Origin: Chlorobiota bacterium | Lineage (GTDB): Bacteria; Bacteroidota; Bacteroidia; Bacteroidales; F082 | Assembly: GCA_013151215.1 (NCBI GenBank) | Contig: JAADIS010000097.1 | Coordinates: 1-45,000, forward strand | DNA length: 45,000 nucleotides | Reading direction: 5' to 3' | Shown here: positions 1 through 45,000 of the stretch, in pieces | Layout of the letters: every line of letters begins with the position of its first letter | How positions within the stretch are numbered: position 1 is the first letter of the stretch | The notes under the pieces: model-generated | Database searches by the model: none | Told to the model about the DNA's origin: nothing | The model's input: the letters and a program-made list of their open reading frames with translations, nothing else | Program-made: the position numbers and the translations under genes

Positions 1-342
1 GAATTTGACCTGGCGGGAAATCCAAGGGTTTTTGGCGGAAGAATTGATATTGGAGCATACGAAAACCAGAGCGTTTATGTAAAAATAAACGAGTCGCCTG
101 TTTACAGCAAGATAAAGCTTTACCCCAACCCCGGCAGCGGCAAGGTCTATATAGACATACCCCCCGGAATGGAGGGCGCATGGATCGATATCGTCGACGG
201 CCAGGGCCGGGTTCTCATGCGCCGGCAGATAAACTATAGCCCGGCCGTGCTCTCGCCCTACAAACTAAAGCCGGGCATCTATTTCTACCGTATCTACGAT
301 GAAAACAGAATTGTCAAGAGCGGGAAGTGGGTGAAAAGGTGA
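1..342 (+). CDS. C-terminal end of a secreted T9SS-sorted protein (partial)
   Basis: The first reading frame is open from base 1 to a TGA at 340-342, giving the last 113 residues of a protein whose start lies outside the window. It opens with the pattern NPRV..GRIDIGAYE, which in my knowledge closes the parallel beta-helix of 'choice-of-anchor Q' or polymorphic-outer-membrane-like proteins. About 30 residues later KLYPNPGSGKVYI begins a type A type IX secretion sorting domain, which ends in PGIYFYRIYD....KSGKWVKR. The protein is therefore probably exported through the T9SS and released or anchored at the cell surface. The repeat-rich body that would tell its substrate is not visible. The sorting tail is clear; the beta-helix assignment is good but rests on one motif. 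Confidence 0.85.
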   Translation, partial: EFDLAGNPRVFGGRIDIGAYENQSVYVKINESPVYSKIKLYPNPGSGKVYIDIPPGMEGAWIDIVDGQGRVLMRRQINYSPAVLSPYKLKPGIYFYRIYDENRIVKSGKWVKR

Positions 343-349
343 GAAGTTT

Positions 350-402
350 AATGGTACAATGGGATAATGATACAATGGTACAATGGATTAATGGTACAAA
401 GG
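350..402. repeat. 8-bp tandem repeat, unit AATGGTAC
   Basis: Six consecutive 8-bp units (AATGGTAC, AATGGGAT, AATGATAC, AATGGTAC, AATGGATT, AATGGTAC) run from 350 to 397 and fade out at AAAGG. They begin 8 bases after the stop codon of the T9SS protein. Nothing codes here. Three units are identical and the others differ at one to three positions, so the array is old or was never perfect. Low-complexity strings of this kind are common between genes in Bacteroidota genomes; no function is inferred. Confidence 0.8.
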
Positions 403-486
403 CTATAAATCCCTATATCTCTAGAGGTATCCTAAAAAGTGAATACTCAATTTCTTGATCCTTTCTCCTATGCCGAAATGCCGATT

Positions 487-1770
487 CTAAATGCCCAGCA
501 AGCTTTCCACGGGACTGTTTCCGCCAAAGAGCATTTTTTCGGGATTTTCAAGCATTTCTTTTACTTCTACCAAAAAACCAACCGAAGTGCTTCCGTCGAT
601 AATACGATGATCATAAGAGAGTGCAACATACATTATTGGATGGATTTCCACTTTTCCGTTGATGGCTACCGGACGTTCAACAATATTATGCATGCCTAAA
701 ATAGCACTCTGCGGAGGGTTTAATATGGGCGTGGACAACATTGAGCCGAACACCCCGCCGTTGGTAATCGTAAAGGTGCCGCCCGTCATGTCGTCGAGGC
801 TAAGTTTGCCATCCCTGGCTTTTAATGCCAAACGTTTAATCTCGCTTTCTATTTCTGCCAAACTGAGCATTTCGGCATTTCGCACTACCGGAACCATCAA
901 GCCTTTTGGTGCGCTTACGGCAATCCCGACATCAACATAATCGAAGCCTAGTATTTCGTCGCCGCTGATCTGGGAGTTTATTGCCGGGAAATGGGCGATG
1001 GCCTCCGTTATAGCCTTTGTGAAAAACGACATAAAGCCAAGTCCAACACCATGTTTTTCCTTAAAAACCTCTTTGTACTTTTTGCGGATAGCCATAATAG
1101 GGCTCATGTTCACCTCGTTGAAGGTGGTGAGCATTGCAGTTTCGTTCTTTACCGATACAAGTCTTTGCGATAGTTTCTTGCGCAACATAGTCATTTTAAC
1201 CTTGCTGCTCTTACGTGACCCCGTCCAGGGGCTTGAACCGATATTATTGGCTTTTATCTGGTCATTGCCCTTATTTTCCTTATAGAATCTAACATCTTTC
1301 TTGCTTATCCTATACGATTTAAAAAACTCCAATAGATCGTTCTCGCTTATCCCATCTTCCTGCATGAGTTTTTTTGCCAATGGCGAAACTATCGTATCAT
1401 AGTTGCTTGCAACGCTTGTGTTTGTTTTCTCACTTAATTGTTCGGCCTTCGGCTTATCAACTGTTTTCGCCTCCACGTAAGCGGTCTTTGTTTTAATATC
1501 CTCGGTTTCCGCTTTCTTTTTCGGCTTGCCTTTGGCAGAAGTATCGATTACTGCTATTATGGAGCCGACCTCAATGGTTTCGCCTTCTTCCACTTTTAGC
1601 TCGATCTTGCCGCTTTGGGTGGCCGGGATGCTAAGGGTGGCTTTATCCGAATCCACCTCAACTATATCCTGGTCCATTTCTACAAAATCGCCGGTTTCTA
1701 CCAGCCATGATGCTATTTGCACTTCTGTTATCGATTCGCCCGGGCTTGGGACTTTTATTTCAATCAACAT
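487..1770 (-). CDS. sucB: 2-oxoglutarate dehydrogenase E2, dihydrolipoamide succinyltransferase
   Basis: The 427-residue product transfers the succinyl group from E1-bound thiamine diphosphate through a lipoyl arm to CoA, forming the core of the 2-oxoglutarate dehydrogenase complex in the cytoplasm. An N-terminal lipoyl domain (residues 1-76) carries the lipoylated lysine in VDSDKAT (K43). A charged linker follows, then a peripheral subunit-binding domain near 123-163 ([14 protein letters not shown]). The catalytic domain (about 190-427) contains [14 protein letters not shown] and the active-site motif SYDHRIIDG with H388 and D392. A single lipoyl domain and the length are normal for SucB. 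It lies 42 bases downstream of sucA on the same strand and is most likely co-transcribed. The pairing with a clear E1o separates it from pyruvate or branched-chain E2 homologues. No E3 gene is in the window. Confidence 0.95.
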
Positions 1771-1812
1771 GTCCGTATTTTTTATACTAATCTGGTTTTT
1801 TTATTCATTACA

Positions 1813-4674
1813 CTACAACAAAGGCTTCTTGCCGCTATGGAAAGCCGAGCTCATTTCATCCAACTTATATTTTTTGAGTTCCTTTTCAAACGATGACCAT
1901 TTATTGCCGATACAGGCCATTTTGCAATCGTCGTTAATATAAGGACAATCGCAAACCCCAAAAGCCTTATCCATAATCTTCTTATAGCGAAGTTTATGGA
2001 ATTTGGGACTACCTGTTGCAGGACTGCCGCTGGCGGGGCGGGCAACCAGCTCAAAAACAATATTGTCGTCAACAAATTGTTTCCTGAAGAAATCCCCGGG
2101 CCCCATATTGGCCGGCTCTTCCTGTACCCATAAATAAGATGTGGCCTTATTATATTTAGATATGAGGTTGAGGATTTGCGTTTTCGGAAACGGAAATAGC
2201 TGCTCTATCCTTATCAGGGCCACGCCTGTTTGTTTTAACTTTTCCCTTTCGGCAAGCAAATCGTAATAAACCTTACCGCTGCAAAAAATCAACCTATGTG
2301 TTTTGTCGGGTATAAGCTGGTCGTCGTCGATAATCTCTTTGAAGCCACCCGAGGTGAATTCATCGATTTTGGAAATGCATTTAGGATGTCTCAGCAAGCT
2401 CTTTGGGGTGAAAATCACCAGTGGCTTCCTGATGTCGCGTTTAAGCTGCCGGCGCAAAACATGAAAGAAGTTTGCCGGAGTTGTGCAATTCACGATTTGA
2501 AAATTATTTTCGGCGGCAAGCGTCAAAAAACGTTCTATCCTCGCACTGGAATGCTCGGGGCCTTGTCCTTCAAAACCATGTGGAAGGAAAAGCACCAGGT
2601 CGTTCATTATGTTCCATTTATCTTCGGCACTGCTCAAAAACTGGTCGAATATAACCTGTGCGGTATTTGCAAAGTCGCCGAACTGTGCTTCCCATATTGT
2701 TAGTGAATAAGGCGAGGCCAGCGAATAGCCATATTCGAAGCCGAGAACGCCATATTCCGACAATGATGAATTATAAACATCAAACTTTGCCTGCGAAGGG
2801 CTCAGATTGCTCAAGGGGACATATTTATCCGTTGTGTCCTCAACGTGCAATACGGCATGCCTATGCGAAAAAGTGCCTCTTTCGACATCTTGCCCGCTCA
2901 ATCTTACCGGGATTTTTTCGTCGAGCAAACTAGCGTAAGCCATTAGCTCGCCCATTGCCCAATTCAGTGTGCCTTTGCCAACAACCATGTCTTTGCGCTG
3001 TTTTTGAAGCCTTATGGTCTTGCTGAAGAATTTCATGGTGTCGGGCAGACCCGAAATTTTATCAGTAAATTCGAGGAGCTTCTTTTTAGGGATTGCGGTA
3101 ACTGGCGATTTCAGGAAATCGGAATCATCGGCTTTTTTGATTTTCTTCCAGGTTTCGCCTAGGAAGTTGTCCATGCTGCTAGGCGCATGAGTTTTGCTTG
3201 CTTTTAGGTTTTCCTCTAATTTCTCGTTAAGTGATCTTTCCTGGGCCGTACAAAACTCCTCGTCAACAACATTTTCATCAATGAGTTTCTTTTTGTATAT
3301 CTGGTAACAATCAGGGTGTTTTGCAATAGCCTTATATAGAATAGGTTGTGTGAACCTTGGCTCGTCCCCCTCATTATGCCCGTATTTGCGATAACAAAGT
3401 ATGTCGATAAACACATCCTTATGGAAGGTATTCCTGAACTCCATCGCTGTTTGTATGCTGAAGGAAAGGGCTTCCGCGTCGTCGCCATTGACGTGAAAAA
3501 CCGGGGAGAGGGTGGTTTTTGCCACATCGGTGCAATAAGTGCTGGAGCGGGCGTCGAGATAATCGGTAGTAAAACCAACCTGGTTGTTGATAACGAGATG
3601 AATAGTCCCGCCGGTAGAATAGCCTTTGAGGTCCTGCATTTGAATAACCTCGTAAACAACGCCCTGGCCTGCTATCGATGCGTCGCCATGAATTAGTATA
3701 GGTGCTATCTTGTCGGAGTCGCCCTTATAAAACTTGTCTATCTTGGCTCTTGTGATCCCCTCAACCACAGGGTCAACGGCTTCCAGGTGCGAGGGGTTGG
3801 GGGCAAGGGTCATTTTAACGTAGTGCTTGTCGATGGTTTTTCGCTTTACAGTATAGCCCAAATGGTATTTGACATCCCCGAGCAAGCCTTCATCGTCATA
3901 GCTCACCCCTTCGAACTCATAAAAGATATCCTCATAAGGTTTTCTCAGGATGTTGGCCAAAACATTGAGACGTCCGCGGTGAGGCATCCCGATGATGAAT
4001 TCCTCAATTCCCAGCTCGCTGCCTTTTTCCATAACGGCATCCAAAGCGGGAATCAAGGATTCGGCACCTTCGAGGGAAAAGCGTTTCTGACCCGGGAACT
4101 TCTTCTGAAGGAATTTCTCGAAGAAAACGGCCCGCATAAGCTTTTGAAGGATGTATTTCTTCAGCTCCTTATTATATGATGGTGTGTTTTTGCTTTTCTC
4201 TATCTTGTTTTTCAGCCAGTTAACTATTTTTTCGTCGCGTATAAAAAGATATTCGACACCAATGGAATTACAATAGGTCTGTTCCAGAAAACCAATAATG
4301 TTCTGCAATCTTGTTTTCCCAAGCCCTATTTCGGAACCTGCCTCAAAATCTTTTTGTAGGTCTTCCTTTGACAAACCATAATTTGAAACGGATAAATCAG
4401 GTTTATACTCCCTTCTTTTCCTGACGGGATTTGTTTTTGTGAACAAATGGCCGCGACGGCGATAGTCGTTTATCAGGTTTATTACCTTGAACTCGCCGGA
4501 TGTTATCCCGCTTTGCGTTGTTGGTTTGATCGTATATTCGGTTTGGCCGAAGTCGAAACCGGCGAAGAAGGTTCTCCAGGCTTTCTCAACCGAATCGGGA
4601 TTTGATTTATATTGTCGGTATAAACCATCTATTATCTGAGGATCGGTATTGTTGACGAAGTCGTTATTATCCAT
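1813..4674 (-). CDS. sucA: 2-oxoglutarate dehydrogenase E1 with an extra cysteine-rich tail
   Basis: This 953-residue thiamine-diphosphate enzyme decarboxylates 2-oxoglutarate and succinylates the E2 lipoyl group. The N-terminal E1o signature (about residues 5-43, including YRQYKSNPDSVEKAWRTFF) marks an oxoglutarate rather than a pyruvate enzyme. Substrate and cofactor motifs follow: GMPHRGRLNVLAN (229-241), HGDASIAGQG (about 329-338) and YGHNEGDEPRFTQP (431-444). The C-terminal transketolase-like half includes VRLSGQDVERGTFSHRH. After the usual end of the family (near KKIMDKAF, 905) there are about 48 more residues with four close cysteines, C908, C910, C917 and C921, then a lysine-rich segment. 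I do not recognise this tail from other E1o proteins. A TTG-N22-TATATTTG promoter lies at 4701-4733. Confidence 0.95.
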   Translation of the reverse strand: MDNNDFVNNTDPQIIDGLYRQYKSNPDSVEKAWRTFFAGFDFGQTEYTIKPTTQSGITSGEFKVINLINDYRRRGHLFTKTNPVRKRREYKPDLSVSNYGLSKEDLQKDFEAGSEIGLGKTRLQNIIGFLEQTYCNSIGVEYLFIRDEKIVNWLKNKIEKSKNTPSYNKELKKYILQKLMRAVFFEKFLQKKFPGQKRFSLEGAESLIPALDAVMEKGSELGIEEFIIGMPHRGRLNVLANILRKPYEDIFYEFEGVSYDDEGLLGDVKYHLGYTVKRKTIDKHYVKMTLAPNPSHLEAVDPVVEGITRAKIDKFYKGDSDKIAPILIHGDASIAGQGVVYEVIQMQDLKGYSTGGTIHLVINNQVGFTTDYLDARSSTYCTDVAKTTLSPVFHVNGDDAEALSFSIQTAMEFRNTFHKDVFIDILCYRKYGHNEGDEPRFTQPILYKAIAKHPDCYQIYKKKLIDENVVDEEFCTAQERSLNEKLEENLKASKTHAPSSMDNFLGETWKKIKKADDSDFLKSPVTAIPKKKLLEFTDKISGLPDTMKFFSKTIRLQKQRKDMVVGKGTLNWAMGELMAYASLLDEKIPVRLSGQDVERGTFSHRHAVLHVEDTTDKYVPLSNLSPSQAKFDVYNSSLSEYGVLGFEYGYSLASPYSLTIWEAQFGDFANTAQVIFDQFLSSAEDKWNIMNDLVLFLPHGFEGQGPEHSSARIERFLTLAAENNFQIVNCTTPANFFHVLRRQLKRDIRKPLVIFTPKSLLRHPKCISKIDEFTSGGFKEIIDDDQLIPDKTHRLIFCSGKVYYDLLAEREKLKQTGVALIRIEQLFPFPKTQILNLISKYNKATSYLWVQEEPANMGPGDFFRKQFVDDNIVFELVARPASGSPATGSPKFHKLRYKKIMDKAFGVCDCPYINDDCKMACIGNKWSSFEKELKKYKLDEMSSAFHSGKKPLL

Positions 4675-4700
4675 TTAACAAGGAGTTATTTTGATGCTTT

Positions 4701-4733
4701 CAAATATACAAAGAATATTTATAGTGGGGGCAA
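4701..4733 (-). promoter_or_regulatory. Bacteroidota-type promoter of sucAB
   Basis: On the minus strand a -7 box TATATTTG (4701-4708) is preceded, after a 22-bp spacer, by a -33 TTG (4731-4733). This matches the consensus TTG-N19..23-TAnnTTTG of the Bacteroidota primary sigma factor. The expected transcription start leaves a leader of roughly 20 nucleotides before the sucA ATG at 4674. Confidence 0.65.
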
Positions 4734-4770
4734 TTTATTTAGAACGAGTGTAAATAGCAAACAAGAGCCT

Positions 4771-4809
4771 AAAAAAACCCGCCTTGCCTTAAGCGAGACG
4801 GGTTTTTCT
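4771..4809. terminator. Intrinsic terminator, bidirectional
   Basis: An A-run (4771-4777), a GC-rich stem (CCCG-c-CTTGC / GCGAG-a-CGGG with loop cttaa) and a T-run (4803-4807) form a hairpin flanked by A and T tracts. It lies just beyond the stop codon of the minus-strand ferredoxin gene, whose transcript reads the complement of the A-run as its U-tract, and it insulates that gene from the sucA promoter 40 bp further on. Confidence 0.8.
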
Positions 4810-4824
4810 TTTTATTTAACCTAT

Positions 4825-4992
4825 TTATTCAGGATGGATAGCCTCAACCGGGCAAACATCGGCACAAGCGCCGCAATCCGTACAAAGATCAGGATCTATA
4901 ACATAGATATCACCTTCTGAGATTGCCTCAACAGGACATTCGTCGATACAAGTACCACATGCAGTACAATCGTCTGAAATTTTGTAAGCCAT
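4825..4992 (-). CDS. 2x[4Fe-4S] ferredoxin
   Basis: A 55-residue ORF begins at the ATG at 4992 and ends at TAA 4825-4827. It contains two canonical CxxCxxCxxxCP clusters: C9-x2-C12-x2-C15-x3-C19-P and C37-x2-C40-x2-C43-x3-C47-P. Spacing and length are those of clostridial-type bacterial ferredoxins, which are soluble low-potential one-electron carriers. Its neighbour on the opposite strand is korAB, a 2-oxoglutarate:ferredoxin oxidoreductase, so this protein is a natural electron acceptor for that enzyme; this is inference from position. It has its own promoter (5027-5058) and terminator (4771-4809), so it is probably a single-gene transcript. The product is acidic, typical of ferredoxins. 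Confidence 0.93.
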   Translation of the reverse strand: MAYKISDDCTACGTCIDECPVEAISEGDIYVIDPDLCTDCGACADVCPVEAIHPE

Positions 4993-5026
4993 AATATTAT
5001 TGTTTTAATATTTATAAAATAGTTTG

Positions 5027-5058
5027 CAAATATATGGATATTGTGAAAGTGGTATCAA
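5027..5058 (-). promoter_or_regulatory. Promoter of the ferredoxin gene
   Basis: Minus-strand -7 box TATATTTG (5027-5034) and -33 TTG (complement of 5056-5058) are separated by 21 bp, an ideal Bacteroidota promoter. The leader to the ATG at 4992 is about 28 nucleotides. Confidence 0.7.
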
Positions 5059-5319
5059 AAAATTGCTTTTTTTTCATATTTTTACTGTTCGCCGATTAAC
5101 AGTAACTATAAGAGTTCCAGAATTCAATGTGATTTTATTGTTAATTTTTAAAATATTAACGTCTGAAAATGCCTATTTAAAATTTAGACTTATTATAATT
5201 AAGCGGGCCCAAATCCTGATGTTATGGATTGTTGCATATATCGAGTTGAATAACAATCGTTTGCGGAATTGATCATTTCGCTTTTTTTTAAACTTTTAAT
5301 GTTAAAAAAAACTCGGTAC

Positions 5320-5353
5320 TTGTTTCCGGCTTTTAATTATTGATTTACATTTG
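5320..5353 (+). promoter_or_regulatory. Promoter of korAB
   Basis: A -7 box TACATTTG (5346-5353) lies 23 bp after a TTG (5320-5322). The spacer is slightly longer than the usual 19-22 bp. The ATG of korA at 5372 would follow a leader of only about a dozen nucleotides. This short leader also argues against the upstream TTG codon at 5351 as the start, because it lies inside the promoter. Confidence 0.5.
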
Positions 5354-5371
5354 CCGTATAAAATCTTTATT

Positions 5372-7219
5372 ATGACTGAGGTTAAAAATAAAATCATAGA
5401 ACTTAAAAACGCAGTTATTCGTTTTGCGGGTGATTCCGGCGACGGGATGCAGCTGACAGGCAATTTATTTTCGGATTCGACGGCATTTGCGGGTAACGAT
5501 TTTGCGACATTCCCTGATTATCCTGCTGAGATAAGAGCGCCTCAGGGCACTGTTGCCGGGGTTTCGGGCTTTCAGATCCATTTCGGGAGCAATGATATCC
5601 ACACTTCCGGCGACTTGGCAGATGTGCTTGTTGCCATGAATCCGGCTTCGCTGAAAGCAAACATGAACTGGATAACGAAGGATGCGATTATTATCGTTGA
5701 TAATGATGCGTTCACGGAGAAAAACATAACAAAAGCCGGATACGAGGACAATCCCCTGTCAGATGGCAGTTTAAACGGGCATTTGGTTGTTAACGGCCCC
5801 ATTGCAACGCTCACCAAAAATGCGGTAAGCGAGCTTGACATTGATAATAAATCGGCCCAAAAGTCGAAGAACATGTTCGCTTTGGGGATGATCTTTTATA
5901 TGTTCAACAGGGACTTCACAAAAACCTTCAGCTTTTTCGAGAACAAGTTCAAGTCGAAGCCTTTAGTTGTTGAAGCAAATAAATTAGTGTTGAAGGCCGG
6001 GTATCATTATGCCGATACTATTGAGGCCTTTGTAAACACATATAAGATAGACCCGGCCCCATTAAATAAGGGCACTTACCGGAACGTAACCGGTAATTTG
6101 GCCACGTCATGGGGTTTGTTGGCTGCTGCCGAGCGTTCGGGGCTAAAGCTTTTTATCGGTTCATATCCTATTACTCCTGCCACTGAGATTCTTCAGGAAC
6201 TGGCCAAGCATAAGCAGTTTTCCGCCATTTCGTTACAGGCGGAGGATGAGATAGCCGGTATTGTTTCAACTCTTGGCGCAAGTTTTGCGGGCGCACTTCC
6301 GGTTACCAGCACTTCGGGCCCGGGCTTGTCCTTGAAGAGCGAGGCCCTCGGCCTTGCCGTAATGACTGAGCTTCCTCTTGTTGTCGTGGATGTTCAAAGG
6401 GGCGGCCCGTCAACGGGATTGCCCACAAAATCGGAGCAGAGCGATTTATACCAGGCTTTGTTCGGAAGAAACGGGGAAGCCCCCTTGATCGTTCTTGCCG
6501 CAAGTAGCCCGTCCGATTGTTTTTATTCGGCATTTGAGGCAGTCAAGCTTTCGGTTGAGCATATGACCCCTGTAATTTTGCTTACCGATGGTTCACTGGC
6601 CAATGGATCGGAAGTTTTTAAGATACCTAAAGTTAGCGATCTGCCAAAAATATACCCTCCCATAGTTAAAGAAAACGACCCTGATTTTCAGTCGTACAAG
6701 AGGGATGAAAAGAAGCTGAGCCGTCCGTGGGCCATCCCCGGAACAAAGGGCCTGCGTCATCGCATAGGTGGTTTAGAGAAGGAGAATATCACGGGTAACG
6801 TATCGCACAGCCCTGAAAACCATGAGCTTATGAGCAGGTTGAGAGAGGAAAAGGTTGAAAGGGTGAGCAATTTCATTGTTAATCAAGATATTATTGGCGA
6901 TCACGATGCCGACACTTTAGTCGTAAGCTGGGGCGGAACGCATGGAGTTATGCTGACTGCCGTCGAGCAGCTGCTGGACGAAGGACATTCAATTGCTTTG
7001 GCACATTTTAAGCATATAAAGCCTCTTCCGAAAAATGCGGAAGAATTATTTAGCAGATATGAGAAAATACTTGTCTGCGAAATTAACCTGGGCCAGTTCG
7101 TAAATTATTTAAGGATGCGCTTGCCGCAGTTTACCTATAAGCAGTATAATAAAATCCAGGGATTGCCATTTACTGTTGCCGAGCTGAAAAAAGAATTTAT
7201 TGCACTTCTAAACGAGTAA
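5372..7219 (+). CDS. korA: 2-oxoglutarate:ferredoxin oxidoreductase, fused gamma-alpha subunit
   Basis: The 615-residue protein is the large subunit of a 2-oxoacid:ferredoxin oxidoreductase, which oxidatively decarboxylates 2-oxoglutarate to succinyl-CoA with ferredoxin as acceptor, or carries out the reverse carboxylation. Residues 1-200 form the gamma domain (RFAGDSGDGMQLTGNLF at 18-33). Residues about 235-615 form the alpha domain, with the thiamine-domain contact motif GSYPITPATEI near 263 and SGPGLSLKSEALGLA. This gamma-alpha fusion is typical of two-subunit KorAB enzymes of Bacteroidota. The ATG at 5372 is chosen over an upstream TTG because the latter overlaps the -7 promoter element. 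korB follows after 4 bases, so the two are one operon. The 2-oxoglutarate assignment over pyruvate or branched-chain acids follows from the two-subunit architecture and is likely, not proven. Confidence 0.92.
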   Translation: MTEVKNKIIELKNAVIRFAGDSGDGMQLTGNLFSDSTAFAGNDFATFPDYPAEIRAPQGTVAGVSGFQIHFGSNDIHTSGDLADVLVAMNPASLKANMNWITKDAIIIVDNDAFTEKNITKAGYEDNPLSDGSLNGHLVVNGPIATLTKNAVSELDIDNKSAQKSKNMFALGMIFYMFNRDFTKTFSFFENKFKSKPLVVEANKLVLKAGYHYADTIEAFVNTYKIDPAPLNKGTYRNVTGNLATSWGLLAAAERSGLKLFIGSYPITPATEILQELAKHKQFSAISLQAEDEIAGIVSTLGASFAGALPVTSTSGPGLSLKSEALGLAVMTELPLVVVDVQRGGPSTGLPTKSEQSDLYQALFGRNGEAPLIVLAASSPSDCFYSAFEAVKLSVEHMTPVILLTDGSLANGSEVFKIPKVSDLPKIYPPIVKENDPDFQSYKRDEKKLSRPWAIPGTKGLRHRIGGLEKENITGNVSHSPENHELMSRLREEKVERVSNFIVNQDIIGDHDADTLVVSWGGTHGVMLTAVEQLLDEGHSIALAHFKHIKPLPKNAEELFSRYEKILVCEINLGQFVNYLRMRLPQFTYKQYNKIQGLPFTVAELKKEFIALLNE

Positions 7220-7223
7220 AAAA

Positions 7224-8255
7224 ATGGAAAGTATTATAGATACAACTAAATTGGAGCTGACAAAAAAGGATTTTGAAAGCGACCAGATGGTAAAATGGTG
7301 CCCGGGATGTGGCGACCATGCCATATTAAAATCCGTTGAAAACGTATTTCCCGAATTAGGGATAGCCAAAGAGGATTTTGTTGTTGTTTCAGGAATTGGT
7401 TGCTCATCGAGGTTTCCTTATTATATGAACACTTATGGCATTCACGGCATTCACGGCCGGGCAGCTGCTCTGGCCACAGGCATAAAAATAGCAAATCCTA
7501 AATTGAGCGTTTGGATGATAACAGGCGACGGCGATTCCATGGCCATTGGCGGCAACCACTTTATCCATGTGGCCCGCAGGAACCCAGACATAAACATATT
7601 ATTGTTCAACAATAAGATTTACGGACTTACCAAAGGTCAGTACTCGCCTACAACACCAAAGGGCAGCAAAACAAAAACATCGCCCCAGGGATCCTTTGAG
7701 CAACCCTTTAACCCCGGTGAACTGGTAATGGGTGCAAGAGGCAAGTTTTTTGCCCGTGTAGTTGATACAAATATAAAAATGATGACACAGGTGTTTAGCG
7801 AGGCTGCTAAGCACAAAGGTGCGTCTATTGTCGAGATTCTTGCCAACTGTGTGATATTCAACAATAAAATCCATGGTCTGATAACTTCTCGCGAGACCAA
7901 GGTTGACAACCAGCTTTTCTTGGAAGCCGGAAAACCCATGAGATTCGGCAAGGACAACGAAAAAGGGATTATCCTGAACGGTTCGCATCTGGAGGTGGTA
8001 ACGATAGGAGAAAACGGAATTACCGAAGACGACCTCCTGGTCCACAACCCTGAAAGGGAGGATTCAGGAATCCATATTATGCTCGCCAACATGATGCCTC
8101 CTGAGTTTCCTGCCGCACTCGGTGTTATTCGTTCAGTTGCGGCGCCTACTGTCGAGGAATTGATTTGGGATTCAGTTGAGCACGAAAAAGAAGTTTCCCC
8201 TTATAAATCAGTTGATGATTTGTTGAACAGCGGAAGTACCTGGACCGTAGATTAA
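7224..8255 (+). CDS. korB: 2-oxoglutarate:ferredoxin oxidoreductase, beta subunit
   Basis: This 343-residue subunit binds thiamine diphosphate and one [4Fe-4S] cluster and forms the catalytic centre with KorA. The cluster ligands are visible as C26 and C29 in WCPGCGDH, C60 in SGIGCSSRFPYY, and C209 in ILANCVIF. The TPP/Mg motif is GDGDSMAIGGNH (101-112), followed by NNKIYGLTKGQYSPT. There is no separate delta ferredoxin subunit, so electrons must leave to a soluble ferredoxin; one is encoded 2.2 kb upstream on the other strand. The stop codon lies 24 bases from the end of the convergent histidine kinase gene. Confidence 0.95.
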   Translation: MESIIDTTKLELTKKDFESDQMVKWCPGCGDHAILKSVENVFPELGIAKEDFVVVSGIGCSSRFPYYMNTYGIHGIHGRAAALATGIKIANPKLSVWMITGDGDSMAIGGNHFIHVARRNPDINILLFNNKIYGLTKGQYSPTTPKGSKTKTSPQGSFEQPFNPGELVMGARGKFFARVVDTNIKMMTQVFSEAAKHKGASIVEILANCVIFNNKIHGLITSRETKVDNQLFLEAGKPMRFGKDNEKGIILNGSHLEVVTIGENGITEDDLLVHNPEREDSGIHIMLANMMPPEFPAALGVIRSVAAPTVEELIWDSVEHEKEVSPYKSVDDLLNSGSTWTVD

Positions 8256-8279
8256 AGCCACGACAAACCTTGGCGTTTT

Positions 8280-10247
8280 CTATTTGAGCGGTAATGAGAT
8301 ATAAAACCTGCTCCCTTTGCCGACTTCGCTTTCTGCCCATATTTTGCCCCCGTTCTTAGTTATTAGCTCATGGCATAATTGAAGGCCAATGCCCGTACCC
8401 GACTCATTGTTCGTGCCCTTGGTGCTGAGGTTGTCCTGCAGGGTAAAAAGTGTTTCGAGCTTGTCCGGGGCCATGCCGATACCGTTGTCGGATATGCATA
8501 TTTCAATATCCGACGATCCTTGTTTGGCATCGAAGGTAATGGTGCCATTGTCCGGTGTAAATTTTATGGCATTATTAAAAAGGTTGGCTATTGTGATGCG
8601 GAAACTAAATTCGTCGGCATAAATGCTCATATCCTTGTTGATGTTTAAAACAACATCTTGATTTTTGTTCAGCGCTCCCTGTTTATAGGCTGATATCGAA
8701 TTGCTTACGAGAGACAATAGATTGTGCTCGTTTTTGACGATCTTTATTTTGTCCCTTTTTGAATTTGCCCAGAAAAGCAGGTTCTCGAGCAAGTTGAAAG
8801 TGTTTAACGACAGCTCGTGCATTTTGCCTATCAATTCTTTTCTTTTTTCATCATCGAACAAATTGTATTCGGAGCTCAGCAAACCACTAAAGCCCAACAA
8901 TATGTTGAAAGGGCTCTTTAAATCGTGGGCGATAACGGAGAACAGCTTGTCCTTAGTGAAATTCAATTCTTGCATTTTTTTCTCCGATTCAATTAATTTT
9001 TGCCTTTCGAGCCTGTTCTTTGTGATATCGAACGCGTGATAGATGACGGTGTTTTTCGATTTTTTTGATATCCTGGCCAGGAACCAGGTTTTTTGCCCGT
9101 TGATTACCAAGGGGTATTCTATTTCCACAAGCTTGTTGATCCTTAGGCATTTGTTTATCGCTGCATGGAAATCCCCGGCTGTCTTGTCGTCGAAAACATC
9201 AAAAACGGTTTTGTTCATGAGCTGTTCTTTTGGGAGGTACAATAGGTTGTCCTCGCTGCGCGGTATGTTTAAATAAGTTCCTTTTTCGTCAAATTCGATT
9301 ATTAAGCTATCCATCGAGTTAAAAATTGCCTGCAGCTCCAGTTGATTGCGTTTTAGTTTTACTATTGCCCTGCTGAACAGCCATATCAAAACGCTTATCA
9401 GCAACGAACTAACAATAAGTATAACCAGCAGGACATTGTCCTTTTTTAGATATGAATCCCAACCTACCACCGGGACCGCGGCCAAGATCCAATTCCCGTA
9501 AGGAAGATCGATAGCTACCGCAATCGGGTTTTTATTAAAAACACTGCTGTCCCCGAACCAAACGGCACCTTTGTTTCCTGAGCCGTCGATCCCTCTTATG
9601 GAGAACAAAAACTTGCCGTCCAATTCTTTTATTTTGGCTTCACCAAGAAGCTTGTCCTTATAAATCACTATGTCGGTCATGCCCCAGAACTTGTTCATTT
9701 CCGGAGATGTTTTGTCAAAAACAGGGGTATAGCTTATAAATGCAATTCCTCCTTCCACAAGTTCCAGAGGCCCGGCTATAAAGGTTTTATGCGTATCGAT
9801 TGTTTTCTTTACTATCTCCTTTCTCTTTGGGTGCGCCAACAAATCAAGCCCGATTGCCGCTTCGTGCCCGCTTAAGGGGTAAATGGCGTCGATAACACAA
9901 TTATGTGAAATGGACATGGTGCTTATCACCGAGTCTTTCTGTACCAGCTCGTTGGCGAGGTTGTAAAACTCCTCATTGGAAATGTCGGGATGGAGCGAGA
10001 CATAGGCCGCAACGCTTTTGGTATAATAAACTCTTGAGTACAGGGCTTTCTCAAGCATTGTCTTTTTGGTCATTAATATCTCCAGCAAATTTGACTTTAC
10101 GTCCTTTTCCCAAGTGTCCTTTTTGATCTTGAAGTAATTGAACGAAATGACAATTAAAATTGCAAATGAAGAAAGAGAAATTATCAATGGTAATAATAAT
10201 TTCACTAAATCGAATAGTTTAGTCGTTTTGTTTTTTGAACTTGCCAT
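8280..10247 (-). CDS. Membrane CHASE-PAS sensor histidine kinase
   Basis: The 655-residue protein has a short cytoplasmic start, a transmembrane helix at about 15-37, a periplasmic CHASE-like sensor (about 60-210, with AIGLDLLAHPKRKEIV and IAGPLELVEGGIAFISYTPV) and a second helix at about 271-295. A PAS domain (about 303-410), the dimerisation/phosphoacceptor helix FSVIAHDLKSPF with H441, and an ATPase domain with N555, ISDNGIG and GTGIGL follow. It ends without a receiver domain. CHASE domains sense small external ligands, here unknown. The ATG follows the stop of the upstream membrane-protein gene after one base, so translation of the two is probably coupled. No response regulator is adjacent; the hybrid kinases upstream carry receiver domains that could take its phosphate. 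Confidence 0.88.
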   Translation of the reverse strand: MASSKNKTTKLFDLVKLLLPLIISLSSFAILIVISFNYFKIKKDTWEKDVKSNLLEILMTKKTMLEKALYSRVYYTKSVAAYVSLHPDISNEEFYNLANELVQKDSVISTMSISHNCVIDAIYPLSGHEAAIGLDLLAHPKRKEIVKKTIDTHKTFIAGPLELVEGGIAFISYTPVFDKTSPEMNKFWGMTDIVIYKDKLLGEAKIKELDGKFLFSIRGIDGSGNKGAVWFGDSSVFNKNPIAVAIDLPYGNWILAAVPVVGWDSYLKKDNVLLVILIVSSLLISVLIWLFSRAIVKLKRNQLELQAIFNSMDSLIIEFDEKGTYLNIPRSEDNLLYLPKEQLMNKTVFDVFDDKTAGDFHAAINKCLRINKLVEIEYPLVINGQKTWFLARISKKSKNTVIYHAFDITKNRLERQKLIESEKKMQELNFTKDKLFSVIAHDLKSPFNILLGFSGLLSSEYNLFDDEKRKELIGKMHELSLNTFNLLENLLFWANSKRDKIKIVKNEHNLLSLVSNSISAYKQGALNKNQDVVLNINKDMSIYADEFSFRITIANLFNNAIKFTPDNGTITFDAKQGSSDIEICISDNGIGMAPDKLETLFTLQDNLSTKGTNNESGTGIGLQLCHELITKNGGKIWAESEVGKGSRFYISLPLK

Positions 10248-10248
10248 A

Positions 10249-10818
10249 TTAAAAATAGTATCTTAATGAAGTTAACATTTTAAAAGTCCCGTCTTCGGGG
10301 TCCATCAAGGGAGCGCCAAGAAAACCTAAGGGGAATTTCAGCTTATACTCATATACGGGCCCTATGCCATAATATCTTTCGGCGAGAAGCCCGATATTAT
10401 GATGGGTATTTATATTATAATTTGCCCTGATCCTATACCAGAAGCCGGAGCCGCCATATTCGTAAATCTGCAGAAGGCTCATTCTTTTATGGTATGCGAA
10501 AAAGGTGATGTTAAAGCGGTAAGGCCCGGGATTTGTCTCAAGGCCGAGGCCGAGGTTGATCTTCAGCCATTTAGCAGCCTGCAATGTTATGCCCCCATAA
10601 GCCTCTCCCCAGTTTTTGTTGGCCAGGGCAAAAAAGTAAAACCCAATACTGGAATTTTCTCTCATATAATTTGAGTATATATTTACTTGCGGGCTAAACC
10701 CGTTGTTCGACTCTATCCTGTTCAGGCTTTCCAACTCGAAATAGCCAAAATCCTGAGAGCTCGATATGTTGATCAGTCCACTAAACACCATTATTATCAG
10801 AAACTTAATTCTTTTCAT
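10249..10818 (-). CDS. Small predicted outer-membrane beta-barrel protein of unknown function
   Basis: The 189-residue product starts with a signal peptide (MKRIKFLIIMVFSGLINISSS, cleavage near residue 21). The remainder consists of alternating aromatic/polar stretches with frequent Tyr, Gly and Asn, and it ends in SLRYYF, an aromatic C-terminus typical of outer-membrane barrels. I do not recognise the family. It sits between two histidine kinase genes on the same strand, 23 bases after the hybrid kinase and 1 base before the CHASE kinase. A co-expressed envelope protein could be a target, ligand porter or sensory partner of these kinases; that is inference from the operon only. Confidence 0.65.
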   Translation of the reverse strand: MKRIKFLIIMVFSGLINISSSQDFGYFELESLNRIESNNGFSPQVNIYSNYMRENSSIGFYFFALANKNWGEAYGGITLQAAKWLKINLGLGLETNPGPYRFNITFFAYHKRMSLLQIYEYGGSGFWYRIRANYNINTHHNIGLLAERYYGIGPVYEYKLKFPLGFLGAPLMDPEDGTFKMLTSLRYYF

Positions 10819-10841
10819 AAAACTTAGTCTGTACCCTATCG

Positions 10842-13800
10842 TTATTTAAAGTGCTCCACTATCGTTTCTATAAGCTCTTCCGCATTAATAGGCTTTGAAA
10901 AATAGTAATTGCAGCCTGCATTGAGGGCTTTGTCTCTGTCGCCTCGCGTTGCATAAGCGGTTTGTACTATGATAACAACATTTTTGTTGAATTTCCTGAT
11001 TTCCCTGGACGCCTTGTAGCCGCTCATAAGGGGCAGTTTTATATCCATAAATATTAAATCCAGGTCGGGATTTTCTTTTGTGATATTTAATGTTTCGATA
11101 CCGTTTTTCGCAAACAGTATCTCCCTGCAGTATTCGGCCATTATTATATTCAGGAATTCGGAGGAGACTTCTTCGTCCTCGGCAATCAGGATTTTCAGGT
11201 TTAATGCTTTAAGCCCGGTATTGCCGCTTGTAACCGCAGCCTTGACCCCGGCTTTCCTGATTGGCTGATAAGGAATTGTGAAATAGAAGGTAGTGCCCTT
11301 GTCGGTTTCTGATTCCGCCCAGATTTTACCACCTAAAAGCTCAACATAAGCCTTTGCTATCGAAAGCCCGAGACCAGTGCCCTCCTTGGCTTTAACATCC
11401 TTGATCTCGGCTTGGACAAAACTTTCAAATACTGCTTGCAGCCTATTTGCCGGTATTCCTATGCCGGTGTCGCTAACATAAAACCTCAAAAAGCCGTGCT
11501 CATGAGAATACCCAAATTCAATTTTTCCTTTTGAGGTATATTTAAATGCGTTGTCCAATAAATTTGAGACTATTGTATTGAACTTTTTGTGGTCGGTGCT
11601 AATACCTGCTTTAATATGGGGCAGCTTTGTGGCAAGGTCAAATTCGATATTCATGTTCTCGGCTTCCTGCAGGAAATAATCGTATTGGTTTTTTAATTCG
11701 TCGTTGACATTGATCACGGACTTTACAACCTCTACCTGATCGGTTTCCAACAAAGAGATATTCATGACATCATCGAGCGTGCCAAGCATCCGGTTGCCGC
11801 TTTCATTAATAATCCCGACATATTCCTGCATTTCTTCTGCGGAGATGGAAGAATTCAATAAAAGCCCCGTAAAACCCAGTATGCCATTCATCGGCGTGCG
11901 TATCTCATGGCTTATGTTTTGCAGGAACGACGATTTCAGCCGATCGCTCTCCGTGGCCTTCTTCAATGCCAGTTTCAATTCCTCGTCGGTTTGCTTGCGG
12001 TATATCGAGATGCTTATTTGATCGGCAATAATTTCCATTATTTCCATGTCATCTTCGTTATAGGCATTTTCGTCATTGTAGTTCTGCACGGCGAATACGC
12101 CAAAAACCTCATCTTCAATTTTTAGCGGGGCGCCAAGCCATACTTTTGATTTGGTGCCTACATAGTCCAACAGTCCCTGTTTTACCAATTCCTCTTTTGT
12201 TTTAGTGTCTGCCAGCAAGGGTTTCTTGCTGTCGATAACTATTTTTGTGAGAGTTTTTCTTGCCGGGTAATTCTCAAATTTATCATAAGTATCGGAATAA
12301 AACGGGAAACTAAACATATCGGTTTCATCGTCATACAAGGCCACATAAAAGTTTGTTGCGTCAACTACCTGATTTACTTCTCGTTGTATAATTTCGATGA
12401 GCTTGCCTAAATCACCGTCATTAGTTGTTGACTTGGAAATGTTATAAAGGATCTTCTGGACGAGCTGTGATCGTTTCTGCTCCCTTATATCTGTTACGAA
12501 AGCGAAGGAACCGGCAAATTTACCTGTTTCGTCCAGCATAGTAGTAGCATTAAAAAGACAGGGAATATTGTTTCCGTCTTTGTTCCGGAGACTTATTTCG
12601 TAAACTCTTTGCTCATCTATTCGGCTTTTGGCAATCCAGTATTTAAAAACCTTTAAGCTTTCGTCGTCAACGAATTCAAATGGCGTCTTGCCCAGTATTT
12701 TTTCCTTTGGGTAGCCCAGTATTTTGCATAAGGAATTATTAACATCAACAGTAATGCTTTTTGTGTCAATGAGCCAGAAACCTTCTGTAGTGGTTTCAAT
12801 AAGCCGTCGGTATTTTTTTTCGCTTTTTTGCAGTTGCAAAATCGCTTTTTTCTGCAGGTTTATGTCTTCGGCTACCTTGATGAAGTTTATTAGCCGGCCA
12901 TCGTCGTCGAATATGGGTGATACTATAACTTTCTCCCAAAACAACTCACCTGATTTTTTTCTGTTGTGAATGTCCCCGCTCCATGTTTTGCCTGTGGTAA
13001 TGGTTTTCCAAAACTCCTCATAAAACTCATCTGTTTGTTTTCCTGATTTTAGGAATCGCGGGTTTTGGCCAAGCACTTCTTTTTTCTCGAAACCTGTAAG
13101 CTCTGTAAACTTGGGGTTTACATACTCAATGTTGCCTTCAATATCGGTTATCATTATAACCGAAGGACTCTGTTCTACTGCTGTTGAAAGTTTTATTAAT
13201 CTCTCCTCTGATTTTTTTCTGCTGCTTATGTCCCTTATTATTGCTGTATAGAAATTATTGTTGTCGATATCCCATCTGGAAAGTGATAACTCAACAGGGA
13301 ATTCTTCCCCGCTTTTGTTTAGGGCTGATATCTCAATTGTTTTACCAATCAGTTTTTCCTTCCCGCCTTTACGCAATCTTGCTATACCTGCTTCATGCAT
13401 TTTCTTGTATCTTTCAGGAATTATTTTCTGAACGGATTTGCCGATCATATCAACGGCATGGAAACCGAAAGTCTTGTTGGCTGCATTATTCCATGATATT
13501 ACTATTCCTTGGTGGTCAACAGTTAAAATTGCGTCCACCGCCGATTGGGTTATCGAACGGTTGATGTTCTCGCTTCTGATAAGTGCGTTGTGCTGCTCAA
13601 CTTTGTTGCTGATGTCGTTTATGTAGCCCTCAATAGCAATTAGTTCTCCACTGTGTTCAGAAAAAACCCCTATGCCTTGTTCCTCAATATAAATAGTGTT
13701 GCCATTTGCTGTGGTAACTCGATATTTTAGTTCAAAAGGCATTTTTTGCCCAAGGGCTTCTTGAACCTTATCCCATACTTGCTCCCTGTCCTCAGGAATT

Positions 13801-14390
13801 ATTAAATCGGCATATGAGATGTTCTTATTGTTTATTATGTCGGCAATGTCATAGCCGGTAATTTTTTTAAAGGCGGCACTGACAAATTCCATTGTCCAAG
13901 ATTTGTCGTTTTTGCAGCGGTAGGCAAAACCGTTTAAGTTATCGAATAGTGTTTTAAGTTTTCTTTTGTTCTCTATGGCAACATTTTTTGCCTTTATAAG
14001 TTCGGTAATATCGTTCATGCTGCAAATAATAAGCGAAGCACTGTCTTTGCTTTCGTTAATCAGCGATGTGCTTATCTCAAAATGCCTTTGCTTGCCATTT
14101 TCCACAAAACTAAAAGGCTGTTTGTTGAGCCTGCCTTTTTTTAGTGTTTTGTTAAATAACCAAATGAGATACTTTGAACTTGTTTTGTCCAATCCGATTG
14201 AAATGTTCTTAAGGTTATAGCCAATTAACTCGGAACGGCCAATTCCGCAAATCTCACAAAAACGATTGCTTGCATCCTGAATCACCATCTCCGGGTCAAC
14301 AATAAAAACAGCATCATTCGAAAGATTTAAAAACGACTCGTAATAACTAGCTATTTGTTTAAAGTATCGTTCTTTATCCTTTATGGCCAT
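10842..14390 (-). CDS. Soluble hybrid histidine kinase, 5x PAS-GAF-HisKA-HATPase-REC
   Basis: This 1182-residue protein has no transmembrane segment, so it senses cytoplasmic signals. From the N-terminus I see five PAS domains (about 15-130, 145-265, 270-395, 400-515 and 525-640) and a GAF domain (about 645-800). The phosphoacceptor helix follows (FLQNISHEIRTPMNGILGF, H828), then the ATPase domain (N943, SDTGIGIP, EGTGLGLSIAKAY) and a C-terminal receiver with D1116 in FMDIKLP and K1166 in FSKPI. It lacks an Hpt or DNA-binding domain, so output needs a partner. It is a paralogue of the next gene upstream (14476-17628), most similar in the kinase and receiver parts; the GAF domain is the main difference. 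It is the first gene of a likely three-gene run with the small barrel protein and the CHASE kinase. Confidence 0.9.
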   Translation of the reverse strand: MAIKDKERYFKQIASYYESFLNLSNDAVFIVDPEMVIQDASNRFCEICGIGRSELIGYNLKNISIGLDKTSSKYLIWLFNKTLKKGRLNKQPFSFVENGKQRHFEISTSLINESKDSASLIICSMNDITELIKAKNVAIENKRKLKTLFDNLNGFAYRCKNDKSWTMEFVSAAFKKITGYDIADIINNKNISYADLIIPEDREQVWDKVQEALGQKMPFELKYRVTTANGNTIYIEEQGIGVFSEHSGELIAIEGYINDISNKVEQHNALIRSENINRSITQSAVDAILTVDHQGIVISWNNAANKTFGFHAVDMIGKSVQKIIPERYKKMHEAGIARLRKGGKEKLIGKTIEISALNKSGEEFPVELSLSRWDIDNNNFYTAIIRDISSRKKSEERLIKLSTAVEQSPSVIMITDIEGNIEYVNPKFTELTGFEKKEVLGQNPRFLKSGKQTDEFYEEFWKTITTGKTWSGDIHNRKKSGELFWEKVIVSPIFDDDGRLINFIKVAEDINLQKKAILQLQKSEKKYRRLIETTTEGFWLIDTKSITVDVNNSLCKILGYPKEKILGKTPFEFVDDESLKVFKYWIAKSRIDEQRVYEISLRNKDGNNIPCLFNATTMLDETGKFAGSFAFVTDIREQKRSQLVQKILYNISKSTTNDGDLGKLIEIIQREVNQVVDATNFYVALYDDETDMFSFPFYSDTYDKFENYPARKTLTKIVIDSKKPLLADTKTKEELVKQGLLDYVGTKSKVWLGAPLKIEDEVFGVFAVQNYNDENAYNEDDMEIMEIIADQISISIYRKQTDEELKLALKKATESDRLKSSFLQNISHEIRTPMNGILGFTGLLLNSSISAEEMQEYVGIINESGNRMLGTLDDVMNISLLETDQVEVVKSVINVNDELKNQYDYFLQEAENMNIEFDLATKLPHIKAGISTDHKKFNTIVSNLLDNAFKYTSKGKIEFGYSHEHGFLRFYVSDTGIGIPANRLQAVFESFVQAEIKDVKAKEGTGLGLSIAKAYVELLGGKIWAESETDKGTTFYFTIPYQPIRKAGVKAAVTSGNTGLKALNLKILIAEDEEVSSEFLNIIMAEYCREILFAKNGIETLNITKENPDLDLIFMDIKLPLMSGYKASREIRKFNKNVVIIVQTAYATRGDRDKALNAGCNYYFSKPINAEELIETIVEHFK

Positions 14391-14475
14391 ACTTATGTAT
14401 TTTGTTCAAATATCTTAAAATTTTTGGATATAGGGAAAAGTGCCTCGAATTTGTTGGGGCCAGATCCCATAAGCA

Positions 14476-17400
14476 TTAACTTCTGTCGTATAAGAATTTA
14501 TTAATCAGTAGTTTAAGTTGGTCGGCCATAATTGGTTTTGCGATATAATCGTTGCAGCCGGCAGCTATTGCTTTCTCGCGGTCGCCCGAAAGGGCATAAG
14601 CGGTTTGAGCAATGATAGTTACGGTTTTATTGAATTTCCTTATTTCCCTGGTCGCCCTGTACCCGCCTAGTCTCGGCATACGGATGTCCATAAAGATCAA
14701 GTCGATGTCCTTGTGATCCTTGCAAATCTCAATTGCCTGAAGCCCATTTTTAGCGTGCAGCAGCCTATCGCTATATCCTTTTAATATGATTGTTATTAGG
14801 TTGTCGGATATTTCTTCGTCCTCAACGATAAGTATTTTCAGTTTCCTTGAAGTTGGCTTAATTTGTGCAGTATCCGTTTTTTCTGTTTTTTTCTGACTGT
14901 CGTCGCTAATTGATCTTTTAAAAGGTATCTTGAAATAAAACGACGAGCCCAGGCCTACTTTTGATTCCACCCATATTCCACCCTTCATCATCTCTACATA
15001 GGCTTTCGAGATGGAGAGGCCCAGGCCTGATCCCTCATAGACCTGCGTGTCTTCAATGTCGGCCTGGACAAACCTGTCGAAAATTGCCTCGTGCCTGTTT
15101 TTCGGAATGCCTACGCCGGTGTCCTTCACATAGAAAACTATATATTGTTCTTTTTTGTAACATCCAAATTCAATGCTTCCCTGATTAGTATATTTAATGG
15201 AGTTCTTGATCAAATTGCTTATAATGGCATTGACTTTTTCTTCATCGGATATGATTTCTGCATCCTGCGGGCTTAGTTTGCTTGATAGTGATAGGTGCAG
15301 TCCTTTGTCAGTTGCCTCTTTGTTGAAAAATGAAAACAAATCGACGAGTATTGTATTTATGTTTGTTTCCGAATATATAACATCCACCTGTCCGGCTTCA
15401 ATTTTCGATATGTCCATTAGGTCGTTTATTGTTGACAACATCCGGTTGCTGCTTTTTTGGATTATCCCAACATACTGCTGAATCCTGTCGCCTTCGAGTT
15501 TTGGGTTTTTCAAAAGACTTGTGAAACCCAATATCCCATTCATCGGGGTTCTTATCTCGTGGCTCATATTTGCAAGAAATGCTGATTTCAGCCTGTCGGA
15601 TTCCTGAGCTTTTATTTTTTCCTCTTCAAGGGCAATGTTGATTTGCTGAATATTTGAGAAGCTTTTTTTCAGCTCTTCGTTCAAAGCCATATATTCTTCG
15701 TTTTGGGCAGCAAGGTTCTTGTTTAGGTGCTCTAGTTTTTTCTCCATGGATATCCTTTCGCTTATATCCCTGGTAATGCTTATAATATGAGGTTCGTCGT
15801 TTATTTTTGTTATTGATGCCGACATGAGCGCATCCTTGAAGCTGCCGTCTTTCATACGGAACCTGGCATGCAAGTTTTCTACTTTGCCGTTCCGTTTCAA
15901 GCCTTCCAAAAGGGTGTCCCTGTCTTTTAGGTTTTCCCAAATATTGATTTCCATGGACGTTTTCCCGATAACTTCTTCCTCGGTATATCCTGTTAAGGCA
16001 GTAAAACCATGGTTAATAGAGATATACAACCCGTCAACAAGCCTGTTGATGTTAATGGAGTCGGGGCTTGTCATGAAGGCGTTTTTGAATTTTTCCTCGC
16101 TTTGCCTTAATTTATTTTCCGAGATAATTTGCTCTGTTATATCCCGTATAGTGCCCAAAACCAGTTTTTTGCCTCCAATAAAGATGTTCTTGCCGATTAT
16201 TTCGGTCATATACTCTTTGCCGCCTTTTGTTACAAGGTTTACCCTTAAAGGCTTCCCGGCCATTTTCCCCCAGCTTTTGCTGAAGGAATCATGTGACTGG
16301 TTTTTGGCTTTCATGTCGAAAACGGTGAGTTTAAGTAATTCCTGCTCGCTATATCCCGACATTTTGCAAAAGGCCGGGTTTACCATAACATATTTCCCAT
16401 TATGGTCTGCAACAGTGATGCCTTCCGATGATTGTTTTGCAATTGCGCTAAAAAACTCCTCGCTTTCCCGCAATGCCGTTAAGGTTGTTTTTTGGTCCGT
16501 AATGTCGCGCCATACGCAATGGATTACTTCTTTTTTGGAGTCTTGCGGCATTACCGTAAGTAAAACTTCAACGGGGAACACCCGGCCGTTTTTTCTTCGA
16601 TGAATCCATTGAAAACGATGAGTCCCGTTTTTAACGGCCAAATTCATCATTTCCTCTGCCTTGGAAGCCGATGGTTTCCCATCTTCCTGAAGTTCAGGAG
16701 ATAAAGCCGATGGATGGACATTCAGGAACTCTTCCTTGCTGTTATATTCGAGCATTTTTACTGTTGCCAAATTGCAATCGACAAAACTTCGGTCTTCGAT
16801 AATCAAAATCGCATCGCCTGATTGCTCGAATAATTGCCTGAAACGTTTTTCGCTTTTTTTCAGGTTGTCCTCCAGCATACGCCTATACGAAATATCCCGA
16901 AAAGCCGCTACCCTTATGCCTTTGTTGTCGCTTGAGCTTACTGTCTTGGCCTCAACTTCAAGGTGTATGTTTTTTCCGTCCTTGCGGATCCCTTCAACAA
17001 AATAATGCCCTGTATGCTCTTTGCTGATGTTTTTGTGCACCAATGGGTGATAGTCTTTATGAATCAATAATTCGATTATGTTCTTGCCTATCAGCTCTTC
17101 CTTTTGGTAGCCGAACATTTTGGCCATTGATAGATTAAGGTTTATGGCAATGCCGTTCTGGTGAACTAGAATGCCTTCAAAAGTAAGGTCCGAGAGTGTC
17201 CGGAACTTTTCCTCGCTTTCCTTCAAGGCCGTTTCGGCGAGTTTTCTGCTGCTTATATCCCTGGCGTATCCCAAGACGGCTTTTTTGCCTTCGTAATCCA
17301 CCAATGCCGTTCTAAGCTCGATCGGGATTAAACTACCGTCTTTCCTTTTGTGAGAAACTTCTATCGTATATGTCTTGCCTTCCTTCATTTTAGCCCACTG

Positions 17401-17628
17401 TTTTTCCTTCATCTGGTAACTTACGAAAACAGGGTCAATATCGCCAAGTGCCATCGACAATAACTCATCCTTGCTATATCCAAGACCCTCACATGCTTTG
17501 TTGTTCACATAAAGAATATTGGCCGTCTCAAAATCAGCCACAAACAGACCGTCGCCACTGGCTTCGATTAATCTGTTTAGCTGATCGAGCCTGCTTTCCA
17601 GATATTTTACTAAACTATTATTGTGCAT
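14476..17628 (-). CDS. Soluble hybrid histidine kinase, 5x PAS-coiled coil-HisKA-HATPase-REC
   Basis: The 1050-residue protein is cytoplasmic, with five PAS domains (about 15-130, 138-250, 260-380, 390-500 and 510-625). A charged coiled-coil linker (about 625-680) leads to the phosphoacceptor helix FLANMSHEIRTPMNGILGF (H690), the ATPase domain (N-box ISNLIKNSIKY, KDTGVGIP, GSGLGLSISKAY) and a receiver (930-1048) with D981 in FMDIRMP and K1031. Its closest visible relative is the adjacent kinase at 10842-14390; the order of domains and the exact phosphoacceptor motif suggest a tandem duplication followed by divergence of the sensory part. It ends 85 bases before its paralogue begins. No clear TAnnTTTG promoter was found directly upstream of its ATG at 17628. 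Confidence 0.9.
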   Translation of the reverse strand: MHNNSLVKYLESRLDQLNRLIEASGDGLFVADFETANILYVNNKACEGLGYSKDELLSMALGDIDPVFVSYQMKEKQWAKMKEGKTYTIEVSHKRKDGSLIPIELRTALVDYEGKKAVLGYARDISSRKLAETALKESEEKFRTLSDLTFEGILVHQNGIAINLNLSMAKMFGYQKEELIGKNIIELLIHKDYHPLVHKNISKEHTGHYFVEGIRKDGKNIHLEVEAKTVSSSDNKGIRVAAFRDISYRRMLEDNLKKSEKRFRQLFEQSGDAILIIEDRSFVDCNLATVKMLEYNSKEEFLNVHPSALSPELQEDGKPSASKAEEMMNLAVKNGTHRFQWIHRRKNGRVFPVEVLLTVMPQDSKKEVIHCVWRDITDQKTTLTALRESEEFFSAIAKQSSEGITVADHNGKYVMVNPAFCKMSGYSEQELLKLTVFDMKAKNQSHDSFSKSWGKMAGKPLRVNLVTKGGKEYMTEIIGKNIFIGGKKLVLGTIRDITEQIISENKLRQSEEKFKNAFMTSPDSININRLVDGLYISINHGFTALTGYTEEEVIGKTSMEINIWENLKDRDTLLEGLKRNGKVENLHARFRMKDGSFKDALMSASITKINDEPHIISITRDISERISMEKKLEHLNKNLAAQNEEYMALNEELKKSFSNIQQINIALEEEKIKAQESDRLKSAFLANMSHEIRTPMNGILGFTSLLKNPKLEGDRIQQYVGIIQKSSNRMLSTINDLMDISKIEAGQVDVIYSETNINTILVDLFSFFNKEATDKGLHLSLSSKLSPQDAEIISDEEKVNAIISNLIKNSIKYTNQGSIEFGCYKKEQYIVFYVKDTGVGIPKNRHEAIFDRFVQADIEDTQVYEGSGLGLSISKAYVEMMKGGIWVESKVGLGSSFYFKIPFKRSISDDSQKKTEKTDTAQIKPTSRKLKILIVEDEEISDNLITIILKGYSDRLLHAKNGLQAIEICKDHKDIDLIFMDIRMPRLGGYRATREIRKFNKTVTIIAQTAYALSGDREKAIAAGCNDYIAKPIMADQLKLLINKFLYDRS

Positions 17629-17790
17629 AAAATAATTTTGTTATTATGTTTAGAAGGTAAATACTTACACCTTAATTGCCGGCTTGTGATGAGTTTTGTT
17701 AAATTGAATTCGCCTGCCTAAGAAACTTTCCCGGACATTAAAAGCCCGAAATGTACAAAATAATTACTGTCTAGGCAAGAGTTTTCCTCT

Positions 17791-17798
17791 TATATTTG
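17791..17798 (+). promoter_or_regulatory. Candidate -7 box for tilS
   Basis: TATATTTG at 17791-17798 fits the TAnnTTTG -7 consensus and would give a leader of about 35 nucleotides before the GTG at 17841. No TTG lies at the expected distance upstream. A second match, TTG (17804-17806)-N22-TAATTTTG (17829-17836), has better spacing but would start transcription at the start codon itself. Confidence 0.35.
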
Positions 17799-17840
17799 TT
17801 CTTTTGGAACTGTTATCAAATGATTAGTTAATTTTGCGGC

Positions 17841-19178
17841 GTGATCGAAAAGTTTATAAAAACCATTGACAACAACAAACTGCTTGAAGATAAAAGTAAA
17901 GTATTGCTGGCAATTAGCGGGGGCATCGACTCGGTAGTCCTGTTGCATTTGCTGCATAGCCGGCAGTACCGGGTTGAGGCTGCCCACTGCAATTTTAAGT
18001 TGCGGGGGACGGAATCGGACGAAGATGAAAGTTTCGTAATCGATTATTGCAAAAAACTAGGTGTGGTATTGCACTTAAGGTCATTCGACACTAAGGAATT
18101 TGCCTATAACAATAAGCTTTCAATCCAAGTTGCCGCCCGGGAATTGCGCTATTCATGGTTTGGCGAACTTATGCAAGAGTGCGGTTTCGACAAACTGGCC
18201 GTTGCGCATCATTTCGACGATAACCTGGAAACACTATTCATCAATCTTTTAAGGACTAGCGGATTACAAGGTGTAAAAGGCATTCCCCTTAAAAACGGAT
18301 ATGTTATAAGACCACTTTTGGACGTGCCTCGTAGTAGTATTCTTGAATATGCAAAGGCACACTCGCTGGATTTCCGCGAGGATTCCTCTAATAAGTCAGC
18401 TAAATATCTTCGTAATAAAATTAGGCATAAGCTTATCCCTGTTTTAATGGACCTTGTTCCCGATGCTGAAAACTCTTTGGCGAAAAGCATGGGCTTCCTC
18501 GCCGACGATAATGATATCTTCAACAGGCTCATTGACGAAAAACGTTCCGCTATTTTTGAATACCGGAATGATGGGATTTATGTCCCCCATTCTAAACTTA
18601 TTGGGTTAAAGCCTGTTAAATCGTGGATATACAGATTGTTGCGCATATTTAACTTTAGCCGGGCCAGCAGCGACGGTATCGCCGAGGCGCTTTTTAATAA
18701 GCAGAGCGGAAAAATGTTTTTTTCGGAGACCCACAGATTGGTAAACGACAGGGAATATTTTATCGTAAATAAACTTCATGCCAATGAGGAAAACGAAGAG
18801 GTTTTAATTGCTAAATCCTGCAAAGGGATTTTGCGCCCTTTGCATCTAACTTTCGAGACCGTTGCAAATAAGCGGGATTTTATCATCGGCAAGGAAAAGG
18901 ATGCTGCTTATTTTGATTTTGATAGGTTAAGCTTCCCCCTGTATTTAAGGAAATGGCATAAAAGTGATAGGTTTAAACCTTTTGGCATGAAGGGGACCAA
19001 GCTGTTGAGCGATTTCTTTATCGATAATAAACTTAGTGTGCCTGAGAAAGAAAAAGCCCGCGTTTTGCTGAGCGGGGGGCAGATTATCTGGATAGTCGGG
19101 ATGCGCGCGGCCGACAGTTTCAAGGTAACTGAAAACACCCGCTATATCTTAAAGGTTAAAATAAGTCAAAAAATGTAA
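17841..19178 (+). CDS. tilS: tRNA(Ile)-lysidine synthase
   Basis: TilS attaches lysine to C34 of the CAU-anticodon isoleucine tRNA so that it reads AUA. The 445-residue protein has the N-terminal PP-loop SGGIDS (26-31) in the ATP-pyrophosphatase domain, the family motifs AAHCNFKLRG and AVAHHFDDNLET, and RNKIRHKLIPVL. The C-terminal substrate-binding domains include KWHKSDRFKPFGMKGTKLLSDFFID. The start is a GTG (17841); no in-frame ATG lies nearby upstream, and MIEKF places the PP-loop at the normal distance from the N-terminus. No Shine-Dalgarno sequence is visible. The gene is essential in most bacteria and usually occurs singly. dsbD follows on the same strand after 133 bases. Confidence 0.95.
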   Translation: MIEKFIKTIDNNKLLEDKSKVLLAISGGIDSVVLLHLLHSRQYRVEAAHCNFKLRGTESDEDESFVIDYCKKLGVVLHLRSFDTKEFAYNNKLSIQVAARELRYSWFGELMQECGFDKLAVAHHFDDNLETLFINLLRTSGLQGVKGIPLKNGYVIRPLLDVPRSSILEYAKAHSLDFREDSSNKSAKYLRNKIRHKLIPVLMDLVPDAENSLAKSMGFLADDNDIFNRLIDEKRSAIFEYRNDGIYVPHSKLIGLKPVKSWIYRLLRIFNFSRASSDGIAEALFNKQSGKMFFSETHRLVNDREYFIVNKLHANEENEEVLIAKSCKGILRPLHLTFETVANKRDFIIGKEKDAAYFDFDRLSFPLYLRKWHKSDRFKPFGMKGTKLLSDFFIDNKLSVPEKEKARVLLSGGQIIWIVGMRAADSFKVTENTRYILKVKISQKM

Positions 19179-19311
19179 GGAATGCATGATTTGTGCAACA
19201 AATGCTAAAACAGGGTTGTCAGGAAAGGACTAAACCAAAATGTTGGTTTATTTGTTAGCAAACCACTTCCCTAAAGGGGAATTAATTAATAGGACAGAAA
19301 AACTTTATGAT

Positions 19312-21750
19312 ATGAAGTCAAAAATATTATTGCTATTTGCTTCAATACTTTTATTCTCAGGAATAAATGCTCAAATTTTCGAGCCGGTAAAATGGGATTT
19401 CTCAAAGAACAAGATAACGGATACGGAATATGAATTGGTATTTAAGGCATCCATTGATCATAAATGGCATTTGTATTCGCAGGACATCCCCATGTCGCCG
19501 CCGGCAACAACTTTTAAGTTTACGGCAAGTCCTGATTATGAGTTAATCGGAAAGGTTGTTGAAGAAAGCGAGGTTATTGAGGAGTACGACCCGAACTTCG
19601 AGATGGAATTGAAATATTTTGCGAACGAGGCAATATTTAAACAAAAGATAAAGCTAAACAAGCCTAATACGAAAATTGAAGGCTCCCTGGAGTTCATGAG
19701 CTGCGACGACACCAAGTGCCTTCCTCCTTCGGATGTGGATTTTAAATTTGAATTCGGGGAGGGCGACGCCCTGCCCGGACAGCAAATACTGGAACCGGTT
19801 AAATGGCAGTTTACCGCAAAAAAAACCGCTGACAGGCAATATGACCTGATCTTCACGGCTAGCGTAGATGACGGCTATCATCTGTATTCGGTCGATAAGG
19901 TCGAGGACGGCCCACTGCCGACGGAGTTTGTTTTTGAGAACCCCAAAGGCTTCAAGCTTGTTGGTAAAGCCGAAGAAATAAGCAAACCCATTAAAGAGTT
20001 TGATAAGATTTTTGAAAAAGACATAAAATACTTTAACAAGAAGGCTGTTTTTAAGCAAAAAATAGAACTTACATCCGATGATGAAGATATCGCTGTTGTA
20101 GGCGAAATCCAATATATGACTTGTAACGATGTAGGTTGTATGGCGCTTTATAGCGACATCGAGTATAATTTTAACGGAAAAGAAGATAAACAGATAATTT
20201 CCGAGAGCAGCGAAGACCTTTCGTCCAACATTAGCAACGACGGTGGCGCCACTGACATAACCGGCAAGGATGCTTCCTTATGGGGGTTTTTTATAATTGC
20301 GTTTCTTGGCGGACTGGCAGCCATATTGACACCTTGTGTCTTCCCCATGATTCCCATGACTGTTTCATTTTTCATGAAGGAAGGGGCTGACAAGGCGAGA
20401 GGTAAAATGGACGCGCTTATTTATGGTGTTAGCATTATTGCGATTTATGTGTTCATAGGCTCGGTGCTCGCAGTGGTTGCAGGGCCCGAGATTGCCAATT
20501 GGCTGAGTACCCACTGGTTGCCGAATATTTTGTTCTTCCTTATTTTTGTGGTCTTTGCCTTTTCGTTTTTTGGGATGTTTGAGATTACATTGCCTAGCTG
20601 GGTGGTGAACAAATCTGACCAAAGGGCAGATAAAGGCGGATTCCTTGGGCCTGTTTTCATGGCCTTGACCTTGGTTTTGGTGTCCTTTAGCTGTACCGGG
20701 CCCATTGTAGGGACAATATTGGTTGAATCGGCAGGAGGAGAGGTCCTGAAGCCTATTATAGGCATGCTGGGTTTCTCTCTTGCCTTTGCGCTCCCGTTTA
20801 CCTTGTTTGCCTTTTTCCCGAGTCTTCTGGAAGGCCTTCCGAAATCAGGGGGTTGGCTTAACTCGGTTAAAGTAGTCTTGGGCTTCCTGGAACTTGCCCT
20901 GGGGTTGAAGTTCCTGAGCATAGCCGATCAAACTTACCATTGGGGAATCCTCGACAGGGAGATATATCTTGCTTTCTGGATAGTCATCTTCTTCCTTATG
21001 GGATTATATCTGCTCGGTAAGTTAAAGTTTGCTCACGATTCGGACATCCCTTTTGTCTCGGTGCCGCGACTTGTCTTGGCAATTATCACATTTACCTTTG
21101 TCGCTTATATGATTCCCGGAATGTGGGGCGCCCCCTTGAAATCCCTCTCGGGGTATATACCGCCGCAAACAACACATGACTTTGATATAAATGCGATTGT
21201 CCGCGAGAATATAAAAGCTTATGGCGGTGGAATGGCTGAAAGAGAATCTGAAATATGCGAAACTCCTAAGTATCATGAATTCCTTCACCTGCCACACGGC
21301 CTTGAGGGTTATTTCGACCTTGATCAGGCGATAAGCTGCGCAAAGGAACAGAACAAGCCTATATTTATCGACTTTACCGGTCACGGCTGCGTTAACTGTA
21401 GGGAAATGGAGGCCAATGTGTGGTCGGACCCCGAAGTGCTGAAACGATTGCGCGAAGATTATATCGTCGTGGCACTGTATGTTGACGACAAAACACCCTT
21501 GCCCGAAGACGAATGGTATAGGTCGAAATACGACGGTAAGATGAAAAAAACTATTGGCAAGAAATTTGCCGATTTGCAAAAAGAGAAGTTTCATGTAAAC
21601 GCCCAGCCCTTTTATGTCTTGCTTGGTAACCACAACGATGTCCTGGCACAGCCCAGGGCCTACGATCTGGACGTTGATGCTTTCGTGAGATTCCTCGACA
21701 AGGGAAAAGAAAACTTCGAGCAGGGGAAAAGCGTTTTCAAGATAAAATAA
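19312..21750 (+). CDS. dsbD: Thiol:disulfide interchange protein DsbD with duplicated N-terminal domain
   Basis: This 812-residue inner-membrane protein moves reducing power from cytoplasmic thioredoxin to periplasmic partners. A signal peptide (1-20, ending SGINA) precedes two tandem copies of the periplasmic alpha-type domain (about 21-150 and 158-290). Each copy opens with EPVKW and carries a cysteine pair (C131/C136 and C271/C276). The membrane domain (about 323-610) has the redox cysteines C342 in LTPCVFPMIPMTVSFFM and C461 in SFSCTGP. The C-terminal thioredoxin-like domain has C693-V-N-C696. Most DsbD proteins have a single N-terminal domain and are roughly 200 residues shorter. The ATG at 19312 is preferred over an upstream ATG at 19240 because it gives a proper signal peptide. 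Confidence 0.92.
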   Translation: MKSKILLLFASILLFSGINAQIFEPVKWDFSKNKITDTEYELVFKASIDHKWHLYSQDIPMSPPATTFKFTASPDYELIGKVVEESEVIEEYDPNFEMELKYFANEAIFKQKIKLNKPNTKIEGSLEFMSCDDTKCLPPSDVDFKFEFGEGDALPGQQILEPVKWQFTAKKTADRQYDLIFTASVDDGYHLYSVDKVEDGPLPTEFVFENPKGFKLVGKAEEISKPIKEFDKIFEKDIKYFNKKAVFKQKIELTSDDEDIAVVGEIQYMTCNDVGCMALYSDIEYNFNGKEDKQIISESSEDLSSNISNDGGATDITGKDASLWGFFIIAFLGGLAAILTPCVFPMIPMTVSFFMKEGADKARGKMDALIYGVSIIAIYVFIGSVLAVVAGPEIANWLSTHWLPNILFFLIFVVFAFSFFGMFEITLPSWVVNKSDQRADKGGFLGPVFMALTLVLVSFSCTGPIVGTILVESAGGEVLKPIIGMLGFSLAFALPFTLFAFFPSLLEGLPKSGGWLNSVKVVLGFLELALGLKFLSIADQTYHWGILDREIYLAFWIVIFFLMGLYLLGKLKFAHDSDIPFVSVPRLVLAIITFTFVAYMIPGMWGAPLKSLSGYIPPQTTHDFDINAIVRENIKAYGGGMAERESEICETPKYHEFLHLPHGLEGYFDLDQAISCAKEQNKPIFIDFTGHGCVNCREMEANVWSDPEVLKRLREDYIVVALYVDDKTPLPEDEWYRSKYDGKMKKTIGKKFADLQKEKFHVNAQPFYVLLGNHNDVLAQPRAYDLDVDAFVRFLDKGKENFEQGKSVFKIK

Positions 21751-21832
21751 TAAGCCGCTACCGCCCTTTCGGGTTTCCGGACTGTGTGTCAGTCTGTGCG
21801 AATTGCAAATACGTATGGATTTTTGCCTTGGT

Positions 21833-22042
21833 TTACCATGACTCGTCATTCAAATTGTTATACCCGCGACCATTATAAAATTCTATAAAGTCTGAATTGT
21901 CGGAAGACGGGAATTCAAGAAGTAGTTCATTTGTGATAGATTTTAAAAGTTTATCACCAATTTGAATAGGCTTGTAAAAGTGAACTCTTGCTTTTTTGAT
22001 AATATTATCTAGCGATGCTTTGGCTTGTATAAGATTCAGTAT
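21833..22042 (-). pseudogene. Remnant of a restriction endonuclease, possibly HaeII-like
   Basis: An open frame overlaps the 3' end of the methyltransferase gene and ends at TAA 21833. The part from IQAKASLDNIIKKARVHFYK onward resembles, from memory, the N-terminus of HaeII-family type II endonucleases, which run to roughly 350 residues; here only about 70 are left. There is no ATG at the expected place: the frame has ATA-CTG at 22042-22037 where a start would be. The last part (FPSSDNSDFIEFYNGRGYN) could be the C-terminus joined by an internal deletion, or unrelated readthrough. The open frame reaches back to an ATG at 22123, but that stretch is the methyltransferase in another frame. The gene is almost certainly inactive as a nuclease. 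Family identity is moderate. Confidence 0.5.
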
Positions 22043-22997
22043 GAAATATTTCTGATCGTTTAAAATTATGTCTTGGCAAGCTGTTCTCCAATGCGTTTTT
22101 AACTTCCTCGGCAATTCTCTCAATAACTTTAACTGTTACGCTATTCCCTGCTATTTTTCTTATTTGTGTGTAAACCACGTTAATTTTAAACGTATCAGGA
22201 AATCCTTGTAATCTTAACATCTCTCGTCCTGTCAATCTACGAATACCGTTAACTAGCAAATAGTTGTAACTGCCACCTGCACGTAATGCACATGAATGAG
22301 GCAAGGCAGAAAGGTTCCCGCCAATGTTCTCATGCCAAACACTTGGTGTTGGATGATTCGGTTTTACCTTATCAAATCGTTTCTTTTTTATTTCTTCACT
22401 TACGAAATAATTTTCGGGAATGTCCTTTTCATCTTCCAGGAAATCTGAAAGTGGTCTATGTATCCCGGTTGGTTTTGGAAAGTTAAATTGGATTGGGTCT
22501 TTGAAACCAACTATATAAATTCTTTCCCTTTTCTGTGGAATATCAAAGTCAAGGGTGTTTAATACCTTATAATATACTGTATATCCTAGTCTTTCAAGTC
22601 TTTCAATAATTACTTTAAATGTCCTTCCTTTATCATGAGTAGTTAATCTTTTAACATTTTCAAGTAAAAAACCATAGGGCTGTTTTGCTTCCAATATTTT
22701 TTCAATATTAAAAAACAAAGTTCCCCTAGTATCGGCAAATCCTAATTGCTTACCTGCAATGCTAAAAGGCTGACAGGGAAAGCCTGCTAACAAGAAATCA
22801 TGGTCAGGTACATCATTTGGGTTTATGTCATTGATGTCGCCAAAAGGACGCTCCCCAAAATTCAATTCGTACATGTCTTGAGCATATTTATCCCATTCCG
22901 AAGAAAACACGCACTCTGCACCAAATTTTTCAAAACCTAATCTGATTCCACCGATGCCAGCAAATAAGTCTATAACTTTTAGTTTATTTATGTCCAT
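22005..22997 (-). CDS. DNA (cytosine-5-)-methyltransferase
   Basis: The 330-residue enzyme transfers a methyl group from S-adenosylmethionine to C5 of cytosine in a specific DNA sequence. Motif I is LFAGIGGIRLGFE (11-23), motif IV is GFPCQPFSIAG with the catalytic C75, motif VI is LLENVKRL (E113), motif VIII is QKRERIYIVGF (155-165), and motif X is AGNSVTVKVIERIAEEV. The target-recognition region between VIII and X is short, as in single-specificity type II enzymes. The last 25 residues beyond motif X overlap the endonuclease remnant and look unstructured, so the 3' end may have been altered. It follows the XRE gene after 2 bases. If the neighbouring remnant is HaeII-like, the target would be RGCGCY; this is inference. 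A+T content is higher than in flanking genes, consistent with transfer. Confidence 0.93.
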   Translation of the reverse strand: MDINKLKVIDLFAGIGGIRLGFEKFGAECVFSSEWDKYAQDMYELNFGERPFGDINDINPNDVPDHDFLLAGFPCQPFSIAGKQLGFADTRGTLFFNIEKILEAKQPYGFLLENVKRLTTHDKGRTFKVIIERLERLGYTVYYKVLNTLDFDIPQKRERIYIVGFKDPIQFNFPKPTGIHRPLSDFLEDEKDIPENYFVSEEIKKKRFDKVKPNHPTPSVWHENIGGNLSALPHSCALRAGGSYNYLLVNGIRRLTGREMLRLQGFPDTFKINVVYTQIRKIAGNSVTVKVIERIAEEVKNALENSLPRHNFKRSEIFHTESYTSQSIAR

Positions 22998-22999
22998 TG

Positions 23000-23299
23000 T
23001 TAATGTTTGCTGTTAAAATACTCTATTTTCTGTTCTGCAACCTTGAGAATTTGATTTGCCAACTTTTCATCCTTTAAGTCATTATAAACCAAGTCGCTCT
23101 TCCAAGTAATTATTAGTTCATCTTTGTCTAACCCATAAAAGGCTGCCAGTTTTTCCACTTGTTCTCTAGAAGGTTTCCGTTCACCAAGTTCAAATTTGTT
23201 AATTATTGTCTGGTCAATTTCTGTTGCAGATGCTACTTTTCTTAACACAACTCCTTGTTCTAACCTGGCTTCTCTAATTACATCTTTCAAATTTTTCAT
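23000..23299 (-). CDS. XRE-family regulator, probable restriction-modification controller
   Basis: This 99-residue protein has one helix-turn-helix domain (about 5-60; LRKVASATEIDQTIINKFELGERKPSRE contains the recognition region) followed by a 35-residue helical tail. Such genes sit directly upstream of type II methyltransferases and time expression of the module, often by binding repeats in their own promoter. Here it is the first gene, with the methyltransferase 2 bases downstream. Its promoter contains two copies of CTGTCTAAA placed at the transcription start and the start codon, which are good candidates for its operator. Target genes beyond the operon are unknown. Confidence 0.85.
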   Translation of the reverse strand: MKNLKDVIREARLEQGVVLRKVASATEIDQTIINKFELGERKPSREQVEKLAAFYGLDKDELIITWKSDLVYNDLKDEKLANQILKVAEQKIEYFNSKH

Positions 23300-23322
23300 T
23301 TAGACAGTATTTGTTTAGACAG
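23299..23322 (-). promoter_or_regulatory. Direct-repeat operator candidate of the XRE/methyltransferase operon
   Basis: TTTAGACAG occurs twice on the plus strand (23299-23307 and 23314-23322), reading CTGTCTAAA on the coding strand, with starts 15 bp apart. One copy overlaps the ATG of the XRE gene and the other lies near the predicted transcription start, about 8 bp beyond the -7 box. Same-orientation copies about one and a half helix turns apart are compatible with binding by a dimeric repressor. Binding by the XRE protein is inference. Confidence 0.55.
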
Positions 23323-23329
23323 CGTTTGG

Positions 23330-23362
23330 CAAAAGTACAAAAAATCTTTCAATTTAAATCAA
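23330..23362 (-). promoter_or_regulatory. Promoter of the XRE/methyltransferase operon
   Basis: Minus-strand -7 box TACTTTTG (23330-23337) and -33 TTG (23360-23362, complement) are separated by 22 bp. Two CTGTCTAAA repeats follow immediately downstream, so transcription starting here would be blocked by a protein bound to them. Confidence 0.6.
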
Positions 23363-23488
23363 TTATTTTCTTTTCCCCCGTGATGGTTAAACTCATGCGC
23401 TTTTGGGTTTTTCTATTTGGCATGATGGCTCGGCAAAAACTAAATGTGTATGAATGCGCGATGGCATTTTTGTATGGTGGGTAACCGC

Positions 23489-23812
23489 TTACAAAAGCCC
23501 CAGTTCCAGCTTGGCCTCCTCGGTCATCATTTCGTGGTCCCAAGGCGGGTCAAAAGTGATCTCCAGATCTACTTCGGTAACTCCCGTTAAATATGAGATT
23601 TCTTCTTTTACTTGTTCCGGCAAGCTTTCGGCAACCGGGCAATTGGGCGTTGTCAATGTCATTTGAACGTAAGCCTTGCCGCTTTCTTCAACTCTTACTT
23701 CGTAAATCAGGCCTAGCTCGTAAATGTTTACGGGTATTTCAGGGTCGTATATGTTTTTTAGAACAACCACTATTTTGTCTTCAAGAATCTTAATCTGCTT
23801 TTTATCCATCAC
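23489..23812 (-). CDS. DUF59/MIP18-family iron-sulfur assembly protein, SufT-like
   Basis: The 107-residue protein belongs to the DUF59 (MIP18/PaaD-like) family, recognised by the opening YDPEIPVNIYELGLIYEVRV, the TTPNCPVAESLPEQV segment with its conserved cysteine, and TFDPPWDHEMMTEEAKLELG near the end. Members act late in iron-sulfur cluster delivery, often as SufT next to suf genes. Here it is the last gene of the suf operon, 31 bases after sufE. Either of two adjacent ATGs (23812 or 23809) may be used. It is one domain only, with no ATPase part (not an ApbC fusion). Confidence 0.88.
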   Translation of the reverse strand: MMDKKQIKILEDKIVVVLKNIYDPEIPVNIYELGLIYEVRVEESGKAYVQMTLTTPNCPVAESLPEQVKEEISYLTGVTEVDLEITFDPPWDHEMMTEEAKLELGLL

Positions 23813-23843
23813 TGATAAATATTTCTTTGTTGAATTAATTGCG

Positions 23844-24269
23844 CTAGTTCATGTTTTTAAGCTGGAAGGCCTTGGCGTAAAGCTTGATTTGCTTTACCAT
23901 CGACACGAGGCCGTTCGCCCTTGTGGGCGACAGGTGATCCTTCAATCCTATTTTTTCGAGGAAACCGAAGTTTGCTCCCGCGATATCTTTTGGCTCCTCA
24001 TTGCTCACCACTTTTAAGAGCAAGCTGATGATTCCTTTTGTGATCACGGCATCGCTGTCAGCGGTAAACTGGATCTTGCCATCTTTTATTTCGGCATTTA
24101 GCCATACCCTCGACTGGCATCCGCTGATCAAATGCTGCGGGTCTTTATGCTTTTCGTCTATTAACGGCATTTCCTTTCCGAGTTCGATGATATATGAATA
24201 TTTGTCCATCCATTCGTCGAACATCCCGAACTCGGAGACTAATGCATCTTCTTTCTCTTTAATCGTCAT
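23844..24269 (-). CDS. sufE: SufE, sulfur acceptor of the cysteine desulfurase
   Basis: SufE takes persulfide sulfur from SufS and passes it to the SufBCD scaffold in the cytoplasm. The 141-residue protein shows the family core FDEWMDKYSYIIELGKEMP and the acceptor cysteine C51 in HLISGCQSRVWL, followed by DSDAVITKGIISLLLKV. Length is normal for the family. It lies 9 bases after sufS and 31 before the DUF59 gene. Confidence 0.95.
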   Translation of the reverse strand: MTIKEKEDALVSEFGMFDEWMDKYSYIIELGKEMPLIDEKHKDPQHLISGCQSRVWLNAEIKDGKIQFTADSDAVITKGIISLLLKVVSNEEPKDIAGANFGFLEKIGLKDHLSPTRANGLVSMVKQIKLYAKAFQLKNMN

Positions 24270-24278
24270 AATAATAAT

Positions 24279-25496
24279 TTATGCCAGCATGGCCAGCGAT
24301 TTTTTTAATGCCCCGATAAAATAATCAATCTCTTCCCTTGAATTATAAATGGCGAAAGAAGCCCTTACTGTTCCCGGTATGCAGAAATTATCTATCAAAG
24401 GTTGTGCGCAATGGTTCCCTGTCCTCACGGCAACTCCCATCTGGTCCAGTAGTGTTCCTATATCGTAAGGGTGGATATCGCCAACAAGAAATGAAATAAC
24501 GGAAGTTTTGTTTTTCGACCTTCCTACTATGCGCATCCCATCGATATCAGTTAACTTGTTGGTAGCATAATTGAGCAAGTCGTCCTCATGTTCAACAATA
24601 TTGCCGATTCCGATATTGTCGATATATCTCAATCCCTCCGCCATTGCCAGCGCACCTGCCACATTTGGTGTCCCGGCTTCGAATTTATAGGGTAATTCAT
24701 TAAAGGCAGTCTTCTCAAAACTTACTGTGGAAATCATTTCCCCGCCATATTGATAAGGCTGTAAGTTATTGAGCCATTGTTGCTTGCCATATAGAACCCC
24801 CATTCCCATCGGGCCATAGGCCTTATGAGCCGAAAAGCAGTAAAACTCGCAATCCAAATCGGTTACGTCAACCTTGGCGTGAGCTATCGCCTGTGCGCCG
24901 TCAATAAGAACGGGGATGCCGAGCTTATGTGCCTTGGCAGTGATTTCTTTAACCGGGTTAATGGTTCCCATGACATTTGAGATATGCGCAAAAGCCAATA
25001 ATTTTACTTTTTCGCTTAGCATGGAATCAAGGAACACCATATCCAGATCGCCTTCGTCGGTTATCGGCACAACTTTAAGCTTAGCACCCTTTTTAAAGCA
25101 TAACTGTTGCCAGGGAACAAGGTTCGAATGGTGTTCCATGACCGTGATCAATATCTCGTCGCCTTTGCCGATGATGTTCTCAAAAGAATTGGCAATCAAA
25201 TTTATGGATTCGGTAGTGCCGTGCGTAAAGATAATCTCCTTTTCGCTGTCGGCATTAATAAAATCAGCGACATATTTCCTCGATTCCTCGAATGCGGTAG
25301 TAGCGTTCTGGCTAAGCTGGTGGACGCCCCTGTGGACATTGCTGTTCATATTTGAGTAATAATCAGAGATGCAGTTGATCACCTGCATCGGTTTCTGGTT
25401 GGTGGCGCCATTATCGAAATACACCAATTGTTTACCGTTTATCTTATGCGAAAGTATTGGGAAATCGGAACGTATCTTTTCAATATTAATGTTCAT
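24279..25496 (-). CDS. sufS: Cysteine desulfurase SufS
   Basis: This pyridoxal-phosphate enzyme removes sulfur from cysteine as an enzyme-bound persulfide. The 405-residue protein has the PLP lysine K225 in FSAHKAYGPMGMGVLYG, H123 in MEHHSNLVPWQ stacking on the cofactor, D199 in VLIDGAQAIAH, and the nucleophilic C363 in VRTGNHCAQPLI on a short loop as in group II desulfurases. The N-terminal IRSDFPIL...LVYFDNGAT is typical. It begins 3 bases after sufD, so translation may be coupled. Confidence 0.96.
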   Translation of the reverse strand: MNINIEKIRSDFPILSHKINGKQLVYFDNGATNQKPMQVINCISDYYSNMNSNVHRGVHQLSQNATTAFEESRKYVADFINADSEKEIIFTHGTTESINLIANSFENIIGKGDEILITVMEHHSNLVPWQQLCFKKGAKLKVVPITDEGDLDMVFLDSMLSEKVKLLAFAHISNVMGTINPVKEITAKAHKLGIPVLIDGAQAIAHAKVDVTDLDCEFYCFSAHKAYGPMGMGVLYGKQQWLNNLQPYQYGGEMISTVSFEKTAFNELPYKFEAGTPNVAGALAMAEGLRYIDNIGIGNIVEHEDDLLNYATNKLTDIDGMRIVGRSKNKTSVISFLVGDIHPYDIGTLLDQMGVAVRTGNHCAQPLIDNFCIPGTVRASFAIYNSREEIDYFIGALKKSLAMLA

Positions 25497-25499
25497 GAT

Positions 25500-26912
25500 C
25501 TATATTTTGCTTAAATCGATGTCAAACTCCGGTGGCATATCGGGGACGCTGCAATGCAGAACGCATTTATCGCAAATAGAAAGCTCGCCCCTCAATCTCT
25601 TCTTGATCATGTCCTCTATGCTGAGCCTAAGGGCTTCGATATTGATTTTGGAGGTAACTTCGGCAGTAAATGCAAACATAAGCAAAAGGCGTGCATCGCT
25701 GTCGCCGATCCCTCTTTGTTTCATATAAAAGAGGGCCTCGGTATCAAGTTGCCCCACTGTGGCCCCATGGCTGCATTTTACGTCATCGGCATAGATCTCC
25801 AAAAACGGCTGAGTATCGATTTTGGCATCCGAGCTCATTAAAATATTATTGTTTTGCTGAAAAGCGGATGTGTTTTGGGCATTGCGCCCAACGAAGATAT
25901 AGCCGTTGAAAACCCCGCTCGACCGGTTGTCGAGAACTCCTTTGAAGAGTTCGCTGCTGCTGCAGTTGGGTACGGCGTGGTTTACAAAAACCTGATTGTC
26001 GATATGTTGGCTCTTGTCCATCAGATAAATGCCGTTCAAATCAGCATGGCTGCCCTGGCCTAGCATGTTTACTTTTAGCTCGTTCCTGATGAGGCCTCCA
26101 TTATAAGTAATTACATTGACCGTAATGTTGCTGTTCTCGTATTGATTGATAAATGTGCTGTTCACCATCGAGGTCGAGTCGTTTAGGTTTTGAAGCTTGT
26201 TAAGGTGCAGGTGGGCGTTTTCGCAAACCACTATCTCCGTTACCGTGTTTAAAAAGCCGGGACTGTGGTTTATCGAGTCGTCGCAATGCAAAAACGACAG
26301 TTTGCTATTCTTGCCTAGAATTATCAGGTTGCGCGAGTTCACGAATAAATTCTCCTCGCGGTTGAGCATTTTAATCAGTTGGACACTGTCGTCAACGACA
26401 AGGTTGTCGGGCACATACACAAAAAGCCCGTCGTTTGCCAAAAGAGAGTTGGCCGCAATTAATCCATGCCGGTTTTCTTCAATGACGCTATTGAAATACT
26501 TCTCGAAAATTTCCGGGAATTGTTTTTGCGCCTCTATCATGCTTCCAACGACCAGCCCGTTTTCAAAGACTTTTATCTTCTCGTTGTCGGGACTGTAAAA
26601 CCAACCGTTCAGCATCGAGAACTTCAAGGATTCAAAACCGTGAACCTCACAAACAAAAATCTCGTCAATACTTTTGTCGTATTTTTCGGCTTGACAATCG
26701 AGCGTGAGCTTTTGGGAGTAAATACTGCTCAAATCGGTATTTCGCCATTTTTCGTCTTTGTTGTCGGGGAGTTTGTTGTTTGTCAAAAACGAGAAAGCCT
26801 CTTCTTTGATGTTTTTGGCCGAATCGAGCAGGCCGCTGTTTAAAACGGATTCGTTTTCCCGATAATATTCAAGAATGTTGTCCTGTAATATATTTTCAGT
26901 TTTTTTTGGCAT
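25500..26912 (-). CDS. sufD: SufD, scaffold subunit of the SufBC2D complex
   Basis: SufD pairs with SufB and binds a SufC subunit in the iron-sulfur scaffold complex. The 470-residue protein shows the poorly conserved N-terminal half usual for SufD, the beta-helix core, and the conserved C-terminal segment DVKCSHGATVGQLDTEALFY with the histidine implicated in cluster formation. MKQRGI replaces the CRQRGI of SufB, which separates the two paralogues. Position between sufC (11 bases upstream) and sufS (3 bases downstream) supports the call. It is somewhat longer than E. coli SufD. Confidence 0.93.
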   Translation of the reverse strand: MPKKTENILQDNILEYYRENESVLNSGLLDSAKNIKEEAFSFLTNNKLPDNKDEKWRNTDLSSIYSQKLTLDCQAEKYDKSIDEIFVCEVHGFESLKFSMLNGWFYSPDNEKIKVFENGLVVGSMIEAQKQFPEIFEKYFNSVIEENRHGLIAANSLLANDGLFVYVPDNLVVDDSVQLIKMLNREENLFVNSRNLIILGKNSKLSFLHCDDSINHSPGFLNTVTEIVVCENAHLHLNKLQNLNDSTSMVNSTFINQYENSNITVNVITYNGGLIRNELKVNMLGQGSHADLNGIYLMDKSQHIDNQVFVNHAVPNCSSSELFKGVLDNRSSGVFNGYIFVGRNAQNTSAFQQNNNILMSSDAKIDTQPFLEIYADDVKCSHGATVGQLDTEALFYMKQRGIGDSDARLLLMFAFTAEVTSKINIEALRLSIEDMIKKRLRGELSICDKCVLHCSVPDMPPEFDIDLSKI

Positions 26913-26923
26913 CTTGAAAAAAA

Positions 26924-27679
26924 TTAATTGTCGAATTGCTCCTTTATCCAGTCGTAACCTTTTTCTTCCAGCTCCAGAGCAAGCCCTTTGCCTCCCGATT
27001 TAACAATGCGTCCGTCATACATGACATGTACAAAATCAGGCACTATATAATCGAGCAGTCTCTGGTAGTGTGTTATAACCACAAAGCCGTTTTCTTCCGA
27101 CCGCAGTGAGTTTACGCCTTTGGCAACAACTTTAAGGGCGTCGATATCCAGACCCGAGTCGGTTTCGTCGAGTATGGCGAGCGAAGGTTCGAGCATGGCC
27201 ATCTGGAAGATCTCGTTTTTCTTTTTCTCCCCCCCTGAAAAACCTTCGTTTACCGAACGTTTGGTGAGCTTGGAGTGTATTTCGACGAGATTCTTTTTTT
27301 CTTCCATTTTCTTAAGGAACTCGGAAGCCGGCATGGGTTTTAGCCCTTTGTACTCCCGTTGTGCGTTAACGGCCGTCCTGATGAAATTGGTCATGCTGAC
27401 GCCCGGGATTTCGACCGGGTACTGGAAGCTGAGGAAAATGCCCATATTGGCTCTCTCATCAGCCTCCAGGTCGTTTATGACCTTCCCCTTATATTCAATC
27501 CCGCCACTGGTGATATCGTAGCCCTCCCTTCCGGTAATGGCTGCCGCAAGTGTGCTTTTGCCGGTTCCGTTAGGCCCCATAATAGCATGTACCTCACCCT
27601 TGTTGACCCCAAGGTTGAACCCTTTTAAAATTTCTTTCCCTTTAATGGAAACATGTAAATCCTTTATATTTAAGAGCAT
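26924..27679 (-). CDS. sufC: SufC, ABC-type ATPase of the iron-sulfur scaffold
   Basis: SufC is a soluble ABC ATPase that drives conformational change in SufB and SufD during cluster assembly. The 251-residue protein has Walker [10 protein letters not shown] (35-43), the Q-loop [11 protein letters not shown], the signature [10 protein letters not shown] (147-156), Walker [13 protein letters not shown] (167-178) and the switch histidine H204. The modified signature with GGEKK and DETDSGLD is diagnostic of SufC rather than of a transporter. The gene follows sufB after a 109-bp gap, the largest within the operon. Confidence 0.97.
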
Positions 27680-27788
27680 TTTTTTATTTTTATTCTGTCT
27701 TCTTCGTTAAAAGAAAAAATTTATGTTCATTTTATTTTCCCGGGCCTGTCTTGCAATTTATTTGTAAACAGACAACATTGTTCTTTCC

Positions 27789-29246
27789 TTATCCCACGCT
27801 CCCCTCAAGTGTGATCGCAAGAAGTTTTTGTGCTTCCACGGCAAACTCCATCGGCAGTTTGTTTAAAACTTCCTTGGCATACCCGTTGACGATCAAACCG
27901 ATTGCCTTTTCCCGGTCGATCCCTCTTTGCCGGCAGTAGAACAATTGATCCTCTGAGATTTTGGACGTTGTGGCCTCGTGTTCGACAACGGCTGATTTGT
28001 TTGCCGTTTTTATATATGGGAAAGTATGCGCCCCGCATTTGTCGCCGAGCAAGAGTGAATCGCATTGGGAGAAATTGCGCGCGTTATCGGCTCTTTTTGA
28101 AACCCTTACCAGGCCCCGGTAGCTATTATTGCTTTTTCCTGCCGAAATACCTTTTGAGATTATGGTGCTTTTTGTGTTTTTGCCAAGATGGATCATTTTA
28201 GTCCCTGTGTCGGCCTGCTGATAGTTGTTTGTTACGGCAACGGAATAAAACTCGCCCACCGAATTGTCTCCCATCAATATGCAAGAGGGATACTTCCAGG
28301 TTATAGCCGAACCTGTTTCAACCTGCGTCCACGATATCTTCGAGAAATTCCCGCGGCATGCGCCTCGTTTGGTAACAAAGTTATATATACCGCCCTTGCC
28401 CTCTTTATTGCCGGGATACCAGTTTTGTACCGTCGAATACTTGACCTCGGCATTTTCCATGGCAATAATTTCAACAACGGCGGCGTGCAATTGGTTTTCA
28501 TCGCGCTGCGGGGCAGTGCAGCCCTCCAGATAACTTACATAGCTGTTGTCGTCGGCAACGAGCAGGGTTCTCTCGAACTGACCGGTATTGGCGGCGTTGA
28601 TCCTGAAATAGGTTGATAGTTCAATGGGGCATCTGACTCCTTTGGGGATATAACAGAATGAGCCGTCGCTGAAGACGGCGGCGTTTAATGCAGCATAATA
28701 ATTGTCGGTATGCGGCACTACCGAGCCAAGGTGTTTTTTAACCAAGTCGGGATGCTCCTGTATGGCCTCGCTGATGGAGCAAAAAATTATGCCGTGCTTT
28801 GCCAGCGTGTCCTGAAAAGTTGTTTTTACCGAAACGCTATCGATGACTGCATCAACGGCTACGCCTGCCAACATCTTTTGTTCATCGAGGGATATACCCA
28901 GCTTGCTGAAGGTGTCCAGCAGCTCGGGGTCAACCTCGTCAAGGTTTTCCAGTTGTTTTTTCTTTTTTGGCGCAGCATAATAAATTATATCCTGAAAATC
29001 AATTTTGGGATAATGTACGTGGGCCCAATCAGGCTCGCTTAACTTAAGCCAGTGCCTATAAGCCTTTAACCTGTACTCAAGCATCCAGCCGGGTTCGTTT
29101 TTCTTGGCCGAAATAAACCTGACAGTATCTTCGTTAAGCCCCTTGGGAGCCATTTCCGTTTCAATATCGGTATAAAACCCATATTTGTAATCCCCGGAAG
29201 TGAACTCGTCGAGAACTTTGTTCATATTTTTTTCATTATCCATCAC
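27789..29246 (-). CDS. sufB: SufB, core scaffold subunit for iron-sulfur cluster assembly
   Basis: SufB is where nascent clusters are built in the SufBC2D complex. The 485-residue protein contains [20 protein letters not shown], the cysteine-bearing [19 protein letters not shown] near the C-terminus (cysteine ligand or sulfur path of SufB) and [15 protein letters not shown]. Length matches the roughly 480-residue family norm. Two adjacent ATGs (29246, 29243) are possible starts. It is the first gene of a sufB-C-D-S-E-DUF59 operon on the minus strand. No regulator such as SufR or IscR is adjacent. Confidence 0.97.
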
Positions 29247-29278
29247 GTCCTTATTAAGAATAATTTTAAATAGGGCTG

Positions 29279-29286
29279 CAAAATTA
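29279..29286 (-). promoter_or_regulatory. Candidate -7 box of the suf operon
   Basis: TAATTTTG on the minus strand (29279-29286) fits the Bacteroidota -7 consensus and lies 33 bases upstream of the sufB start. A good TTG at the usual distance is absent, which could mean weak or activator-dependent transcription. Confidence 0.4.
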
Positions 29287-29408
29287 CTATTTTCTTATGA
29301 ATACGGGTGTTTTTTTAACAATCGTTTACAAAACACGAACATGAAGAATGCTCTATTCGTCAAGTGGGTTGTTTCGACGAATGGCATAATTGAAAAATCA
29401 ACGGTCTT

Positions 29409-29753
29409 TTATTTGTGATAATCTTCTTTTATTTGGGCGATAGCCTTAAATGAGTTGAGTTTTATGTTCTCATAAAGAGGTTTAATAGTTTCTAGATCAA
29501 TTTCTTGATGGAGCTTTGTATGTAATTCCATAAACTCTCCGCTCGCATTTTCAATCTGCAGGATTTCCATCGACGGCTTTATGCGATGAGATATTTCACT
29601 CGCTTTTTTCCAGTTCCCGCAAATTATTTCGTTTTCAAGTTTTTCCAGTTCTGCCGGTATTGTCCTTAAAAACAGTTCCATCATTTCAGCAACTTGGTTT
29701 TCGTCGTTCCCGACGTAAACCAATATTTTGTCCGTTGAATATATTTTGCCCAT
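29409..29753 (-). CDS. Hpt-domain histidine phosphotransfer protein
   Basis: The 114-residue, apparently all-helical protein contains KKASEISHRIKPSMEILQ, which matches the phosphoacceptor helix of Hpt domains (usual form AHxLKGSS); H56 is the candidate phosphorylated residue. The usual LKG is replaced by IKP. Hpt proteins relay phosphate between the receiver of a hybrid kinase and that of a response regulator. It lies 4 bases downstream of an NtrC-like regulator, so the two are probably co-expressed. The receivers on the hybrid kinases at 10842-17628 are possible donors; that is inference. The call depends on one motif plus size and context. Confidence 0.75.
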   Translation of the reverse strand: MGKIYSTDKILVYVGNDENQVAEMMELFLRTIPAELEKLENEIICGNWKKASEISHRIKPSMEILQIENASGEFMELHTKLHQEIDLETIKPLYENIKLNSFKAIAQIKEDYHK

Positions 29754-29757
29754 AAAC

Positions 29758-31101
29758 TTATAATCCTTTTTCCTTTAACAAACGATAAATTGTTGACTTG
29801 CCAATACCGAGCCGTTTTGCTGTCTCAACAACATTATTGTCGTTTTTCTCGAGAAAATATTTAATTATTTTCCTTTCATATTCGGCAAGGGTCATGTCTT
29901 CCATGATGAAATCCGACAAGGAATCGGTTGAATTGAAGTTGATGTGCGATTCGTCGATGGGGCCCTCGTCGGCCAGCACTACTGCTAGTTCAATAATTGC
30001 CCTTAATTCCCTCACATTGCCAGGATATGGATATTTGATGAGTTTTTGCTTTGCCCCGTTAGTGAATTCTTTCTTGTCGAAACCGTTTTCCTTACAGAAA
30101 TTATCAGCAAAATACTTGGTAAGGACCAGGACGTCGTTGTCGCGCTGCCTTAGTGGGGGCAGCTCGATGGGGAGGCCCAGGAGCCTATAATATAAATCTT
30201 CGCGGAAATTTCCTTTTTTTACTTCATCTGCAAGTTTTTTGTTGGTGGCAACAATTATGCGGGTATCGATCTTGATAACGGAATTCCCTCCCACACGACT
30301 TATTTCTTTTTCTTGCAGGACCCTCAACAACTTGGTTTGCATATTCAAGTCCATTTCGGCGATCTCGTCCAGGAACAATGTTCCTTTGCTCGCAAGCTCG
30401 AACTTTCCGATACGCCTCGAACTGGCTCCGGTAAACGCACCTTTCTCGTGCCCAAACATCTCGCTTTCAATAAGTTCTTTCGGGACAGCCGAAACATTGA
30501 CCGCAACAAAGCGGTGCTTGCTTTGGGCTGAGTTATAATGAATGGCCTTGGCTACCAGTTCTTTTCCCGTACCGGTTTCCCCGCTTATCGATACTGTGAT
30601 CTTAGACTTCACGGCTTTCTCCATCAACGAAAAAACGCGTTTTATTGCAGGGCTATTACCTTTTATGATCTTCCCGAACGCATATTTTTTTACTATCTCG
30701 GTTTTAAGCTCGTCGATCTGATTCTTTAATAGAAGGTTTTCCCTTATTTTATTTGATGTGTTCCAAAGCCTGTCCTTGGTGTTGTCGTCTTTGATGAAAT
30801 AATCGTAGGCGCCCTCTTTAAGCAAATCAACGGCCGTGCTTATGTCTTCTTGCCCGGAGACTATTATAACCGGCAAGTCGTCATATTCGGCATTAAGCTT
30901 CTTCATTACTTCCATTCCGGAAATATCGGGCAACCTATAATCAAGCGAAATCATCGAAGGTTTTAAATGCATGTTTTGCAGGCATGCGTTTCCGGTTTCA
31001 AAGTGAAAAACTTCATTATCGGGGTTTAATGATAAATGACGTTTTAATAGCTGGCCGTAAAAAACATCGTCCTCGATCACAAATATTCTAAAAGGAGTCA
31101 T
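29758..31101 (-). CDS. Sigma-54-dependent response regulator, NtrC family
   Basis: From the ATG at 31101 the protein has 447 residues: a receiver (1-115) with the phosphorylatable D54 in SLDYRLPDISG, a sigma-54 activating AAA+ domain (about 150-375) and a Fis-type helix-turn-helix (about 424-446, ETAKRLGIGKSTIYRLL). The AAA+ domain carries Walker A GETGTGKE (174-181), the sigma-54 contact loop GAFTGA (221-226) and Walker B LFLDEI (242-247). All catalytic features look intact, so it should activate RpoN promoters after phosphorylation. An upstream in-frame TTG (31128) is less likely than the ATG, because the ATG yields the normal receiver start (RIFVIEDD). A kinase gene is not adjacent; an Hpt gene follows after 4 bases. 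Confidence 0.93.
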   Translation of the reverse strand: MTPFRIFVIEDDVFYGQLLKRHLSLNPDNEVFHFETGNACLQNMHLKPSMISLDYRLPDISGMEVMKKLNAEYDDLPVIIVSGQEDISTAVDLLKEGAYDYFIKDDNTKDRLWNTSNKIRENLLLKNQIDELKTEIVKKYAFGKIIKGNSPAIKRVFSLMEKAVKSKITVSISGETGTGKELVAKAIHYNSAQSKHRFVAVNVSAVPKELIESEMFGHEKGAFTGASSRRIGKFELASKGTLFLDEIAEMDLNMQTKLLRVLQEKEISRVGGNSVIKIDTRIIVATNKKLADEVKKGNFREDLYYRLLGLPIELPPLRQRDNDVLVLTKYFADNFCKENGFDKKEFTNGAKQKLIKYPYPGNVRELRAIIELAVVLADEGPIDESHINFNSTDSLSDFIMEDMTLAEYERKIIKYFLEKNDNNVVETAKRLGIGKSTIYRLLKEKGL

Positions 31102-31139
31102 AGCGCAATTAGTTTTGTATTTGTTCAATATTCATTTCC

Positions 31140-31170
31140 CAAAACTAGAAAAAATTTCCCAAATAAACAA
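31140..31170 (-). promoter_or_regulatory. Promoter of the sigma-54 regulator/Hpt pair
   Basis: Minus-strand -7 box TAGTTTTG (31140-31147) and -33 TTG (31168-31170, complement; TTTG if extended) are 20 bp apart, an excellent Bacteroidota promoter. The leader to the ATG at 31101 is about 32 nucleotides, which supports that start and not the TTG at 31128. Confidence 0.65.
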
Positions 31171-31244
31171 ACTCCCAAACGAATTCGTCGTTCATGAATA
31201 CGGGGGCATCAGAAAAACAAATTTCACAGATCCGCATCATTTTC

Positions 31245-31252
31245 TATTTTTG
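31245..31252 (+). promoter_or_regulatory. Candidate -7 box of prfC
   Basis: TATTTTTG at 31245-31252 fits TAnnTTTG and lies 17 bases before the prfC ATG. No TTG occurs about 20 bp upstream, so only half of the promoter is recognisable. Confidence 0.4.
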
Positions 31253-31269
31253 CAGCCTATTTTTTTAGC

Positions 31270-32844
31270 ATGGGGAATTTAAGTGAGATTAAACGCAGGA
31301 GGACTTTTGCCATAATCAGTCATCCGGATGCCGGTAAAACAACCTTAACGGAAAAACTGCTTCTTTACGGTGGTGCGATACAGATTGCCGGGGCGGTGAA
31401 ATCCAACAAGATAAAGAAAACCGCCACTTCCGACTGGATGGAGATCGAGAGGCAAAGGGGAATTTCCGTTGCTACCTCGGTAATGGGCTTCGAGTATAGA
31501 GGCAAAAAAATAAATATCCTCGATACTCCCGGCCACCAGGATTTCCAGGAGGACACCTTTAGGACGCTTACCGCTGCCGATAGCGTAATAGTTGTTATTG
31601 ACGTGGCCAAGGGCGTGGAACCGCAGACGGAAAAGCTTGTTAAGGTCTGCAGGATGCGGAATATCCCGATCATGGTTTTTATAAACAAGCTCGACCGTCC
31701 GGGCAAGGATGCCTTTGAGCTGCTCGACGAGCTTGAGCAAAAATTAGGGCTTGCCGTTACTCCTTTGAGCTGGCCGATTGGTATGGGATCCGATTTTCAC
31801 GGGGTTTATAATATGTATTTCAATAACCTTACGCTTTTTAATCCCGGTTCGCAGGTTGTTGAGGAAGGTGTGGCCTTTAGCAGCCTCGACAATCCCGGGC
31901 TTGAAGGTTATATAGGCGAAAAAGCCATTGAACTGCGCGATGATCAGGAACTTATAAATGGTGTTTATCCTCAGTTCAATCCCGATGATTATCTTTCAGG
32001 AAAGATTTCCCCGGTGTTTTTCGGTAGTGCGCTCAATAATTTCGGCGTAAAGGAGCTGCTTGACGTATTTATTAAAATTGCGCCGAACCCAATTGGACGT
32101 GAGGCCGAAGAACGGTTCGTAGATCCTGAGGAAGATAGTTTTAGCGGTTTTGTTTTTAAGATACATGCAAATATGGATCCCAACCACCGCGACCGGATTG
32201 CGTTTGTAAGAGTGGTGTCGGGAACTTTTAAAAGAAATACGAATTATAAGCACATAAGGCTTAACAGGCAATTGAAATTTCCCAGCCCGACGGCATTTAT
32301 GGCTCAAAAGAAGTCTGTTATAGATGAGGTCTTCCCCGGTGATATAGTTGGATTGCACGATACGGGAAACTTTAAGATAGGCGATACATTGACCGAAGGC
32401 GAAAACATTAACTTTAAAGGAATGCCCAGTTTTTCGCCCGAGCTTTTCAAATATGTTGAAAATGCCGATCCCTTAAAAAGCAAGCAACTGGCAAAGGGCA
32501 TAGATCAACTTATGGACGAGGGTGTTGCACAATTATTTACCGGAAAGCATAACGGCCGTAAGATAATCGGGACCGTTGGCGCCTTGCAGTTTGAGGTTAT
32601 ACAGTATCGCCTGGAGCATGAATATGGTGCAAAATGCCGATATGAAAACATAAATCTATATAAAACCGCTTGGTTTGTTAGCGACAATATCGAGCAACTA
32701 AATGATTTCAGGGCCAGGAAAGCACTGCAAATAGCAATCGACAAAGAGGGGAGGGAAGTTTTTCTGGCCGACTCCAAGTTCGCCCTCGAAATGGCCCAAC
32801 AAAAATATAAGGACATAAAATTTTATTTTACGTCGGAATTTTAA
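31270..32844 (+). CDS. prfC: Peptide chain release factor 3
   Basis: RF3 is a translational GTPase that recycles RF1 and RF2 from the ribosome after peptide release. The 524-residue protein has G1 HPDAGKTTLTEK, switch II/G3 ILDTPGHQDFQEDT, G4 FINKLDRPG, and the RF3-specific RRRTFAIISHPDAGKT start. The later domains include FRARKALQIA and VFLADSKFALEMA near the end. Length is close to the roughly 529 residues of E. coli RF3, and the ending FYFTSEF is typical. It is transcribed alone, divergent from the sigma-54 regulator. No terminator is obvious after the stop. Confidence 0.96.
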   Translation: MGNLSEIKRRRTFAIISHPDAGKTTLTEKLLLYGGAIQIAGAVKSNKIKKTATSDWMEIERQRGISVATSVMGFEYRGKKINILDTPGHQDFQEDTFRTLTAADSVIVVIDVAKGVEPQTEKLVKVCRMRNIPIMVFINKLDRPGKDAFELLDELEQKLGLAVTPLSWPIGMGSDFHGVYNMYFNNLTLFNPGSQVVEEGVAFSSLDNPGLEGYIGEKAIELRDDQELINGVYPQFNPDDYLSGKISPVFFGSALNNFGVKELLDVFIKIAPNPIGREAEERFVDPEEDSFSGFVFKIHANMDPNHRDRIAFVRVVSGTFKRNTNYKHIRLNRQLKFPSPTAFMAQKKSVIDEVFPGDIVGLHDTGNFKIGDTLTEGENINFKGMPSFSPELFKYVENADPLKSKQLAKGIDQLMDEGVAQLFTGKHNGRKIIGTVGALQFEVIQYRLEHEYGAKCRYENINLYKTAWFVSDNIEQLNDFRARKALQIAIDKEGREVFLADSKFALEMAQQKYKDIKFYFTSEF

Positions 32845-33150
32845 GGTTTTGTCTTAACTCAGCTGATCTTGGGGTTTGCTTCCGGAACACGAAGCTGTAC
32901 CAGCAAAGAATATTGTGCCTAATATAAAGGTCTGGAAATCAATAATATATTATTCGACAAGGAGGTTTGAATATTTTGGGATTTTCACGCTATATTCCAG
33001 TAGCAACCCCTTTGTTTCCCCTTTGCCTAGATCCAAGGTCCATTTCACACTTCCTGTTTTCTCGTCAATTTTCGCCAGAGAGGTTTTAAGTAATCCAACT
33101 TCGAACGAGCTCGATTCTGATAAGGGATACCGGTCGTCGATAGTTATTCT

Positions 33151-33423
33151 ACTGAAGTTTCGCGTTTATAAATAAACAGTTGACAAGCTGCGACTTATTA
33201 AATATTGAAATACGTTAACATAATGAATATCAATAGTATATAAATTCCATAATAAGTAATATCATAATTGTGTTTCCTTGGTGTCTTAGAGTCTTAGTGG
33301 CTAATTATCAACACCTTGCCACGAAGGCACTAAGGCTCTGAGTTTCACTAAGCAATTTATATAATGTATAACCATCTGATAACAAATATATTAAGGCCTA
33401 GTGTTTGTATGCGAAACTTCAGT
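33151..33423. mobile_element. Miniature inverted-repeat element (MITE-like), 273 bp
   Basis: The ends are perfect 13-bp inverted repeats, ACTGAAGTTTCGC (33151-33163) and GCGAAACTTCAGT (33411-33423). They are flanked by a direct duplication TATTCT at 33145-33150 and 33424-33429; since the right inverted repeat ends in AGT, the repeat can also be read as 9 bp (AGTTATTCT). The interior has no credible gene and contains an imperfect hairpin (33277-33341). Excision in silico restores the reading frame of the DUF4139 remnant, which fixes the boundaries. The element has no transposase and would need one supplied elsewhere. I do not recognise the terminal sequence as a named insertion sequence family. 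Confidence 0.75.
33277..33341. repeat. Imperfect hairpin made of 8-bp units, inside the miniature element
   Basis: The left arm reads CTTGGTGT CTTAGAGT CTTAGTGG C (33277-33301) and the right arm GCCACGAA GGCACTAA GGCTCTGA (33318-33341), which is nearly its complement with a 16-nt loop. Both arms show an 8-bp period. Sequences of the form CTTAGTG...CACTAAG are a recurrent intergenic motif in Bacteroidota, which suggests that this hairpin is a repeat in its own right carried by the element. Confidence 0.6.
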
Positions 33424-33540
33424 TATTCTAATCCCGTGGTTCTTGTTGTTCTTTACATTAATTTCCCATGATATGGTTTCTTTTATTTAAAGATATTTAA
33501 AGACGGGCGAAAATGACAAAAGTTGTATCTGCATATTTCG

Positions 33541-33559
33541 TAATTTTGCCCTAAATTTG
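33541..33559 (+). promoter_or_regulatory. Two overlapping-range -7 box candidates for nadB
   Basis: TAATTTTG (33541-33548) and TAAATTTG (33552-33559) both match TAnnTTTG upstream of the ATG at 33566. A TTG at 33523-33525 is 15 and 26 bp away, neither of which is the usual spacing. The first box is the more plausible because the second would leave almost no leader. Confidence 0.35.
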
Positions 33560-33565
33560 GTTATC

Positions 33566-35116
33566 ATGTCAAAAAAGACTGATTTTTTAATAATTGGCTC
33601 GGGCATCGCAGGTATGGTTTATGCCCTTAAAGTAGCCGAGCATGGCAAGGTTATTTTAGTGTCGAAAACAAATCTTGAGGAAACATCCACTAGTTATGCC
33701 CAGGGCGGTATAGCGGCTGTGATGTATTCCCCCGACACTTACGGGAAGCATATAGCCGATACGCTAAAAGCCGGTTCGTTGATCAATAATGAAAAGATCG
33801 TCAGGATTACAATCACTGAATCGACGGAAAGGGTAAAAGAATTGATTGAATGGGGAACGCACTTTGACAAGGAGAGCTCGGGAAAATATAATCTGGCGCG
33901 CGAAGGTGGTCATTCGGAGTTCAGGATACTTCACCATAAAGACAATACCGGCTTTGAAATACAAAGGGCCCTTACTAAAACGGTGATGTCACATCCTAAC
34001 ATCAGTGTTTGGGAAAATGTTTTTACCGTCGACCTGATAACACAACATCATAAAGGGCAATTAGTTAACAGATCTACCAAAAACATTGAATGCTACGGGG
34101 CCTACATACTTGACGGGAATCATAAGATTGTTACCGTATTAGCGCGTAAGACGATGATAGCTACAGGGGGCATGGGAAATATTTATCAAACTACGACAAA
34201 CCCGGTTATCGCCAGCGGCGACGGCATTGCCATGGCTTATAGGGCAAAAGCCGAAGTCGAGAACCTTGAATTTGTGCAGTTTCACCCGACTTCATTGTAT
34301 AATCCCGGGGAAAAACCATCGTTTTTGATAACTGAGGCAATGAGAGGGTCTGGTGCGATATTAAAAACCAGGAGCGGCAAAGAGTTTATGCACAAATATC
34401 ATGAGCTGGGCTCATTGGCGCCACGCGACATTGTTGCCCGTGCCATAGATAACGAATTGAAGATATCCGGTGACGATTATGTATATCTGGACACGTCGGG
34501 AATTAGCGAGATGGAGCTTCTAAACCATTTCCCTACTATTTATGCCAAATGCTTAAAAATCGGGATAGATATTACCAAGGATATGATACCCGTTGTGCCT
34601 GCCGCGCATTATTCTTGCGGAGGAATCAAAACCGACGAGTTCGGACGCACGAGCATTAAAAACCTTTATGCATCAGGTGAGGTTGCCAGCACCGGGCTTC
34701 ATGGAGCAAACAGGCTGGCCTCCAACTCATTGCTCGAAGCGGCAGTATTCTCTCACAGAGCAGCGGCAGATGCAACAGCTAGTTTTAAAACTGTAGATAT
34801 TCAAAAGGACATACCCGATTGGGATTCTGAAGGAACGGTTCTAAACGAAGAAATGATCCTGATCACGCAATCGAAAAAAGAGCTGCAGTCGATAATGACG
34901 AACTATGTAGGTATAGTGCGCTCAAACATGAGGCTGAAAAGAGCCTACGACAGATTGACGATTATTTATAACGAAACGGAAGATCTTTATGATAAGTCGA
35001 TAATTTCAAAAGATATCTGTGAGCTCAGGAACCTGATAAATGTTGCTTATCTTGTAATTAAACTGGCTAAAAAAAGAAAACAAAGCATCGGCTTGCATTA
35101 TAGCATCGATTATTGA
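33566..35116 (+). CDS. nadB: L-aspartate oxidase
   Basis: NadB oxidises aspartate to iminoaspartate with FAD, the first step of de novo NAD synthesis via quinolinate. The 516-residue protein starts with the FAD-binding fold DFLIIGSGIAGMVYALKVAE (GSGIAG at 11-16), then STSYAQGGIAAV, FVQFHPTSLY and the substrate-domain arginine region AMRGSGA. The closing FAD contact is ASTGLHGANRLASNSLLEA. The C-terminal helical domain is present. These features and the length distinguish it from succinate dehydrogenase flavoprotein. The ATG at 33566 is preferred over a TTG at 33557, which overlaps the -7 box. nadA and nadC are not in the window. Confidence 0.95.
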   Translation: MSKKTDFLIIGSGIAGMVYALKVAEHGKVILVSKTNLEETSTSYAQGGIAAVMYSPDTYGKHIADTLKAGSLINNEKIVRITITESTERVKELIEWGTHFDKESSGKYNLAREGGHSEFRILHHKDNTGFEIQRALTKTVMSHPNISVWENVFTVDLITQHHKGQLVNRSTKNIECYGAYILDGNHKIVTVLARKTMIATGGMGNIYQTTTNPVIASGDGIAMAYRAKAEVENLEFVQFHPTSLYNPGEKPSFLITEAMRGSGAILKTRSGKEFMHKYHELGSLAPRDIVARAIDNELKISGDDYVYLDTSGISEMELLNHFPTIYAKCLKIGIDITKDMIPVVPAAHYSCGGIKTDEFGRTSIKNLYASGEVASTGLHGANRLASNSLLEAAVFSHRAAADATASFKTVDIQKDIPDWDSEGTVLNEEMILITQSKKELQSIMTNYVGIVRSNMRLKRAYDRLTIIYNETEDLYDKSIISKDICELRNLINVAYLVIKLAKKRKQSIGLHYSIDY

Positions 35117-35182
35117 ACATTCCGTAAATGAGATATTGGGATTTGTTTGCGGAAGAAGTTAAATACTCTAACAAATAAGAAA

Positions 35183-35698
35183 ATGGCATTGATAAAATCA
35201 GTTAAAGGTATAAAACCCATCATAGGGAAGAATTGTTTTATTGCGGAAAACGCGACCATAACCGGCGATGTTACGATTGGCGATGATTGCAGTATATGGT
35301 TTAATGCCGTGATCAGGGGCGATGTCCATTCAATAAAAATAGGGAATAACGTAAATATCCAGGATGCTGTTGTTGTTCACGGCACCTATCAGAAAGCGGC
35401 AGTTGAGATCGGGGACAATGTCTCCATCGCACATTCGGCTATTATTCATGGCTGCACCATCCGCAGCAACGTTTTAGTTGGAATGGGCGCCATTTTAATG
35501 GATGGGGTTGTTGTCGAGAGCAATTCGGTGGTGGCCGCTGGCGCAGTAGTCTCAAAAAACACCATTATTAGATCGGGCAGCGTTTATGCAGGCATTCCGG
35601 CCAGGATGATAAAGGAAATGGACAAAGACCTGCTTGAGGGCGAAGTAAACCGCATATCGAATAATTACAATATGTACGCCGGCTGGTATGACGACTAG
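35183..35698 (+). CDS. Gamma carbonic anhydrase-family protein
   Basis: This 171-residue left-handed beta-helix protein is a trimer-forming gamma carbonic anhydrase homologue. Hexapeptide repeats run from about residue 14 to 140, and the three zinc-binding histidines are visible as H66 in VVVHGTYQ, H84 in SIAHSAIIHG and H89 of the same motif, with R45 and D47 in VIRGDVHS. All metal ligands are conserved, so carbonic anhydrase activity is possible, but many members have no shown activity. The ATG at 35183 fits the family start (ALIKSVKGIKPIIG); an upstream TTG at 35147 is rejected. It follows nadB by 66 bases and ends at a strong terminator. Confidence 0.9.
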   Translation: MALIKSVKGIKPIIGKNCFIAENATITGDVTIGDDCSIWFNAVIRGDVHSIKIGNNVNIQDAVVVHGTYQKAAVEIGDNVSIAHSAIIHGCTIRSNVLVGMGAILMDGVVVESNSVVAAGAVVSKNTIIRSGSVYAGIPARMIKEMDKDLLEGEVNRISNNYNMYAGWYDD

Positions 35699-35710
35699 GA
35701 AATCAATGAC

Positions 35711-35744
35711 AAAAAAAAAGTCCCGTGAGAACGGGACTTTTTCT
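35711..35744. terminator. Strong bidirectional intrinsic terminator
   Basis: AAAAAGTCCCGT (loop GAGA) ACGGGACTTTTT forms a perfect 12-bp stem with A and T tracts on either side. It lies between the convergent gamma carbonic anhydrase and ompH genes and can stop transcription from both. Confidence 0.9.
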
Positions 35745-35758
35745 TAAATATCATCTTT

Positions 35759-36274
35759 TTATAGTATGCCTAATTTCTTTTTTACCAAAGGAAGGACATC
35801 ATCGCCGTTTTCGTAAAACAAAAGCGCCCCGGTTCCTACATCAAAAATATAAGTGTAGTTGTTTTCCTTGGCAACCTCCGTGATGGCATTTTTAACTTTC
35901 TCGATCAAAGGATTAAAAAGTTCGGCTTGCTTCGATGCTAAATCCTGATCGGCCGAAGATTGGAAAGCCTGGATACGAGCCTGAAGATCAGTAATCTCTT
36001 TTTCTTTCGTCTGACGAATCAAATCAGACATCGTAGCCTGGTTGTTTTGGTATTCGGTCAGCTTCGATTGATATTCCTGAGCCATAGTATTTAGCTGCTG
36101 GCCCAAATAATCGTTATAAGCCTTCAGAGCTTGGGTTAGTGAGTCTGTTTGAGGCATAAGACTCAAGATCTCGTTGGAGTCGATATGACCGATTTTTACT
36201 GATTGGCTGAAGGAATAACCAGAGATTAGAACTACTAACGATAATAGTAAAACTCCTTTTTTAATTGCTTTCAT
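35759..36274 (-). CDS. OmpH/Skp-family periplasmic chaperone (second copy)
   Basis: The 171-residue protein has a signal peptide (1-23, GVLLLSLVVLISGYSFS), a short beta segment SVKIGHIDSNEILSLMPQ, and a long helical, Gln/Lys-rich hairpin (about 45-130). It ends with VAKENNYTYIFDVGTGALLF, the conserved C-terminal part of the family. Skp proteins hold unfolded outer-membrane proteins in the periplasm. It is the last gene of the envelope block, 279 bp after its paralogue, with its own promoter at 36323-36354. Confidence 0.92.
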   Translation of the reverse strand: MKAIKKGVLLLSLVVLISGYSFSQSVKIGHIDSNEILSLMPQTDSLTQALKAYNDYLGQQLNTMAQEYQSKLTEYQNNQATMSDLIRQTKEKEITDLQARIQAFQSSADQDLASKQAELFNPLIEKVKNAITEVAKENNYTYIFDVGTGALLFYENGDDVLPLVKKKLGIL

Positions 36275-36322
36275 TTTTAATTATTATGTTGAATATAAAT
36301 TATATCTATCAAAATAGAGGGG

Positions 36323-36354
36323 CAAATGTATGAAAAAAACATTCCCCTTTTCAA
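36323..36354 (-). promoter_or_regulatory. Promoter of the second ompH gene
   Basis: Minus-strand -7 box TACATTTG (36323-36330) and -33 TTG (36352-36354, complement) are 21 bp apart. The leader to the ATG at 36274 is about 43 nucleotides. The gene can therefore be expressed separately from bamA and the first ompH. Confidence 0.7.
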
Positions 36355-36553
36355 TAATTATTGTTTAGCTGAATTTTATTAAGAAATATTAAGGTTTTGT
36401 CCTTATAGGGAACTTTAATTATCTGATTGTCTGGACTGTCAGCCTAAAGGCATGACTTGTTGCAATTTCAAGCCCCAAATACTTTACAATAGCGGCCAAG
36501 TTTCGATGATCGAAATTTGCTTTAAGGTGGCCATTGATGTTTACAGCAAAAGC

Positions 36554-37123
36554 TTATTTCTTTCGCTGCTCCCTCTTAACGGTTTGCATTACCGTTCCAA
36601 CCTCGTCGAGGACGTCGTCGCTGATGTCGTATTTGGGGTCGCCGTAAAGCAGGGTCATTCCGCCTGACTTGTCAAAAACAAAACCAAGGTTCCTGGTCTG
36701 CGCAATGGTTTCTATCGCGTTATAAACCTTTTCCTGGATTGGCTGGACAAGTTCCTGCCTTTTTTTAAACAGTTTCCCTTCCGGTGAGAAATACCTTTTC
36801 TGAAGGTCTTTTACTTCTTTCTCCTTCTTGATGATGGCATCTTCTTTCTGTTTTTTGATGTCGGCTGGCAAAAGAACGGCTTCGGCCTGATATGCTTTGT
36901 ACATATCCTCGACTTCCTTATATTTTGCCTCGATTTCTTTTTGCCATTTCTTTGATATTTCGTCTATTTCATCCTGGGCATCTTTATATTCGGGGATGTT
37001 GTCCAAGATATACTGGGTATCGACATAAGCGTTTTTTTGTGCTTTGACGGAAAAGGGCAGTGCAAAAAACAAAATCAACAGAAAACTGCTAACTGAGACT
37101 GATTTGATAAGTGAATTATTCAT
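36554..37123 (-). CDS. OmpH/Skp-family periplasmic chaperone (first copy)
   Basis: The 189-residue protein starts with a signal peptide (about 1-28, SFLLILFFALPFSVKA), then KNAYVDTQYILDNIPEYKDAQDEI. A long charged helical hairpin (about 45-135) and the conserved end IAQTRNLGFVFDKSGGMTLLYG follow. It lies 42 bases downstream of bamA on the same strand, the usual arrangement in Bacteroidota and functionally apt: Skp-like chaperones feed the BamA machine. The last residues (VKREQRKK) are unusually basic. Confidence 0.92.
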   Translation of the reverse strand: MNNSLIKSVSVSSFLLILFFALPFSVKAQKNAYVDTQYILDNIPEYKDAQDEIDEISKKWQKEIEAKYKEVEDMYKAYQAEAVLLPADIKKQKEDAIIKKEKEVKDLQKRYFSPEGKLFKKRQELVQPIQEKVYNAIETIAQTRNLGFVFDKSGGMTLLYGDPKYDISDDVLDEVGTVMQTVKREQRKK

Positions 37124-37165
37124 ATTTTCCTTTTTTTAATGAAAAAAACCAAAAATCTTGCCATA

Positions 37166-39811
37166 TTAATCCAATGATTGGTTAAGCGAGAAATGGAAGT
37201 GGCTGCCGCTGGCACTTGGGATGCCCGGTATGGGATCGAAGCCATAAGCCCAGTCGAGGCCGAGCATGCCGAACATCGGAAGGAACACCCTTATCCCGAA
37301 TCCTGCTGCGCGTTTTATGTTGAATGGGTCGAAATTATACGATCCTAACCACGAGTTTCCTGCCTCAAAAAATGCTTGTGCGTAAATAGTGGAGCTTGGA
37401 TTAAGCGAGATCGGGTATCTCAGCTCAAGCGAATATCGCGTAAATACCGTTCCCCCAATGTTTTTTTCTTTATAATATAATGGGGTAACGGATTCGTTCG
37501 AATAGCCCCTCATACCGATTATTTCCCTGCCGTCGAAGTTGTTATAGCCCGAAAGCCCGTCGCCACCAAGGTAAAAGCGCTCGAAAGGAGTAGTTCCTAC
37601 ATCTCTGTTGTAATAGCCAAGATATCCAAAGCGCAGCTTTGTTGCCAATACCAGTTTGTCCATCAACTCGAAATACCAATATGCTTTGGCCTTCCATTTA
37701 TGATATTCAATCCATTTGTATTTATCGTTTTCGCCAAGTGTAGAATAATCCCTGTTGCTGAAAAGCGAATATGGCGGAGTCAGTTCCAATCCCAGTGAGA
37801 TATCGGAGCCCGAGCGGGGATAAATAGGTTGCGAAATTGAATTCCTGCCGAGATTTATCTCGTAATTTATATTATGGTACAATCCGGTTCCGGAGCCTAT
37901 CGGGAATATTGTAGCATAGTTGTTTAGTTTATAGCTCTGGATGTTCACTCCCTGATAAAGTGTAAAAAAGTCGTCGGGCCAGGTAAGTCGTTTTCCAATG
38001 CCCACGGTTATCCCGTTGATGATAAAGGATGCATAATTAGTGTCCGATTTTGGGAGCCTGTTGGTATAAAGCGAATAGAAGTATGACACTGTTAACGCAT
38101 TCGGTTTTTTCCCTCCAAGCCAAGGTTCAGTAAACGAGACGCTCCAGCTCATATAGTCTTTTCCGTAAGTTTGAAAACGAAGCGATAGTTTTTGCCCGTC
38201 GCCAGTTGGGACAGGTCGCCACGAATCTTTTTTAAAGAAATTGTTTATTGAGAAATTGTTGAATTTAAGGCCTATTGTCCCAATTACCCTTCCATAGCCC
38301 CAGCCGCCTGAAAGCTCGATCTGGTCGGCAGATGTTTCTTCTACCTTGTAAATTATGTCAACAGTGCCGTCGGCAGGGTTTGGCTTTACGTCGGGCTGTA
38401 TTGTTTCGGCATTAAAATACTGGAGGTTGGCAAGTTCCCTCGTACTCCTGATAATATCGGAGCGACTGAACAGCTGCCCTGGAATAGTCCTCAATTCCCT
38501 TATTACAACATGGTCGTTGGTTTTCTCATTGCCTTGAACGGTAACCTTGTTTATCCTTGCCTGCTTGCCTTCGAATATGCGTATCTCCAAATCTATGGAA
38601 TCGTTGTCAACATATACTTCCACAGGTTGTGCATTGAAGAAAAGATAGCCGTTGTCCATATAGAGGGACGATATGTCGAAACCCATTGGGTTATAGCTCA
38701 GGTTGGTTTCAAGTAGCTCCTTGTTATATACGTCGCCGCTCCTGATGCCCAGGATAGTAGTCAAAAACTCGGATGTGTAAATCGTGTTCCCCACCCAGTC
38801 GATATTACGGAAATAGTATTTATGGCCTTCTTCCAGATATATGTCGATGCCGAGATTGGTATTGTTTATTTTATAGATGGAGTCCTTGACGATATGTGCA
38901 TCGCGATAACCCAGCTTATTGTATTTTTGAACTATCAGGTTCAAATCATTTTTGTATTCCGACTCAATATATTTTGAGCCCTTCATTATGTTTACTTTAA
39001 AGTTGTCGGATATGTAGATCGCGATATCGTCTTGAAGTTTTTTGAATTTCAAGCTAGCAATATCGGTTGCCATATCAATTACCAGCGGCCCAAGGGAGTT
39101 AAGCGGGTTGAAGTAGCCTTTTTGCTTTGTTTCTTTCATTGCCGAATGAAGGCTGCCATCGCTGATCTCCTCGTTGCCAATAATGTTTATGACGTCAATC
39201 TTTACCTTTTTGTTCTTTTTTATCGTTATGGCAAGATCCTCGAAATTTTCGACCTTTGTGTTCGGTTTATGGGTTATTTCAACATCGCTGTTTAGATATC
39301 CTTTGCTGGCATAATGTTTTTTTATGATGTTCTTGGTTCTTATTATAAGGTGGTCGGTAACCACATCGCCCCGCGACAGGTTGATTTTTTCGCGCAGGTC
39401 GTCGGCCTCGGCTTTACGGATACCGTTGAACGAGAACTTGCTTAACCGCGGCCGTTCCTTTAGGTTGATGTCGAGAAAGATTTTGTTCCCCTGTATTTTT
39501 GTTGCGCTAATGCTGATGTTTTCAAACATTCCCTGATTCCATAGTTTCCTTATGGCCCCGGTAATATCGTCGCCCGGAACTTTTATCTTTGCCCCGAGGT
39601 CGAGTTCCGAAAGCATTATGATCACATTTTTATCAAGAAACTCAATTCCTGAAACCGTAATTCCGCCGATAACATAGTCCGATGGCTTTTCGTAATTTAT
39701 TTTCGACAAGTCATCGCCAATGCTAATCTGGCCCATGCCGATGAAGGGCATTGCAACTAATGTTGTCGCAATAAACAGAATCGTTAATTTTTTGCCAAGC
39801 ATTTTAATCAT
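37166..39811 (-). CDS. bamA: Outer membrane protein assembly factor BamA
   Basis: BamA folds and inserts beta-barrel proteins into the outer membrane. The 881-residue protein has a signal peptide (about 1-27), a series of POTRA domains (about 45-500; the repeated pattern G-x-K/R-V-D-x-I-x-x-x-G-N appears as VKIDVINIIGNEEIS and ARINKVTVQGNEKTND) and a C-terminal barrel (about 510-881). The barrel includes LSGGWGYGRVIGTIGLKF and GGDGLSGYNNFDGREIIGMRGY, the loop 6 region. The chain ends FHFSLNQSLD, so the terminal residue is not aromatic as it usually is. Start codons at 39811 and 39802 are both possible. It begins 8 bases after uppS. Confidence 0.95.
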   Translation of the reverse strand: MIKMLGKKLTILFIATTLVAMPFIGMGQISIGDDLSKINYEKPSDYVIGGITVSGIEFLDKNVIIMLSELDLGAKIKVPGDDITGAIRKLWNQGMFENISISATKIQGNKIFLDINLKERPRLSKFSFNGIRKAEADDLREKINLSRGDVVTDHLIIRTKNIIKKHYASKGYLNSDVEITHKPNTKVENFEDLAITIKKNKKVKIDVINIIGNEEISDGSLHSAMKETKQKGYFNPLNSLGPLVIDMATDIASLKFKKLQDDIAIYISDNFKVNIMKGSKYIESEYKNDLNLIVQKYNKLGYRDAHIVKDSIYKINNTNLGIDIYLEEGHKYYFRNIDWVGNTIYTSEFLTTILGIRSGDVYNKELLETNLSYNPMGFDISSLYMDNGYLFFNAQPVEVYVDNDSIDLEIRIFEGKQARINKVTVQGNEKTNDHVVIRELRTIPGQLFSRSDIIRSTRELANLQYFNAETIQPDVKPNPADGTVDIIYKVEETSADQIELSGGWGYGRVIGTIGLKFNNFSINNFFKKDSWRPVPTGDGQKLSLRFQTYGKDYMSWSVSFTEPWLGGKKPNALTVSYFYSLYTNRLPKSDTNYASFIINGITVGIGKRLTWPDDFFTLYQGVNIQSYKLNNYATIFPIGSGTGLYHNINYEINLGRNSISQPIYPRSGSDISLGLELTPPYSLFSNRDYSTLGENDKYKWIEYHKWKAKAYWYFELMDKLVLATKLRFGYLGYYNRDVGTTPFERFYLGGDGLSGYNNFDGREIIGMRGYSNESVTPLYYKEKNIGGTVFTRYSLELRYPISLNPSSTIYAQAFFEAGNSWLGSYNFDPFNIKRAAGFGIRVFLPMFGMLGLDWAYGFDPIPGIPSASGSHFHFSLNQSLD

Positions 39812-39819
39812 CCCTAATC

Positions 39820-40569
39820 TTAGTGTTTTAATTGCTCACTCGTCATCCCGAACCTTCTTTCCCTCGATTGGTAATCGACGATGGCTTCATAAAAATCTTC
39901 CTCACCGAAATCAGGCCATAATATGGGAGTAAAATATAATTCGGCGTATGCTATCTGCCATAATAAATAGTTGCTTATCCTCATTTCCCCGCTTGTGCGT
40001 ATTAATAGTTCGGGATCCGGCATATTACTGGTGTTCAAGTATTTCGCGAATGTTTCCTCGTCTATGTCATCATTTTTTATTTTATTTGCTCCCAGATCGG
40101 GGATAATACTCTTAACGGCATTTATGATTTCCCATCTCGAGCTGTAATTAAGGGCAAGCGTGAGGGTCATCCTGTCGTTGGCCGAGGTCTGTTCCATTGT
40201 GTTGATAAGTCTTGAGTAGTTTTCAGCAGGGAGGCCTTTTAGGTTGCCGATGGCATTTAGGCGGATATTGTTCTTGTTTAGTGTCGGTATTTCTTTTTCT
40301 ATCGTTTCTACAAACAGCGACATTAAGGCATCAACTTCATTTTGAGGCCTGTTCCAGTTCTCGGTTGAGAACGTATAGAGCGTTAGGTATTCAATGCCCA
40401 GTTCGGCAGCTGTTTCGGCAATTTCCCTAACCGCGTCAACTCCTTTGTGATGGCCAAAAACCCTGTCCTCGCCTTGCTTCATTGCCCATCGGCCGTTACC
40501 GTCCATGATAATTGCCACGTGTGCAGGAAGTTTGTCGATATTTATTTTTTCTTTGAGGCTCATCGTCAT
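39820..40569 (-). CDS. uppS: Isoprenyl transferase, undecaprenyl diphosphate synthase
   Basis: UppS condenses isopentenyl diphosphate units in cis to make the C55 lipid carrier for peptidoglycan and surface polysaccharides. The 249-residue protein has the catalytic D23 in IIMDGNGRWA, the family motifs GHHKGVDAVREI, TLYTFSTENWNRP and LTLALNYSSRWEI, and RTSGEMRISNYLLWQIAYAELYF-type C-terminal residues binding diphosphate. The genes around it (DUF6089 protein 6 bases upstream, bamA 8 bases downstream) form the usual Bacteroidota envelope operon. Either of two close ATGs (40569, 40563) may be used. Confidence 0.95.
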   Translation of the reverse strand: MTMSLKEKINIDKLPAHVAIIMDGNGRWAMKQGEDRVFGHHKGVDAVREIAETAAELGIEYLTLYTFSTENWNRPQNEVDALMSLFVETIEKEIPTLNKNNIRLNAIGNLKGLPAENYSRLINTMEQTSANDRMTLTLALNYSSRWEIINAVKSIIPDLGANKIKNDDIDEETFAKYLNTSNMPDPELLIRTSGEMRISNYLLWQIAYAELYFTPILWPDFGEEDFYEAIVDYQSRERRFGMTSEQLKH

Positions 40570-40575
40570 CTTTTG

Positions 40576-41361
40576 TTAGAAACTAGCGGTATTGCACTTT
40601 CTTTTATCGTATAAGTTGAATTTATATGTTAGTGTGATCCCGCTAAAGTTATACCAGTCGTTTTTTTTGCTGTCGCCCCTTTGCATGCCGCCTGCATGGG
40701 TTTGGGTGGGGTCGGCGATAATGTCGGGGTTGTCGGCATAAGTCGTGCTCACGTCGTCGATATAGTCGGTAATTGTTTTGCGCATACCCCACTCAAAGGC
40801 CAGTCCGATGCGTTTGTTTAGGCTATACTTAAAGCCAAAGCCGAAAGGTAGCGCAAGGCTATAAGTCTTGTATGGCGACCTTCCGTCGAAGCCGATGTTC
40901 TGGCCTTCGGTCCCGGCGGACCGCAAATCGACGCCGCTCAATGTTTGCGGTTTATAGGTGAAATATGATAAGCCCGCGAATATGTAAGGCGTAAAAAAGT
41001 TTCTTTTGCTACCGGTAAAGTATTCAAACCAGCTGAATTCAGCAATAAGCGAGATATCGTTGATCTTTGTGAGGAAGTTCAGATCCCTGTTGGCAATGGC
41101 TTTTGTCTTGGTGTCGTCGCCTTTGAGCTTTCCCCGGTAATACGAGGCTTTAACGGCCCAACGGTTATTTAAGTTGTAGCGCGCCAGGCCTCCATAGGCC
41201 AATTGCGTCTGGTTGAAATGCAATGCGGGGTTTATGTCGCCCAAATAATAAGATCCGCCACCAAAAACCCCCAGCTCAAGAGTCCGTTGTGCATTGAGGT
41301 TGAACGGCAATGCCGCAAAAACCGCCAATGTTATTAATGTTGTAAAAACCTTATTTGACAT
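40576..41361 (-). CDS. DUF6089-type outer-membrane beta-barrel protein
   Basis: From the ATG at 41361 the product is 261 residues with a signal peptide (about 1-25, TTLITLAVFAALPFNLNA) and the opening LELGVFGGGSYYLGDINP, which I associate with the DUF6089 family of Bacteroidota outer-membrane proteins. Alternating strands follow, including NRWAVKASYYRGKLKGDD and LPFGFGFKYSLNKRIGLAFEWG; it ends with KCNTASF. No enzymatic role is known to me. Conserved position directly upstream of uppS and bamA suggests a part in envelope biogenesis. Upstream in-frame codons (to 41427) are rejected because they would bury the signal peptide. Confidence 0.8.
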   Translation of the reverse strand: MSNKVFTTLITLAVFAALPFNLNAQRTLELGVFGGGSYYLGDINPALHFNQTQLAYGGLARYNLNNRWAVKASYYRGKLKGDDTKTKAIANRDLNFLTKINDISLIAEFSWFEYFTGSKRNFFTPYIFAGLSYFTYKPQTLSGVDLRSAGTEGQNIGFDGRSPYKTYSLALPFGFGFKYSLNKRIGLAFEWGMRKTITDYIDDVSTTYADNPDIIADPTQTHAGGMQRGDSKKNDWYNFSGITLTYKFNLYDKRKCNTASF

Positions 41362-41400
41362 AAAATCCTTGTTAATTTCTTCTTTCCTGATTTTGAGCGG

Positions 41401-41408
41401 CAAAAGTA
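41401..41408 (-). promoter_or_regulatory. Candidate -7 box of the DUF6089-uppS-bamA-ompH operon
   Basis: TACTTTTG on the minus strand (41401-41408) matches the -7 consensus, 39 bases upstream of the ATG at 41361. No TTG has the expected spacing. It also excludes the region up to 41427 from coding, supporting the downstream start. Confidence 0.45.
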
Positions 41409-41462
41409 TCATTTTTTTCGACTTCATTAATATTGCAATTTTGATAAAAACTGTTAAGATAC

Positions 41463-42335
41463 TCAGTTGCGGTTGTCAAATCCCCACATAAGTTTGTCCC
41501 TGATGGTCGAGAAGAAATTCTTATTGTTCATTTTAACAAGGCTGACGTCAAAATCGTTGCGCTTTATAATCAATTCCTGTTTTTTATTTATGGTCGATTG
41601 TTTCGAGTCCAATGTCATTAAATAATTATCTTCCCTGCCGTCGATTTTTATCCTGATTTCACTACTGTCCTGAATAACGATAGGTCGTACGGTTAAATTG
41701 TGCGAGGCGATGGGAGCTATGAGGAAATTTTGCGATCCGGGCGTGATGATGGGGCCTCCCACGCTTAGGGAGTATGCTGTGGAGCCGGTAGGTGTAGAGA
41801 TGATCAAGCCGTCGCCCCAGTAGGAGTTCAGGAAAACCCCGTCCACATAAACGTGGACGACAATCAGGGAGGTTGTGTCGTTGCGATACAGGGTTATGTC
41901 GTTTAAGGCGAAGTTTATATCGCCAAAAATACTTGTTGGCTGCTCTATTTTCAAAAGAGCCCTCTTGTCAACTGAATAATCGTTTTTGTATATGCTGTCG
42001 ATGGCCGACGAGATCTCGCCCTTGGAAATGCTCGAAAGAAAACCGAGCCTTCCTAAATTAATGCCTAAAATCGGTATTCCCGAGTTCCTGACAAAAGGAA
42101 CGGTGTCGAGTATGGTTCCGTCACCTCCAATCGAGATGAGTATTTTGCACGACAAATCCTTATGCGTTGAGAAAAATTTAATGTTGTACGGAAAATCCAG
42201 ATCAGAGGGCAACGAATCGTAATATGGTTTGTAAATGCACAGCTGGGCATCAATTTCCTTGAGTTTGTCGATAAGCACTTTTAGATATTCTTTGTCCTCA
42301 GGGGAATATTTCTTTCCGAATATTGCTATTTTCAT
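41463..42335 (-). CDS. nadK: NAD kinase
   Basis: NadK phosphorylates NAD to NADP. The 290-residue protein has the diphosphate-binding motif SIGGDGTILDTV (GGDGT at 70-74), GINLGRLGFLSSI, the substrate motif LNDITLYR (NE/D motif, about 145-151) and STPTGSTAYSLSVGGPI (180-196). Length is normal. The ATG at 42335 is chosen; the in-frame TTG at 42350 sits closer to the -7 box at 42358-42365 and would leave almost no leader. Its 3' neighbour on the same strand is the DUF6089 gene after 101 bp. Confidence 0.95.
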   Translation of the reverse strand: MKIAIFGKKYSPEDKEYLKVLIDKLKEIDAQLCIYKPYYDSLPSDLDFPYNIKFFSTHKDLSCKILISIGGDGTILDTVPFVRNSGIPILGINLGRLGFLSSISKGEISSAIDSIYKNDYSVDKRALLKIEQPTSIFGDINFALNDITLYRNDTTSLIVVHVYVDGVFLNSYWGDGLIISTPTGSTAYSLSVGGPIITPGSQNFLIAPIASHNLTVRPIVIQDSSEIRIKIDGREDNYLMTLDSKQSTINKKQELIIKRNDFDVSLVKMNNKNFFSTIRDKLMWGFDNRN

Positions 42336-42357
42336 CAATTTTTTTTTCAAACAGAGG

Positions 42358-42365
42358 CAAAAATA
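42358..42365 (-). promoter_or_regulatory. Candidate -7 box of nadK
   Basis: TATTTTTG on the minus strand (42358-42365) fits TAnnTTTG and lies 22 bases before the ATG at 42335. The -33 element is not recognisable. Confidence 0.4.
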
Positions 42366-42535
42366 AGATATTTTGAAAAGCGTGAAAAGGGCACACTAAC
42401 AAAAATTGTTAATTGATAAGCATTTATGATTTTTTAACCACTGGCCTTGTTTTTTTCGGCTATCGGATTTGTATGGCTGCACCGCCAATTTAAACAGGCA
42501 GGGCGGTCCGGCAACTTCCATTGTGCGGCGCGGGA

Positions 42536-43927
42536 TCAAATAGGTGCCACCAGGGAAATAAAAACCCCCCTTTTGTTTTGCTTGTTTATTGCATACGATA
42601 CCCCTATAACGACATCGTAATATGTAACAAAATCGATTCCGAGGCCGGCTGCCCACAACATTTGGTTGTTCAGCGGGTTGCCCTTGCTGAAATAATTATC
42701 GTCGGCATAGCCGGCATCGAAGAAAACATTTGCATAAAGGCCATAATATACTTTGTTGAACCTCTCTGATTTCAACCACCTTATGCGGAAAGTTGTTTGC
42801 GGGACGACGGTGAATTTCAGGTTTGACTTTAAAATTGCCAAATTCTGGCCGTTTATAAAATACAGTTCGTAACCTCTGATGTCGAAACCGTTTAAGCCAA
42901 TTCCGCCCGAGAGAAAGAATGGCTGGAAATTGTTGGCATAGGTAAGCTTGCCGCGAAATCCCCAGGCAAAGTTCCACCTTTTATATATATTGATGAAATG
43001 GTCGATATTGAAACTCAATGTCATCTGGTTGACGTCTTCCGACAAAATGCCTAATCCGTTTTTCGTGATGTTGATGTCGAAATAATATCCTTTTAAGGGA
43101 TATGGCTTAAAGTCGCGGAAATCATGTTTGTAAGTGTATGAGATGCTGAGAAAGCTGTATTTGCTCTCGCCATAAGTATAATCGGGATTATAAAAAAGGA
43201 CGGAATCATCAACCTGGAGATTAGTAAAAGACATGCTTAGGTGGTGGAGATAATTAAAACCCGGCCGAAAAGTGAGGTTTATCGTGGCAAAACCTATTTT
43301 TCGAGCATATGAGGTATTCGACTTATAGTATTGATATTTATTGTCGTTGGTGGCATAAACTACTTCGTGGTTCATCAGGTATCCGCCCTCGAACCCCATT
43401 CCGAATACCTGATGCTTGGTCAGGTACGGTATCTGCCACCTTCCGATATAAGTTTGGTCGAACCCGGCTTTGGCAATGAGGTTGAGGTTTTCCATCCGCC
43501 CCCTGAAATTCTCTATCCTTAGGTCGATACCGTAGTTGAGCCTTGAAAAGTCCTTTGTCTCCCACCATATATTTATGTTTCTGTCGGCATATTCAACTAT
43601 GGGGATAGGCCATATATACCAGCGCTCTATAACCCTCACGCTTATATCCATGGTTTCGCCATGTTTGGTTTTCTCGATAAAAACAAAGTTGAACAAGGAG
43701 CGGTTCATCAGGTTTTGCTTGCTTCTCAATATCTTTTTATCAAGTTCTTCACCGGTGAGAACATCGCCCTCGGCAAACTCAAGCTCCCGGTAAATTACCG
43801 GTTGATAGGTGATCTTGTCGCCCGAGATCTTTATTGTCCCTATCTTGATGGTTTCGTCCTGTTGTGAAAACAAGTTGATAGCGAAAAAGTGAAAAAGACA
43901 AATTACTAATACGATCTTTGTCCTCAT
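42536..43927 (-). CDS. BamA/TamA-like outer-membrane protein with one POTRA domain
   Basis: The 463-residue protein has a signal peptide (about 1-22), one POTRA-like domain (about 27-105: IKIGTIKISGDKITYQPVIY, then LDKKILRSKQNLMNRSLFNFVFIE) and a predicted barrel. Barrel strands include FLSISYTYKHDFRDFKPYPL, FLSGGIGLNGFDIRGYELYF (the loop 6-like segment of the Omp85 superfamily) and WAAGLGIDFVTYYDVVIGVSY. It differs from the main BamA by its single POTRA domain and half the length. Its substrate is unknown; possible roles are insertion or secretion of specific proteins. It begins 3 bases after the CBS-domain gene, so the two are co-translated. Confidence 0.82.
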   Translation of the reverse strand: MRTKIVLVICLFHFFAINLFSQQDETIKIGTIKISGDKITYQPVIYRELEFAEGDVLTGEELDKKILRSKQNLMNRSLFNFVFIEKTKHGETMDISVRVIERWYIWPIPIVEYADRNINIWWETKDFSRLNYGIDLRIENFRGRMENLNLIAKAGFDQTYIGRWQIPYLTKHQVFGMGFEGGYLMNHEVVYATNDNKYQYYKSNTSYARKIGFATINLTFRPGFNYLHHLSMSFTNLQVDDSVLFYNPDYTYGESKYSFLSISYTYKHDFRDFKPYPLKGYYFDINITKNGLGILSEDVNQMTLSFNIDHFINIYKRWNFAWGFRGKLTYANNFQPFFLSGGIGLNGFDIRGYELYFINGQNLAILKSNLKFTVVPQTTFRIRWLKSERFNKVYYGLYANVFFDAGYADDNYFSKGNPLNNQMLWAAGLGIDFVTYYDVVIGVSYAINKQNKRGVFISLVAPI

Positions 43928-43930
43928 ATA

Positions 43931-44593
43931 TCATATATTAAGGTAATTCATCAGGGAGTTGAATCTCTCTTTTAGGTCTTCTGTGTCTTCGTCATCGCCA
44001 AAAGTGGCTTTTACAATATAATCGTATCTTGAGAAAGTCTGAAGAATAGGTTCCAGCTCGGTCTTGTTGATTTTTAATATAAGCTCGATTAAGGTGGAAT
44101 CGCTGTGCGCCCCGACAAAACTACTTAAAATCTTGGCGTTGTTCGATTCAACAATGCTTGCTATCTCGGTCATATTATAATTGTTCAGGCTCATTTCCAG
44201 TACGATGACCCCGCCCGGGCTGTTTACGGAGAACGATGATGCCAGGTAAGAAAGCAGTTTTGGCAACGTAATAGAGCCCAGATACTTGTCGTGCTTATCA
44301 ACTACCGGTAGCAATGAAAGCCTGTGTTTGTCAAAAAGCTCGACAACCTGATAAATATGTTGATCTTCCTGGACGTTGGCCATGTCCAGGCCAAGCTTAT
44401 GGTTTCCGAGAGCCTCATTGAAATTGTTCAGGTCGAGTATGTCTTTTTCAGAAATAATGCCGATATAATGGTCGCCATTTACGATCGGAAGGTGCGACAC
44501 CTTGTTCTCTTCCATCCAGTTCAAGGCCATTTCCCCGGTGTCGGAGGTTTTAAGCGGTATTATGCTCTCTGAAATAAGCTGTTTAGCAATCAT
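43931..44593 (-). CDS. Two-CBS-domain protein with a C-terminal ACT-like domain
   Basis: From the ATG at 44593 the protein has 220 residues: two CBS domains (about 1-58 and 68-122; VSHLPIVNGDHYIGIISEKD and RLSLLPVVDKHDKYLGSITL) and a C-terminal ACT-like fold (about 125-198; GGVIVLEMSLNNYNMTEIAS). CBS pairs bind adenine nucleotides and act as regulatory modules; the ACT-like part may bind a small molecule or mediate dimerisation. No enzymatic domain is present. The open frame extends up to 44737, but those 48 codons do not resemble the family and the ATG at 44593 gives the typical start (MIAKQLISESI). The target protein is unknown; the downstream Omp85 gene is co-transcribed. Confidence 0.88.
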   Translation of the reverse strand: MIAKQLISESIIPLKTSDTGEMALNWMEENKVSHLPIVNGDHYIGIISEKDILDLNNFNEALGNHKLGLDMANVQEDQHIYQVVELFDKHRLSLLPVVDKHDKYLGSITLPKLLSYLASSFSVNSPGGVIVLEMSLNNYNMTEIASIVESNNAKILSSFVGAHSDSTLIELILKINKTELEPILQTFSRYDYIVKATFGDDEDTEDLKERFNSLMNYLNI

Positions 44594-44823
44594 GGATAAA
44601 TTTTTAGCCAAAATAGGGAAAATTTTGTTTAAACGGGAAAGCGGCGGGGTTTTTTGAAAGAATGCTGTCTGCAAGAAAAATACACTTATTCGCATTTCAG
44701 GCATAAGTGCCGGAACGAGCGCACACTTCCAGCTCAAAACCCCGGCTGTGGAAGCGTTGGCGACCAGCTAAGGTATTAAAGTTAGAGAGTATTCTAAGGC
44801 ATTCGATATTCCCGTTTTTGAAA

Positions 44824-44861
44824 GCCGAACACCGATCAACGATTTTCGATTTTCGAAGTGG
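44824..44861. repeat. 38-bp direct repeat, copy 1
   Basis: This segment (GCCGAACACCGATCAACGAT and onward to GAAGTGG) recurs at 44957-44994 with 36 of 38 bases identical. It contains an internal short repeat GATTTTCGATTTTCGA. The two copies enclose the CATAACT and GAACCCC arrays. Confidence 0.8.
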
Positions 44862-44883
44862 CTCGCATATCCTATATATATTT

Positions 44884-44925
44884 CATAATTCATAACTCAT
44901 AACTCATAACTCATAACTCACAATT
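44884..44925. repeat. 7-bp tandem repeat, unit CATAACT
   Basis: Four perfect copies of CATAACT (44891-44918) are bounded by degenerate units CATAATT (44884-44890) and CACAATT (44919-44925). The array is non-coding. Confidence 0.85.
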
Positions 44926-44931
44926 CCTTTT

Positions 44932-44966
44932 GAACCCCAAACCCCAAACCCCGAACGCCGAACGCC
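44932..44966. repeat. 7-bp tandem repeat, units GAACCCC/AAACCCC/GAACGCC
   Basis: Five 7-bp units follow in phase: GAACCCC, AAACCCC, AAACCCC, GAACGCC, GAACGCC. The last unit overlaps the start of the second 38-bp repeat, which itself begins GCCGAACGCC. The shared 7-bp period with the neighbouring CATAACT array suggests a common slippage origin. Confidence 0.75.
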
Positions 44967-44994
44967 GATCAACGATTTTCGATTTTTGAAGTGG
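44957..44994. repeat. 38-bp direct repeat, copy 2
   Basis: Second copy of the repeat at 44824-44861, differing at two positions (A to G near the start, C to T in the second TTTTCGA). After it the sequence ends at the window edge, so a third copy or larger array could follow. Confidence 0.8.
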
Positions 44995-45000
44995 TTAAGC

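Follow-up and report, generated by a model that had tools for sequence, protein, structure and literature searches.

The window analysed here is a stretch of 45,000 nucleotides from a Bacteroidales genome, in which a short non-coding segment, bounded by inverted repeats, lies between the genes prfC and nadB. The locus raises the question of what kind of element this segment is and which transposase could have moved it. The original prediction, made from the DNA letters alone, described a 273-bp insertion without a transposase, flanked by perfect 13-bp ends that it could not assign to any named family. We find that the segment is a MITE: it is short, carries terminal inverted repeats, lacks a transposase, is flanked by a target duplication and occurs in several copies.

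The boundaries differ slightly from those first proposed. The 13-bp repeat is indeed perfect in the window, with ACTGAAGTTTCGC at positions 33151-33163 and its exact complement at 33411-33423. However, the outermost A/T belongs to the target rather than to the element, since a comparison of the flanks showed that the base adjoining the end in the copies L008, L082 and L068 is not the usual A/T, yet matches the opposite flank. The true ends are thus 12 bp and the element proper measures 271 bp instead of 273 bp (Table 1). The TATTCT that was said to flank the segment is present on both sides, while the duplication of this copy is 8 bp, TTATTCTA, and not 6 or 9 bp as first proposed; ends that are called one base too long mask the diagnostic length of the duplication. 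The segment was also correctly described as non-coding and transposase-less, in that it contains no open reading frame of at least 60 amino acids wholly inside the element.

Table 1. Features of the element, its central array and its insertion site in the window.
Feature	Position	Strand	Remark
MITE element, 271 bp	33152..33422	+	no ORF of at least 60 aa wholly within
Left terminal inverted repeat	33152..33163	+	CTGAAGTTTCGC
Right terminal inverted repeat	33411..33422	-	reads CTGAAGTTTCGC on the - strand
Target-site duplication, left copy	33144..33151	n/a	TTATTCTA
Target-site duplication, right copy	33423..33430	n/a	TTATTCTA
Core, left arm	33277..33301	+	8-bp units CTTGGTGT CTTAGAGT CTTAGTGG, then C
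Core, right arm	33318..33342	+	inverted units GCCACGAAGGCACTAAGGCTCTGAG
DUF4139/MuiA-like stump, C-terminal part, downstream of the insertion	32950..33150	-	stop-terminated
DUF4139/MuiA-like stump, upstream remainder	33431..33486	-	closed by in-frame TAA 33487-33489

In its own genome the element occupies 23 places, complete or broken, including the one in the window (27 BLAST pieces); four of these places are split in two, and a few that lie at contig ends may represent two halves of the same copy. The exact 13-mer occurs 22 times in this genome and its reversed control not once, which shows that the ends are not due to chance and that the element is multi-copy. To the duplication test 25 loci were entered, three of which had no pair, and the pairs L008/L082 and L010/L056 each represent one orthologous site. 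Exact duplications of 7-9 bp flank 11 of the 22 two-ended elements with 12-bp ends (six of twelve in the own genome), whereas random flank pairs agreed in 50 of 194,435 cases (0.03%). The exact duplications are 7 or 8 bp long in ten elements and 9 bp in one; another four elements have a duplication with one mismatch and seven have none. None of four further same-ended elements has an exact duplication, and one of them has 8 bp with one mismatch. The strong predicted fold of the element (z of -6.0 on the + strand and -2.9 on the - strand) would suit a dispersed regulatory or structural palindrome that does not move and has flanking repeats by chance, but this explanation is scarcely credible, being contradicted both by the frequency of exact duplications and by the homologous reading frame that is restored when the element and one duplication are removed. 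The target duplication and the further copies in the genome and the lineage instead identify the segment as a true insertion, as had been predicted.

Further copies were found both in the own genome and in relatives when the ends and the element were searched for, as the original prediction had suggested. Matches to the element were obtained in 15 of 100 genomes, its own included: G003, of the same genus, contains a full-length element, the match in G027 is at 67%, and another twelve genomes contain short pieces only, mostly of the element centre. The exact 13-mer is present in 15 of 173 genomes in the family and in 48 of 393 genomes in the order, most of which have one or two occurrences, and the reversed control matches some genomes too. 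Multiple occurrences were seen in G225 (nine), G238 (seven) and G516 (13). The copies on contigs C8 and C36 occupy the same sites in G003 (L008/L082, 94.8% identity over 3,021 bp; L010/L056, 93.7% over 3,279 bp), and the family therefore moved before these species parted. A frame of at least 100 amino acids runs across the left end in one of twelve copies (L017, the centre of which consists of N), a count that cannot separate intergenic from gene-breaking copies. A search for the element in plasmids gave no match, viral contigs gave no match to a two-ended pattern of 249-279 bp, and Rfam gave two matches over positions 32800-33800, both far below the gathering score.

Two other short elements were observed among these loci. 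One, in G238 (L157:720-793, contig C525), is 74 bp long and has both perfect 12-bp ends with almost nothing between them and no duplication. The other is an unrelated element of about 245 bp with the ends AGGGTCTGCTGAAAAA, which is nested in the copies L012 (G000:C112), L024 (C46) and L025 (C14) and, as judged by eye, has 4-bp flanking repeats, AAGT and AAAT, in two of these copies.

The site of insertion does not date the event. As predicted, NKNHGIRI and TIDDRYPL are joined in frame once the segment and one duplication are removed, and the rejoined frame, which includes WEINVKNNKNHGIRITIDDRYPL, matches the end of a long G002 open frame at 56% identity across 80 residues. The 64-residue downstream piece scores 30.9 bits against Pfam DUF4139, just under the cut-off of 31.8. 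However, the element does not lie in a complete gene, as the in-frame TAA some 19 codons upstream of it leaves only 85 codons. The insertion had been described as precisely dated by the broken reading frame, but this frame is a 3' stump that is closed upstream. Furthermore, G003, the closest relative (98% identity in the nadB protein), lacks stump and element as one block of 653 bp (32856-33508), in place of which it has 43 unaligned bases, while the adjoining DNA on either side shows 95-96% identity. In G002 and G004, too, prfC and nadB are closely spaced, and G001 is aligned on the nadB side only. The comparison of empty sites thus yielded a relative without the element, but one from which the whole block is absent and not the element alone. 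The own genome yielded no second DUF4139-like piece. The element was either inserted into the stump or arrived together with it, and nothing here dates it precisely.

The termini, which had been left without a family name, have the ends of an ISPepr1-type insertion sequence (IS) of the IS4 family. In the part of PMC2266710 consulted here, the ISPepr1 subgroup is described as having the end consensus YT-AA-YTT---A, repeats of 7-8 bp, AT-rich targets and lengths of 1500-1600 bp. The right end of the window element agrees with this consensus at eight of eight positions and the left end at seven of eight, the exception being a G at position 13, and the exact repeats are likewise AT-rich and, in ten of the eleven elements that have them, 7-8 bp long. 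The element differs from the subgroup as outlined there in that it is 271 bp long and has no transposase, but another genome contains a related 1.6-kb IS that has these ends and encodes a YREK transposase.

This IS, found by an order-wide search for the ends, is located in Bacteroidales bacterium UBA4181 (G246, DFUR01000012.1; L192), where the inverted sequence CTGAAGTTTCGCAAGT bounds 1,596 bp. It contains a single open reading frame of 485 amino acids, the sole transposase, which belongs to the IS4 family (NF049925, 397 bits; cut-off 250) and has the YREK motif, Y(2)R(3)E(6)K, at residue 361. The IS is flanked by the 7-bp repeat TATTTTT, according to our own reading across two contigs that share 20 bp. 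The subgroup name ISPepr1 rests on ends, repeats and size, while NF049925 indicates the IS4 family only. Only the 12-13 bp ends are common to this IS and the window element, whereas the elements in G027 and G048 have 16 bp, CTGAAGTTTCGCAAGT, in common with it.

The association between these ends and this transposase extends beyond a single genome. By protein search alone, 29 relatives of the transposase were found in Bacteroidales and a few other bins. The 12-mer was present, at up to two mismatches, within 250 bp upstream of the transposase in 23 of the 26 relatives checked (all except L199, L214 and L220), compared to none for the reversed and the reverse-complemented 12-mer and a mean of 0.16 (maximum 8) in 200 shuffles. 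Among 17 two-ended IS copies, four run into contig ends and only two have an exact 7-bp duplication. Within the family, five of 173 genomes contain a gene above the NF049925 cut-off. The IS copies in G011 and G212 have both ends at one and two mismatches and that in G024 at three and two, while a single end at two mismatches was found in G206, and no end at up to two mismatches was found for the partial transposase in G027. A search of the PDB with the transposase found no sequence relative at E <= 1.

From these patterns in ends, repeats and genes, the window element is most probably a MITE that is mobilised in trans by an ISPepr1-type transposase of the IS4 family, a reading to which we assign a probability of about 0.9. 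It is improbable that the element is moved by a transposase from a different family whose ends are similar, such as the IS50, IS10 or IS1634 kind. The loose end rules of IS10 (two of two) and IS1634 (three of three) are satisfied, and no partner transposase was detected in the own assembly, but it is the NF049925 group that the full 12-mer accompanies, in 23 of 26 cases. Furthermore, the duplications of 5-6 bp listed for the IS1634 kind in the consulted part of PMC2266710 are unlike the 7-9 bp seen here, and the 9 bp given there for the IS10 kind fit only one of the eleven copies.

Two other candidate parents were rejected. The variable duplications, together with the AC ends of IS982, had prompted the guess that the parent was an IS982, of which one degenerate 40-bit fragment is present in G000, at a locus without an end at up to two mismatches. 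A long open reading frame in G518 (L140, contig C123), which we take to resemble the IS50/Tn5 transposase, begins inside a same-ended element and is probably a nested insertion.

The identity of the 12-bp ends to those of a full IS could also mean that the element arose recently by internal deletion from a single IS copy and does not belong to an independently evolving MITE family. This is more improbable still, as the IS in G246 shares the ends alone, two insertions are common to two species, and the arms differ in same-ended elements of other genera. Archaeal MITEs, too, are often similar to their IS at the borders only, according to the portion of PMC3852290 that was available.

In the proposed mobilisation in trans by an ISPepr1-type transposase, the 12-bp ends would serve as recognition sites for a DDE transposase supplied by a full-length IS elsewhere. 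The transposase would excise the element at CTGAAG...CTTCAG, and the element would then be joined to a target cut with a stagger of about 8 bp, giving rise to an AT-rich duplication of 7-9 bp. We infer that the movement occurred in trans by cut-and-paste chemistry, which is the chemistry of IS10 and IS50, and that this lineage formerly possessed such a transposase.

The own assembly, which consists of 154 contigs and is 98.57% complete, yielded no ISPepr1-type transposase; the best match to NF049925 scored 37 bits, under the cut-off. A search for the ends at up to two mismatches gave 86 matches, 53 of which had two mismatches, compared to 61 for the reversed pattern, and inspection by eye revealed no facing pair of ends 0.7-3 kb apart. 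Two facing pairs that are 5.2 kb apart (C73, C118) were taken as chance. Repeats have broken the assembly, as the boundaries of contigs C28, C29, C38, C46 and C111 fall within copies, and it is possible that the partner IS has been lost from it. In G516, eight contigs (C31, C32, C47, C54, C64, C71, C74 and C111) stop 51-54 bp inside CTGAAGTTTCGC ends and have two inner sequences in common, as is typical where a multi-copy element has dropped out of an assembly; no IS4 gene above the cut-off was found in this genome.

The centre of the element contains a core, an inverted array of the 8-bp unit CTTNGWGY, with two arms facing each other around a short loop. The copies L004, L009 and L010 in the own genome differ by whole 8-bp units. 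A pattern search identified the core within same-ended elements of G003, G027, G048, G505 and G435, the last of which has a degenerate right end, and a variant core was recognised by eye in same-ended elements of G516 (two) and G299. The core is thereby spread over three families of Bacteroidales by pattern (G000/G003/G027/G048; G505; G435) and two more by eye (G516, G299). It was present in two of the 28 loci first fetched, and the loci in G435 and G505 were fetched by their ends alone. The core also occurs without these ends in G044, G072, G038 and G098. A separate arrangement was seen in G032 (L060:1407-1560), where units of this kind, in everted order, lie within an unrelated inverted repeat, GAGTCCACTCTGAAAA / GAGTCCACTCCGAAAA.

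The + strand of the element that hosts the core is predicted to fold strongly, and the - strand less so. Selection on an RNA structure in the core was considered and rejected, as none of the eight predicted pairs is compensatory. The 11 aligned cores come from a regular-expression list, which fixes most of the inner-stem letters in advance but leaves the outer units unconstrained; the free position in the inner unit is paired in five of them. An RNA hairpin thus has no support from covariation. Given that the fixed letters are repeated and the free one shows no covariation, the core may rather be an array bound by a protein. Judged from these letter patterns and from the occurrence of the array in several families, with and without these ends, it is conceivable, though doubtful, that the CTTNGWGY array is a portable module that is not tied to one MITE lineage and may be kept as protein-binding sites.

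In the literature searched, we found no earlier link between a MITE family of Bacteroidales and an ISPepr1-type transposase, and no occurrence of any of five strings taken from the ends or the core. Cardinium, a member of Bacteroidota, contains a comparable element. This element, MITECca01, is about 240 bp long and derived from an IS982 element (PMC9769881, consulted in part); like the window element it has no transposase, IS-type ends and a similar size, but its ends are those of another IS family and its parent is described in the same genome, whereas none was found for the window element. The MITEs of Porphyromonas gingivalis, including BrickBuilt, are also hosted by a member of Bacteroidales and have ends of about 12 bp, and BrickBuilt has an internal tandem repeat (available part of PMC4596501). 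However, the ends reported there are of the IS5 family, and BrickBuilt has direct repeats of 23 nt rather than an inverted array of 8-bp units. The window element represents a MITE family that is new but belongs to a known kind, with the ends of a known IS type. A MITE family in Bacteroidales would thereby be tied to an IS4 transposase of the ISPepr1 type, and the recurring inverted array of 8-bp units at its centre is an oddity that can be tested.
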